Positions 1 through 64,000 of a stretch of 64,000 nt of DNA are shown in pieces. Within the stretch, counting starts at the first letter, position 1, and every line of letters begins with the position of its first letter. Both the position numbers and the translations under genes were made by a program. This DNA is from Coriolopsis trogii. Its lineage: Eukaryota; Basidiomycota; Agaricomycetes; Polyporales; Polyporaceae. Where the stretch lies: contig JAHYIO010000007.1 in assembly GCA_020543525.1 (NCBI GenBank), positions 310,001-374,000 on the forward strand, in the 5' to 3' direction. The notes beneath the pieces are model-generated. The model was not told the origin of the DNA. It worked only from the letters and a program-made list of their open reading frames with translations, and searched no databases.

Positions 1-2072
1 ACCACCATGGCTCTCCCACTCCTTCGTCAGACCTGTATCCAGAAGGCCATACCACTCGCTATGACAACCGCCACGAACGTCGCGATGATGATGATGACGA
101 GACGCTGAACGATGAAGAAGGCGAGGTCCACATCCAGCAAAGCAAGAATAGTGAGGAGTCGGAGTCAGGATTTACTCCCCGTTCGCCCTCCACCAATCTC
201 CCGGAGCGTTCCCAGCACTCGCCGTATGCCGTGCAGAACACTCAGTACGTCGAGAACCAGAAGACTATCCGCCCGAAGGGCCGCAGCGCTGTCACAGACC
301 AGCTTGGGATGCGGAGCTTCGACCCTGCGATGTTCGATCGTGAGACGTTGAACAGTCTGAGGAATAGCGGTCAGGATGCTTCAGCAAGTGCCCAACGCGA
401 GCGTATATCACAGTCTCCACCTCAAGCCCAAGTTCAGGCTCAGTCTCAGTCGGAGCCTCCGCGTTCGCAGCATATCCAGCATCCCCAACATCCCCAGCAT
501 CCTCAGCATCCACAGCAACCGCAACACCCGCCCAATTACGATCCTCGCACCTTCATGGAGTTCAATCGCGTTCTCGACCAACGATTGGGTTACGGTTGGA
601 ACCAGTCAAGTGCTCAATCGGACGATATGCAAAGCTTGTTCGATGATCCTACGTCGTCGTATCTGCAGACATTCCTCCGGTCAGCGAGCGCTCGACCCGG
701 TGCTCCTGTTCCTCCCACACCCCAGAGCCAAACGGCTGCTCCGTCACCGTCACCACTCATCTCGGCGATGCCGTCTGACATAGAGCCTCGGCAGATCGGG
801 TCGCCGTATCCCTACCCGTTCACACATATCCGTCGGTCCACCGTATCTGGTTCCATACAGACGCCCTCTACGAACTACGATATGAACAATCCCGACGTGA
901 TCAGAGAGCAACTCGCTCTGCAGATGCAGATGTATGCGCTGAATAACGGTCTCGCGCCGCCTTCCTCCGAGTCCGCGTTCTCCCCTTCATCGACGCCGTT
1001 CCCTGGGCCCAACTACAACCCTTGGATGTATGTTCCTGCGGGCGGCGGTCTGGGCCTGAACAACCTCGCAGCGAGCATCCGATCCAGCCCGAGCCACGAG
1101 CCTGTCGCTCTCCCTCCGCCCCCCATGCGCGGCCGCGGTATACGTCGGCGCGAGCAGAACGGACACATGCGAGTCGCGCAGACTATGCGCCCCTTGCGGC
1201 GGGTCAAGCCGCCTCCGCGTGTTGATAGCACGCAGCCGAGGGAGACGAGCCCCGAACCATCGTCGGGCGAGGAGACTGCCGGCGAGGAGCGTTTCGTCGA
1301 TCAGTACGTCCGGGAAATCGAGACAGGCATGAACGGGAAGGCACAGCTCGTCAGCGAATGGGCGGAGACGCCAGTCGCTGGCCAACCTGGCGATGAGGAA
1401 GGCGAATGGGTGGACGAAGAGGACGAGGATGGCGATGAAGACTTGTTGGATCTGGAGTTCCACCCGACGTATGTGACCAACCCGCAGAAGCGTCGGCGCC
1501 GGTTTGACACGCGCTGGGATGCGCTCGTCCAAGCGGTGAGTTTCACAGGTCATTGTATGGCAGGTTTGCAGTGGCTGATAGTAGTTCATCGTTAGTTCCA
1601 AGCCCTCGACAGGGAGACGGACTCGACCTTGGTTCTCCTTGCATCGCCTTCTCACTCATCCAAGTTCCACGCACTTACGTCTCGCTCGATCCGGCGGGAC
1701 CCCGCGCTCACGAACTCTACCGCGCTCGCCAGCGTGCGTCGCGCCTTCTCGCATCTTGCTGCCGAGCGCCGTGCCGCGCGCAAAGCGTCGCGCATATCTC
1801 TCATGGAGCAGCTGTCGTCGCGCTCAGACTCGTCTGCGAATGGCTCTCCCGGCGGAGGCGGCGGCTCGCCAGCCGAAGTCGACCTCCGGCGTGCATTGAA
1901 GGCTGCGCTTGGCAGTCTCGGGGAGCTCTCGACCATATACGAGCAGCGAGAGGCGAGGTGGAGAGACGAGATGCGCCGCCTCAACGCTGATCGAGAGAGG
2001 GTAGAGATGCTGGTCCGTCAGACTTTGGGACCGATGATCATGAATGGGAATGGAGGCCCGCCTGGTGCATGA
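1..2072 (+). CDS. Hypothetical low-complexity protein, 5' end outside window
   Basis: The frame is already open at base 3 and has no stop, so the gene starts upstream of the window. Two exons are visible: 1-1535 and 1596-2072. The intron is 60 nt (GT at 1536, AG ending 1595) and the frame continues across it in phase 0. The visible protein is about 670 residues: Pro/Ser/Gln-rich and disordered, with a short His-Pro-Gln repeat and an acidic stretch near 1400-1440. It ends in a conserved-looking helical region, Ala/Arg/Glu-rich and probably coiled coil (about 1700-2020), just before the stop. I do not recognise a catalytic domain. The low-complexity body with a helical C-terminus suits a regulatory or scaffold protein, but no function is assigned. 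The gene model is fairly secure from the splice signals and frame; the identity is unknown. Confidence 0.75.
469..528 (+). repeat. Short His-Pro-Gln coding repeat
   Basis: Degenerate 9-bp units of the type CAGCATCCC encode alternating Gln, His and Pro within the first exon of the gene at 1-2072. It is in frame and probably prone to slippage. There is no sign that it is anything other than coding low complexity. Confidence 0.6.
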
Positions 2073-2411
2073 GGGAGCGAACCGCTAGCGGTAGCGTCCA
2101 AGCACATGTAAGTTACGTTGTTCCCGGTGCTCCCTGTGTGTATGCCATGAGTGTATAGTCCTACCGATGTTGTCTCATACTGGAATGTATTGTGACGGCC
2201 TCGTCCCCATGTATCATCACATTCATACTGGTACCAGTCTCTGAATCCTTTTGTGTGCAAAACTGAGGTCATAGCGGCGAGCAACAGGTCGGGCCGATTT
2301 GGCTAAGAAGCACTCGAATACAGCTTCAAATACTTTCTGGAGATGATTCTGCCTCCCGCATTTACTGTTGCTTCCCCTGGTGCATACACTTCGTCATGTT
2401 TCCTCATAGTT

Positions 2412-3844
2412 CTAGAATGCATCTACTATAGAGTCTGTGTGTAATGCCGTTGCAGAGACTCTCCAAAGGGCTTCGTCTAACAGCCCAAAGATTACCTTCT
2501 CGTCGTCTGCAACCGTAGTCGTAGCAACGTTCCATTTTGCACTCTCCTTTATAGCAGCCTCAAGCTGCTTGAGCTGCTCCGGAGACAGCGCCCGGCCGGT
2601 CGCGCTTTCTTCTTCCGTAATGCTCTCGAATCCCAGTTCGTGGAACTCGGCTAGCCGTCCAGATGCCCGAGAGCGATCCACCAGTGACACAGCAAGAGGA
2701 GGGTACAATTCACCGCGTCCCCTATCAAAGCTACGCGTCCGTAAACATAGGTCAGTAGCCTGGTATGGCCACTCACGCAAACCGAGCACACTGACCTTGG
2801 TGATCTCCTAAACATTGGGCTCCCAGCTCGAGAACCTTCGGACCCATTCGCCCCCCTCAACAGTCGACGTCCAGGGTCCCTCGTATATTGTGCCCTCTCC
2901 ATATACATTGTGCACGACAGCGGCGACGTTGATGATACATCCACCAGATATCGAATAGACCACGAGATCCTATGGTTCACTTACCCTCAGCATGACAGGA
3001 TACCGAGAGAGATTGCCAAGTGCGCACCCTATTTTCTCCATGTACTACGCTAACGGGTCGTACCACGTTTGAGATCGTACTCTGGCTATGGCACCAGCTG
3101 TCGACCACTTACCATTTCATATCTTTCATATTCAACGCGGGATGATTGGCATCCTCCTCTGACAAAGCGTCCTTGCGGATCAACGTCCTGTAAATCACAG
3201 AGCCGGAGAAGACGGCCGGGATATGGGATCTTTGCTTCGCAGCCTCGTCAGTCTTTCCCTCGGTGAGCGCTGCGTTCGGCAATTCGGCGTATATGGCTCT
3301 GGGAACAGCAAATTTCACGCCATCTGCTCCGATGAGCAAGTCGCATGTGAAGCTCGTCCCCTCTCGAAATTGCAGGGTGATAGATAGGGTCGGAGGCGGG
3401 GTCGGACTGCGAATATGGAGACGACCCTCTATCCCAGACGTCCCCGCGACGCTGGCGCAGATGTTCGAGCAAGATCCTCCGCAGCTCGGCGCTGCGGACA
3501 TCGAAGCTGTTATCTGTGGAGAGAGTTGATGGTATCACAATTGTTAGCTTCGTACTCGAACTTCAGAGTGACTCTGAAGAGGGCACGCCTTCAGATCTGA
3601 TGACGACCAACGGGACGCCCTCAGGTGGTTTTGTATCGCAATACCAGCCCCTACTTCTTCGAGCTGGGAGGCACCCTCATAGATAGTGCAATCCACTTCT
3701 GGAGCGAAAACATGCAGTGCAATGGCAATAGGCCGTTTGAGTCCGCGCCGCTGAGAGGAGTGCAAGTGGCAACAGCATCAAGCACCGACAACACGTGGGC
3801 AATTGATAGAGCACTCACATGATCGCAACGTTGAGTTTTGCCAT
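2412..3844 (-). pseudogene. Decayed FAD-dependent monooxygenase (salicylate hydroxylase-like)
   Basis: Fragments in order on the minus strand match a class A flavin monooxygenase. A start at 3844 is followed by a dinucleotide-binding strand and a short intron. The FAD-contacting strand ending Tyr-Glu and a Gly-Ala-Gly-Ile turn follow near 3650-3750. The Gly-Ala-Asp-Gly motif is near 3300 and the central sheet near 2830-2950. A degraded Gly-Asp-Ala motif is near 2720, and the C-terminal helices end at 2412. Damage is visible: the frame shifts right after the glycine-rich loop, roughly 60 residues expected before the substrate domain are absent, and an in-frame TAG at 2808-2810 stands where the family usually has Gln-Glu. 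A deletion directly after Gly-Asp-Ala removes the Gly-Ala-Gly-rich FAD pyrophosphate segment. In live relatives these enzymes hydroxylate aromatic acids with NAD(P)H. Several independent lesions make sequencing error unlikely as the sole cause. Confidence 0.72.
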
Positions 3845-5843
3845 GTTGTTCGTGTTTCCAAGGACGCAGTGGATGCGAGCCGCAGATGCGACAATGTGGC
3901 GAGCTGTCTATATGGCCGTCCACGTCAACAGGTGAATATCTTGCTTCAATTACCGAACTCCACATGAGAGCATCAACGTTCCACTGGGCAGGCAACTAAG
4001 CTCTGCTCTGCTCTGCTTCCATGTCGGGGACTCATGATGATCGTCCTTTCATGTTCAGATTTTGACACGGCGCCTTTGACCTGGACTCTGGATCGCATTA
4101 GATGTTGAGGCCTTGGATTGCTGAAGATTCACGCATGGGCAGGTGGTACTACTTGCAATACTGCTGATGGAGCTACCAGCGAGGCAGCCAGAAGGCGGTG
4201 TTGTGTATCACGAGATGCCTCATCGATAGGTGTCGCGTCAAGTCGAGTTTACTTCGCGACCCCGCTTGAGTCGGACAGCCTGATATATTTCCTGGTGAGT
4301 TTTACAGCGTAACTTTGATGATTGAATCGCGGTGTCAGACTTACATCGCACCGGTGAGCACTTCAAATTCCGCATGTCCAGTCCGGTTGACAGAGATATT
4401 TCCTCATGAAGGAAAAGGTCTATGCATGATATATGTCAGTCTGGCCATCTACTCATGGAATCGAAGGGTAAAGGACAGGAAAGATATGCCCACGCGGAGT
4501 GGTGTAAAACCAGCTTGAGAGCCGTCCGACTTGGGCCCTATCGAACAGTTTCACTGCACTGACTGTTCTATGTAGGTTGTAGGTGTCCTGACCATGAGCG
4601 AGGGGATGGTCACCCATAGGATAGAAAATTCTCGAATGGCAGGTACCGTGAATTTCAGTTGCGGCCACAGGTCTATTCGTGCCAGGCTATTGGCACATAG
4701 GAACAACCTTGAACAAAGCAGGCGGTGAGTGTCCGTGATCCTGGAGGAGCAGATGTTGAGCCTGGGGACATACACACGATGAACCCTTGTCTGATGTAGA
4801 ACTTGCGACTTCTGGCAAACGCTTACTATTGCTCGGCCTGGTTGTGACATCGTGGCAGGTCTAAGCGATACGCCTCGGCTTACTGGTAGTTAGTTAGTCT
4901 GTCCCGCGAGGCCCGGCCGCGGTGACGCCGCTCAGTGCTTGGAAAATGAGGTAACATTGAACATGGCTCTCGTACTCAGCAAATAAAATCGAGCTTTTCA
5001 CATAAGACAGAAGTGCTCTTGTGAGGTGGGAGGTAACTCAGCTTATAGGGAGACAGATGGGCTTGGACAGCGAGTTCAGTTGTGTCGCTAGCGCTGGCGC
5101 TACTCAAACGATCAGCGCTCAGCCTGAGTGGAAGAGTTACCATATTTGGTCACGAGGATGGAGCCTGGGAAAGAGCCTGGTAAACGCCGGGGAACCTTCA
5201 GGGCGTCGAGGACATCGTTCAGCACGATGTTCGACTGTTTTTGCTCTCGTACATCCACCTGGACTCCAAGGACGTCGCGCTGATTGCTTATCTTGTTGGG
5301 ATCCTCTAGCTTGCTGGTTCTCTTGCCAAATCCTCGAAGTCTACTCGTTGACGTTACTGGTTAACTCCACATATCTGCCATGGCACACACGTCGGGTTGT
5401 GGGCAGGACGAAGACATTGTCGCACTGGGGTAGGAGGAGGAGATGCGTGGGCAGGCCTTGCAGGATAAAGATGACTCGGGATGGATAGCCCAGGATTTCG
5501 AGGTATGTCTCCTGCTTGGGAGAGCCGTTCCAACCACTTGAAGAAACGTGTACGCGCAAAGGGATGTTCCCTCGCTGGCCCACTCGTCGACGACGGTCAA
5601 CCGCAAACATTCGCAGACGGCGGAGGAGGACGATACGGGCGTGTTGATCCGACACTGCCACCTGAGCCAAACAGGGCCATACAAATGCTGTCCGGCGTCT
5701 AACCGAGCCTGAACAAACGTCCATCGTCCATCTTGTTCTCTGTCCCTTTCTCCCGACCTCCGTCACAGAATAGCAGATCCTCTGGAGGGCCTGACGACGC
5801 CCAGATCTGCGAGGGACACCGGGGTCGAGCTCGGGATTCCTTC
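3845..5843. other. Gene-poor stretch, no supported gene
   Basis: About 2 kb between the decayed monooxygenase and the Yta7-type gene. Only short open frames without recognisable motifs are present on either strand. The part just before 5844 should hold the Yta7 promoter and 5' leader, but I see no clear TATA element. Minus-strand frames at 5341-5766 contain scattered cysteines but no start plus splice pattern that I would defend. It may contain further relics of the neighbouring pseudogene. Confidence 0.5.
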
Positions 5844-8800
5844 ATGAACTTCAACTTTCCAAGCGAACCCTTCGCTTTCCCCGAAAGCTATCATCCTCTA
5901 CCGGAACAGCAACCAGCCTATCCCATTCCTCAGCACCCCGTTCAACCCCTTCCACAACAATATACTCCCCAATATCCTGTCTACTCCCAACAGTACAACA
6001 ACTTCATTGACCCTCACCTCAACCTTCACCTTGACTCTCGCTTCAACTCTCGGTTCGCAAATCAATCCCAGCCGCTCCCACCTGCACCCCAGTACATCTC
6101 TGAAGCCGCACCTTCCCCGTCGACCAGCCTGCGGATCAAGCTTCCTCCAATGGCTCCCACTACCCGCCATGCGTCTCGTCATCAACCAATTTCTCCCACT
6201 TCTGGCTCGGAATACCACGAGAGCAACGCGTCCATGGAAGCAGAAGATGAGAATCCTGAACAAAAAGACGGCGATGGTGAAGACGCAGAGGACAAGCAAG
6301 AGCCTGTGAAGTATGAAACATCCTCCCGTGGACGTCGCATCGCAAAGAAGTCTTATAAAGAGTCGGGTACCGAAGAGGACGACGATCCTATTGACCTTCT
6401 GTCTAAAGGCAAGAGCAAACAAAGGACACCGAATGTTGACCAGGATGACGAGGGGGATGAGGCTAATCAGGCGACCGCTCGTTATGCGCTACGTCACACA
6501 CGCAGTCGTGGTGGCCATTCGAACAAGCTGAATGGTTTCATCGTGAGCGACGAAGAGGGTGGAGATGCTCAGGTGGGACGGTATTCAACGCGTAACAAGA
6601 GCAAGAACGTCGCTTCCCAGTCAAACGGCAACGGACGGTCTACGCAACGATCGAACGGTCGCTCCCAACCTCAAGCTTCTTCCTCGCGCAACACGCGCAA
6701 CCGAGTCACGACCCGTCGTACGCGTTCTTCAGCTCGTGACGAGGACGACGAAGACGGCTATGTCGACGAGCCCTCGTCTGGCTCTGCTGATGGTGAGGGA
6801 TCAATGGACGAGGCTCCCGTGACGTCCCCTGAGCCTGAACCAGAACCAGATGCAGATGGTGATGCGGACGGCGAAGGGGATGGAGACCCTGAAGCAGAGC
6901 AGGATGGGAAGCCATACGCGCTGCGGCAGAGAGCGAAGATCAACTACGCGATTCCTCCTCCGCTCGAGGAGATGCGGCCACCTCCAAAACCACGTCCGGG
7001 TGCGTCGCGGTCGCACGCTCGTAGTTCCAATCGACCGAAAGCTCCTGGATGGAGTGCAACGGGAGCTGAGCTAAGCAGATGGATGGGAGCTGCTGGGGAT
7101 GACTCGGTGAGTACGACTTATATGATCCGCGTCTCTTGCTCATTTCTTGGCAGGACTCGGATTACAACACCACACGCACACCACGTAAACCATTTGGTGG
7201 TATTGGAGGGGCTGGCGGTGGTGTATTTGCCGGTGGCGCTGCGGCTGCGGGAGGGTTCTTGCCTGGCGATCTAGCTGCCGCTGCTGGGACTCCGTCAAAT
7301 TTAGGCAAGGTGGGAGATGCAGGTATGTACGTCATGCATGTTGCAGTTTCATCGATCTCAGTGTTGCCTAGTTCTTGCGGATGCGGACCCTCTCGGTGTC
7401 AACCAGAATGTGACGTTCGACGAGGTCGGAGGCTTGGATGAACGTAAGTAGGCCATTCGCAGCTGTCCATGTTCGTTCCTTATTCTTCGCCAGACATTAA
7501 CTCGCTCAAGGAGATGACCCTGTTACCCCTCTTGTATCCTGAGGTATTCCAACGGTTCAATCTTACCCCTCCTCGTGGTGTCCTGTTCCACGGTCCTCCG
7601 GGTACGGGAAAGACGCTTCTCGCGCGTGCTCTGGCCGCAAGCTGTCGATCAAATGGGAAGGGGATATGTGAGTCTCACGCCGTCACCTCCATCGCATATG
7701 TCTCATCATCTCTCTAGCCTTCTTTATGCGCAAAGGAGCCGATTGCCTCTCAAAGTGGGTCGGTGAAGCCGAACGACAGCTTCGTCTACTTTTCGAAGAG
7801 GCCCGTAACCAGCAGCCCAGTATCATTTTCTTCGATGAAATCGACGGTCTCGCGCCAGTTCGTTCATCCAAGCAGGACCAGATACATGCGTCAATAGTGT
7901 CAACGTTACTCGCTCTCATGGACGGCATGGATGGTCGTGGACAAGTCGTTGTCATCGGGGCCACGAACCGTCCTGACGCTGTTGATCCTGCACTCCGACG
8001 GCCTGGTCGCTTCGACAGGGAGTTCTACTTCCCGTTACCGGGATTAGATGCACGGGAGCGGATTTTACGCATAATGACGAAGAATTGGGCGAGTTGGGAG
8101 GGGGAGAAGGGTGCGGAGAATGCGAAGGGTCTCGCAAAGCTGACGAAGGGTTATGGTGGCGCCGATCTGAGAGTGAGTCCTGATTCACATCGGTTTCACA
8201 TATGCCTTCACGTCGTACAATTGAGGCTGTTCCTTAGCGATATGGACGGCACATACTGATTCTTGCCTCTATAGGCACTCTGCACAGAAGCGGCTCTCAA
8301 CGCCGTGCAACGCAGATATCCTCAAATTTACAAGTCAAATGATCGCTTGCTCCTCAAACCTGAGACCATCGAAGTTGAGCTCCGGGATTTCATGATCTCG
8401 GTCAAGAGTATGTCATTGTCACTTTTTCTCATTCTGACATGTGCTTACGTTCCCTGCAGAGCTCGTGCCCTCTTCGGCTCGCTCGGTCTCATCTGCTGCT
8501 TCCCCTCTGCCCTCGCAACTCGTTCCTCTCTTGCAGGACCCTCTGGAAAAAATCAAGGAAGTCATCAGCAAGGTCTTGCCGGTTAGCAAGAAGCGGACAG
8601 CGCTGGAAGAAGCCGAGTGGGAGGATGAAAGCTCCGAGAATGCACTCGAACGAGAGCTTATGCTCCAATCGATGGAAACATTGCGCATATACCGTCCTAG
8701 AGTCGTCCTCCATGGTCCGGTGGGCATGGGTCAAGGATATATTGCCGCCGGCGCGCTGCATTTCCTAGAAGGATACCACGTTCAGAGCCTTGACCTTGGG

Positions 8801-10864
8801 ACCCTCATGTCCGATTCGACCAGAGTACGTTCCTTCGATGATTCGTCTGCACTGTCAATCTGACCCCTGGTTGTAGACTCCTGAGGCTGCGATTGTCCAA
8901 CTCTTTGTGGAGGCGAAGCGTCATCAGCCGTCTGTCATATATATACCTTCGCTTGTGGGATGGTGCGCCGCTGTCACAGAAACCGCAAGGACGACAGTGC
9001 GTGCTATGCTCGACTCCCTGGCGCCAACGGACCCAGTCTTGTTGCTTGCGGTGGTGGATGGACCGTTCACTGCACTCCCGAGGGATGTGCGGCAATGGTT
9101 TGGCCCTATTCGGGAGAATCGCGTCGCGCTCCTGTCTCCCAGTCCATCACAGCGAGAAGCGTTCTTTGACGGCTTGATCAAGGACGTCCGCCGCCCACCG
9201 AACGAATTTCCGGACGGAATCAAGCGTAGGAAGCGGGTGCTTGAGGAGCTGCCCATTGCTCCTCCGCTGGAACCGCGCCAACCTACTGCAGCCGAGCTCG
9301 CGCTACAAGAGGAGAACGATCAGAGGGTGATTACGCTGCTGAAGTACCGTCTGGGACCGATCCTCAGTGAGTTGAAGAGGAAGTTCAAGCGATTCACGAA
9401 GCGCGCGGCGGTAAGTTTCTTTGTTCTGCACCATTTCGGCGCCGTATTCATCTGCGTCCAAAGGAGGAGTACAACTACGACTTTAACGCGCCTCCACCGC
9501 CCCTTGTACCTCAGCCTCCGGCTCGGGTCGAACTTGTCTCTTCAACCGTTGAAGTGCATGCCGATGCCGACGGTGCCATGGAGGTCGTGAACGAGACACA
9601 AACGCAGGAAGTTGTAGATCTTACGATCGACAATCAAGTCCAGGAACAGCTAGTGCAGGAGCCGCCTCTCATAGACATGGATCTCGAGCGCATGAACGTC
9701 GAGTTGTACAAGGGGCGCTACTTGACTCCCGACGACTTCCTCGACGACATCCGGAAGATTGTGCACAACGCCCACGTGCGGATCAACGAAGATCCTGAGC
9801 GCTTGTTCAGGGCGCAGGCGATGCTTACAGCCGCCCAGGTCAGCATCCAAGACTTTGACCCGCAGTTCAGGCTAGAATGTCAACGCATGGCGGGGCGTGA
9901 GCGCAAGCGGCGTGAGGAGATCAGGAAAGAGAAGGAGAAAGAGAAAGCCGCTGAGCAGCCCGTGCAGAACGGCGAGTATGCACCTGGGACGAGGCGGAGC
10001 GCGCGCCATAATGGCAAGGGGCTCGAGATCTCAATCCAGGATCCAGCACTGCTCGAACGCAGGTTGAAGAGGGCGCGTTCGAACGGCGCGACCGCGACAC
10101 CTTCGGAGGACGAGAATGGCGAGCGGGTGTCGAAGAAGTCGAGGACGGAGGGTGAGGACGGGCCAATGTCGCCTTCCGCTGGGGGGCGGTCGATGAGCGT
10201 CAGGTTTGCTGATGAGGCGCAGCCTGCTGCGAGTTCGCCCGCTGCAGGCGGGAGCGGAGAAGCGTCGACGTCGGCGCAAGGCGTGTCTGAGCAGGAGCCT
10301 GAGCGTCGTACTGGGTTTGACCCGACCCTGTTGAACCCTGTATCGCCTGCGACGCCTGTTGACATGAGGTCAAGCGTTCCGATAGACCCGCCGGACAATT
10401 CCTTCAGCTCTCCAACACCTATGGATGCTCCCCTGCCACAATCGGAGCCTGTGCCTCAGCCTGCGGAGAACGACGTCAACGGACTTCCTGCGAATGCGCA
10501 AATCATTTTGGACGGAGATGGGGACCAGCCTATGGGGATCCAGGTGATGTCGGAAGCGCCCATGGAGGAATCGCAGCCAGAACAGCAACAGCCCATGGAA
10601 GTCGTCGAGCGATCACCAACGCCTCCTCTCCCTGACTTCCAGTTGGACGAGGACGCGCTTGCGGACCTAAAGACGTATCTCCGAGACGCGACTGGGTCGC
10701 TGAACGTCGAACAGCTGGAGCAGCTGCGCGCGACTTGCCTGGGCATCGTCTGGCGACACCGGTCGGAGTGGGACCGAACCGCATTGCTAAAGGAGCTGAA
10801 GCGGGAGGCGCAAGAGTTCGTGGAGGAGGTCTCGTTGGATGAGATGGATGTCCACTCTCCGTGA
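5844..10864 (+). CDS. YTA7: Yta7/ATAD2-type AAA+ ATPase with bromodomain-like region
   Basis: Nine exons: 5844-7106, 7154-7322, 7372-7443, 7494-7667, 7718-8172, 8275-8407, 8460-8824, 8877-9410, 9464-10864. The total is an exact multiple of three and predicts 1521 residues. The N-terminal ~480 residues are acidic and disordered. The first AAA+ module has Walker A GPPGTGKT (about 533), Walker B IIFFDEID (about 596) and the RRPGRFDRE arginine-finger region. The second AAA+ module has a degenerate Walker A (GPVGMGQGY) and is probably inactive, as is typical of the family. A degenerate bromodomain-like segment (about 1128-1180, [12 protein letters not shown]) follows, then a long charged tail. Yta7/ATAD2 proteins are nuclear hexameric ATPases that act on histone H3-H4 and nucleosome density during transcription and replication. 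ATG 5844 is the first in-frame ATG; the frame opens slightly upstream from a TTG only. Confidence 0.93.
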
Positions 10865-11282
10865 TTCGTAATCTCTTTCTTGTGTGGAATTTGTTTGACT
10901 GAACGTTGGACGATGACTTCACCTCACCTCTCTCGGCTCGTTGTAGATTATTATTTGTCATTAGTAGCATGATTTTCTCTGCTCTGTGTATTTCCAGTGC
11001 AATGTCTACCTCGCCCCAAATATCAGACTGTTGAACATACCACACCGTGTGCTATACACAAGCCCGGACGGAACGCCTGCTCGCCAGAGGTATGTGCGTT
11101 ATTCTCGCCATTGTAGATTATACCAATCCATTGACACGGACTCAGCGATACTGAATTTGCTCCTGACGTCGGATACTGCGGGTGCACTGGCTGGTCCGAC
11201 GCAGCTCGCCTCGCAGTACGTTCCATAGCCAGGTCGTTTTTGTCCCGCCAGTGATGCAACACATCAAGTACTCGTCCAGACG
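10865..11282. other. Convergent 3' flanks
   Basis: 418 bp between the stops of the Yta7-type gene (+) and the GH85 gene (-). It should hold both polyadenylation regions. AT-rich words such as ATTATTTGTCATTAG occur near 10950. No coding signal is supported. Confidence 0.5.
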
Positions 11283-13901
11283 TCAAAGTAGCACATCTAC
11301 GAAGGCACACTCCTCCCAATTCAACACACACCCCTTATCTGTCACGCCTTGAATATAGTATCTCGCCCCTTTTGCCTCGCTCATTCCATCGGGCACGCAA
11401 GCGGGATCGACGTAGAATCTGTCCTCCCGCCCGTCCAGGCCTGTTGTACCGACAAAGATCGCCGCCTCAGGTAGCACTTGTGCATCCTGCTCTGAATGTG
11501 CGTGTATATAGATGTTGAAGTACGCGAACCTGGGAGCCGAATAATCGAGGATCCACGCCGGCTGGGGGTCTTCGGGAGAGGTCAAGGCGACTTTGGGCAC
11601 TGTACCTAGAGAGATCCCAGTTCCCCACGTGAGAGTACCCGCAAACGGAACATCCCTAGACTGCTGAGAGGAGAAGTCCGCCCAGATCACTCTTGGCTCG
11701 AGCAAGGTTGTGTTTGGCGAAGGAGGGTTTGCATAGACACTGAGCGAGCCCACGTGTATGGTGAAGTCCACTTGCTGTGTTGGGTCCTCACATGTGAAGC
11801 CGACGACCAGCCCCATCCCGGCGAGAACTTCCGTGGGTCTGTCAACAGGAAGTCTGAAATCCAGAAGCACCTCCGTCCATTCGCCGCTGAGGACTTCGTT
11901 CGACTCGGTTTCCACGGAGGTGAGTTCGAAATCCGCGACGAGGTCGTCCGTCAGCGACCTCACGCATGCGCCGACGTTACTCTCGATCGGCCCTTCAAAT
12001 CGGTGCACAATGGAGAGTCTGTATGACTGTCGCGGTGTTATGGAGAGAGATTGGATAGGGAGCCATATGCAGCGGAAGGACGTGTCCTCTGTAGAGGATC
12101 CAGGAACAGTGACCGATAGGACGAGCGAGGTACCACCAAGCCAGGCGTCCTCCATGGACAAATCGGCGGTCGCGTGTGGTGTCTCTCCCTCGCAATCGTC
12201 GTTCTCCCAACGGACCGTAGGCTTGGGGAAGACCAGGTCCCCTAAAGACGTGCATTTCGCGACGTCCGTCCAGCCCGTCTCGGAATGCATGACTTTCTCG
12301 CCGCGGACGAACCAATGCCAACCTACACCAGGGGAGAATGTGGTCAGGAATGGCATATGAGCTGGGTTCGGAGGAGGTTGACGAGGGAAGAAATCAGCGA
12401 TGGGTCTGAACGGTCCGTGAGTGCAGGAAAGGCCGTGTTCGACGTCTCGTGTATGTTGCTTGAACTTGGGAACTAGCGCGGTCAGGTCTTCTTTCTTGTT
12501 CTGGGGTCCGATCCATAGTTTGCGTTCGTATTCCCACCATTCGCTCCAGGACCATCCAGGCTTGTCTTGTTCGCTCTCCCAAGTCCATCCTGGACCGAAC
12601 AGGGCGACGCTGAGGCCGAGGGATTCGGGTTCGATGTGGGAGAGAGCCTTGTAAATACCAAATCCACCTCCCCCATGCGAGCCTCGCCCCCATACATCAA
12701 CGCCGATGTAGATGTCCTGAAGCTGTTTCTTGAGACGGAAACTACTTTGATCGAGACTGAGCAGGTATTGCGCAGTTGTAGAGGGATATGAGGAGGGCCA
12801 CTAAAATCTATGAGCGTTCATGTCACAAAAGACACACGTAGTACTAACTTACCGTGTAGTTGGTGAAGAAGGCCGTAGACGGTAGGAAGAATGGGAGGTT
12901 TACGCTGTTCAATCTATCCTGCCATCGCAGTCTACCATCGACAATTACGCTGTCGTACCTGTGCATGGAGCAATCAGGTTGAGTAATTAATAAACCATTA
13001 CGATCTATAACGGCTTACCAAACCACTTCGGCATGCGCTCCCACCTTCCGCTTGAGCTCTTGCTCGAGGATGGCAATCCACATGGTCAGCGCCCGTGTCT
13101 GTTCCACACCCCCTTGGAGGACAGCTTCGAAGTTGAGAAGGTAGCCGTCAAAGCCGCGTTGGGAGGCAAGATCTGCAAGGAGACGCGCATAATGGGAAGA
13201 CACAGGCAGGGTATGGGCGTGAGGTTTTGCAGGCCCTGTCGTTGACATGGGCAGTGCCCCCACGAGGAGCATCAGGCAATCCGGTTCGGACTCGGCATGT
13301 TCGAATATCCTGCGGAAAAGTGTATCAGTCAGTGAAGGCAAAAACAGCTGGTATTCCTCACAGGGTACCCAGCATCTTCACTCCATGGCGATGTGCAGCA
13401 GTGGTCCATCCGGACGGCGGAACAGTCACCCTATGATGCGAAAAGCTTTGAATGCGAATTGATTAAGTGATTGTCGCTGCGACGTCCAACGTGAGATGAG
13501 TGCTCACTAGATGAAACTTTCGCAATAGCTCCAGAAGTTGAAAGTGTAGGACGGCGCTGTTATCGACTCAGTGTAACCACCCTGAGGTGCATGGTCAGCC
13601 TTGTTGGGAGGGTTCAGGATAGTGAGGGGACGGGAAGTTGTACCTTGTAGTCATGGCATACCTGCGTAACGTGAGCTCTTCAGCATTGCCTCTGGTTTAC
13701 CAAGCTTAGAAGTTATACCAGGAGCTTGCCCCTGGTGACCGTATGAGTCACACCTTCAGTATCTGCTCGAGGGACGTAGGGTAGAACGGCCTCTAGTCTC
13801 CCTGGCGTTGTTGTCGCCCAGTCGTCTAATTCAGACAGAGATCGGAAGAATGGCGTTTCGTCAGAGACGAGTGCAGTATGGTTCGATCCTCTGATTGGCA
13901 T
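11283..13901 (-). CDS. GH85 endo-beta-N-acetylglucosaminidase (ENGase)
   Basis: Seven exons on the minus strand: 13901-13719, 13661-13644 (18-nt micro-exon), 13581-13508, 13445-13362, 13309-13019, 12958-12853 and 12800-11283. They sum to 2274 nt, 757 residues. The GH85 barrel is recognisable: a VCHDYKGGY start, HHRVTVPPSGW, then GYLLNFE with the catalytic Asn-x-Glu pair at about N179/E181, YDSVIVDGRLRWQD and the VDVWGRG/GGGF strand. The C-terminal ~350 residues are beta-rich accessory domains. The family cuts the chitobiose core of N-glycans, releasing the glycan and leaving one GlcNAc. Fungal and animal forms are mostly cytosolic and handle free glycans or glycoprotein turnover. No signal peptide is evident at this start, in keeping with a cytosolic enzyme. 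A longer in-frame N-terminus is possible upstream, but the chosen Met gives the family's usual beginning. Confidence 0.88.
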
Positions 13902-14195
13902 GGTACACCCGCGATGAACGTTGCGAGAGTGAATGCCTAAGAGTTGATAGTGGCAGAAAGGGACGCCGCGAGCGCCATACTGAACTCCCATGCCCGCGCG
14001 TGGAAACTTGGTGTGGAAACGGCGCCAGAGCGAGAAAAGGCGTAATCCGAACCACATCCATTTGTTCCGTCACATGCAAGTACCAAGGAATGACCACTAC
14101 GGTACACATGTGGTAACGAAAGCACAAAGGATGCAAGAGAACTTGGAGTACGGGGATAATTATACTACGTGTATGCGGGGAATTTCTACGACAAA

Positions 14196-17100
14196 TCACC
14201 AACGTCCGCGTCGCCCACTTCCAGGTCCTTGATATGGGCCATAATCTGGGGGAGGGCGACCACCAGCTGTGCAAAGAGTATCAGCTCACAATCCTCACGC
14301 GGACACGGAATTCAACATACACAAACGAGGAGCGGGGGGTGGCGATCGCGGTCTTGCAACAGTCGAGCTTGACGGTATAACTGCATTCCTGAATACTTGC
14401 ATAAGATCGTCTGTCCGGAACACAGGACCTGCGAGATAGCAGGTTAACACCGTCAAACCCAGAAGAAACCAGCGCCCACTCACCATCGAAAGTGTTAGGA
14501 GCAGGTAACGTCCCGATGAACCACGAGAGTACACCCGGCAACTGCACACCCTTGTCTTCCTCTCTCTCCTCTCTGAATCTTCTCGGCGGGGGCGGGGCCT
14601 CGCGTTCGCGCGACCTCTCCCACGCGGGTGAGCCATGCCGCCTGTTGGGAGGGCCATCCCACCTGTCACGATCACTGCGTCCTCTGTTGGGACTTCCCGG
14701 CCGCGCTCGCTTGGATGGATAGTCGCGACTTTCTTCGCGTCGCCGATGGTCAGGCGAGGACGCTCTCTTTGATGACGTGCTATGATTAGGCGTCGTTGGG
14801 GACGCCTTGGCTTGTTCAGACACTATCGACTGCAGGGTGTCGGAGCGGCCCAGGAGACTGCTGCTGCTATGTGTGTTGCGCGCAGCCGAGCCTGACTTCA
14901 GTACAAATCCAAGATCACGCGTGGCAATAGAGTCAATGTTGAGGTACTTGTGTCTCTCTGCGAATCGCTTGATAGGAGGGTCTGCACGGACAATTAGCAG
15001 ATGTTCATGGTGGGACAAACGTGAGTACGACGCACCATTGGGGAACACATCCGCCAAACGCTTCTCGAGTTTGTGTGCAGTTGCGAGATCACCGTACTGA
15101 TACTCGTAACGTGCCCAGCGCTCCCATAAAGGACGGGCTTTGTCAGGAGAGAATGTACCGATCACACGCTCGAACAGGGCCCTCGCATCTAGAGGATGGA
15201 GTTTTTGTGAGCACATGGGCGTTATCGAACTAGGTAGCCACCTACTGTTCTCATCGTTGATGGAAATGAGGAAGTTGAGATAGCGCAGGACATATTCAAC
15301 TTCGTCACCAAATAATTCCATTCCTCTTTCAAAGATTCTGCTTGCTACTTGCACGTCCTTGTTGCCACAGTGATATTCCATGAGTGCTAAATGACACGAA
15401 TGAGCGACGGAGATAATGGAGAGTATCATCCGGGAAACTCACCCTCGGCTTCATGAACTTCCCAGGGCGTCCAGCGATCCCTGCGGGCCTTGCCGAATAC
15501 GTTGCGAGCAGACTTGAGGCCCTCAGCACGGCGAGCAAACCGTATGTACACAATCCACGCAATGCCGTAGTCGGTGCGCTTGTCAGACAACTCTTTGTTC
15601 TTCGGCGGCTTGTCGTCAGACGCTGTAGTGTTGAACGATGAATTCTGAGACTGCATGCCCGCCGGAGTGGTAATCTCCATTGCCTGGTTGACCATGGCCT
15701 GACTCTGTTGCACCCCAATCGAGCTGCTTGAGGAGTTGGCCGAAGACACCTTGCTCTCAAGCGCTTCCAGGTCCTTGCGGAGGATCTCCAAGAACTTCTC
15801 AAATGTAGCATGTACCTCTGTGAAGTTACCTTGAAGCTCAAGTGCCTCCGCATAGGCGAAGTTCAATACAAAACTACGTTGAATAAGTAAAACGGCGCTT
15901 TTACGAGGGGAGATAAGTTCTCACCTTGCTGGATTCGCCTCGATGCCGGCCTTCAGCAAACCTAGCGCTTCATCGGTCTTACCAACACTGTTCGTCCACG
16001 CATATGCCATATACCTATCGTGACCGTCACCGTCAGCGTTGAGCTGTAAGAAGTCTGACAATAACTTACCAGATCTCAGAGTAGTACCGCATGCGCACAG
16101 TCGCTTTCTTGTAGACACCCTGCACACGCTGGAGGAACGTGCTCCGGTTCGCTTCCTCGATCTCGAGAGGGTTACTCTCCTCCCACTTCAAGTATTGTCG
16201 CCATCGTGATATGAGAGTCTTGTCGCCCGAGTTGAAGGTCGGGGGCCTTGGTAGCCAAATTGACGTACGACCGCTCTTTTGAGCAGGAGTGGGAGGAAAG
16301 AGCAGATTGAGGTGTTCTTGGAGTTGGTTGAAGACGGTACGGGCCTGCATGTGGTTCTCCTGAATATCCGAGATGAACTTTTTCGCCTATATAGGAGACG
16401 GAAAGGATCTCAGTATGTGATTGCGAAGAACGGGACACGAGATCGTACCGTGATTTTGTTGAGCCCATTCTCAAAGTCTTGGTAATCTTCCCAAAGCCTC
16501 TTGACGTTCTCCATCGGTATCTGGACAGCCTGTTGGTATGCTCTTCGGACTGCATCCATCTTCTGCTGCTCCTCCCACGTCGTATTCGTCTGATACAGGC
16601 TGTCAGTCATGCTGAAGTCACACAGAGCAGCCAATGAACTAGAACGTCGGCGTCCACACTCATCACGCAGTCTCAGAGGGGCACGCGGTGTCACGAAGAC
16701 AGCTGCAGGAAGCAATACATAGAGCGACTACAAAACGGTACAGCGGTTGTAACGACATAACCGAGTCCACCGTAAGGCATAGCGAATGGGCGAAGAAGAA
16801 AAGCAATGGTACGACAAGGTCAAGTCGTACAAGACTCACAGACACAAATAAGCCAATACTATTTTGTGTCTGCGGAGCAACGGACCTGATTTCGCATTGC
16901 TCCTCGGCATATCTCTCGCGGAGATGCCCACACACGCAGTGTCGCGAAAGTGCAGATCATTCAGCAGCCACTTTGGTTTCTCTCACTGCGAAGCCAATAG
17001 TCTTCAACACATAGAGATGCATATATGTGATGTCCACATATGCGCATAGCTCGCACGTTGCTGGCGAGTGCCAGCATGAAGAAACCCGCACTGATCACAA

Positions 17101-18033
17101 GTCCGGAGAACGAGATGAGGTCGGTCGCTGCACAGGCCTCCTCCCCATCATACGAAGTTCGACAGAGAGCACGGCATTGACAAAATGTCGAAATCTCAAT
17201 GACTTTGGCATGGCGCAAAAGCATGTGGCAACAGACAGATAGCGATTGCGAATGTCCAGAGAATGTTCATGCTCACCTCTCCCGCTTTGAGGAAACTGAT
17301 ATAATCCTGCCAGATTTCGAAACTATCCTTGTCCTGACTTGCGTGGCTGAGAGCGAAGTCATAGCATTTTCGGATTACGTCGCGCGCGTTGGGACCGGTC
17401 GTAATGCGTCTACGTGTGTCCATGTCAGCAGATGATGGTCAAGGATACGTTCGCATCGGCGGTGTCACAATACCTGATGTAGGTGAGGTAGAACTTGAGA
17501 AGCTCTACAGAAGGGGTTGTTCTCAGCAAAAACCTCTTGAACAAGGTCTCAGCATAACCGAATTGGGACGGGTCTTCGAGGAAATGTTGGAGATACGCAA
17601 TTTGCACCGATGGCTGGATGCTCAGTCAGACACAGAATCACGGAGAAGAATGTGCACATGGTGATCTGACAGTATTCGGATATGTCTCGAGCATGCCTTC
17701 GTAGGTTTCCTTGATCTTCTCAATGTCGCCAGACCCTTCCGCAAGCTCAACGAGTTTCAACCAGCCATCTGCATCGACAGGCTTGTCACGCAGTTGCGCA
17801 CGCAGCTGATCCCACTCTGACTGTGGCGGCGGAGTTGGTTGTTGTTCCGTCATGAGCTCTGGCGTTTCTTGACTGTTCGGCTGCGTTGGCGTGGGCGGGA
17901 CTGGGGTGTTGGACGACGAGCCTTGAAGCTGACGCAGGGCATGAAGAATGTCTTCGGTTAATTGCGGCTTGTCGCCTTCTTGTGTGCCATTCTCTGGATG
18001 ATCTTGTATCATGGATTCCGGGGGCTCAGACAT
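14196..18033 (-). CDS. RNA14: Rna14/CstF-77 mRNA 3'-end processing factor
   Basis: Twelve exons: 18033-17671, 17613-17474, 17409-17277, 16589-16449, 16386-16070, 16014-15925, 15873-15443, 15386-15246, 15188-15036, 14981-14484, 14428-14327 and 14266-14196. They sum to 2580 nt, 859 residues. A disordered Pro/Gln-rich head is followed by HAT helical repeats (about 45-580). A Ser/Arg/Pro-rich linker leads to the conserved monkeytail that binds Rna15/CstF-64 (GPVFRTDDLMQVFRNAVIP, about 803-821). Rna14 dimerises and scaffolds cleavage factor IA, bridging Rna15 and Pcf11 during cleavage and polyadenylation in the nucleus. One intron (17276-16591) is 686 nt, more than ten times the gene's other introns. 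The gene diverges from the one at 18315 with 281 bp between start codons. Confidence 0.92.
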
Positions 18034-18314
18034 GATGGAACGGAACGTGGTGGTGGAAGAAAGTCAAGAAGAGGAATGCGAGAAGAACACGTCCACGCCG
18101 ACACCAACCCTCTTCTGCGACCCGTGTTTGTCTTTGCTTGCCACCACACGCGCTGAGAACACGTGATCGTCACGACCCGCGCCTTGTAGACGCGTCCGCC
18201 GATCGCGTCTCAGGCCCCTTTCCTCTCATTCTCGTCCTTCTCTCTCAGACGTTCAGAAACCTTCGGAGGTCGAAGCTGGGAGAAGTCGTTGGCAGCCAAC
18301 AGTAAGAGAGCGAC
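18034..18314. promoter_or_regulatory. Divergent promoter region shared by RNA14 and the 18315 gene
   Basis: 281 bp separate the two start codons, so both promoters and 5' leaders must lie here unless they overlap coding sequence. It is GC-rich with CT-rich runs (near 18215-18245) and has no clear TATA element, in keeping with housekeeping-type fungal promoters. The boundaries are simply the two ATGs. Confidence 0.5.
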
Positions 18315-21300
18315 ATGGACAGCATCGAGTCCACACTCCGAGCCCTCAAAGCATCAATCGCTAAAATCAAGGCGAAGGAGCGAAAGCGCTTCGAGGATGC
18401 CGCGGGACAAGTCGACTCTCATATGGTACTATTGGTATGTCACATCCATGCATACACAATTATGCAGAACTTACGCGAGACACAGAAATTGTCTACTCTG
18501 TCTCCTCAAGTCGGCCAGAAGCTCGCCAGTTTGCTACGCGGGTCCCTCGCCGTTCTGTATAATGGGCTTGATGTGCATGCCCTACGACTCACCGCTGCGA
18601 TCTTCGAATACACATACCATAACCGAATACTCAGCGCTATTAGCTCGTCGCAATACGAGCAGAAAGACCTATGGGAGGCAGTGTTGTATGGGATGCTTTC
18701 CGGAGTCCTCGTAAGTCCAAGTTCTTTCTCCACGATCATCATACTACAGCATACCATAGGATTACCTCGATACAAATGACACCAAAGAATCGAAAGATGC
18801 CGTCGGGGCCACCTTATATCCTGTACTGAGTGATATCTGCTTCTCTCTGAGTGCCCCCAGAACGGGCGTCGACATACGGTGCTCGGTGCGTCTCGCAGTT
18901 CATCGTCTGAGTGGACGCTCTGAACGAATACATGACTATATGCGTCTTCAACAGGCATACAATGTTATGATTGACGCTTCAGCTTCGCATCAAGGGAATC
19001 AGGATCGACTGCGAGATCCCGATATTCTGGGCGGAGGACGTCTCGGGGCGTGCATATGGAGGACCAAAGGTAAAGCGCATGCGCGGCCAGTGGTATGAGA
19101 ACAGTTGCGCTGACACATCGCTAGACTACCTTGCTCAAGAAAGTCTACTGAATCTTTTCGCTCGTATACTCCCCTCGACAAACAAGTCAGCCACTGGACG
19201 CGCAAAGCGCACTGCATTCATCCATTCGGTCTTTGTAGAAACTGCACCTCCGGAAGTCATCAGCATTGGGAGGAACATCGCCGATATACTCGAGCATGTA
19301 CCCAGTAGCGACTGGGACGCAACGTCGGTGAGAATCGTCGACGTCATCGCTCAGGGTAGCATCTCGTTGTGAGTTGTCTTACATTCTCAATTCTGGGGTA
19401 ACTGAGTAAATTATGTTATACAGCCCACAGCCCTTTGCCGTCAAAGAGGTTGTTATCGATGGCACGGCATACCCCTCTGACCGTCTGTATGCGGATGACA
19501 AGACATTGCTTGCAAATGTTCTGCTTGATGTGAGTGGTTCCTCGGAGGTTTCGTTCCCATACTCATCCTGGTGAGGGTAGGATGACCAATATGAGTCTCT
19601 GGAAATCGCCTACTCTACCGTTATCAGCCTTCGCACCGACTCTGCGTCTCAGGATTGTGCCGATGTCAATCTGGCGTTGCAACGAGCTCCACGGTTAGGT
19701 AGAGACCTGATGAAGACGGGGGGTGAAGACGTAGTCAACGCTACCTTCTCACTCCGTGCACACGACCAGCCCAGATTCTTCGAAGTGCTGGCAAACAGAG
19801 GCATGGTGCGAGCATATGACCCTGCGCTGCGCGGCACTCTTGAACCTTACACGCGGTGTGCATTCAGCATAGTCTATTACCTGATCGCAGCCAGATCTCG
19901 TCGAAGGCCAAATCGTCCATTGCCGTAGAGCCAGCGAACTTAGAATTGGATGATGCTGGACATCTTGTCGAACCGAGTCAAAGCGAAGTACGTCAGTCTT
20001 TGCTTGCCTCCGCCTATGGTGTGCTGAGACACATCTCAGCGTATTGTTGCCGTGTCACAATGTGCGTTACGCCACAATGGTATACTTATAGTGTTGACCC
20101 TTCTTTCAGTCTACGGAACAGAAGATGCTAGCGACGACATACAGTCTGCTGGCGATTCCGATGAGCCTGTTATAGGAGGAGACGCGAAGTCGGAATCAAT
20201 TCACGTCCCTGAAGCAAACGCTGGGAAGAAGAACGATAGTACCACGCCCTTAGTGCCGCTCGGCACTTTCGATGGATCTGTTCATCCATCGCTTGAAGCC
20301 GCGCCACGGTTCTTGGCTCGAATTGGTAGTCAGATCATACGCGATGCAATTTTCGGTGCACCAGACGAAGAACTCTCTGACATATCTGATTGTGATAGCC
20401 CTGGCACCAAGTCTAGGAACCTCAGGCGCACCAGCGCGTCATTGTCCGGGAGCCTCGTTCGTGGACGTCTCTCCTTCGAACCTGCTTCGAAAAAAGAATC
20501 GGCACCACGGCTGACGCGCGGCCGTGTTGGGAACGTGATCCTTGATTCCGATGAAGAAAGCGGCCCTCCGGTTCCACCACGGGGGCGGCCTCGAACCACC
20601 AAGAAGGCTCTCCTCCGTGAACCTACTGCTGAGAATGTTGACGAACCTGCCCTATCTCTACCTTTCGTTCCAATTGTCTCTGCCGATGCTACTTCTCATC
20701 ATGCACCTGCTCCGTCCACCCCGCTGTCTCAGAGGGAGATCTGTAGCTCTTCAGTAATCCATCCTCAGTCTGGCAATAGCAAGATCCTACGATTCTCTGC
20801 CGCCGAGATTCCTGCTCCCAACTTCAACACTGCTCTGTCCTCTCCGTCCCTTGTTCCAAAGGCTGTTCTCAAGAGTGCCATCTACCGGCCATTGACGCGA
20901 TCTCGTGCAGCTGAACCTGAAGCCTTGCTTGATTTTTCTTCTCCTCGCGCTCCAGGTGCTGGCTCCGTACGTGACAGGAGGGCTACTGTTGTGAGGGCGA
21001 ACGAAGTCTTCACGGAGATCGGTGAGAGTATTCACCATGGTAGTCTCGAATGATTTTGAACTATCTCCCTAGCTCTGCCTTCCAGTTCACCCACGCCCGT
21101 GCATAAGCTCAGGAAGTCTGTCAAGGCTGCTCTCCGGAAGAAGGACAAGCCCGCTGCGATTGAGCCTACCTCCTCAAAGCCTGCCGCCAACAAGCTGCGC
21201 AAAGTCAAAGCACCACCTCCTGATGTCCAAGACAGCAATTCTGTTACTGTTGCACTCCATGAGAAAGCCGAACTCGTCACACTGGAAAACAACGCGTCGA

Positions 21301-23773
21301 AGCCTGCAGCTAATAAGCCTCAAAAACGCAAAGCGTCGCCTGCGGAGGACGATATTGAAGACAAAGATCATCCTGCTCTCACTAGTGTTGAGAACATATC
21401 TCCTCGACCCGCAAAACGTGCACGCACTGCCGCCGTCAACCACAGCCCTAGCATCGAACGACCAAATAAGTCGAACGCGGAGAATCTATCCTCGTCTGTC
21501 TCTCAGATTCTCCGGCCTACCTTGCGCGCGAGGAAGAGATACCATGCTAAGGGTCGGCTGTCTTCGCCTGTTGAATCTGGGGATCTCGTTCTGGGTCATC
21601 AAGAGACGTTTGTCGACTACGATGCCCTGCCTAGCCCTCCTCGTCCTGCTGGTGGTGGCTTGTCATCCCCTGTTTCTGCGACGACCAAAAAGAGTACGCC
21701 GAAGCCCAAGGAGCAGCCTTTCACGGTCGAGATGTTCGAGATGACATCTAAGGTAGACAAAAAAGTAGCGAAAACGGATAAGACACAGAAAGCGCAGAAA
21801 GCAACCAAGACTACGGCCGTGAACGCACATGCAACCAGAAAGATAGACGACGTCGCGCATCTCGCTGAGGACGAGCAGAACGCCGCTGGGCCGGCAAAGG
21901 CCACTCGACTCCTTCCTAGGGCCCGAAAGGCAAGAGCGGGAAAGGACAAGAACCAGGCTGAAGTCAAAGAAGGGGGCAAGACGGTCGAAGATCCGCCGAA
22001 GAAGGCGCCCGTCCGGACTTCAGCTCGAGTCGCGCAACGCCGGCAAAGCGCTGAACAAGAATTGCAGTCAAAGCAGGACGTAGAGCGCAATGATCATACC
22101 CGCTCGACCGACAAATCTGCGCACGAAGAGAAAGGTGACCGCGCGAAGAGCGTAAGTCAGGCTTTCAAAATGCAAGCGGTTTGCTCAATTCTCTTGAGAA
22201 GTCCCTCCTTGATACTTCATCCCCACGGTCGGAGCGGAAATCGGCAACGAAGGAGGTTCCTTCACAGACCGCACTGTCTTCTGATCACCCAGTGAGTATG
22301 AATATTGATAGTATCGGCATGCATTGACATAAGGGCACAGGATGGCTCTAGGGTTGCGAAGCTGCCCGATTCTGCGAAGAAGTCGAACAAGACGCCTTGG
22401 GACACCATCGCGGATCAAAGTCCCAAGCAACATGAACAACTACCTGCGCCCAAGCAAGTGGTTCATAGCTCTACAGATCGTGTGGATGTCCCCATGGCGG
22501 ACAGCGACATCACCGAAGCAGTATGCCATTTCAGTCACGAGGACATAACTCTTATAGCTCCTTCATCCCCTATCGTCAACGAGAAGAAATCTGTCAAGGC
22601 GACCTCGCCTCGCCCAGTAATGCTCAAGAGGCCTCAAGGCATCGAGGTATGTTCATGAACGCCAGGCATGCCAGTATCAGGTCAGATCGTGCATGGCCAT
22701 GTTTAGATTGGGACGGAAATCAAGGAGATTCAAGTCTCTTCATCGACCGTGGTGAGCACTCGATTCATACGCGGGCCGATACTCAAAGGGGAAACAGGCT
22801 ATCAACTCTTCGCCTGTCATCATTAAGCAAGAAGTCGAGATGATTGACTTGACTCTGGACTCCCCTCCCAGAGCGCGGAAGGGTCGTAATGACGCGAAGT
22901 CGTCCGTCGTCCGGCCTCCCCTTCCGCCGAGTTCCCCTCAAGAGGCTCCCGAAGGCAGCAGTCATGACCACGGAGCGGAGACTCAAGACATTCGCGTGCA
23001 AGAATATCTTCCCACAGTCGTACCACCTCGAACAGCCCAGCACACCGTCAGATTCATCTCCGAGTCTATACAGTCCTCTGGTAATCGCGGACACGAAGAG
23101 CATGGTAATAAACCTATCAAGATGCAGCAACAGCAGCAGCTGCGTCATGCGCCGAGGCCGTGTATGTACCCTGAGTCGCCCGTCAAGGCTGCTCATGCTA
23201 ATGGTCCCCCTAGCCGTGACCCATGCCCAGCGCTCCATCCGTCGCAGGCAAGCAGAAGATGAGGATGAGAACGAGCGTACCATAAAGAATCCTACCTATC
23301 CCAGCGACCCGTCAATGCAGCGCATCGTGGACGTGCTGGATGGACTCCATCAGGTCCGCCTCTCTGACAGCGCACTGGCGTGACCTCACTCGTCTGTCCT
23401 AGGTTGTATTATGTAACTTGGCGAACAAGTTCGAAGGTGTACGTGAAGACGCTCGTGCAGGACGCGACGAACTCTTGCGTCGTGCAGCAGACGACCTGCA
23501 GTCTCTCCGCGGAGAGAGGTACGTCTCGTCTCGTCTCCTGTCCATCGCGATGAACGTGATCTGATTCGGCGCCCTAGCGTCGCGTGCTACAACGGCCTCG
23601 TTGATCTAGAGCAGGAGTACGCGACATACGGCAGAAATATGATCCACGGTACGGAGGACTGGATCAAGATCAACCGGGACATCTGCAGGGAGCTCTCTTC
23701 GGCCTTGGAGATGCATGACCGGGGAATGCTGTCAAAGAAGATGCCCGCTACGCTTGTCGACTTCAAGCTCTGA
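18315..23773 (+). CDS. Large protein, candidate meiotic chromosome-axis core (SYCP2/Red1-like)
   Basis: Fifteen exons reconstructed: 18315-18710, 18760-18885, 18983-19368, 19424-19529, 19581-19855, 19891-19987, 20040-21021, 21073-22151, 22199-22291, 22341-22646, 22707-22751, 22798-23161, 23214-23353, 23403-23518 and 23578-23773. They sum to 4707 nt, about 1568 residues. A possible 33-nt in-frame intron at 18435-18467 is left in. Architecture: an all-helical N-terminal ~170 residues, then a mixed domain containing SFPQPF and a DDDQYESLEI stretch, then ~900 residues of basic, Ser/Pro-rich disorder, and a C-terminal coiled coil of about 120 residues ending at the stop. Helical (ARM-like) plus PH-like N-domain, long linker and C-terminal coiled coil is the layout of SYCP2/Red1/Rec10 axis proteins. 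That link rests on architecture and recalled pattern only. A different nuclear scaffold is possible. The gene structure is more secure than the function. Confidence 0.62.
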
Positions 23774-23947
23774 GTCCGAGCAGGGATGATCTTAGAGTGT
23801 TTTACAGAAGGCATTGTTGATCATTTTCAGAGCGAACCTAGAGTTCCATCTCTCTTGTTAGTTTCCAATTGCTGTAGTATGATTGTATCCGAAGTAATAT
23901 GCTATGGTCGAGTATGCATGTATACGAGTGTTCGGCGCACGGGAGCG

Positions 23948-25688
23948 TCACCAGTCCGCGAATCCAACGATCTTCCCCTCCCACGCCCACCAAATCTCCT
24001 CATCCTCCTCTTCCAGATGCTCGTCTTCTTCCTCCTGTCCTTGCCTTTGCGAGTGCGATACGGCCTTTTCCTTCAAGCTCTCGCTGAACGCCGACCCACC
24101 GCGGCAGCCAATCCACGCACCCTCAGTGTGCACCCCACGGTTCTTCGGCCTGTTCTTCCCGTTCGCTAGTGGAGGGGCCGGAATCGCTCCGGCATCCTGT
24201 AGGAAGGCGTCGAGGACACCGTCCAGCGTGCGCGTGAGGTTTTGGCGGGCGGCCCAGGCAGGGTGCATGAATCTGCGCGGTGCGCGTAGGAATATATGCG
24301 TTTGCGTCGGAGCTATGGGGGGAGGGAGCGGGAGGGAGATGTCAATCGCGCCCACGGGACGGAGAGCAAGACAGAGGGATGTACATACCGAGTTCGCTGG
24401 ACATGTCGCCTTCGCCGTCTACCCACGCGTTCATGAGCGTGCGCGAGAGGAGGCGTTCGGCCGCACGGAGGGCTTGTTGCTCTTCGGCGTAGGTAAGCTC
24501 TGGGACTGGGGTAGCTTCGCGCGAGATAGATGGGGCGGGCACGGGTGGTGGCAGTGAGGATTGGGGTTGTGATTGAGGCTCTGCAGGCGGTGGAGGAGCC
24601 GGTACAGCAAACTGAGAGGGCGAGCGTCGCCCAAATGTAGTCGTGACTGACATCGCGGAGGGTGGGGGGTGGACGAAAGTAAAGGGCGTTGCGGGTTCAG
24701 GTAATGGCGTGAGGATGGGTTGTGGGGAGGGGAGAGATTCGGGAGAAGGTGCGAGAGAACGCTGCAAGGGCGAGGAAGGGGACGGGGAACGAGAAGGTGG
24801 GGGACCCGAGCCTGCTGCAGAGGATCCGGCGTCGCTCAGTTCATCTGCACTCGTGTCATCGTCGGCCCCCGACAACAGTTCGTCGTCGCTCTCATCGTCG
24901 CTGCCCTCTTGGCTACTGCTATCATCGCTCTCCTCCTCTTCGAACTCTTCCTCTTCCTCTTCCTCTGTATCCTTGTCGTCGGACTCTGTGCTCTTCGTTG
25001 TCTCCGTCGTCCGCGCACCCCAGACCTTCACGTCTAGACCGTCAATGGTTAGCAAGATGCGCGCGCGAGCCGCGCTGACGCTGGGTCCCAGCACGAACAT
25101 CAAGTGGGCGGCACCCCGACCTGGATCGTTGGCGCGGCTCAAAGGGACGTCGCCTTTGTCATTTTCATCTCCTAGGGCCTGGGGGGTCTGCGCAGACTTT
25201 CGGTTTGCGTACGCGGTTGAGAGCGCAACAAACGTCGTGCGCAGATGTGATGAGAGAGTATCGAATGTGGCGAGGAGCTCATCGCGTTTCTTCACTGTTT
25301 TGGCGTTGGACTTGCCTCCCGGCATACGGGACAACTGGGCAACAGGACTACGCAACACATGTTGGAGAGATGTACACAGGGATAAGAGAAAATGTACTCA
25401 CAATGGAACTTGGCTCTTCAAGAAAAGCGTATGGGCGAGCAAGGATAGGGATAGTCCAGCCGCCATTGTATGCGATATGGAAGGGGTCTCAAGGACGACG
25501 GTGGGCACCTTCAGGTTCTCCAAGAAGTCACCCTCTCCTAGACATTCCTCCACTCGAGCTGTGGGCTGGCTCTGGGCCATTTCTTGCCTGGGTTTCAACG
25601 GTTGGCAATCAGGTGTGCTGACCGCGTGGTCTGAGAGGATGGGTGCAGCTCGCGCTTGCGGCGGAGACGTGGTTGGGGTGAGGATCAT
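23948..25688 (-). CDS. p31comet/MAD2L1BP-like protein (candidate HORMA-fold adaptor)
   Basis: Three exons: 25688-25402, 25347-24389 and 24312-23948; 1611 nt, 536 residues. After a ~60-residue head comes a helix and the segment LFLKSQVPFPVAQLSRM, then a Lys-rich helix with a leucine heptad-like run. A hydrophobic strand (HLMFVLGPSV) follows. A ~160-residue acidic and Pro/Ser-rich insertion separates these from a helix (AAERLLSRTLMNAW), a strand (THIFLRAPRRFMHP) and a helix. The order and wording resemble p31comet: a QxPLPYEQL-type loop, a helix, a LILLGG-type strand, an RRLFRAIF-type helix, then a FQAP-type closing strand. p31comet is a HORMA-fold adaptor that presents closed MAD2, and meiotic HORMADs, to the AAA+ remodeller TRIP13/Pch2. 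The assignment is inference without a profile search. The acidic, Trp-rich tail is unusual. It converges with the 18315 gene, 174 bp apart. Confidence 0.6.
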
Positions 25689-28600
25689 GGCGGCAGTAAA
25701 GTGCAGACTTTGGTGGTTTGATACTGGGGGGACTATGTGGTCGCACGACTCGGAGGGACTCGTGCTGGTTCGACTGGCAACAAGGACTGCAAGCGAGGCG
25801 CGTCCGCCTGCGTGCAGAGTGGATGTGCGCGTGCATCATGTGACTGCTACAGGGCAGGCCTCAGCGCGTGGGGCAGAAAATATCCTCGGCAAACCCGTTC
25901 TGTCTCTCGTCTTGGACCGCCATCCATCGCAATGCATCCCCTTTATCCCTCTTGACATCGATATTCAACCGTTGCCCATTTCTCTTCCGTTACACCCCAC
26001 TCGCTCATGCCTAGGGACACGGCGTTCAATGCCTTCGTCTCCTTTACTGGTGATGTGGAAGATTGACTTCGCTCTCTCCACGCTTGGTCGTTCGGACCTT
26101 GCGTCATGGACCCGTGGGCGATTGAGCACTAAGAAGAGCAAACATCCTGAAGTGCTTCGTTACGAGTTGTTGGGAAACGATTGTCTAGGTGCGCTTCGTG
26201 TCTACGTTTCGTTCGTTGGACTGTTGGTTCCTGTACAAAGAGTGTATATGTACCTTTTGCCCAATATAGGGTTCGAAAAATGGCTGGATATTTCGCTCTA
26301 CCCTCAGTTTGAAGAGGCATGGGGTCAAAGTATTGTGTGTTACGAGAATGCCGTAGCAGACACAGATTTTGCATCTTCTAGTTCTTCTTTGTTCGAGATT
26401 CTTGCCATACACGGCTAGATTTTGTCTCAGGCATTAGGCTCTGTTGGGTCGCGTGTCTTCAACAGAGGGATGGCATAGTTGCGCGAATCGAAGAGTTTCC
26501 CAACTGTGCTGCTGCTCCTTCAGAGACTGTCTGCGTCCGCTTTGGTTACTCTGGAGGGCTCGCATTACAGAATCGTTTAGGTAGTATCGATTCATACCAG
26601 TCTTGCTGTCGTCGAGTGACGGGTCATGTTACGATCCAGCAGACCTCTTCCCTTGAAATTGTGCATTGGTACGGCTTTGTCAGAATTCTACTATCAAGAC
26701 TCGTTACTGTGAATCCCGCTTGTGGACTCCTGAGAGGCCTGCAACGTTTGTTTTACGCGGACTAGGCACAAAGCTAGGGCATGACGACGAACTGGTTTCC
26801 CGGTCGCAGGGTGGAAACTATCCCCATTGTTCGTGAATTATTGTTGCATCTTTCGGGATGCTACCACGTCTAAGGGCCGCTCCGCCGCTATTCAGCGGAC
26901 TCTCATGCCCTCAGACTTTCAGAATACACCTATCCTTCGTCTCCCTGACAGCATCGGAAGCTGCTGCTACCAATGAATCGACTCGGAAATGTATGCCCAC
27001 GAGCGAGGCGTCTTCACTCCCGGAGGTCGTGTATGCCATATCCGTATCTGCAGTTGGGTCCCCCGCTCAGTCAGGAGGACGCGGGTGCCTAACTGAAAGG
27101 GCATTCCATCTGGAATGACCCTGAAGACGCACTTGCCATGGCATTACAGCCGTCACAGTCCGCGTACTTCGTTATGGCCCCCTCATTTACCTAACGCAGT
27201 GTCCGCAGGGATGCACAGTGGCAGGATGCCAGACTGCCTGCGATTGTGTCTTCACTGCTACTCTTCTTCGAGGCACAATCTGCTCAGATGACCTGCTTGT
27301 CTCCTTGTGTGTATGAGTCCATGGTTAATTTTGCATAGAACTTTGCTGGCTGGTGTTGATCCGCTGCGGAGGCGGTCGGGTGCGGTTAATCACAGCGCCT
27401 TTTGCTGGCCCGCCTCTTACCGACGGGCCGTCTTCGCCGGTGACCATGCTTCGCATCGCAATGCCGTTGTTCTTCGATTCCGAACCCATTGATATCCCTG
27501 CCTCCGCCTTGATGCTACCTACGCGTCTTGTAGATGACGGTGAATGCAAAACTACGCTACGCACTGATCTCGGCCTTCCCATCGGTTGTGAGCGTTCTCG
27601 CTCAACATGGAGTGACTGTGCCCGTATGGGGTTGGAGTGGTCCATTCCAGCGCGCAACTGCCTGTCAGATGTGTAGCACCTGGAATGCTCTGGGTCAAGC
27701 TGGCGGTATTTATATCATGGTTATCTCACGTTGTCTGACAGCCATCCTATATTACCGCAATTGCACCTGCAGATGCCTTCCTAGGTACCATGATGAGCAA
27801 CCTCCCAACTGGTTGATGGCGGTAGCAGATGTAGAGAGCCAAGCATCGCGATGATGGATGTCATCTCTTCGACGTTTCTCTGCGGGATACAGAAGCAACT
27901 TGGAAGCGGTAGCGACGATGCCACCCAGCGCGCATTACTTGCCATTCAACTGGCGCCCGAGAGGGACGACCACGACGCTCGGGATCAGGAACCCCGGTTA
28001 TACCCAAGACTCGGAATCTGATTCCGGGAGAGTGCGTATATATAGGAGAAGGGGCACAGGGAGGAGGACAAAAGGAGGGAGCATGGGCTTGCAAGAAGCG
28101 ATCACGGCGAATTGGAGGCGCAGCACCATGGAAGGGGTGTGCCCGGCCGCAATGTGGGTAACCACGAGGGTTAGAGGCGATGCGCGGCTTCGGGGCGTTA
28201 GGGGGGAGGGTGGTTGAATGTTGAACGACAGCTGATAGCCATCCATCGCTTCGTTTTTGACCGGAACATGGCCTGATGACCCACGCCGCCTGCGCTGGGC
28301 ATCCACTGATCTGCAGCTCGGCGCACTCAATTCTCGCGAGGATTTCTGATGCATGACAATGACGGGCTCCGTTGAATGCAATGATCTGCTAGAACGGGAC
28401 GGAGAGGAAAGAGACATTGTTCTCGCGCGCCGAGCGCCGGAGAATCCCCGTTAACCTCGTCCGAAGATGGGAATTATTATCTTTGATGCGTGCAAAAAGT
28501 TTTCATCTCCGACGCCTCGTTGCACCGGCATGGTTGTTACCACACTTACCATATATGGCAAGAGCCTTGAGCTCAACGTGACCATCTTGTTCTTTGCAAC

Positions 28601-28985
28601 AAACCAACACCACCGAACGACCGATTCCGTCGCCTCTCCCTCTCGACCTTTGCTCGAACTAGGTCTAGTCTGGTTCATTGTCTGTAGGCGGTCTCGACTC
28701 CCTTCTGCCTCTATTGGCCGCGCTTAGGCGTGACACATCGATAACCACAGTAGACGCCCATAGGGGTGTGCCTGCTTTGTGTATTGCGCTGGCAACGTGT
28801 AAGACGCGTTTGGTGCACCTGGTGCCCCACTATCCTCCTTGCCTCACAACTAACAATGTTTCCTGGCAGTTGGGGTGTGCATCGGCCCATCGGAGTGATC
28901 CGGCACGCACAGGATATATAGACCGCAGCCCTTAACCACCAGGACGACTGCCCTTCCCGCGTCGCTGACCAGTGGCACTACGACG
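25689..28985. other. 3.3-kb region without a supported gene
   Basis: Open frames here are short, overlap on both strands and show no family motifs or consistent splice patterns. The left edge should hold the promoter of the p31comet-like gene (-), and the right edge that of the zinc-finger gene at 28986 (+). The AT content rises between 26400 and 27850. I looked for long terminal repeats, inverted repeats and transposase or reverse-transcriptase motifs and saw none. It could hold a non-coding transcript or a badly decayed gene. Confidence 0.45.
28914..28920 (+). promoter_or_regulatory. Putative TATA box of the zinc-finger gene at 28986
   Basis: The sequence ATATATA lies 66 bp before the ATG at 28986 in otherwise GC-rich DNA. 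Placement suits a fungal core promoter with a short leader. The transcription start is unknown. Confidence 0.45.
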
Positions 28986-31108
28986 ATGCCAGGCAGCAAG
29001 TCGATCTCTCGTGGCAAATCGCATGTTCATTCAAAGAATGGCGTACACAAAGGTGACAAAGGCGTCGTCGTGGCCAGGCACCGGAGCAATGGGCCTTCAT
29101 CTGACTCGGATGATGACGACGTGATGCGTCAACTTCTATCTCCGTAGGTGAAGATGGTATTTGCGTGTTGTATTCGTGCTTACTTGGACTATTACAAGGG
29201 CTGCTAAAAAGAACGGAGTACGCACAGACGTCAGTCGACGACGAGCGACGAATCGACGGGACGTTGGTTCCGACGGCCCGGGTAGCGACAGTGATAACCG
29301 TGGGTCGCCGATGTCTGACGACGAGGACGATGCCATTCCGTGCGTGGGGTGCGCATTCTGCTCTGTAATGAAGTTAACTCTATGATTACAGTGCTGCACG
29401 ACGTGCCCTCGGCGGTGCCACGGATTCTCCAGCTACAACTCCAGCGGGCTCACCTAACCAGACGCCGGGCCCCACAACCTCTTCAAGTGATGCAGGCCTC
29501 CAGCAGGCGGACGGTATGGACATCGACTCTGAGAGGTGGCTCGCTATGCTTCTTTGTGAAGGCGGACAATGCACTGATAGAGATCACAGGGGAAGACCGG
29601 TTCGCCCGTCATCTGACAGACCTGGTCGGGGCCCTCAAGCACGTTCCGGTGACATTCGCGCCCCAGAACCTACTGGATCGGGTGCAAACTTTCAAATTGC
29701 GTACATACCATGCCACACGTGGCCGCCATGTGCCGTCTGCGCGCGTATTGCCGGCCAGCCCCCTCCTGCAGTCGCTCAGTCGAGTTTCATGATTGTCCGT
29801 CAGCGTCAGCTGGAACTTGCTCGGGAAGCTGCGCGCAATGCCCCACCGCCGCCCCCGCCACCTCCCCCGCACATGCCGGCCTTGCATTCAGCAACGCAAC
29901 CCTTGCGTCCGCCTCCGATACTGCGGTCGCTCGACAACAGCATGCAGACAGAGTACATGCCTCCACCTCCACCACTGTCTCCTCCGCCTCCACCATACGA
30001 CCCTCCTCATATCGGCTCGTCGCGCGCGGCTCATCGGAGTCCTACGCGTGGTGGGCAACCTGCATCGCTCGCTCGCATGCCGCCACCATATGGGCCAAAC
30101 ACGTACGCGCCTCCGAACTACCCCATGGAACCATTGTTCGTCTCTGCGGGTATCGCGCATGATCCTAATCGCAATCCTGCGTATCGGCCTGGTCTTGCTC
30201 CACCTTCAGCTAGTGCGAGGCCAACGCCTGCCTCCACACCGGGACATGTCATACGCCCCGTGACGCTGTCTTCAGTCGCGAATCCCGTCCGGCACTCCCC
30301 GTATCCACGACCTGTACGGAACCCGCAGGCGTCGTCCTCGGCGAGGACGCTCGAGGACACCGCGCGCGCAAACCAGGGACAGGGATCTGCAGACGGCCCC
30401 GTACGACAGCTACGCGGGTCGCGCAAGCAGAAAGCAAAGAAGGTGCGCGCGAAGCGGTACAACCGGAAGAAGCGTGAAGAGTGGCCGCCCGAGGGCTGGA
30501 ATCCGATTTGGGAGGAGGAGAAGCCGCGGCGATGGGAAGGGTACGATATCCCAGACGAAATCACCCCAGACAAGGTGTATGACCATCTCCGACGGCGGTT
30601 CGAACTCAAATCGATGGGGCATTGCAAGTGGGAGGGGTGCGTCCCTACTGAGGCGTCCAAGGACGGGTACAAGATGCTCAAGCGCCACGTCGAGACCGTT
30701 CACCTCGGCCTCAAGCTCGTATGCAGGCTCTGCGGGGTACGGAAGCGCGCGGATAATAGGCGGAAGGCAACGCACAAACGCGGATGCCCTGAGCGCGAGG
30801 ATGGGACTATCGCCATGCCGCCCTCACTGACGCTGAGCCCGGGTTCGGGCCCGACGAGTGGCGACCCTCACACACAGAGCAGGGCAGCCGGCAAGGCGAG
30901 GGCGACAGGTGATAACCAACAGGACGTGCAGATGGAGGAAGACGAGCTGCTTGATGACGATGACGGTCAGGACTATGAGGAGGGCGACGATGGGGATGAG
31001 GAGGAGCTCGATGAGCTTGAAGACGATGACGAGGAGGACCAGCTCGATGAGGACCAGGAAGAACAGGGACAGCGCGTGGAGTCCGAGTACGAGTCGGAGG
31101 ACGACTGA
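28986..31108 (+). CDS. Tandem zinc-finger protein (C2H2 plus C2HC), basidiomycete type
   Basis: Three exons: 28986-29143, 29199-29339 and 29392-31108; 2016 nt, 671 residues. The head is charged and Ser/Asp-rich. The middle is Pro-rich with runs of up to ten prolines, followed by a basic Arg/Lys patch (about 30420-30480). A conserved block (WPPEGWNPIWEEE, then a segment on Tyr-Asp-Ile-Pro) precedes two fingers: C-x4-C-x15-H-x4-H and C-x2-C-x13-H-x3-C (30626-30790). The tail is extremely acidic (30930-31105). Two close zinc knuckles next to a basic patch suggest nucleic-acid binding, probably nuclear, but no target can be named. The protein at 35229 has the same two-finger plan, so the two are probably paralogues or members of one expanded family. 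Confidence 0.75.
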
Positions 31109-32037
31109 ACGGCAGGGTTGGTTAGCTGTGGGATATAAGAATCGTCTTCTTGGGTCATACATTGTGCCAGTGCTGGATACCATAACTCTGCGTTCCCTTG
31201 TAGTACTACTTCTTGTGCTCGTGTTCACTACTAACTAACTATGTCATGCTACTCGGCATAGGAAATTCACGCACAGCAGAGTAGTGACCGTACCATTGCG
31301 GGTAAGGCTTTCTGGGGCGATCCCATCTTCAACGAGTCACCTGATGGCGGCATCCTCTGCAGACGCGCTACCACGAGGCTGCCAATGAGTCACTGGAGGA
31401 AACGTGCAAGTGAACCACGACTTTCTTCGCTAGACCCGCCCCACTGATTGTTCGGCATACAGGTCAGCCTTGTGCACCTGCGTTCAAGTTATTTGGCTGC
31501 AAAAACGGAGGTGTTGTACCACAACTATCACTTTCAAATTGGACGAGCGGGGATATTGAACCTTCCAAGTCGTTTGTTGTTGCTGCGCCATTGTTCGAAC
31601 CGGTGAATGACCTTCAATCTCTGGCACTTACCAGCCATGTACTCAGCTGATCTGCGATATACAGGTCTTGATTCTCACCCGCCGCTTCATATGCGGGCTG
31701 AGTCCAATGGGCAGCGTTGCCTGACATTGACGCGATGATCCCCGGCGGATTGACCAGGAAGCCCCCGCCGTTCAAGTTCACTGTACGCCCACTTTTCCCG
31801 GAGGCCGCCACGATCATTGAGAGGGAGGCCGCTGAAGCGGAGAAGCTGCTCCAGACTTGGAACCAAGGACGATCATGCACGCACGCATGCAATAACCCGC
31901 TCTCCCGGAGTCGACGAAGGTATCTATGCGCATACGAGACTTCCAGCAGTGTATGTACAAGTGGAGTGCGCATCCGCGGTCGCTTCGATGTACCACCCGA
32001 CATCCCTCTACAGGTGAGTCAAAACATTCGCTTCGGT
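31109..32037. other. Intergenic, one unassigned minus-strand frame
   Basis: 929 bp between the zinc-finger gene and the 3' end of the dehydrogenase. A minus-strand frame at 31614-32003 (129 codons) has a Gly/Ala/Ser-rich stretch (MIVAASGKSG and GGGFLVNPPG) that could be a gene fragment. It has no ATG-plus-splice context I can defend and I do not recognise it. The remainder should be 3' UTRs. Confidence 0.4.
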
Positions 32038-33488
32038 CTATTCCACTGGAGGGAGCTCCAGCCCGATGTCGCGGAGGACGGCCTCGGTAGTGTCCCACAG
32101 TTCGCGCCAAAGCTCCGTCCGCTGTACAAGCGCGCTTCCCTTCGCGACCTTGGCGGAGGAGTTCAAGAACGCGCCATGGTACACTAGCGGTTCCGCAGCA
32201 CGAGGATGAGGAGCGACGGCACAGAACAGAGGACTACGTGCGCCTTGGGACGGGGTGGCGAACGTGAGGCGCGCGATGAGGCGGGAGATGGACCCGTAGA
32301 TGGGGCCGATGCTTTCTGTGTAGGCCTGGACGCCCTCTGTACACGCATGTCAGATACGTTGCTGAGAAGAGAACCGTGTGCTAGGGACGTACCTGTCTGG
32401 ACGGGACCTGGATCCGAAGCGATGCAGAGGATAGGGACGCCTGTCTCATCAAGACGGCGTTGAAGCTCCTTGATGAACATAAGTTGCATGACCTTCGAGA
32501 ATCCTGTGTGTCGCAGGAAAGACGTAGTGTATGGTCAGACGTCGACCTCGCGGGGGATATCTCTGGCATGTACCGTAACGAATGTACTGGGGGAGCATGG
32601 TGTCGCTGAACTCCCTGTTCAAATCGTCGAGGTTGCGGAATCGGACGTCGGAGGGGCAGGCGAGGTGGCTATGGAGATGTTATAATAATTCAAGCAGTCG
32701 TTCATGCCCTGAGAGATCTGGAAACGTACGCAGACGAGTTTACGGCGATTATCCTTACGTCGCTGTCGGGCTCCTGTGCCGTGCGCTTGAGTAAAGGGAG
32801 GAGTGTTCGTGTGAGGAGGTATGTGCCGATATAGCTAATTACCTCTCCAATGTCAAGACCATTTACAATATAGTTATGGACCACTGACACCTACTTGACC
32901 ATCACAATGTTCTGTATGTTGCCATGGTCTTTCGCATACGGGACCAACAAACTAGAAGCACGTTGTAAGGAAGGTACTGTGAGAGGTGTAGGCAGAACCG
33001 CTCACACAGCAGCATTGTTGACTATCGGAGTGGGTGAGCCGTGAGCCCACTGGACCTCCAAAAGCCGCGACCAAGCATCCTCACCTATGACATCAAGTCG
33101 CTCTTCCCTGTTCATCAGATCCTCAGCAGCAGCCCTAACCTTGACCGGATTGCTTAGGTCAAGGCCTAACCAGACGACCTCTCCATTGCCCGGCCCTAGA
33201 CCCTCGGCGTGCAGCCGCTCTATGGCCGCCTTGGCTTTGTTCTCGTTGCGTGCGCCCATGTATACTTTTGCGCCATGCCGCGCGAGTTGCTGAACGATCG
33301 CCCACCCTATCCCCGAGCTGCCAATGTCATGGCCTCAGTATATAACTCCATATGTCATGTAAGAAACATGTCAGCCCAGGAACTGCTCGGTGCGAGACTC
33401 ACTTTGCTCCGGTGACAAGGATGACCCTTCCTGTGAGGTCGGGAATATCTCGACCTGGGTCAAACCCGCGAGATAGCCATGAGCCCAT
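32038..33488 (-). CDS. Short-chain dehydrogenase/reductase
   Basis: Eight exons: 33488-33403, 33317-33085, 33021-33006 (16 nt), 32951-32895, 32834-32730, 32668-32574, 32503-32393 and 32336-32038; 1002 nt, 333 residues. Classic SDR features: cofactor loop TGANSGIG (about 26-33), an Arg-containing strand (VYMGAR) that suggests an NADP(H) preference, NNAA, the catalytic Ser in IIAVNSS, and the Y-G-F-S-K pair (Y197/K201). The layout matches the retinol-dehydrogenase/WW-oxidoreductase-like fungal SDRs that oxidise or reduce alcohol/carbonyl groups on lipophilic substrates. No signal peptide is seen; the substrate cannot be told from sequence. Length is normal for the family. The 16-nt exon is small, but its two flanking introns both have standard ends and the frame needs it. 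Confidence 0.87.
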
Positions 33489-33941
33489 CTTGGAGTCCTA
33501 CTAACGACGGTGGGTGTAAGCCGGTAGTACCGGAAGGCCTGTCGGGTTGTATGAGTACTCACTGCCAATGGTATGCTGTTGGGTATAGTACAGGGGTGTA
33601 GTGCCTCCAGCGATGCGAACAACTTCAGGACCGGTTTATGAGGAAGAGACAAGACGGTCTCGCGGGCCATCAACACTGGTCAGCGGACCAAAGTCGAGAA
33701 GTCCTTCAGTTACGGCAAGAGAAAAGCTCCGCCACGAAGTTCGGATGCATCTGATATGGGCAGGCCCGGGTGTCAACTCGCCACCTCGCCACGGCCAAAC
33801 ACTGCAACTCTGCGAAGGTCAACACATGGCACCATCGCCATCCGACTTGAGTTGCGAGGAGCACAAGAGGAGAGGCACATCCTGGTTACGTCGGCGCTGA
33901 TGTGGCAACATGAAGAAAAAAAGCCGCAAATTTACCAAAGA

Positions 33942-34021
33942 GCCCCCAGTGGGACTCGAACCCACAACCTCCAGATCCCGCTCGTAGAAGTCTGACGTCA
34001 TAACCATTAGACAATGAGGGC
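33942..34021 (-). tRNA. tRNA-Arg (anticodon UCU) with an 8-nt intron
   Basis: On the minus strand the 7-bp acceptor stem is GCCCTCA with TGGGGGC (one G-U pair). The D arm is GTC/GAC around TAATGGTTAT. The anticodon stem TCAGA/TCTGG encloses CTTCTA, an 8-nt insert and A. The T arm is GTGGG-TTCGAGT-CCCAC. Removing the insert after position 37 gives a normal 7-nt loop CTTCTAA with anticodon TCT, which reads AGA/AGG. The size is 72 nt without the intron; CCA is not encoded, as expected in a eukaryote. The T-arm GGTTCGA-type sequence doubles as the internal B box. Confidence 0.92.
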
Positions 34022-35228
34022 TGCCCTTTGAATGCCTAAGCGCGTTACTAGTAGTAAGCAAAAATTTTTGAGTAAACCATCCAGGATGTGGCCAAGTCAG
34101 CCGCTTGTCATCTCGTCCTAGCGACCCTAATAGTACCCCAACGACGTTGGGGGTCTCCAGTGTGAAACATCGCGATACAAAAGTACGCTATCAGTCTTTT
34201 CGTACAGTCAAACGTCCCAGGTCTATGATCTTACGAAGCAATCACAATTCAGATCATACTATTATATGGCAGCTGGCTCTCGTGTCTCATGATTTCGACG
34301 GTTATGACTTACCACAAAGGGCTAGGAATATGGCCTTTGAATCGCGTGACGCCTGTACACCTAAATGGGATTACTGTCCGTGGTAAGTCTCTAACCAGGG
34401 CATCCTTGAAATGTGGTCTGCCAACTCTACGTACGAACAATCGCTTGGCTGCATAGCGAGTACTGCTGAAATGCCTCCTACAAAGTGAGATACACGTGTA
34501 ATGTCAGGGAATAAACCCGGTACCGAAGCTTGACATAGCTGCCGCCAGCCGAAGTCGGAGAAGCAAAGCAAGTGGTACCGTCTTTCCTTTCCTAACCATC
34601 CTGGGAGATGTACTCAAAGAAAGTAATTGTTAGCTCTCTTTGTATGGAGCGCGAGTTCTCTGCATGCGCTCGCGACGTGCGAGGCTTCTTCCAGGCCACA
34701 ATCCCTGAGACTCTGAGCCTCGTGTGGTAACAGGGCTGCAAGAAGACGGTATTGGCAAGACCGCAGCGCAATCCTCTTACAAAGCGACTCTTTGACTGCA
34801 TAGCGACGTTGGTCGGTGACGGACAATTGAGAAGCCTGCGAACAGCCCCTCGATATGGCCCAAGCAAGCGACGGTGGCTGGACCGCGCTTGCCGTAGACA
34901 TGCCGTGGGCAAAGCGTCACGCTGCGCACACGGTTCTATGGTTGGGCAGGTGAACGCTCCTTTGTGCAGTCAAGAATCCTCAAAGAGATACGAGCCTGCT
35001 GTTGAAAGAACATCACGGAGACAAACAGCGCCCATGAGGAGGGCACGTCGTGCCCGAAGCCCTGTCGTTTGTGCACTGCTCGAGTTCGGTGAAGATGCAC
35101 CATCTCTCGCAATAGTATAAATTTACTGTGCCTCCTATCTCCCTCCCCAACCATCCAGCTTCACCGACACGAACGAACATCCAACGACATCGGTAACCGT
35201 CGTCCACTTGCCTCTCAATTTGTACAGC
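34022..35228. other. Intergenic region between tRNA-Arg and zinc-finger gene
   Basis: 1.2 kb with only short unpatterned frames. It contains a poly-T-like run just 5' of the tRNA on its own strand (near 34060-34070) and the presumed promoter of the 35229 gene at its right edge. No mobile-element ends were seen. Confidence 0.45.
35116..35123 (+). promoter_or_regulatory. Putative TATA box of the zinc-finger gene at 35229
   Basis: TATAAATT lies about 110 bp before the ATG at 35229, followed by a CT-rich leader typical of fungal genes. This is placement evidence only. Confidence 0.45.
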
Positions 35229-36377
35229 ATGGCATTCTCAGACGAGGCGTCTTCCTCCCAATTCGGGCAAGTCATATTGTTCCCTTACCCGCCATGTTTC
35301 TCGCTAATGCTTTGCTCGACGTAGCTCTTTCTCTCACCCCACGACGTCAACCACGTCAAACGCATACGTCGGACAGGATGACGGGCACAACGCGGCAGCG
35401 ACAATCGGGCAGGAGGCTCTCAGGTACGTACTCTGTTCTATACGACATGCATTGGTCGTAACCAGCCGCACAGTCCGACATGGAGCTGGAATGAGACCAC
35501 TCATTCTGCCCTTGATACGTCCCTCCCCACCCTCAACGAGCCCTCAAACATCAGTGACAGTCTGTGGGTAGCGGCGTTGGGCTTCAATGCCCCGTTTCCC
35601 ATCACGGATTCCATGTCATCCCTGACTCCAGGAGAGCAGCAGCCCGCGTCAGACAGGATATGGTCAGTAGATCGGCCCATGCCCAACGAGCGCGATATCT
35701 CTCCCATCCAGCCGCCTCAGTTGTCGATGCCCGACTTCCGCACGGTTACGTCCACAAGTTCGACGTCCCTTCAATCCACACAGTTGCCCCGTCTTCCTTC
35801 AGACTCAACTTTCCTCCCTTTCCAGGAGGTCCTTAACCGTACGATCTTGAACCAAGCCATCCCTAACCACATCCCAGCCGTCTCGCCCATTAAGCCCGTT
35901 CAGCGTTCGACCGCGCCGACTCCACTGCCCGCCGCCATTGCGCCGCCTCCGCCTCCGCCCCCGGCTCAGCCCAACGTTCCCCACCAGCACCCGACTCATA
36001 ACCAGTTCAACCCGGCCATCAGGTGGCGCGATGCCGACGGCCTCCAGTCGTATACCTGGAACGGCGTCCGGCTCCCGGATATGAGGGCCGACTCTCTCTG
36101 GAAGTACCTCGTCAAGAAAGTCCGTGTTCTGGACACCTGCGACCTTAGTACGGGAGAGCTGTGTGAGATGCTCACATGTGGGTGGCCTGGATGCGGCGAC
36201 AAGCTCACTCGAGGAGCGCTCCGTAAGCACATCAAGGCGGTGCACCAAGGTATGGTCAAGGTCTGCGCGAACCCCGGGTGTGGCTTCGCCCAACGCGAAG
36301 ACATGTTTAAGAGCCGACACAAGCGGTGCATGTATGGTCCGACAAACAACTACGTGAGGCGGATTCGCCCGTACTAG
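35229..36377 (+). CDS. Tandem zinc-finger protein (C2H2 plus C2HC), paralogue-type
   Basis: Three exons: 35229-35266, 35325-35423 and 35474-36377; 1041 nt, 346 residues. The first intron appears to use a GC donor (GCAAGT at 35267) with a normal TAG acceptor. No GT donor nearby keeps the frame. The N-terminal two thirds is disordered and Ser/Thr/Pro-rich with a proline run. The C-terminal ~110 residues carry a conserved Trp-rich block and two fingers: C-x4-C-x11-H-x4-H and C-x4-C-x12-H-x2-C (near 36174-36332). Finger order and spacing mirror the protein at 28986, but the acidic tail is absent. It is a probable nuclear DNA- or RNA-binding protein; the target is unknown. Confidence 0.77.
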
Positions 36378-36815
36378 ATCCCGGTGAGTTGGAAAAAATT
36401 GGCTGAATTGTTGTGCTCGTTGTCGTTTGTGCTGTCTGCTGTGATCCCCCCGTTCAGTCGGTTGCTTTTAGATTGCATGTTGCACGACCATCGCTTCGTC
36501 TCGCTATCTACGCTGTCAAACTGTCCTCTATGTGCTCTGTTTCGCTTGTCTTCAGGCTCTCTCACGTCATGCTCTCATGTGCCCCCGCATCATTGTCTTT
36601 CCATGAACGTAGACCTTGTACAATATATCATTCGTGACTTATTATAGAAGTATATCGTCGCAAAGCCCAACGAATCGAGACCTACATACACAGCATCTGC
36701 CAAGGACAACGAGCCCTATGCGCAAAGACCTCATCCCCCGTAACAATCACTCTATGCGTCTATCTCAGCAACTGTGATGGAGAAACCCCCCGCCAAACCG
36801 CGCGCGTGGATCCGT
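36378..36815. other. Convergent 3' flanks
   Basis: 438 bp between the zinc-finger stop (+) and the MFS transporter stop (-). AT-rich and C/T-rich runs fit two 3' UTRs. No gene is supported. Confidence 0.5.
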
Positions 36816-39215
36816 CTACTCCTCACTGTCCCACACGACGACCGCGGGCGTGCTGTCGAACCTAGCTGCGCGCTTCCGCTCCTTCTTCAAGTCTCGCCAA
36901 CAGGCGTATACCGCCAGACCGAGCGCAAGGCAGCACGCAACGGTCGTCATAACCAGGCTGTCGACGTAACATTCGCGCCCGATGACGCAATGGTGCGCGT
37001 CCGGGATCCCGCCGCGTGCGCCCAGCGTAGGGGACGGTGCTAAGGACGAGGCGAGGGCGGAAAGCGTGCTGTCAGAGACGGGTGCGGAGTCGTCTTCGCC
37101 ATGCGAGTCGAGGTTGCGTCCGAATGCGATCGAGAAGACGTTGCCGCCGATCATGGGGGAAAGGGAGACAAAGCCCCAGTTCTCGGAGAAGTGCGCTGGG
37201 AAGAAGGTTAGCAAGAGTAGACGACGCGAAGCGGAGCAGGGGCATACTCAGGCCGAACCACTCGATTGTCAGTGTGGGGAAGAGACCGAAGAGACCGCCG
37301 TATGAGAGGCCGAGGAGCGCGCTCGCTTTCCAGAGGTTAGAGACGTCTTCGATGAAGTAGCACGTCAGTTGAGAGACGATGAATGATATGGCGACTAGGA
37401 CCATGCAGAACGAGCGCGGGAGTTGAAGCCTTCCCTTCGTGAAGTCGGCGATGATGCCTGATGAACATAGTAAGTCATAGACACGGACGGACGTGGTCAT
37501 GCCAGCACCGAGACACTCACCGATAGAGATGCGCCCGAGACAATTCATAATGCTGACGGTCGACACTTGAGTTGCTTGCCACTGAGAAGCCTTGACCTCG
37601 TCATAGTCCGGGTTGTTGTGCGCAAAGAGTGCTTGTGAGATGGCGCCAACATTGTTGATATCTGCATGGGTCTTGAGAGTCGTTCTGGGAGTTCGATAGG
37701 ACATACTGCACTTACACATCAGACCTGTTCCGCTCACTGACAACGTTATCAAGTTAGATGTTGCACATAGCCCCTGCAGGATCGCTGCACTCACATAGGG
37801 ACGCTATCGTGAAAAGTAACCAAAAATTCATGGTCTTAAATAATCGTTTGCCGTGGATGTTTACGTTCCCGTCCACGGACTTGCTCAGATGACTCCTGGA
37901 GCTATGCCGCGACGATGACCGAGCAACCGGACGGTGACGCGAAAACCCTTCGCGTGTTGGGCTCAGCATCACTGAATCGCTCATCACAGGCACCACATAG
38001 TCTGAAGCGTCTTGAGTGTGCGACACCGGCACTAGCGGCTCCTCTTCTTCGAGTTCGATTGCGGAGGACGGCTCTTGTTCTTCGTCATCTTCATCTACGC
38101 GAGACAGCAAGTGTGTGTGGCTGGTGTTGTCTATTGAGTAGGTCGTCGGAGACGCTGAGCCGTGAACGTTGCCGACGCCGTAGTCATCGGCTTGGCCATG
38201 TTCGACCCTGCTATGAGCGTCGATGGGCGATGGTGGTATGGGACGGACGAAGAAGAAGCCGAGGATCATAGGCATGGACGTGCCGATGGCCAGCATGAGC
38301 AGGAACTCGGATGTGTTCCCGGGAAAGAGGGTGTGTGCGATTGTCGAGAAAAGGAAGGCCGAGAGACCGAAACCGGAGATGACAATTCCATTAGCAGTAG
38401 CACGCTGGAAGAAGACTGTCAGTCAATGAGGGCAATCGCGACGGAGAAAGGCTGACTGTGCGATCAGGCCAGCTCTTGGCGGTAGCGTTCATCGCTCCGA
38501 CGAGGCCGCCATTACCACCGATACCAGTCAAAAAGCCGGCGAACACGAGGAAGCAAAAGGGAAGTAACGCAATCTTTTCTCCTGCCGGCAGACCGTTGTC
38601 GAAGAAATGCCGGATACCGAGGTATCCAGCGAGGAGAGCGAAGAAGGCCATGACCATCATGATTCGTGGCCCTTTGCGGTCCACAATGCCGCCCCATATT
38701 GGTGCAGTTCCGTATACACCAACTGAGCGAAAGTCAGCAAACAGCGGGGACGATTGCACGTGCTTGTAGACTGACTGTTCCCCGATAATCCCACAATGTT
38801 GATTTGGGTATGGGTGAGATTGAGGCGAGCGCCCAATTGTGGTCCATATGCTGTGTACAGTACAGTGAGCACCGAGACCAACGCATGAACTGAAGGCAGC
38901 TTTGGCCCGCCAGAGGAACGCGCGCCCAATATCGAGGTTACTTCACTACGATGGTTGGCAGCGTAGCGCAGGGCGGCAAAGCCAGAGGCACAGCATAGGG
39001 CGCAGCAAGGTGCCAGATAAGCAGAATACGAACGAACCTGAGAAGACCTGGAAACACGCGTCAGCGACGATCACCCATACACATGCATCAATCCACGGTG
39101 AACATACATAGTTGGTTCCGGAAGCAAGCGCGACGAGGATGCACGTCAAGAAGCTCGTGATACGCGCAACGCTCAAGAGGTGTGGCGGGTGGTTCGCATG
39201 GCTTGTGTGTGGCAT
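36816..39215 (-). CDS. Major facilitator superfamily transporter (nodulin-like/monocarboxylate-like)
   Basis: Nine exons: 39215-39108, 39047-39038 (10-nt micro-exon), 38850-38776, 38722-38457, 38404-37795, 37736-37716 (21 nt), 37661-37521, 37457-37248 and 37195-36816; 1821 nt, 606 residues. The protein begins with a membrane segment (ITSFLTCILVALASGTNY) and the conserved FSAYGPQLGARL, then GxxxDRKGPR, the MFS signature loop. Twelve membrane spans are expected. A ~180-residue cytoplasmic insertion rich in Ser, Asp and Glu separates the two halves. The C-terminal half has INNVGAISQALF and GIIADFTKGR, the second signature-like loop, and ends in a basic cytosolic tail. The substrate cannot be told: relatives include yeast vacuolar/plasma-membrane carriers of unclear substrate. 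The micro-exon restores the conserved Val-Phe-Ser-Ala-Tyr. An upstream in-frame Met at 39266 is an alternative start. Confidence 0.84.
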
Positions 39216-39894
39216 TCCGCGACGGACTCGATCCCGCGTGAGTGTGTGAGTGGAGGAGGATGGCAAATGTTGTGTCGGTGTCGAGACAAAGTGTTAGGGC
39301 GACATGCAGTAGGGTTCTACACGTGTGTGGGTCGCTCGTTGGGGATGGTTGGTGACCTGCATCAGCCGTCAGTCGCCCGCTGGAGGCAGTACTCAGCTAT
39401 CAATAGCCACCGGGCCGGAGCTACCGACCCATCGCGATTGGACAATGCTAGCGCACGCGGCCTTGCGCAAGTTCGAGGAAAGCAATACGATAGCATGTTC
39501 AGCAAGAGCACTACAAAACAACATGAAGGCTGGCACAGCATGATCAAATGCGAGTGTCTACACGGATGGGAGTAGTATGGGGCTTATGGCTACAGGGTAC
39601 GTCGCGATGACTTGGAAGTAATGGGACTATGAAGACACGAGTAGGGGTAGGGTCACTATACGAGCCGGGAGCCTGAGGACTAGGTAAAGTAATAATGTCA
39701 ATCAGGGACCACACATCCGTCAATCCATAGGACACCGTGACCGTGTCGGATTGACTACTAGAAGAGCGAAAACGGAGAGAGGGTCCACCGGAGCAGAGGA
39801 GTAGGGCTGTGGACGAGACATAGGCTGGGAGTACGTCTAGCGTACGCGTGCGGGGAGGAAGCGCGAAGGATCTTGAGGTGGGAGTAGAGCAAGT
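39216..39894. other. Intergenic, no supported gene
   Basis: 679 bp holding the promoter of the MFS gene and the 3' flank of the small secreted protein (both minus strand). Frames here lack codon-bias-like continuity and motifs. Confidence 0.45.
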
Positions 39895-40423
39895 CTAGGC
39901 GGCAAAGAGGACTCCGATGAGGACGGAGCCAGCGAGTACGCCAGTGCCGCCAAGTGCACCGACAGGACTTGCAGAATTGGCTTGACTGATTCGGAACTTG
40001 GAAACGGACTGTAGAGGCAGCCTTCAGTGAAAAAGCACTCGCATAAACATCAGATATGATGCGCACCGGCGGGATAGGTGTAGCGTCCGGAGATATTGCG
40101 CTGGAGTCGACACTCGCTATCGCCGCCGCATCATGCGTATTGATGACGGGAGAAGTGCCGGTCGCCGCTGGTAAATCGCTGTTGGCGACAGCGGTTCCAA
40201 AGGCATCCATTGACACAATGGGGATAGGGTCCGCATCAGGGCCCGACTGCTCGGGGATGACGTCCAACATGTACCGACTGAGCGGGAAGATGATAGCGCT
40301 CACTGTATCAAGGGTGGTCGCAGTCAGACTTTTGCAGGGAGGGGACACAGGAAAAAACGCACCTTGGGCCACAAAGGCAATGGAAACAAACCCAATGATG
40401 AAGACAGCGCGGAAGAGGAACAT
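39895..40423 (-). CDS. Small secreted protein, probably C-terminally membrane/GPI anchored
   Basis: Three exons: 40423-40363, 40302-40049 and 40008-39895; 429 nt, 142 residues. The N-terminus is a signal peptide (RAVFIIGFVSIAFVAQ). The mature part is Ala/Ser/Pro/Asp-rich with no cysteines. The C-terminus is a small-residue patch (NSASPVGALGGTG) followed by a hydrophobic tail ending Phe-Ala-Ala-stop, the pattern of a GPI-attachment signal or a tail membrane anchor. It is therefore probably displayed on the cell wall or plasma membrane. I do not recognise the family. Introns have standard borders and the frame closes exactly. Confidence 0.7.
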
Positions 40424-42350
40424 GGTGACAGACTGGGTGGTAGGGAGGGTAGGAGGAGGGTAGGAGGGTTGAAAGAGCGTGGAGAGGGTAAGAGGAACAG
40501 GTAGTGCGAAGAGGAATAGATACGAATAGCTTAGGATAGAGCAACGAGCGACGCAGACCTAAGTAGACTGCGCAAGGAAAATTCAGTGGAGCAAGAACTG
40601 AGCAGGGAAAGGGCTCGGGCTCGAAATCCTGTGCAGCAGGTGCAGACGCGCCAACGAAGCAGGCGACAGAGGGCACTGGACACTGGTTGCAGTAGCAACG
40701 AGAGCGCGTCCTGCCACCATCCTTATAGTGGGTCGGAGTATTTTGGGTACGTACGCAACCCCGCGTTCAACGTCGACTCCGAAAGGGAGACACCTTGTAG
40801 TCTGTCAAAGTTACCGGCGGAAGAAGACGCACGGATGGTGCGCCGCGTCGAGGGAATACTAACGCTAAGCCGCACGAGGAATGTCGGTCAGCGTGCCCAG
40901 GATACTCTAAATGAATGCAAAAGAATACGAGCATTCGCGCAGAGCCGTCATGCTCTCATGCTGGCATTGTATTCGGTTGAGCACAGGATGCCGGCCGATG
41001 GTGGTCGATGAGAGAGACGCGTACTGAAAGCGATTGCCATTTTGGGTGACAACACACCAGGCGCTTACCGAGTTTCCCGCGCCTCGGTCTTCCGCTTTTG
41101 GGCCGTCGTTGTTCCCGGTTCGTCGTCGAGTTTGTTCGTCATCGTCGCTTGCCGTTCTTCCCTCGTCTTGAATCGGGCGATCAGCTCGCTCCGCATACAC
41201 CGAGGCTCGCCTAACCCTGGAGTCTCCTAGGTATACCCAAGTGCCTCCGGGCCAGGCAATGCATGCGAACTGACAAGAACCCGGGCCGGAGTAAGCCTGC
41301 TCCAATGATGATTTGCCCCGACCTAGAACCGAGTGAGTAACCCCTTATGTTGAGGAGGGCGTGCATGGGAGGAAGGAACACAGATACAAGGCAGAATTAT
41401 GGCATCGATTATGCCTACCCCTCTCGGCATGACCGTGCGTTCGTAGGTCATGTTCCTGTTGTAATGCTGACCTTTTACCCCCATAGGAATAGTATATAGA
41501 ACCAACCATCGGTCGCGTTGAGATGCTAGGCCACACGAGTTGCGGATGTGAGCATTCAGCTTTCCGCCGACTACGCTAAACACGGCGCTATGCCTTCCTG
41601 CGACCTCAATTGGAGCCTAAGATACCTTCTTGTACAGGTTTACACGTACTGCAGTCGTGGACCCGTAACGCTTAGGCCTGCCCTAGCGAGTTTCAAGCGT
41701 TGTGACTAGTTATTGTCATCACACGCCCCTCCAACGCTTGACCATCTCGGACCACAAAATGTCCTCCTAAACTGCTTCGCCTGGAACACGGCCATACGTC
41801 GAAGGTAGCAGGTGAGGTCTTCCATATTTTGTTCTGCATATGTAGGCGCTGAGTCGCTAATCGAGATCTCAGTCTTACTGTGCGCTTCGCGTGCTAGCTC
41901 CCTCGATTGGAAAAGAATCGGCTTCTGTCCAATATAGATGTCCCGACAGGCATTGATATGTCGCCCATGTGTACAACCCGGCCATGCCAGTGCAGACGTG
42001 AGTCTCTCGCTCACAGTCGAGTTGCCTCTTGCTATATACAGGAGGTGAAGCCACCGGGTCCATCTGCACATCGTTTCTGCCATGAAATACAAGAATCCAA
42101 GATCCAGAGGCGTTTCAGGCCACCAGACTGACGACATCTTCGCCCTACCCTGCGGACACCGCCCGCTATTCTGCGGTACGTCGGACGGCACTGCAATCCG
42201 ACCCTGACTCCGTCGGAGCTCCCTACGAGCGTGAGACAACACTTGGGAGGGGACGTGGAGAATGAGGCTGACTGGGAGCGGGAGAACGCCGCCCGTTGCG
42301 CGCCTCCGAGTTCCCGACCTATTGGCGGTCACGGGAGGGAAAAAGCCGAC
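40424..42350. other. 1.9-kb region without a supported gene
   Basis: Short open frames only. The left edge should carry the promoter of the secreted protein. No repeats or transposon ends were recognised. Upstream parts of the damaged acetyltransferase at 42351 may reach into the right edge. Confidence 0.4.
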
Positions 42351-42729
42351 TTGGACATGGTGGCCAATCTCGAGGAGACTCTGGTGGGATGCGTCACGGT
42401 CATCGCCAAACAGAATCTGCCCTTCGAGCACCTTCCTGTGGGGCGAAACAAGCGGCTTCGTTTCCGGGATGTGGGTGGCACCGACGCACAGACAACGCGG
42501 AGGCAGGGTGCTATCGCAAGAGAGTTTGACCTGGGTCGCTGGCGATGGGGCAGCGTCCCGCGAGGAGGCGATAGGGCGGGGGGGGGCGACCTCAAGAGGC
42601 ACATATGGGCTCCATGGAATGCCGGAGATTTCGGTCGCCGTCACGAAGAGCAATTCATCCGCGAAGGCGCTGTACGAGACGACGGGCTTCCAGGAAGTGT
42701 TGCATGCGGAACACGCAGAGACAGGTTGA
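42351..42729 (+). pseudogene. Frameshifted GNAT-family N-acetyltransferase fragment
   Basis: Two plus-strand frames together give a GNAT core. Frame one (about 42354-42450) reads a strand with DMVANLEETLVGCVTVIAK. Frame two (about 42452-42729) continues with a segment starting SGMWVAPTHRQRGG (the acetyl-CoA pyrophosphate loop region, normally R/Q-x-x-G-x-G/A). It then reads EISVAVTKSNSSAKALYETT, the motif B helix of the family, and stops at 42727-42729. The switch lies at a run of four G at about 42450. Removing one G would join the frames, so this is either a one-base sequencing error or a genuine disabling frameshift. The pyrophosphate loop also looks one residue short. The N-terminal part is not recognisable. 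Confidence 0.55.
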
Positions 42730-43218
42730 GCGACCGAGGTCTGGATGAAGCAGGAGCTCTGTCTAATGCAACTTGCACCGTGTGAGGCTTTGCACCCCGA
42801 GGTTGAGGAGGGTCTTGATAGACCCGAGGTGAGGCAACGTGTCCCGGAATAGTGAAGAAGCCGATCAGACTATGGCCCCATGGCCATGGTGCCCGCGACC
42901 TCCGAGCCCCATTTTCTTGCAACTCGTAGCACCTCTCTGGTGAGTTGTGTGAGTGACGTACACGATTATCCATGCTCAATCCTTCCACCTGTCTAGATCT
43001 GGTCCCTATAGAGGGCGGTGTTCGCGGGCGATCATGCATGATTGCAGTCATGGCCGCGCTCGCCCACCGGTTTCTTACCGGCAGTCAGTGTATAGATGAC
43101 TGAGCATGAACCACAACACACCTGGAATGTCACTGCTGAAATTCTACTGCCGATGCCACCTAGGGCTGTGGTTGTGATCTGACGAAGCAGTTCTCTGCGA
43201 ATCCCCTACGCGCATCCT

Positions 43219-43227
43219 TATATAAAT
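43219..43227 (+). promoter_or_regulatory. TATA box of the DUF6533 gene at 43293
   Basis: TATATAAAT sits 66 bp before the ATG, a strong match and a good position for a fungal core promoter. Confidence 0.6.
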
Positions 43228-43292
43228 CTAGCGAGTCCTAACTACTCCTCGCCACCAAACAAGCTCGCTGCCCGAGGTCTGGGAGGGCAACG

Positions 43293-44986
43293 ATGAGTCT
43301 ACCAAACCTTTCGCATCAGGAAGTCATCGTGAGTTTTGCTTGCAATTCGATTGCCCTTCCTACCCTAATGGCTGACGAGACATTGCTTTGCGCTAGGTCA
43401 TTGCCAAAGTGGCCATCAATATTGGGACTACAGGTCCGCTTGCCAACTCGCTCATCTGACCATTCCGCAGAATTTATCAGCATCCTAGTGATTGTACTAT
43501 ACGATCATCTTCTCACCCTCGACTCCGAAATCACTCTCTTTTGGAGGCGCAAATTCACTTTGTCATCAGCCCTTTTCTATTTCAACAGATATCTGTCCCT
43601 CTTATTGTACGGTCTCGTTGCAACCGGGTTCACAGACAGTATCCTCAACCGAGCGCCTTACGAAGGTGATTTACGGGTGAGCTCCTACACTATGAACTTT
43701 CAATGACGTCATTAAGTCTTGGGCACAGAGGTAGTACTCGTCCATTGCCGCTAGCTGTATGTCTCCACCGCTTACGAATGAGGCTTCGTTTGGACAGCTG
43801 CTACAGATATGAGGTTGCGATAGAGATCCTCATCCTGGTCCCACTCCTCTTTTGGGCAGGTCAGTGGTTTCGTCATCACATACTGGCAGATACTGATGGC
43901 GAGTTCTTTGTAGCATTTTCCGCACTGCGCATGTATGCATTGAGCGGACGTAATTCTGGGCTGTCAGCGATCGTATTTTTGCTCTCGTCTGTCCCGTTTG
44001 TAACAAACACGGTATGGCGTACTACGGTTACAACTAGTATCGGCATGCTCATGTTGCGTCATGCCACAGGTTTTATTGTTACCCTATCTCCGTGGCTACG
44101 AGGATGCGTACACACCCTGCTACGGTGACCTCTCCGCCGAGCCTTCCAGCTTGAGGCTCCCGTGAGTTTTTGAGCGTTGCGTTGCGCGGCGGGCTTCAAA
44201 ACAATCGCTGATTTCTATTGCAGATGTATGTCTGGTCTTTCGATGGTGCTCCTGACAGGTTGACAGGTGATAGCATGCTGACTCTAAGATTGACTTGCAG
44301 TTGTCCTATCAAGCCAGATTCCCCCTATGGTCGCCGACATAATCGTGGTCATCACTAGTGTTCGCGTAGCCTGCAGGATGAGGCCTTTATATTCACGCAC
44401 AATGATTGGGCTACGGAGCTCGTCATCGTTTTTCTGGGTGCTGTTCCGTGACGGTGAGCATAATCCTTATCCATATGAGTTCGGTCGGCTCACGGTGGTT
44501 CAAAGGGGTTGTATACTTTGTGTTAGTTCATACTTGCGAGGTCCAAGGGGTGTCTTCAACTGACAACATCGCGCACACAGCGTTGTATTCTGCATGAACA
44601 TTCTTCACATTATCTTTTCGACCCTGAACGTGAGTATTTTTCGAGCCACAACCAGCTATGCGGCAAGTACCCAATCCATAGTTACTTACTTTCTTTCGGT
44701 AGATCACCGTCGGTGCAACTTATCCGGGGGGCAGTATACTCCCTCTGTTCACTAACGCGTGGGCAATATCATACATATGTTTACTCAATCAGGTGTCTGA
44801 CTGTCTCCTCATAGATTCACCACCATTCTCGTGTCGCGGGCGTTCATGAACCTGCAACGCGTGAATAAGCGAATCACTGCACCCAGTACTATTCTCGACA
44901 TCCCCTCTGTGGACTTTACCACTTCTCGAGTCTCAACCCTTCCACTTGCTCTTCAAGCCGGTACAGATACAGAGACAATGCCATGA
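43293..44986 (+). CDS. DUF6533-type multi-span membrane protein A
   Basis: A multi-exon gene; secure parts are 43293-43328, 43397-43433 and 43471 to about 43664-43678. A block follows near 43797-43861, then 43915-44010, and a last exon from about 44816 to the TGA at 44984-44986. The DUF6533 signature is clear: LYDHLLTLDSEITLFWRRKF and then FYFNRYLSLLLYG. Further conserved pieces are SALRMYALSGR, a short GYEDAYTPCYG segment, VADIIVVI and the terminal LVSRAFMNLQRVN. The family is a large, basidiomycete-expanded set of about seven-span membrane proteins of unknown function. Middle exon borders around 43665-43800 and 44160-44810 are uncertain; at least one acceptor choice is ambiguous. It faces gene B tail to tail. 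Confidence 0.72.
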
Positions 44987-45304
44987 TAATCAACCGAGCG
45001 AGGATCGTACGGTCATCGTTGGGCGGAGCGTGGGCAGCCTTCCTCAAGCTATATTTTATGTAGGGCGGAGTAGGCCAATAATTTTACCTGTACACCTTGA
45101 GCGTGCTTAATGCCTCATTACAACGAGAAGAATGCATACCGATATGGACACGCCGAGTCGTTACTGAGCAGCCTGAGGCGTATTTACTCAATCCTATTGA
45201 GAGCGGAACTGTCATTTCAGTAGTTGCCAATCTAGAGGCCCCCGTCACGTGGTAGTACATTGTAACGATCATACACTTCTGGAACCTTGCTTTTACGTGG
45301 TTCT
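44987..45304. other. Convergent 3' flanks of the DUF6533 pair
   Basis: 318 bp between the two stops. No coding signal; presumed 3' UTRs. Confidence 0.5.
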
Positions 45305-46987
45305 TTACGCTTCGCTCCCCGGGCTCGATGGCAGTGAATCGTCCTCCGGGAAACGTAGGGTCTGCATTGCGTCGTAAGACATATCCGCAACCTCCCGACC
45401 AGTCACGCGCGTGTCGAGTTTGCGCAAATTCAACAACGCGCGAGAGATGAGTATTGAGGTCACGCTGCGTGAACATTGATCACAGGTCTCGTCATGATAC
45501 TGGACGCTGAGTTTGCGATAACCACGCACGGGTTGGTGAAAGTAGTGATTTGGCTAGTACCCGAGTGGGTTGCGTCCGTAGTAACCTGCGCGATGTGGCA
45601 GATATTTTGAGTCCCGTGATTAATGTATCATGGAAAGCGAGGAATACGGACTTGCAAGACGGTCATCAGGAGATGGAGAGTGTTCATGAGGAACAACGTT
45701 CTGTGGTGGTCCATGAGTGCCAGTAAGCACCAATCAGTATGGTCCGAAGACGAAACGGCACAGGAAGGTATACAGACATGAAGTAGATGGCACCTGCCAG
45801 TGAAAGGGATATCGAGCAATAAGTAGTCAGTCTGCCAGGGATAGTCACGATCCGGGATCGTACTCACCGTCACGCAATAATAATGCGACGAAGGACTTGT
45901 TATCCGAGAGGACTAGCCGCTGAAGCTTTCTCGCTTTGTAGGCGGCAAGCGCAATCACGGTAACGACGATGATGTCCGCCACTATTAGGGCAACGCGAGT
46001 ACCCAGGACTACTGAAACAGTGCTTGTCAGTATATGGCGCCAGCGGCGGGGGAACAGGACTAGCGGGAGATATAGACATACAGCTGCATGGAAGCTATCG
46101 TCAGCGTTGCGTGCACGAGAATGATGACTATTCGCTCACCCGAGCGTCATGTCACGAGGCAGAGTGAGATGGTCCTGACACCCCCAGTAGGGATCCTCGT
46201 ACACGTCGTACCAAGCGACCCGAGCCTATAAGTGATGACTCTGATGAGTGTCGATCACCGCTAACGCACAGCTGCATGACATTACGTACCAAGTTCGTGG
46301 CGAACGGAGCACACGACAAGAGGAACACGCCGGCTGACAGTAACATCTTACGTCCGCTGAGGGCATATACGCGCATGGCCGAGAACACTGGGCATGGGTT
46401 TCTTCGGTCAACTGTCCAGTGGGTCCATCGTTGACATTCAAGACTCACCAGCCCAAGGAAGGAATGGTAGACAGGCGATGACCTCGCCTGCAATGATAGT
46501 TCTGGAGCACCACTGAAAAGGATGGTGAGTTGAGTGTAATTCGGATTGAGGACATAGGCCCGGACTCCTCTCGCTCGGCGCCACCTACCTGGACGTTTCC
46601 GTGGTGCCCAAACGGATATGCACTGCTCCATACGCCAAGGTAGAGGAGGCTAAGGTACCTGTTCGCGAAGAAGATAGCCGACGACCACAAACGCGTTCGT
46701 CCCCAGAAGAGGTTGACCTCCTGAGGGAAGGTGACGGCGTATTCGTAGACCATGAGAGCTGGGATGCAGTCACGATTTGCGCGACGATCAGCATGCAGTC
46801 ACGCCATGATCGCAAGCTCGGAAGTCATACCTGTGACTGCTATGGAGAAGCTATAATTGAGACGGCTGAGAGACCCCGCAAAAGGGTCGTCAGCCGAGGA
46901 CAAACGTTCTTTGCGAGAGAGAGATAGATGCTCGTACCTGGAGCTGAACTGGTCCGCAAGCATGACGTCCGTTGACGATACAGACAT
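45305..46987 (-). CDS. DUF6533-type multi-span membrane protein B
   Basis: Minus-strand multi-exon gene starting at 46987. A first exon ends in Gln-Phe-Ser-Ser. Short exons then read SFSIAVT and the DUF6533 core LMVYEYAVTFPQEVNLFWGR, followed by FFANRYLSLLYLG. Next come FSAMRVYALSGRKMLLSAGV (about 46310-46400) and an exon ending in DVYEDPYWGCQDHLTLPRD (about 46140-46220). RVALIVADIIVVVTVIALAA-like membrane sequence lies near 45900-46010, and a last exon with ISRALLNLRKLDTR ends at 45305. Function unknown, as for gene A. The two share the same block order and a Tyr-Glu-Asp loop, so they are paralogues in inverted, tail-to-tail orientation. The exons between 45476 and 45890 are not fully resolved. 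Confidence 0.72.
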
Positions 46988-48078
46988 ATCCTGAGAGTGA
47001 AAGTGAGGCAGGTGGAACCAGTCGAAGACTGAGAATTGTCCTTGTGTCTTAGCAGGGTTAAGAACGATCCTTCATATATACCGCATTCTACGTGCATTAG
47101 CAGGCCAGCGAGTCGACGAGCATTGCAGTGCACCGATCACAACGGTCCTCGTGCCTTGCGGATGCACATAAGTAAGCCTGGACCTACAGTCATGTAAGAT
47201 AGGGAACACGAGGGTTACCTGCTATGGTGAATACTTCTTGTCAAACCGGTGTTCACACTCGCTCCGGGAGGGACGGAGGGCTCCCATGCAGCCGATGAGC
47301 AGAGCGCACCATAGAGAAGTCGTGAATGACTCGCGTTCGCGCAAACCGCGAGGGTGTCGGATACGACATTGACGGTCATAACGCAGGCGGTCCGCGCGAA
47401 GCCTATGGTTATCACAGGAGGGCGCGCGGCACCTCCGACCTCGAGGCAAGCGGTGCGCGAGTAGTGTTACAGCCTCGCTGCGTGATCCACAGGTACGTCG
47501 CGAGTACCGAGCCGCTTGGACGCGAATGTATGGCGGGTAGCGTGAAATCAATGTCGGTGCGCTTGAGCTGCTTAGTGATCTTCCACACAAAACGGCTCTT
47601 CCCCACAACGCAGGTCACCTATAGCAGCCACGTACTCTAGAGCTGGTTTCCGCTGTTGCGCGCAGCGACACCTTCACCTATCAAAGACAATTCGGTCAGT
47701 ACTGTGCCAGCTTCAAGCCGCATTCGGACACCAGAAGACAATTCTCACTCGGGTGTGACTACTCTCTTCCCCTGGGCCTCCTTCATCGCAATGATGAACC
47801 GGCGCATTAACTCCGGGAAGGCGCTGCGGGACATCAGGGCATCAACACGAGCCCATGTCTGAGACACCGCAGCCTTGTAGGAGGCAGCCGGGAATCGCTC
47901 ACAGACGCAACAGAAAAGAGATGGGGTGACATTGCATGATCGCGCAGGAGACACTGAGAGGGGTTGTGTACATGCAAGACAGCCTCCACCTGAACACTAA
48001 GACGCGATTAGTACGCTACTTTTCGACGCCCCTCCAAGCAAGGGTAGGGAGGACCGCGACTGACTGCATTCAGGTCCC
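46988..48078. other. Intergenic, no confident gene
   Basis: 1.1 kb between the DUF6533 B start and the PPR-like stop. A minus-strand frame at 47745-47954 (helical, Ala/Arg-rich) and frames at 47215-47640 exist, but none shows motifs or a coherent exon chain. A decayed gene is possible. Confidence 0.4.
47075..47080 (-). promoter_or_regulatory. Putative TATA box of DUF6533 gene B
   Basis: TATATA about 90 bp upstream of the minus-strand ATG at 46987. Position and AT island fit a core promoter. Confidence 0.45.
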
Positions 48079-50682
48079 CTACCGCGGCATCATCTCCTCT
48101 TTCGCATTCCCGATAGCCTTCGACACCAACCCGGCGTGCAACGTCACCTCCCCCCCTTCGCTCGCGAGAATCGCACGCTTCAGGATCCGTTCGAGCGGCG
48201 TGACCTTGTACCGCGTCTGGTCGTCCACAGCCTGCAGCCCCGCGAACTCGAAAGGCGCAGGGACGCCGTGCCGATGGAACTCGTCCGGGTCCGGCGCGCG
48301 CACCTCTTCACTTTGCCTCGGATCGAACGGAGCCTCGCCGGTCTGCACCAGTGGGGTGTAGTCCGGGACGTCGACGAAGGAGAGGTTCAGTCTTGGGTCG
48401 GCGCCCACGATCAGGACGCGGTGGACCATCTCGATGCTGAACCGCAAGGACTTGCGCAGGTCGCGCGGGACTTCCTCGAGCCCGAGGAAGCGGTACGTCC
48501 AGATCGCGTCGGGTTCGTACTCGGCGGAGATCCTCGGGAGCTCCATCTGGATCCGGCCTAGGATCGCGTTCACGACGGTGGAGTAGGTCGTCAGCGTGGG
48601 CTTGCCGACGACGTCTGGGTAGAAGCGGAAGGCGCGGAGGGCGACGTAGGCCCCTGCGTAGTCGTATCTAGCCATGAACGCGCGGACGGCCTTGTGGAGA
48701 ACCATTGGCTCGAGCGCGGGCGAAACGGGAGGTTCACCTATGGGCTGCTGATCGGTGGGTTCACCTGTGGGCTGCTGATCGGTGGGTTCACCTGTGGGCT
48801 GCTGATCGGTGGGTTCCTGTGCGCGCTGTTGCTCCTTGTGGCAGAGTAGCAGGTCTCTGTAGACCGAACGTGCATCAGGCACGTCTTTGAGGTCTTTGAT
48901 CTTTCTTGATCGGCGGCGCTGGCGAGGAGTCTCGGTTGAAAGCCGGTGTAAGGCACGAAAGACGGTCGAGAAGGTGTGGGCGTCGGGAGTGGTGTACGAA
49001 TTGCGGTGGGTCATCATCTGACGGTAAATGGTGAAGACGACGTCGTAGTTGCGGCGACCGACTTCGTGGGCGAGGAGAGCGTTGAAGAAAGGAAGGTCTG
49101 GGAGGATGCTTGGATCTTCTTTCTGCATCTGAGTGAGTGCGTGCTCGTATACGGAGTAGGAGGGATTCGCGTTAGCGAGGTCGCGTAGGATAGTGGTGTA
49201 AGGGGACACGATCGATACTGCGGACCGGGGTCGAACGGGAGGAGGAGAAGGACGGGTGGACCAGTGGACGGCACCTAGCTTGTCACCGGCTCTGGCATGG
49301 GCTCTGACGATGTAGCTGGTGATGCGAATTGGAAGGTGGTAGTGGGCAGGACGCGTGGTGAGGTATGCTTCCACCACTCGGTCAATGAATTGGAGGGGAA
49401 CCTGGACGCCTTCTACGAGGACGCGAAGAAGGTCGTAGAAGGCGTCGTCGTCAAAGGACGGGCTGTTAAAAGCTTCAGAAACAGCCTCGAGGACGATGGG
49501 CTGGTGAGGAAGGTCGTCGATGAGCTTGACTATGTGCATTTGTGTACGAAGGGAGATGGAGGGAATGTAACCCTCGCGGGTCATGCGGGCATAGAGAATG
49601 GCAGCCTTCATGACATGGCCGTGGCGCAAGAAAAGGGAGACAGCAAACTGGAAGAGCTGAAAGCGAGACGGATTGTCGAGCTTGTGTTCATCGAGGGTCT
49701 TGTGGACGAACGCGGCGGCGACGGAGGGACCACTGCGGGCTAGATGATTTGGAAGGGCTACCTGGGCATGATTGAGGCTAGTGCTCCTCTCGACATGAGG
49801 TGTTGATACGAGGTGTGTGGAAGGGGCAAGTGCGGGAGAGGTCAGCGTTCTGGCGGATGTCGACGGCCGAGGAGAGAACAGTGTGCGGGCTGCTGCATGG
49901 CGGAGGCGGAGGAGGGCGAGGGTCGCTATCTTGGCCTCGGTCGATGCGGACGCCTTCTGCCAGTGCTTGAGAGTCAATGACGCGTGGATGAGTGAAGAGA
50001 GGGCGACGGAGATGCGGAAGCTGCGAGCGACGACGAGCAGAGCCCAAACGACGGTCAGAACACAAGGCGCTAGGGCGCGGGGAATTTGGTCGGGGTAATT
50101 AACAACCAGCTAATTAACTTGGTAAATTAGCCGTAAATTACCCGTCAAGCAGAGAAACCCCAAAATGACCATGTAAATTTGAGTCAATTAGCATGCGTGG
50201 GCGAGGCAAATCCTAGCTGGTAGAGAAGGTTCTAACCCACTATTGCCCTCACATAGTACTCTCATGACCAAGAAAGAAGACCCTGAGGTGAGCATACCCG
50301 GCGCCCGCAGCGCGTGACTTTTCGCCGGCAGATAGGACAACTTTCTTCACTCTCTAGAGCTTTGAGCGTCTGCGAGGGTTAAGCGCCGGTTAGCCTCCCT
50401 GCTCCGCCCAAGTCTGTCACACTATCAGGTTTCTCTACCTCCAATTATTACACCCAGGTGTTGGGGAGATCAATGAGGTATTATGGGACAAGAACATGGG
50501 GACCCTTGACCCGTTCTCTGCGTATACATGGCGTAAGCGCCCATGTGTCGGTAAATTACGGTAAATTACCTAGGTAAATTTGCCCCTCCTGAGACCCTCC
50601 GGGTAATTTACCGGTCAAACAGACCGCCAGGTCTAATTACCCGCACCCTACAAGGCGCGGAGTCGGGGGCGCGTATTGCCAT
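48079..50682 (-). CDS. Mitochondrial PPR-like protein interrupted by a hAT-like element
   Basis: The body is one long minus-strand frame, 50069-48079, with no in-frame ATG in its first ~120 codons and an upstream stop inside the inserted element. The only fitting ATG is at 50682-50680, beyond the element. Model: exon 1 50682-50652 (31 nt), intron 50651-50070 (582 nt, GTAGGG...CCCTAG), exon 2 50069-48079; 2022 nt, 673 residues. Without the element and one 8-bp duplicate the frame is also intact (671 residues). The N-terminus is rich in Ala, Arg, Ser and Leu and lacks acids, as in mitochondrial targeting. The body has helix-pair repeats such as FLRHGHVMKAAILYARMTRE and HEVGRRNYDVVFTIYRQMMT, typical of PPR proteins that bind organellar RNA. 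The assignment to PPR is moderate. Whether the gene is expressed depends on splicing of the element. Confidence 0.68.
48731..48811 (-). repeat. Three tandem 27-bp coding repeats
   Basis: Three near-identical 27-bp copies, differing by one base, encode Glu-Pro-Thr-Asp-Gln-Gln-Pro-x-Gly-type 9-residue units in the PPR-like protein, followed by a partial fourth. They sit in a hydrophilic linker, stay in frame and probably vary in number between strains. Confidence 0.85.
50063..50070. repeat. Target-site duplication, left copy
   Basis: CAAGGCGC directly abuts the TAGGG end of the element at 50071 and is repeated exactly at 50651-50658. An 8-bp duplication is the hallmark of hAT-superfamily insertion. 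Confidence 0.88.
50071..50650. mobile_element. Non-autonomous hAT-like DNA element (MITE), 580 bp
   Basis: The ends are imperfect inverted repeats. Reading inward from each side, both start TAGGG and about 16 of the first 21 bases agree (left TAGGGCGCGGGGAATT, right complement TAGGGTGCGGGTAATT). A perfect 8-bp duplication flanks them. Inside both ends lie repeated GGTAAATTAC-type words in both orientations (50115-50145 and 50550-50615), resembling subterminal transposase-binding repeats. The centre is non-coding, with no transposase motif, so movement would need an enzyme from elsewhere. 8-bp duplication plus a short TIR of this kind points to hAT. The element lies in the start region of the PPR-like gene. 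On that gene's strand its junctions form GT and AG dinucleotides, so it may be read as an intron. Confidence 0.85.
50651..50658. repeat. Target-site duplication, right copy
   Basis: CAAGGCGC follows the element's last base at 50650 and matches the left copy exactly. Its first base supplies the G of the candidate GT splice donor on the minus strand. Confidence 0.88.
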
Positions 50683-50960
50683 AGAGGGAAGTGTGACGGA
50701 GGCGCAGCAGTGTGACGGGGCGGTCTAGATTGTGGTTCGACTGGCGCGAGATATGGTAGACGCCCGCTGCACCTGGACGTCGGGGCGCGCGTGCTCTGCT
50801 CTGTTCTGTGCAGCTGCTGAGCCCGAGTCTGAGCCCGAGCCCGAAGCGGCCACCGACGTCCTCACCACCACACGCTACCGCACAACGACCGACTCGACTC
50901 TCCCACTGCTCTTGCCCTACCGCCGTCTGCTCCGTCGCAGGCCGACTCGCATCGGACGCC
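50683..50960. promoter_or_regulatory. Short divergent promoter region (PPR-like gene / 5-phosphatase)
   Basis: 278 bp between the proposed minus-strand ATG (50682) and the plus-strand ATG (50961). It is very GC- and CT-rich towards the phosphatase start, with no TATA element. Before the element inserted, the two genes would have been a tight head-to-head pair. Confidence 0.5.
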
Positions 50961-53900
50961 ATGACCGTACCAGACTCCTCGGACAGCATAGAGACCGCCC
51001 CTCCGCCCGCCGTCAGCAGTCTCCGCTCCAGGTTCGAAAAGCTCGCAGCAGACTCCTCCGCCCCCTCCTCCTCCTCGTCTCTCAAGCCCTCTGGCTCTCT
51101 CCATCTCTCCCCCGGCCATGTCCCACTCAGTCCCCGTCTCAGGCCGGCCCCAGGCCACGACCGCGAGCCCTCAGACTCTAGCTCCAGCGTGCATTCCCTT
51201 CGCCCTGTCTCGTCCTCCTCAGACCTCAGGTCTTCTGTCTCCATCAAGCGTCCCCCCCCGCCCCCTCCTCATCATCCGCCTTCGAGAGCTGCATCCCCCG
51301 CGAACCCTCACATCAGTCCTCTCCTCCGTCCCGTCCCAGACCACTCTCCCTCTCCGCCTGTCGAACACGACACTCCCTCAGAGTCTCCTCTTGCTGCCAA
51401 ATCCGCCCTCCTCGCGCGCAGACCGCCGCCCCCTCCGCCTCAAGATCCTTCTTTGCCCCGATCCGCCGTTTCTTCTCTCATCAAACAATTTGGGTGGGTC
51501 TCATCTTCTCTCATCATCTCTTTCTGTCCCGTATCCTTCACTCGCGTTACTCGGGGCGTTGCGCTCCAGCTTCTCTCTCTCGACCTCAATTTGCGCACAT
51601 TACTATCCGAACAGGATGCTCTTTCGGAAGCATTGCTGCGCTTGCGCGTGCATCTAATGCACCCATGCAGATCAATCTCGTCGACTTCGCAACATTTCCG
51701 TTCTTGTCTTTTGCCATTCTCAGAATCCATCCGTGACATCCCTACTGCCTCCGCCATTGTGTCATAGACCATAATTGACAGACCCCATACTGACGCGCCA
51801 CCGACCCAGGAACACCGCCCAGACCTCTGTCGCCTCTCCTCCCAAACCTCCGCCTCCGGCCCCTCCTGGTCGCCCTCATTCACAGGTCCCCATCGCTACT
51901 CAACCTACTCAGTCTCCGCCCGAACCTCCACATTCGCACAAACCCCACCAACCCTTGTTTCCAGAACAGCAAATTCATTCCGCCCCTTCCAGTTCATTCC
52001 TTACTGCCTCTTCCTCTTCCAATGATGGATATGACCCATTTGATGACATCCATTCCGACACAGAAGCTGCACACGCTGCCTCGCCTCCTCCCTTGCCTCG
52101 CAGGTCTGGCACTGTGATCCGTCATCCCCACGTCCAAGAGAGCTCCTCTGATAGTGTATCATCCTCTGGCAGCTCGAGCAGCAGTCGCACCTCTGACGAT
52201 GGTGGCGAAACCGTCAGTAGGAAACCGTCTCCAATGTCGTCACCACATCCTCCTTCCTCGCCCCGCCCCCCTCTCGCTCCTCCACCTCGTCCGCCTCCGC
52301 GACACAAAATGTCCGTGCAGACCTCGAACTTCGTCTCCATTCCTTCATCGTCCGTGAGCGCGTCCGCTCTCAATCCTCCCCCTCTACCTGCCCGTAAAGG
52401 GGCAACACCTGTCGAAGATTCTCCTCCTCGGCAACTCCCTGCGCGACACCATAGCATGTTCGAAGACTCTAGTGCCCCGGCCCCGCCTGAGCGGAAGCAA
52501 TACGGCAACCATCTACCGCCACCGACTCGGACGATTGCGCTCGGCGACAAGCTCCCTCCTCCGCGACGCGTTTCCTCTGGGTCATCCAGCGAGTCCGAAG
52601 AGGAGGATGAGGACGTCAAACTGAAGATAGACCAACTTCCCGACGCTAGTCGAGCTTCCCGTAGACCCCCTATTGTCGACTGCCACAATTACTCCGAGTT
52701 CAACATCCATGTTCCCGCATACACAGCGTCCGCAGCCGTCTCTGGTCACGCTGTGGCCGTCGTTACTCATCATCATCTTCGTATATATGACCTATCCGTA
52801 TCAGACTCACCTGTCTGGAACCTCGACTCCAAGTCTGGCGACTTTGGCATCAAGCTGAAGGACTTCAAGATGACCGCCGTCGAGTTCCGGCCCACTGCGA
52901 ACCATGCAGACCGCGGCGCGTTCCTCTGGGTAGGGACGAAGGACGGGCATCTCATCGAGCTTGATGTGCGTACCGGCAAGGTCACAGCTATGCGCCCCGT
53001 CGTGCACGCCCACACGGTCACACACATGTTCCGGCACGGGCAGGCAATGGTCACCTGCGACGATACCGGCAAGCTTCTCGTCTGGGCCCCCGCCGACAAT
53101 GGCGACCTCGATCTCTCGTCGCAGACGCCGCGCGTGGTCCGCATAGCGGAGAAGCAAGAGTTCGCGAAGCTCATCGGTGGGCTGCTATGGACATCGACGC
53201 GCGACCCGTCCGGGGGTGGGACAGTCTCTGGCGCGTCCCGTGGACCGTACGTACGCGTCTACGACGTCTTCAACCCGGGCAGCGTCGGCAAGTCCCTCCT
53301 CCCGACCGAACATCTCGGCGCGGTCACGGCTGGGACGGTGCTCCCGACCGATCCGGCGCACGTCTACCTCGCGCATGAGGGCGGGAACATCAGCATATGG
53401 TCGATGGGCGGGAACGACGCGCCGCCGCAGTGCGTCGACGTCGTCAAGGTGTCCTCGTCGGACATCCTCAGTCTGGAGGGCGTGAACGAGCGGCTGTGGG
53501 CGGGGACGCGGAAGGGGACGATCGAGGCGTTTGACGTGTCCTCGAAGCCGTGGACGGTCACGAACAGCTGGATGGCGCACCAGAAGCTGCCCGTGTTGAG
53601 GATCGCGGTCGACATGTGGAGCATGGAGAAGCTGGACCGGTTGGTCGTGTTCAGTGTTGGTCGGGATGAGCGCCTACGGTTCTGGGACGGGTTGTTGGGC
53701 GTGGACTGGATCGGTGAGTGGTCTGACAAAGTTGGGCGATTTAATGGTGCTCATGCTCGAATACAGAACAGGAGATGGCGAAGCGCGAGACCGAATTCAG
53801 CACGTTCCGGAACATGACCGTGCTCATTGTCTCGTACAACGTCGACTCTGCGAAGCCGGATGCGTTCAACGGCCCGACGGAGAACGTGAACTTCCTCCAG

Positions 53901-55071
53901 GATGTGCTGCAGTCGATGGACCGGCCGGACATTATCGCGTTCGGGATGCAGGAGCTGATCGACCTCGAGAGCCGGAAGATGGCGGCGAAGACGGTGCTGC
54001 TGGGGGGCAAGAACAAGAGCTCGGACGGGACGATCAGCCAGAAGGTGTCGAGCTCGTACAAGAAGTGGTTCGACCGGCTCGTGCTGGCGGTGCGGCTGGC
54101 GATGCCGACGGACGAGCCGTACTCGGTGATTCATACGGAGAACCTCGTGGGCTTGTTCACGTGTATATTCGTGAAGAACACGGAGAAGATGGCGTTGAAG
54201 CATGTGGCGCTCACGACGGTCAAGCGGGGGATGGGGGGCCGGTACGGGAACAAGGTGCGAACCATGTCTAGTCTCGTTTGCAAGAATGGAGCGCTGAATG
54301 AGCGCGGATTGTAGGGCGGCATCATCTCGCGGATGGTGATTGACGACACGTCGATATGCTTCATCAATTGCCATCTCGCAGCGGGTCAGCACCACGTCCG
54401 GCAGCGGAACGCGGACGCTGCGGCTATTGTCGAGGACAAGAGCCTCCTTCCTGACGCTGCGCCGATGGAGGAGATTGTCGCGTACGTGAACGGCGGTGAC
54501 GGGTCCATGGTCTTGGACCACGAGATCGTCTTCGTGAGTGTTACGCATGTCCGCCTCAGTTACTCTTGCTGATTTCTGAACGATGTAGATGAACGGCGAC
54601 ATGAACTACCGCATCGACCAACGGCGGGAGGCGGTGATCGCCGCCGTCAAAGCGGGCGACCTGGAGCACCTGCTCGTGCACGACCAGCTCCGGAAAGAGA
54701 TGAAGTTCAATCGCGCGTTCAGGCTGCGGCAGTTCAGCGAGGGCCCGCTCAACTTTGCGCCGACGTACAAGTACGACCGGCGGACGGACGAGTACGACAC
54801 GTCGGAGAAGGCGCGGACGCCGGCGTGGTGCGACCGGGTGCTGTGGCGGTCGCTGCACCCGGAGAGGGTGGAGCAGCTGCAGTACCGAAGGTGGGAGGCG
54901 AACGTGAGCGACCATCGACCGATCTCGGCCGGCTTCAGGATCACGGTCAAGAGCGTGAAGCACGAGGCGCGGGCGAGGGTGAGGGCGGAGGTGAAGGAGA
55001 GGTGGAAGGGGGTCGAGAGCGAGCTGTTGGGGAAGGCGCTGCAGTATTATATTGACCAGAAGATGATCTGA
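50961..55071 (+). CDS. Inositol polyphosphate 5-phosphatase with N-terminal beta-propeller
   Basis: Five exons: 50961-51493, 51810-53713, 53767-54254, 54315-54533 and 54589-55071; 3627 nt, 1208 residues. The first ~560 residues are Pro/Ser-rich and disordered, with many polyproline motifs. A WD40-like propeller follows (about 570-810; for example FLWVGTKDGHLIELDVRTG). The catalytic IPPc domain (about 815-1190) has VLIVSYNVDS, FINCHLAAGQ, the metal site MNGDMNYRI, PAWCDRVLW and VSDHRP. These enzymes remove the 5-phosphate from PtdIns(4,5)P2 and related lipids or soluble inositol phosphates, acting in membrane traffic and actin regulation. The propeller-IPPc layout is known from fungi and plants. 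The first intron is long (316 nt) and may hide a small exon. Confidence 0.9.
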
Positions 55072-55760
55072 GGTGGGTCGGTTCTGCTAGACTGCGACTG
55101 TACACGGACTTTGGACACTTGCATATACGCACGCACGCACACGCGCACACACACATCACTATGTTTATCGTCGACATGAATGCGTCCCTTGATTTGTAAC
55201 GAGTTATACCATGTACTCTACGAGGCAGTATATAATAAACGGACATTTTCTCGCTGTAGCTGACTTGCATCAGAACGTGCGCAGTCTGCCTCACGTTATG
55301 CCTGGAACTCCGCGGCAGGGCTTGTGTGGGCGCACTCGGATTCGCGATGACGTCGACAGTATCTGGCGCGTCCGACGCCTTGACCTACGTCGTCGACGTT
55401 CCGCACGTTCGCGGCGGACTGTGCTTGTATGTCTGGACCTGGACGCGCAGAACGCGGTGCTGCGGTAGAGAGACGGACGGCATACGGACCGAAGATCTAC
55501 GTATGGATCTTGCACTAGGGTCCTGCCACCGCCGCCGACGCACCTCTGCCACTGCCCTCCTTGTTTCTCACAAACGCGACCGTCTGCCGCGTTTGCCCTT
55601 CTTCTCAACTCTTCTCCCCTCGTGTTGCACTCGAGTTGCCTTGCCCTGACCAGCCGAGCACTATTCGAGCAAACCTTGGAGCTTAGACGTTAGGCTTCTG
55701 CGCAGCGCCTCGAGGACAAGGCCCACAGCCCATATACATTTCCCCCTCCTCGCACAGACG
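55072..55760. other. Intergenic between 5-phosphatase and HD phosphohydrolase
   Basis: 689 bp. The left part should be the 3' UTR of the phosphatase: an AT-rich TATATAATAAA word near 55229-55239 could serve polyadenylation, and a CA-type microsatellite precedes it. The right part should hold the promoter of the 55761 gene. No gene is seen. Confidence 0.5.
55126..55157 (+). repeat. CA/CG-rich microsatellite
   Basis: Alternating purine-pyrimidine tract (ACGCACGCAC then CGCACACACACA) just after the phosphatase stop. A simple repeat in the presumed 3' UTR. Confidence 0.7.
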
Positions 55761-58609
55761 ATGGTCATCCCCTCCCGCCCGCGCAGGATGCTCCTCGAAC
55801 TGGACGACGACTGGGGCGAACTCGCGCACGTTGAAGGTCCGACGTCGGTCAGGCGGTTCAAGGACTCCATTCATGACTACCGTACGTGCGCTATTTCGAG
55901 GGTCTTTGTACGCGTCGAGACGCGTCGATCGAGCTCATTTTTGGCTGCTGCAGTGCCGTTTGGACCGACTGTGTGCGCGATCATCGACACGTGTGTATTG
56001 CACGCCTTTGCCGTCTTGCCTTTGTCTTACTCGTAATTTATGTGTAGGCCCCAGTTTCAGCGGCTCAGGAACATCAAGCAGCTCGGGACGTCGTACTACG
56101 TATGGCCTGGCGCGTCTCATAATCGGTTCGAACATTGCCTTGGTGAGTGCGTATCTTACTATTGCAGATGATTGTCGGCGGCGCGTGTTCTATGGCGTGT
56201 ATGACGCGGAATGGGTGGACTTCGCGAATCGCGAGCTGAAGCAATGAGGACGATGACCTGCATGGTCTTCGGGGCTAAGCTATACACGCATGCTCATGTA
56301 TGTGCACTACACTATCGTTGGGTGCTGTACAAAGTAGTCAGCATATATGGACTTGTGTCTTCCAGTAGAACAAAGGTCATATAGCGTATTTACCATCATT
56401 GCTCCCGTTCATAGGAGTTGCGTATCTCGCCGAGACTCTGGCCATGCATCTGAAACAGTCCCAGCCGTCCCTAGGCATTACGCAGCGCGACGTTCAGTGC
56501 GTCACCATCGCTGGCCTCTGTCACGACCTCGGGCACGGTCCATGGAGTCATGTTTGGGATGGGATGTTCATTCCTGCCATTCTGTAAGTGTCCTCGAGTA
56601 TTTGCCTTGACCGTATGATTTCACGTGTCTATCTATCCCTGCATAGACCGGATTCGAGGTGGTGCCACGAAGACGCGTCTCGCATGATGTTCGACGCGCT
56701 TTTAGAGGAGAATGGGCTGGAGCTTGACCCGGACGATGCGACTTTCATCAAGGCCCTCATCATGGGCGACCGAAGCATGTGCACGTGAGTGTCGAGTGTA
56801 CACAGATCATACGAGTCTCTTGAGTTGCTCATTTATATGCAGAAAAGAAGAGAAACCGTACCTCTTCCAGATTGTCGCCAACAAGACCAACGGACTCGAT
56901 GTTGACAAGTCTGTCTCGATTACTCAAGAAGTATACGTTTGATGATGGCTGACCGACATCCTTCCAGATTCGATTACATTGCACGCGACTCGCACCATGT
57001 CGACCAGAAGAGCAACCTATCTCTGACAAGGTGAGGGCACGGGCAGCTTCTGTTCATGCAGTACTGACTCGGCTCCAGGCTCATATACTCGTCTCGAGTC
57101 ATCAATAACGAAATATGCTATGACATCAAGGACGCAAACCAGATCTTCGAGCTCTGCCACACGCGCATGTCCCTTCACAAGCGCATATATTCTCACAAGG
57201 CTGGTCAGTACATCATTTTCTCGACCCGAGTATTGAGAACTCAGATAAACTATCTCTCAGCCAGAGCTATTGAGTACATGATCGTCGATGCACTCACCCT
57301 CGCAGAGCCTGTGATGAACATCGCGCACCGTCTAGAGGATCCGAAGAAGTATCTACATCTAACGGACCACATCCAGACGGAAATCGAAGCGTCGGAGGAT
57401 CCGGTATGTGGCTTACCCCTCACCTCGCCCTTGCACATACACTGATTTTCGCTCAACCTTCACCACAGCGTCTCGCTGCCTCCCAAGCTATTCTACACAG
57501 GATTCGCGTGCGCGACCTTTACAAAAGCGTCGACTTCAAGGCCTTCAACTGGGACCACAAGTCCGATCTCAAGGCGACGTTCACCCCACAATCCGTCGTA
57601 AAGGCGTTCAAAGATCTCTACGCGAACAGGGCTTCTCTCGGGGCATCCGAGCAGAAGGAGGGCCTCGACAGCGTGAAGCCAGAGGATGCCGCGGATCTTG
57701 GTCCTGAACATGTCATCATCGACCTCACGGAACGGCACCATGGTATGAAGAACGAGAACCCGCTCGATTACATGAAGTTCTACTCCAAGCACAACCCTAA
57801 TCGTACGTGGCGATCAACACAAACAAATGCGCTGTACTGACTCACCTCCGTCGTTTTGTTCTCTAGAGGGCGTCAAGGCAAATGAAGACGACATATCTGT
57901 CACATTGCCCAGGTCGTTTGGCGAACTGCATCTCCGAGTGTACACACGCGAGCCACGGTGTGTCACTGCGCCCCAATCACGTCTGGCCCGAACTGACGCG
58001 CTTTCCTCCAGCTTCTTCGGGCTTGTCCAACTCGGCTACCGCGCGGTCCTCAAGAAGTTCAACGAGATGCAGGAGCGGAAGACAACTGGCCTCTTCTCCA
58101 CTGAGGAAGGCGAGCCGGCCGAGGAGGAAGTAAACATGTCCGAAGACCCAGAGAAGCCCGCCGTCACCGACATTGGCATCCCGCTGCCCTCGACCCCAAA
58201 GCCAAAGCCGCGCACGTTCAGCGCGAGTTCACGCACGCGCAGCCGAGCATTGTCGCGGAATGCGAGCGGCGTGTTGGTCGAGCCGACCCCGCTGAGGGAC
58301 AACGTGTTCACGACCGTCCCGCCGAGCTTCAATCCACAGGCCAGCCCGCCGAGGAAGGGCAGGAAGCGCGAACGCGAGAACGTGTACGAGGGCGATCAGC
58401 GTGGTGCGCGAGCCTCGACGTCGACGGGCACGGCAACAGCGACGGTGATGAAGGAGGTGAAGACGGACACGGACACGGACAACGAGAGTGTCCGGTCTGG
58501 AAAGCGGGGGAAGGTGGAGGACGACCCGGGATTCCCTGTGCTCGAGCTTGGGTTTGAATCTGACGGAGGCGGATCGCCGCCTCCGAGGAAGAAGACCAAG
58601 TCTCCATGA
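55761..58609 (+). CDS. SAMHD1-like HD-domain phosphohydrolase
   Basis: Twelve exons: 55761-55881, 55954-55990, 56048-56142, 56415-56583, 56647-56784, 56843-56908, 56968-57030, 57079-57203, 57261-57403, 57469-57802, 57867-57957 and 58012-58609; 1980 nt, 659 residues. The HD metal site is complete: His82 (in HNRFEHCLG), His121-Asp122 ([12 protein letters not shown]) and Asp211 or Asp215 in [10 protein letters not shown]. These align with the SAMHD1 metal ligands. Other family blocks are [14 protein letters not shown] and [18 protein letters not shown]1-type enzymes hydrolyse dNTPs to deoxynucleosides and triphosphate, limiting nucleotide pools. The N-terminal SAM domain of the animal protein is absent. 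A ~190-residue disordered, basic, probably nuclear tail replaces it at the C-terminus. The third intron (272 nt) is unusually long and could hold an alternative last exon. Confidence 0.91.
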
Positions 58610-59137
58610 GGGGGCCGCCCATGTCTTGTTTCTTGGCTTCTCGGTTTCTTGCTTGTCTACTCCTGCATTATCTCAGTGTCCCATTCTTGCTCCCAACTAC
58701 ACTTATCTATGGACTCGACGCATTCATCCATGATACTCATCTCTCCCCCATGTAGATACCCTGACCAGACCTACCACTTTGTATACTGACTGTACATATT
58801 ACATCCATACAACATGTCCGGACTTTCGTTTGGGCTCGAAACCAATCCGGCGCGTTCACGCGTGTTCCAGCAAACAGCAACCCCGTAAGAAACAATACGA
58901 TAGGTGCGCGACACGATAACAACCAGGATAGATGTATAGCACAACAGAGCATTCACGTACGTACCGAAAATACAGATAGAGTAACGACCGTCCGTTAAGT
59001 AGAGCATCGTGACATATATACACTCATTCGCGCCGTGGGCATTGGACGGACTGCGAATCTGATCCGCGCAAATAACGGAGGCATCCAGACGTAGAGGATA
59101 TCAAATCACACCCTCCAGAGACCGACCAAAGGACAAG
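58610..59137. other. Convergent 3' flanks
   Basis: 528 bp between the HD phosphohydrolase stop (+) and the poly-Q protein stop (-). No coding evidence. Confidence 0.5.
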
Positions 59138-61302
59138 TCATCCTGCAGCGTCGCCGTCCTCAGCTTCGACGTCGACCAAACCAAGCCAAGAAAAGCGGTC
59201 CCACTCACCCCGTCCGAACTGCTGATTCTGCTGCTGCTGCTGCTGCTGTTGCTGTTGCCCACCCTCGGGGGGCCTCAGCGAGCCCATCGGCTCCTCCCGC
59301 ATCTGTCCTCCCACCCCCGCGCCGGCCCCGACCGAAGCCCGCCTGCCCATCCCCTGCATCCCGAGGGTCATCGGTGGCCCCAAGCTCAGCACTCCGCCCT
59401 GAGGCGACCCGAACGCCTGCACGCTCTGCACAGTCTGCCCAAAGGCTGCCTTCCCAGCAGCCCCACCCGCAGCCGCAGCCGTGCCAGGAACGCGCTTCGG
59501 ATCCTTGCCCTCGACCGCCCTCACGAACTCGCTCCAGAACGCGCGCTCCTCCCGCCCGGCCCCGCCGACGGTGGCATACTCCTGGAGGAGGTCCGGCGGG
59601 GCCTCGCGGTAGATCTTGCGGTGGTTACAGACGGTCGACTTCTTGTACTCGACCCCGAAGACGCGCGTGAAGGCGTCTTTCTGCTTGAGCTGGGGCTCGC
59701 TCTTCATGAGCGCGTCCATCTCGCGGAAGCCGTTCAGGACCTCGTCGACGTACTTGCCGTGCGGCCAGGACTTGCTCTTCATGTCCGACGCGCCCCCGCT
59801 CGTGCTGACCGGAGGCGTGGGAGGGGCCAGAGCAGGAGTGGAGGCGGAAGAAGGGGAAGAAGCAAGAGCAGGGGCGGGGTTAGAGTTTGGAGGAGGAGGG
59901 AGGGGTGCGGATGTAAAGGTGGGAGTCTGTACGGGGGTTTGGCTCGCACGCCGCTGGGAAGACTGCGACGCGGATTGTGATAGTTGAGAGGGCCGGGGTG
60001 GGCGTGGACTGCGGCTTAAGAGTGTTTGGGATGGGCCCGCCTGTGGATCTGTGACGGCGAGGGCAAGGGAGGATTCGGAGGATATGGTGCCGGGTCGCAT
60101 AGAATTCGGGGATAGGTTGACTGAGGGCAGCGGGAGGCGGATGGGGCTCACGGGGGTGTGGGGTGTGTAGACCTCCGTGGTGGATTGGGGAGTACCATTT
60201 GGAAGAGAATGTACAGACGATGCGGGGGAGAACGCGGGGGATGAATCTACAGTCGATGGCGGGGTAATGATAGTAGGCACGGTGGATATGCTCGCTGAAT
60301 CGTTATCTGATAACGTGTTGGTAGTCCATGGAGGGGACATTGTGGCCTCATGTGAATTGACGTTTGGAAAGGCGAAAGACGCCATGCCGTGGGTCGAGAA
60401 TGACTTGAGGTGCTTGTTGACAGGGACAGCCATGTCATCTGCAGACCGCTTTCTCGGATTTTTCGGCGGAAAGGCTTGGTACAACAAGGGTGTGGGGCTA
60501 GTGAGATCCTCCTGTAGCCTGAGCTCTGCTTCAAGGCCGGGACATTCGGCATCTTCGAAGCCTTCAATGAGACTCTTGCGTATCCTGAAGAGCATGCGTT
60601 GCCCGCTCTCGACACGATGGACTGCACAAAGTTGCTCCTGCTCCCATGTTCGTGCTTGAGGGTTGTAGACGTCGACGTATGCCCTCGTAGATAGGTTGAG
60701 CGAAGAAGCGAGTTCTGTCAAGTCAGACAGACGGAAGAAAGGGAATGTGGGGATTTCTTCTCGTAGTCGTACGGGGTTAGTATTGGCCTGTGATATGACA
60801 TCGTTAGTCTAGTGTTGGTTGACGTGAGGTTGAGCATAGTTCTGCACGACTTTGCATGCACTGCTAGCCGAATCCATATTGGGCAAGCGGGTACCAAGGC
60901 ACAACGGCTCACGAGGATTACAAAAGTAGGCGACCTCTTGTGCGAGGGGTGTGTCTGTATCTCTACGACCGATCGCTACATCGCGAGTGCTTGCCAAGTT
61001 TGCCGAATCACCGTTCGGTCCATGATCAATGTAATGCTCACCTTATGCCATAGTACAATGGTTACACTCCTCTTCAATGCCTCGACAAGCTCTGCTTGCT
61101 TCTCGACGTCTGCCCCGAGGATGGCCGATGTATCTGGGCTGTAAGCATGAGCGCTTTCGACATAGGACGGCCTCCGGAGCTGCGCGGGGCTTCTCGGTGC
61201 AGGTGAGTTGAATGTGGTAGACGGTACAGATGCTGGAGATCCAGGAGATCCGAGTGGAATGGTGAAGGTTGAACCTGGTAAAGTTATTATAGACTGGGCC
61301 AT
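59138..61302 (-). CDS. Hypothetical nuclear-type protein with poly-Q tail
   Basis: Two exons: 61302-61042 and 60787-59138; 1911 nt, 636 residues. The intron (254 nt) is long for this genome and may contain a skipped small exon. The N-terminal ~170 residues form a conserved-looking globular domain (HFPFF-like hydrophobic stretch, YVDVYNPQARTWEQEQLCAV, RMLFRIRKSLIEGF). A long Ser/Thr/Pro-rich linker follows, then a second helical block (about 400-490; VLNGFREMDALMKSEPQLKQ, HRKIYREAP) and a Gly/Met/Gln-rich end with ten consecutive Gln. Two small domains joined by disorder and a Gln-rich end resemble fungal transcription regulators. I do not recognise the family, so no function is assigned. Confidence 0.72.
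59228..59257 (-). repeat. CAG/CAA (poly-Gln) trinucleotide repeat
   Basis: A CTG/TTG run on the plus strand encodes ten consecutive Gln near the C-terminus of the protein at 59138-61302. It is in frame and a likely length polymorphism. Confidence 0.8.
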
Positions 61303-62019
61303 GCACGTCGGGTTAGTCGTAAATGGTCGTCGTCCAAGATGGGCGGGTATATTTTCTTGCGTGCTGCAGTATGCATTCCGTTTGCGTTCGAAATATGTGA
61401 GACACGCAGCGGATGCTCACGGTATGTGTACTCCCAGTCTGGCTTCCCTCCGCTAACGGATCGTGATCTTGTCTCTCGCTTATGATGACGACTGGATTGG
61501 GTGTATAAGATATATCGGTGTGAATCGTGACCGTCTGCACTTGCAAATTGGTACTGTCGGCGGTATTGTCACAAGACAGGATCGTCAAACCAAACAAGGA
61601 CGGAGAGGTGGAAGACGCGAGGGGTCGACTAGTATGGAGGGAGGGAGAGGACTTAGTGATCGGGCGACAAGTCCTGTCGTCTACCGCGTCCGCTGCTCGT
61701 GCCCAACAGCGCCTATCCTGCCGCCCATCTCAGCCTTGCACCACCACCACAACCCCGAGGACTACGATGGGCACCATCCTGTCTGTACTTTGATGTCTCT
61801 CACAAGACGTTTCAGGATCCCAGCAAATGTTCAAGCTGCCACGGGATTTCTTGCTCAGCGGCTCTCGCAGTCATAGTACTAGTCTGGACTGGAATCGCTC
61901 TCAGCCACCCAGCCTCAATCCAATCCTGCAGTCAGCCAATTCCATGGTGTCTTAAGTCTCCGTTTCGCGTTTCCGACAGTCTCCATCTCCTCACGCTCAT
62001 CTTGGGACTTCCGCACATC
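61303..62019. other. Divergent intergenic region
   Basis: 717 bp between the start of the poly-Q protein (-) and the small hypothetical (+). It should contain both promoters; AT-rich words lie near 61500-61520. Short open frames here have no motifs. Confidence 0.45.
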
Positions 62020-62891
62020 ATGTCAACGACTGGTTCCGCGTCTTTGGCCTGTGCGCCTAGCCTCGAGATTGTCTCCCAGGCGTGCTTGGAGTTCATCTCA
62101 TCTCCTCCTGTTGTCGTTGCACTTCCTCGTACTCTCCTCGACCATGCTGGCCTGGTCTCTCAGTCTCCTTGCACCCCAGTCGCCTCTCCTATAAATTCTC
62201 CCGACGAGGAGGTGCGTCATGTTTCACCACTGACTTCATGCACAATACAACATCAACTTAATAATATACGCCGGTGTCTCAGCCGCAGACAGCCCGCAAG
62301 CTCGTACTTCGGAAGCGGACCACGTCACCATACCAAGTCAAGTTCCCATTCATGACGGGCCGAGTGTCTGTGCGAAAAGTCAGAGCCCTTACAGCACCGG
62401 CGAACGCGACCGACGATAAGGAGCTGCCGCGAAGAAGTCTCTCTCAGGGCAATGCTCCCTTCGCGCCGCGATGCCTTGCAATCGCGCGGTTATCCACTCC
62501 TTTACTACCAGCGGCGGCCGAGAGGAAGATTCAAGTGTCACCAGAGACTTCCGAGACGAGGCCTTCCGAGACGGACGAGGCTATCATCGCGTGTGTGCCT
62601 GCGGGAGTCGTGAGACCCGGGCTGAGGGCAGCCGCACCAACGTTCCAGTATCTGCCCGCGGTGGATACCTGGACAGAAATCTGCGAAGATCTGTCCCGCG
62701 CCATGGAAGTTCTTGCTGTTCTGACCGACCTGGACCACTCGAATACGCTCTCCAGATCTTGCTCTTCCGAAGCGATTGCGGGGGGCAGGAGCCATAGTCG
62801 CTCCCTTGTACTTGCGAAGCCGAGGGCCGATGCTTTGCTGTTCACTCCATGGTGTTGTCGTGTTTTCCCAAGTGCTGTAGTCCATCTTTGA
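62020..62891 (+). CDS. Small hypothetical protein
   Basis: Two exons: 62020-62211 and 62283-62891; 801 nt, 266 residues. The 71-nt intron has GTGCGT and CAG borders and keeps the frame. The first 64 residues are Ser/Leu/Pro-rich. A basic segment with LVLRKRTTSPYQVKFPFMTG lies just after the junction. The rest is Ala/Arg/Ser-rich with a helical stretch around TWTEICEDLSRAMEVLAVLTD. There is no recognisable domain, membrane span or targeting signal. The exact intron border and frame continuity support a real gene; function unknown. Confidence 0.55.
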
Positions 62892-63403
62892 TTTGTCACT
62901 TGGCTTGTTATCCTGTCCTTGCTTGTTCTTCGTATTTGCTGTGTTGAATCAGACTTTATGCATTTGGCATGCTTTGCTATTCTCTACCAGCGATGGCAGC
63001 AAGGTTCCGGTCTGCTCCAGAGTCTGAACTGAAAGCACAGGAAGCGCACGTCGATCTCAATCTCGATCCCGCCGTCGGGCCGGATGAACGGGCGCCTTGA
63101 GGGTCAGACGGTTCACGTCATTCGTCCGACTCTGCTCTCTTGCGGACTTGCACTCGTCCAATGCTCTCCTTGCCATTCATTGCAAGCCGACCTCGACCTT
63201 GCTGTCCTCCAATACAACCGTCTATCTATCCTTACGAGCCAAGGTCGTACATGTCGTCGCGAACGCCCCCAAGACCAGGGTACATCATGTCACTATCCGC
63301 TCCGAGCACAGGAACATCACGCGGGGCAAAGTCTCCAGTTTCCCACTGAGTACGGGGCGCATAAGTGTCGTGCTTGCTCTCCGGCTCTCCTCAGACTCCC
63401 GCC
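62892..63403. other. Intergenic, presumed P450 promoter
   Basis: 512 bp without a supported gene. The CT-rich stretch just before 63404 looks like a fungal 5' leader. No clear TATA element. Confidence 0.45.
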
Positions 63404-64000
63404 ATGATCATCCCACCAGAGGTCCGCTCTGTTTCTCTCTGGCAGATCTGCCTCTTCTTCTTTGCCCTCTATGTGGGCCGCAGACTCCTCAAGGCCTACC
63501 GCATCCGTGCCCGTAGCACGCCGCTGGGCATGCCTCCCCGCCAGAGTTGGCTCTTTGGCGCGTCGAGGCTCATCATGAACAATCCGGATGCATCCTCCAT
63601 CTATGAGTCGTGGGTCGAGCAGTATGGCTCTGTCTTCCGCATCCCTGCCCCCCTCGGGAGTACCCGTGTCATCCTCACAGATCCGAAAGCTATTGCCCAT
63701 TTCTACTCCGTTGAGACTTGGACATATGTCCAGACAAAGCTCAGCCGTATCGCTATCGAAAATCTGGTATGTTTTCCCTGCATACACTCTCTCAGCCTCT
63801 GACCGCTTCGTTCTCTGTCAGTTTGGCCGTGGACTCCTATGGGCAGAAGGAGAATCGCACAAGAGGTTGGCCCGGTTTACTACCCTCTTGCTCCTCCCGC
63901 TCAATTCCTGCTAGGCAACGCAAAGCTATATCTCCCGCGTTTAGCAACGTCGCTATTCGCAGACTTACCAACGTCTTCTACGACTCTGTCTACAAGGTAT
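63404..64000 (+). CDS. Cytochrome P450, 3' end outside window
   Basis: Three exons are visible: 63404-63766, 63822-63865 and 63915-63996, with a donor GT at 63997 leading out of the window. About 163 residues are visible. The N-terminus has one membrane anchor (SLWQICLFFFALYVGRRLL), followed by a Pro-rich hinge with GMPPRQSWLFG and the beta-1 region (YGSVFRIPAPLGSTRVILTD). The C-helix motif (HKRQRKAISPAF) is where Arg and Lys contact a haem propionate. The haem-Cys loop lies beyond the window. Fungal microsomal P450s of this form use NADPH-P450 reductase to oxidise lipids, xenobiotics or secondary metabolites. The substrate and the CYP family cannot be given from this part. Confidence 0.88.

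Follow-up and report, generated by a model that had tools for sequence, protein, structure and literature searches.

A young hAT-like MITE near the putative start of a PPR-type gene in Coriolopsis trogii and the splice-like dinucleotides at its borders

Does a transposable element that separates a putative start codon from the rest of its gene, with GT at one border and AG at the other, represent an intron in the making or an ordinary insertion whose borders resemble splice sites by chance? The question arises in a stretch of 64,000 nucleotides of the Coriolopsis trogii genome (contig JAHYIO010000007.1, positions 310,001 to 374,000), here called the window, in which the initial annotation had proposed that a hAT-like MITE may act as a newborn intron of a minus-strand gene, with a recent knock-out as the alternative. 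As set out below, the locus is probably explained by an ordinary young insertion.

The insertion and its host gene

The hAT-like MITE occupies 580 bp on the minus strand (50071 to 50650), on which it opens with the TAGGGTGCGGG end, and is bounded by a perfect 8-bp target-site duplication, CAAGGCGC, with the left copy at 50063 to 50070 and the right copy at 50651 to 50658. The terminal inverted repeats, TAGGGCGCGGGGAATT (50071 to 50086, plus strand) and TAGGGTGCGGGTAATT (50635 to 50650, minus strand), are of the TAGGG type and identical at 14 of 16 bases. When the coordinates were re-read, the element, its TAGGG ends and the perfect duplication all proved to have been described correctly. The longest open stretch inside this copy is 64 codons, and the GC content of the MITE is 50% compared with 61% for the adjoining coding stretch. 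On the minus strand, the order is ATG GCA ATA CGC GCC CCC GAC TCC GCG CCT TG, the 580-bp MITE, the second GCGCCTTG, and an open frame of 663 codons, with the MITE at codon 11 of the frame of the PPR-type gene; ten codons (MAIRAPDSAP) and one base precede the proposed donor, as had been claimed. The downstream frame, reported as stop-free over about 660 codons, is indeed open over its 663, and it has no early in-frame ATG; the ATG-less span is about 150 codons rather than the 120 given, the first in-frame ATG being at 49611. Reading without splicing from ATG 50682 reaches a stop after 24 codons. Both length classes of the MITE (580 and 574 bp) give multiples of three together with an 8-bp duplication (588 and 582), so the insertion of the MITE causes no frame shift.

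The host frame (48079 to 50062, minus strand) was assigned to a PPR-type gene by its homologs and by a PPR_2 match with an E-value of 1.5e-6, just under the family cut-off. The protein is 40-48% identical to 19 of the 20 homologs found and 31% identical to the remaining one, and the named PPR homologs belong to polypores such as Ganoderma, Cerioporus, Trametes, and Fibroporia. A genome search for a further, MITE-free copy of the PPR gene gave a single match, the gene itself, and no empty allele. The gene also contains an in-frame 27-bp tandem repeat of 3.2 copies (48731 to 48816), encoding EPTDQQPTG units. Two predicted features were discarded: a 3′ intron at 48082, where by eye the open frame ends in AKEEMMPR and the homologs in AKKEMV or AKREMV, and a start inside the MITE at 50172, which would be a three-base first exon. 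The putative first coding stretch (50652 to 50682, minus strand) begins at the nearest upstream ATG and is in frame with the gene. Between the MITE and the predicted start of the divergent neighbour (50961), the minus strand holds two ATGs, at 50952 and 50682; the former lies below the neighbour's start, and a stop closes its frame after 11 codons. ATG 50682 is taken here as the putative, not certain, start of the PPR-type gene.

A small young family and its classification

A search of the 38.8-Mb genome returned at least four matches to the MITE, all of full length (574-580 bp), copy counts from the genome search being lower bounds. Relative to the copy in the window (C7), identity is 99% for C28, 98% for C4, and 97% for C20. 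Each of the four copies carries TAGGG at both ends and its own perfect 8-bp duplication, and these duplications are four different sequences, which certainly places the insertion beyond chance. The copies differ pairwise at 3 to 10 positions per 574-580 aligned bases, and with four copies found and so few differences the family is small and young; the C7 copy is itself young, because its siblings with their own duplications are 97-99% identical to it and it has two private differences. At position 50390 (MITE base 261), a private change gives the branch-point consensus CTAAC, where the three sibling copies have CTACC. A search with the 16-nt ends, allowing up to two mismatches, gave 27 matches (24 in the reversed control), the eight exact ones being the ends of the four copies. 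A subterminal-motif search gave 12 matches (four in the reversed control), of which four exact and three inexact ones lie in MITE copies and five elsewhere.

Coding sequence is interrupted by two or three of the four copies. The C20 copy interrupts, in antisense orientation, a coding exon close to the end of a CBF/NF-Y histone-fold gene. An earlier, loose tblastn search (E up to 10) had matched 63 of 112 homologs just after the MITE, and the upstream side was retested because just one of the 112 matched just before it. The 18-residue upstream flank, LLPWLEPESAAPGKRRPR, was matched by 51 of the 112 homologs better than 20 self-shuffles, and both flanks (18 residues before and 47 after the MITE) were matched by 44. 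In 39 of the 40 listed among these 44, no more than 26 residues separate the two matches (109 in the other one), and this proximity indicates that those homologs have no insert at the C20 site. The C28 copy lies in sense orientation in an open frame whose WD40 match is weak and below the Pfam cut-off, and the MITE places an in-frame TAG there at its first base. No homologs of this frame were found among 508 candidates, and its standing as a putative gene draws on that match and on the open frame continuing past the MITE (by eye). The C4 copy is intergenic, and the stretch around it lacks long frames on both sides. By eye, it is flanked by two small genes for predicted secreted proteins (C4:1193600-1203500, 2921-3848 and 5907-6904), which resemble each other and are apparently a tandem duplicate.

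The short inverted ends of hAT elements start with the consensus YAGGG, and the 8-bp duplications and TAGGG ends of all four copies, together with small size and a lack of coding capacity, are features of hAT-type MITEs. The genome contains 15 matches to the hAT dimerisation domain and 36 to the KDZ transposase family. No autonomous hAT with matching paired ends was found within about 1.5 kb of the 15 hAT-domain loci and 12 of the 36 KDZ loci, a radius at which a partner with farther or more diverged ends could be missed; the partial matches were one unpaired TAGGGYGC-type match in each of three loci and an isolated subterminal motif. Since no matching autonomous hAT was found, we label the element hAT-like rather than hAT. 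The classification made in the initial annotation is thus fair, with a real MITE that has an 8-bp duplication in a basidiomycete, and unproven as regards the superfamily, no same-ended transposase having been found in the loci read; according to the available part of PMC12730594, 8 bp is the usual duplication of hAT elements and is also that of Zisupton. Compared with hAT-type MITEs such as mar in Drosophila (PMC3517528, as far as the accessible text describes it), the element is likewise short, has inverted ends and no coding capacity, and shares the 8-bp duplication usual for hAT (PMC12730594); it differs in the absence of a matching autonomous hAT from the loci read and in the number of copies found, just four. 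The fungal Zisupton/Dileera (KDZ) transposons treated in the same portion of PMC12730594 also make 8-bp duplications and are represented by the 36 KDZ matches of this genome, yet the 12 KDZ loci read, each to a distance of about 1.5 kb, all lacked the paired ends of the MITE. An apparent hAT transposon lies about 220 bp downstream of the C28 MITE (C28:2964500-2974400, about 5427-9854), with an 8-bp duplication CTTTATCC, inverted ends TAGTGATTGAAAGT identical at 14 of 14 bases, and a C-terminal hAT dimerisation domain; its ends differ from those of the MITE.

Splice sites at and near the borders

The dinucleotides described in the initial annotation are present on the minus strand, with GT at 50651/50650 and AG at 50071/50070, and excision of the 582 nt between them keeps the frame and adds two codons (588 inserted − 582 removed = 6). 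As the MITE ends in TA...TA, GT...AG borders result whenever the sense strand of the duplication has G as both its first and its last base. The MITE was inserted in silico 600 times across 50 predicted exons, each 300 nt or longer, and GT...AG borders arose in 32 cases (5.3%), all of them in frame owing to the same arithmetic; a second simulation gave 32 in-frame border cases per 500 insertions in each orientation. The argument that frame preservation is striking was rejected, since border splicing of this MITE always keeps the frame. Also rejected was the argument that the intact downstream frame proves splicing, since at two private differences per 580 bp few disabling changes would be expected in 2 kb. 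At the 5.3% rate, the probability of at least one border GT...AG is 15% among the three open-frame copies and 35% among the eight strand readings. On the gene strand, the borders read GT/AG in C7, TT/AT in C28, and GT/AA in C20, and those of the intergenic C4 copy read GT/AA in the element sense. The expectation that genome copies would coincide with introns bearing GT/AG at the duplication borders was not borne out: of the three copies other than C7, none combines GT at one border with AG at the other on either strand, and no common splice geometry was seen. Border GT/AG thus occurs in one of three copies within open frames, none of the four copies is established as an intron, and the coincidence is not clearly beyond chance.

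Splice sites were scored with a splice and gene model trained on 195 kb of the genome, on its own predictions (21 genes, 135 introns), with branch-point and start-context scores that are ad hoc. Predictions in the PPR locus contributed four of these introns, which were removed for rank counts, 500-insertion runs, and shuffles (131 introns) and retained for the 600-insertion run, the rankings of 179 and 181 models, and the comparison of the donor with all GTs. Predicted introns have a median length of 56 nt (n = 135), and two of 131 reach 500 nt, compared with the 582 nt proposed; donors are GTGAGT, GTATGT, GTACGT, or GTAAGT in 66 of 135, and acceptors end in CAG or TAG in 129 of 135. The proposed border donor (50650 to 50651, minus strand; CTT/GTAGGG, the slash marking the junction) is weak, as just two of 131 model introns score at or below it and 30% of all GTs on the minus strand score at least as high. 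The border acceptor (50070 to 50071, minus strand; CCCTAG/CG) is within range, with 22 of 131 model introns scoring no higher. Stronger donors lie on the same strand at MITE base 5 (50645 to 50646; AGG/GTGCGGGT, GTGCGG), in frame with an acceptor ending at 50110, and at MITE base 27 (50623 to 50624; GCG/GTCTGT), in frame with the acceptor ending at 50070. The acceptor inside the MITE (50110 to 50111, minus strand; CTAAT...TTAATTAG/CTGG) has 16 of 131 model introns scoring at or below it.

At the C7 site, four in-frame donor-acceptor pairs lie within 30 nt of the borders, and by splice-site and length scores the border pair is last of the four, about 4 natural-log units below the best; the better pairs use donors inside the MITE at 50624 (GTCTGT), 50646 (GTGCGG), or 50640 with acceptors ending at 50070 or 50110. 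When the coding score of the retained residues and farther downstream acceptors were included (181 models, single-intron or intronless), 50646/50110 ranked 37, 50640/50110 ranked 45, the border pair 51, and 50624/50070 ranked 66; the order of the pairs shifts once the coding score is added, so no single splice choice stands out. Of 600 simulated insertions, 42 had an in-frame pair as good as or better than the best one of the C7 site, and of 500 simulated sense insertions, 188 had 50646/50110 as their best pair. In-frame splicing of fair quality (a score of at least −4.5) was predicted in 272 of 500 sense and 70 of 500 antisense insertions and in 266 of 1,800 insertions of shuffled elements; tightening the limit to −3.1 gave 45 of 500 sense, 21 of 500 antisense, and 125 of 1,800 shuffled insertions, and five of the 30 shuffles then clearly exceeded the MITE. 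At 100 fixed sites, dinucleotide shuffles equalled or exceeded the sense strand in 6 of 200 cases for in-frame splicing frequency, with a threshold chosen once initial results had been viewed and with both orientations tried, and in 2 of 200 for the median score. The counts from the 600-insertion, 500-insertion, and shuffle runs cover acceptors no farther than 30 nt beyond the second duplication. The near-terminal splice sites are identical in all four copies. These predictions are suggestive only of a sense-oriented MITE that carries its own near-terminal donor and acceptor, with in-frame splicing predicted above most shuffles.

Readings of the locus and known intron-making elements

The explanation that we consider probable is an ordinary young insertion with a border GT...AG that arose by chance. 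A non-autonomous hAT-like DNA transposon of the four-copy family would have jumped recently into the 5′ coding end of the PPR-type gene, duplicating 8 bp on insertion, and a duplication starting and ending with G would have made GT...AG by chance. The transcript may then be read through to the stop codon noted above or be spliced poorly or in mixed fashion, and on either outcome the allele would most likely be loss-of-function or N-terminally altered. This is argued for by the C20 copy inside a conserved CBF/NF-Y exon, by the weak border donor, and by a length of 582 nt against a median of 56; counted against it are the frame intact over 663 codons, though few disabling changes would be expected at such an age, the best-pair count of 42 of 600, the sense-strand shuffles at 6 of 200, and an N-terminal frame that has no homolog support. 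A newly gained intron of 582 nt whose ends coincide exactly with the duplication borders, leaving two codons added, has the GT, the AG, the kept frame, an acceptor within the range of model introns, and by eye a candidate branch site, TTAAT, lying 30 nt above that acceptor; it is nevertheless very unlikely, being the worst of the four nearby in-frame pairs by splice-site and length scores and third of the four once the coding score is added, with a donor below 129 of 131 model introns, a chance expectation of about 5%, no counterpart in the three other copies, and stronger in-frame donors at MITE bases 5 and 27. The recent knock-out with a coincidental GT/AG, which the initial annotation had offered as its alternative, therefore fits better than the newborn intron at the borders.

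Productive splicing through the MITE's own sites in the manner of Ds (donor 50646 or 50624 and acceptor 50110 or 50070, leaving 17 or 11 extra codons) is tenable though doubtful. The near-terminal pairs exceed the border pair by the roughly 4 units given above, the sites are common to the four copies, 50646/50110 did well in the sense insertions, and few shuffles matched the sense-oriented MITE; however, the threshold was post hoc, the coding score puts 50646/50110 above the border pair and 50624/50070 below it, introns of at least 500 nt are rare among the predictions, and the sense C28 copy meets TAG at its first base in the WD40-like frame, with just two poor in-frame pairs. The broader proposition, a polypore hAT-like MITE with its own near-terminal splice sites whose sense exon insertions would be removed as young introns, is unlikely. 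That the MITE lies in a 5′ leader or an older intron, with coding starting elsewhere and ATG 50682 not being the gene start, is distinctly unlikely. No homolog support was found for the N-terminal part of the PPR frame (its first 100 or so codons), the 20 codons directly after the MITE have a non-coding score of −2.8, and an acceptor ending at 50021 scores well and has a CTGAC branch. With the MITE removed and the flanks joined, the intronless model from ATG 50682 is sixth of 179, and in the real locus 18 of 181 models, with other starts, outscore every model from this ATG. The five higher joined-flank models, however, start at ATG 50989 or 50962, positions that fall within the coding start of the neighbour or overlap it, and require introns of 265-376 nt there, whereas ATG 50682 is the nearest upstream, in frame, and intronless once the MITE is removed. 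Across these readings, disruption or an altered N-terminus is the most likely consequence of the insertion.

The closest parallel is maize Ds, a short non-autonomous element with an 8-bp duplication, a TAGGG-type end, insertions into exons, and splice sites at or near its ends, the splicing of which has been demonstrated with RNA; Ds insertions, belonging to the hAT superfamily, were reportedly found by Giroux et al. in 1994 to be processed as introns. The C7 MITE resembles Ds in its short non-autonomous form, duplication, type of end, and insertion into an exon, and has candidate splice sites at or near its ends; it differs in that Ds splicing is proven at the RNA level, whereas the MITE is read from sequence, with border GT/AG in one of three open-frame copies. 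In the accessible part of PMC3443670, transposon insertion figures among the ways in which introns are gained, Oryza, Drosophila, Oikopleura, and Zea supplying cases, and Giroux 1994 is cited there on Ds. The introner survey PMC9860276, in its available portion, covers 175 introner-containing genomes with families of 5 to more than 2,000 copies, includes an Aureococcus case with an 8-bp duplication and added codons, and names Pezizomycotina as the sole fungal introner group, there without duplications or inverted repeats. Introners in that portion and the C7 MITE are alike in being MITE-like, in the 8-bp duplication and its possible use for splice sites, and in the added codons; unlike the MITE, with its at least four copies and no repeated splice geometry, introner families are introns. 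Introner-like elements are reported from ascomycetes and few lineages overall in what is available of PMC4457414 and PMC8476143, and no basidiomycete MITE acting as an intron was seen among the open-licence literature matches listed.

If the MITE were spliced, Basidiomycota would have an intron-making element that bears duplications and inverted repeats, in contrast to the fungal introners (Pezizomycotina) of PMC9860276, described in its available portion as free of transposon signatures, and a basidiomycete MITE caught becoming an intron would allow a direct view of intron birth. The present yield is a young MITE family of few copies, some of which interrupt coding exons, together with a baseline of 32 in 600 for the accidental in-frame GT...AG rate of a TA...TA-ended MITE of this length, which calls for caution in intron calls made from sequence only.
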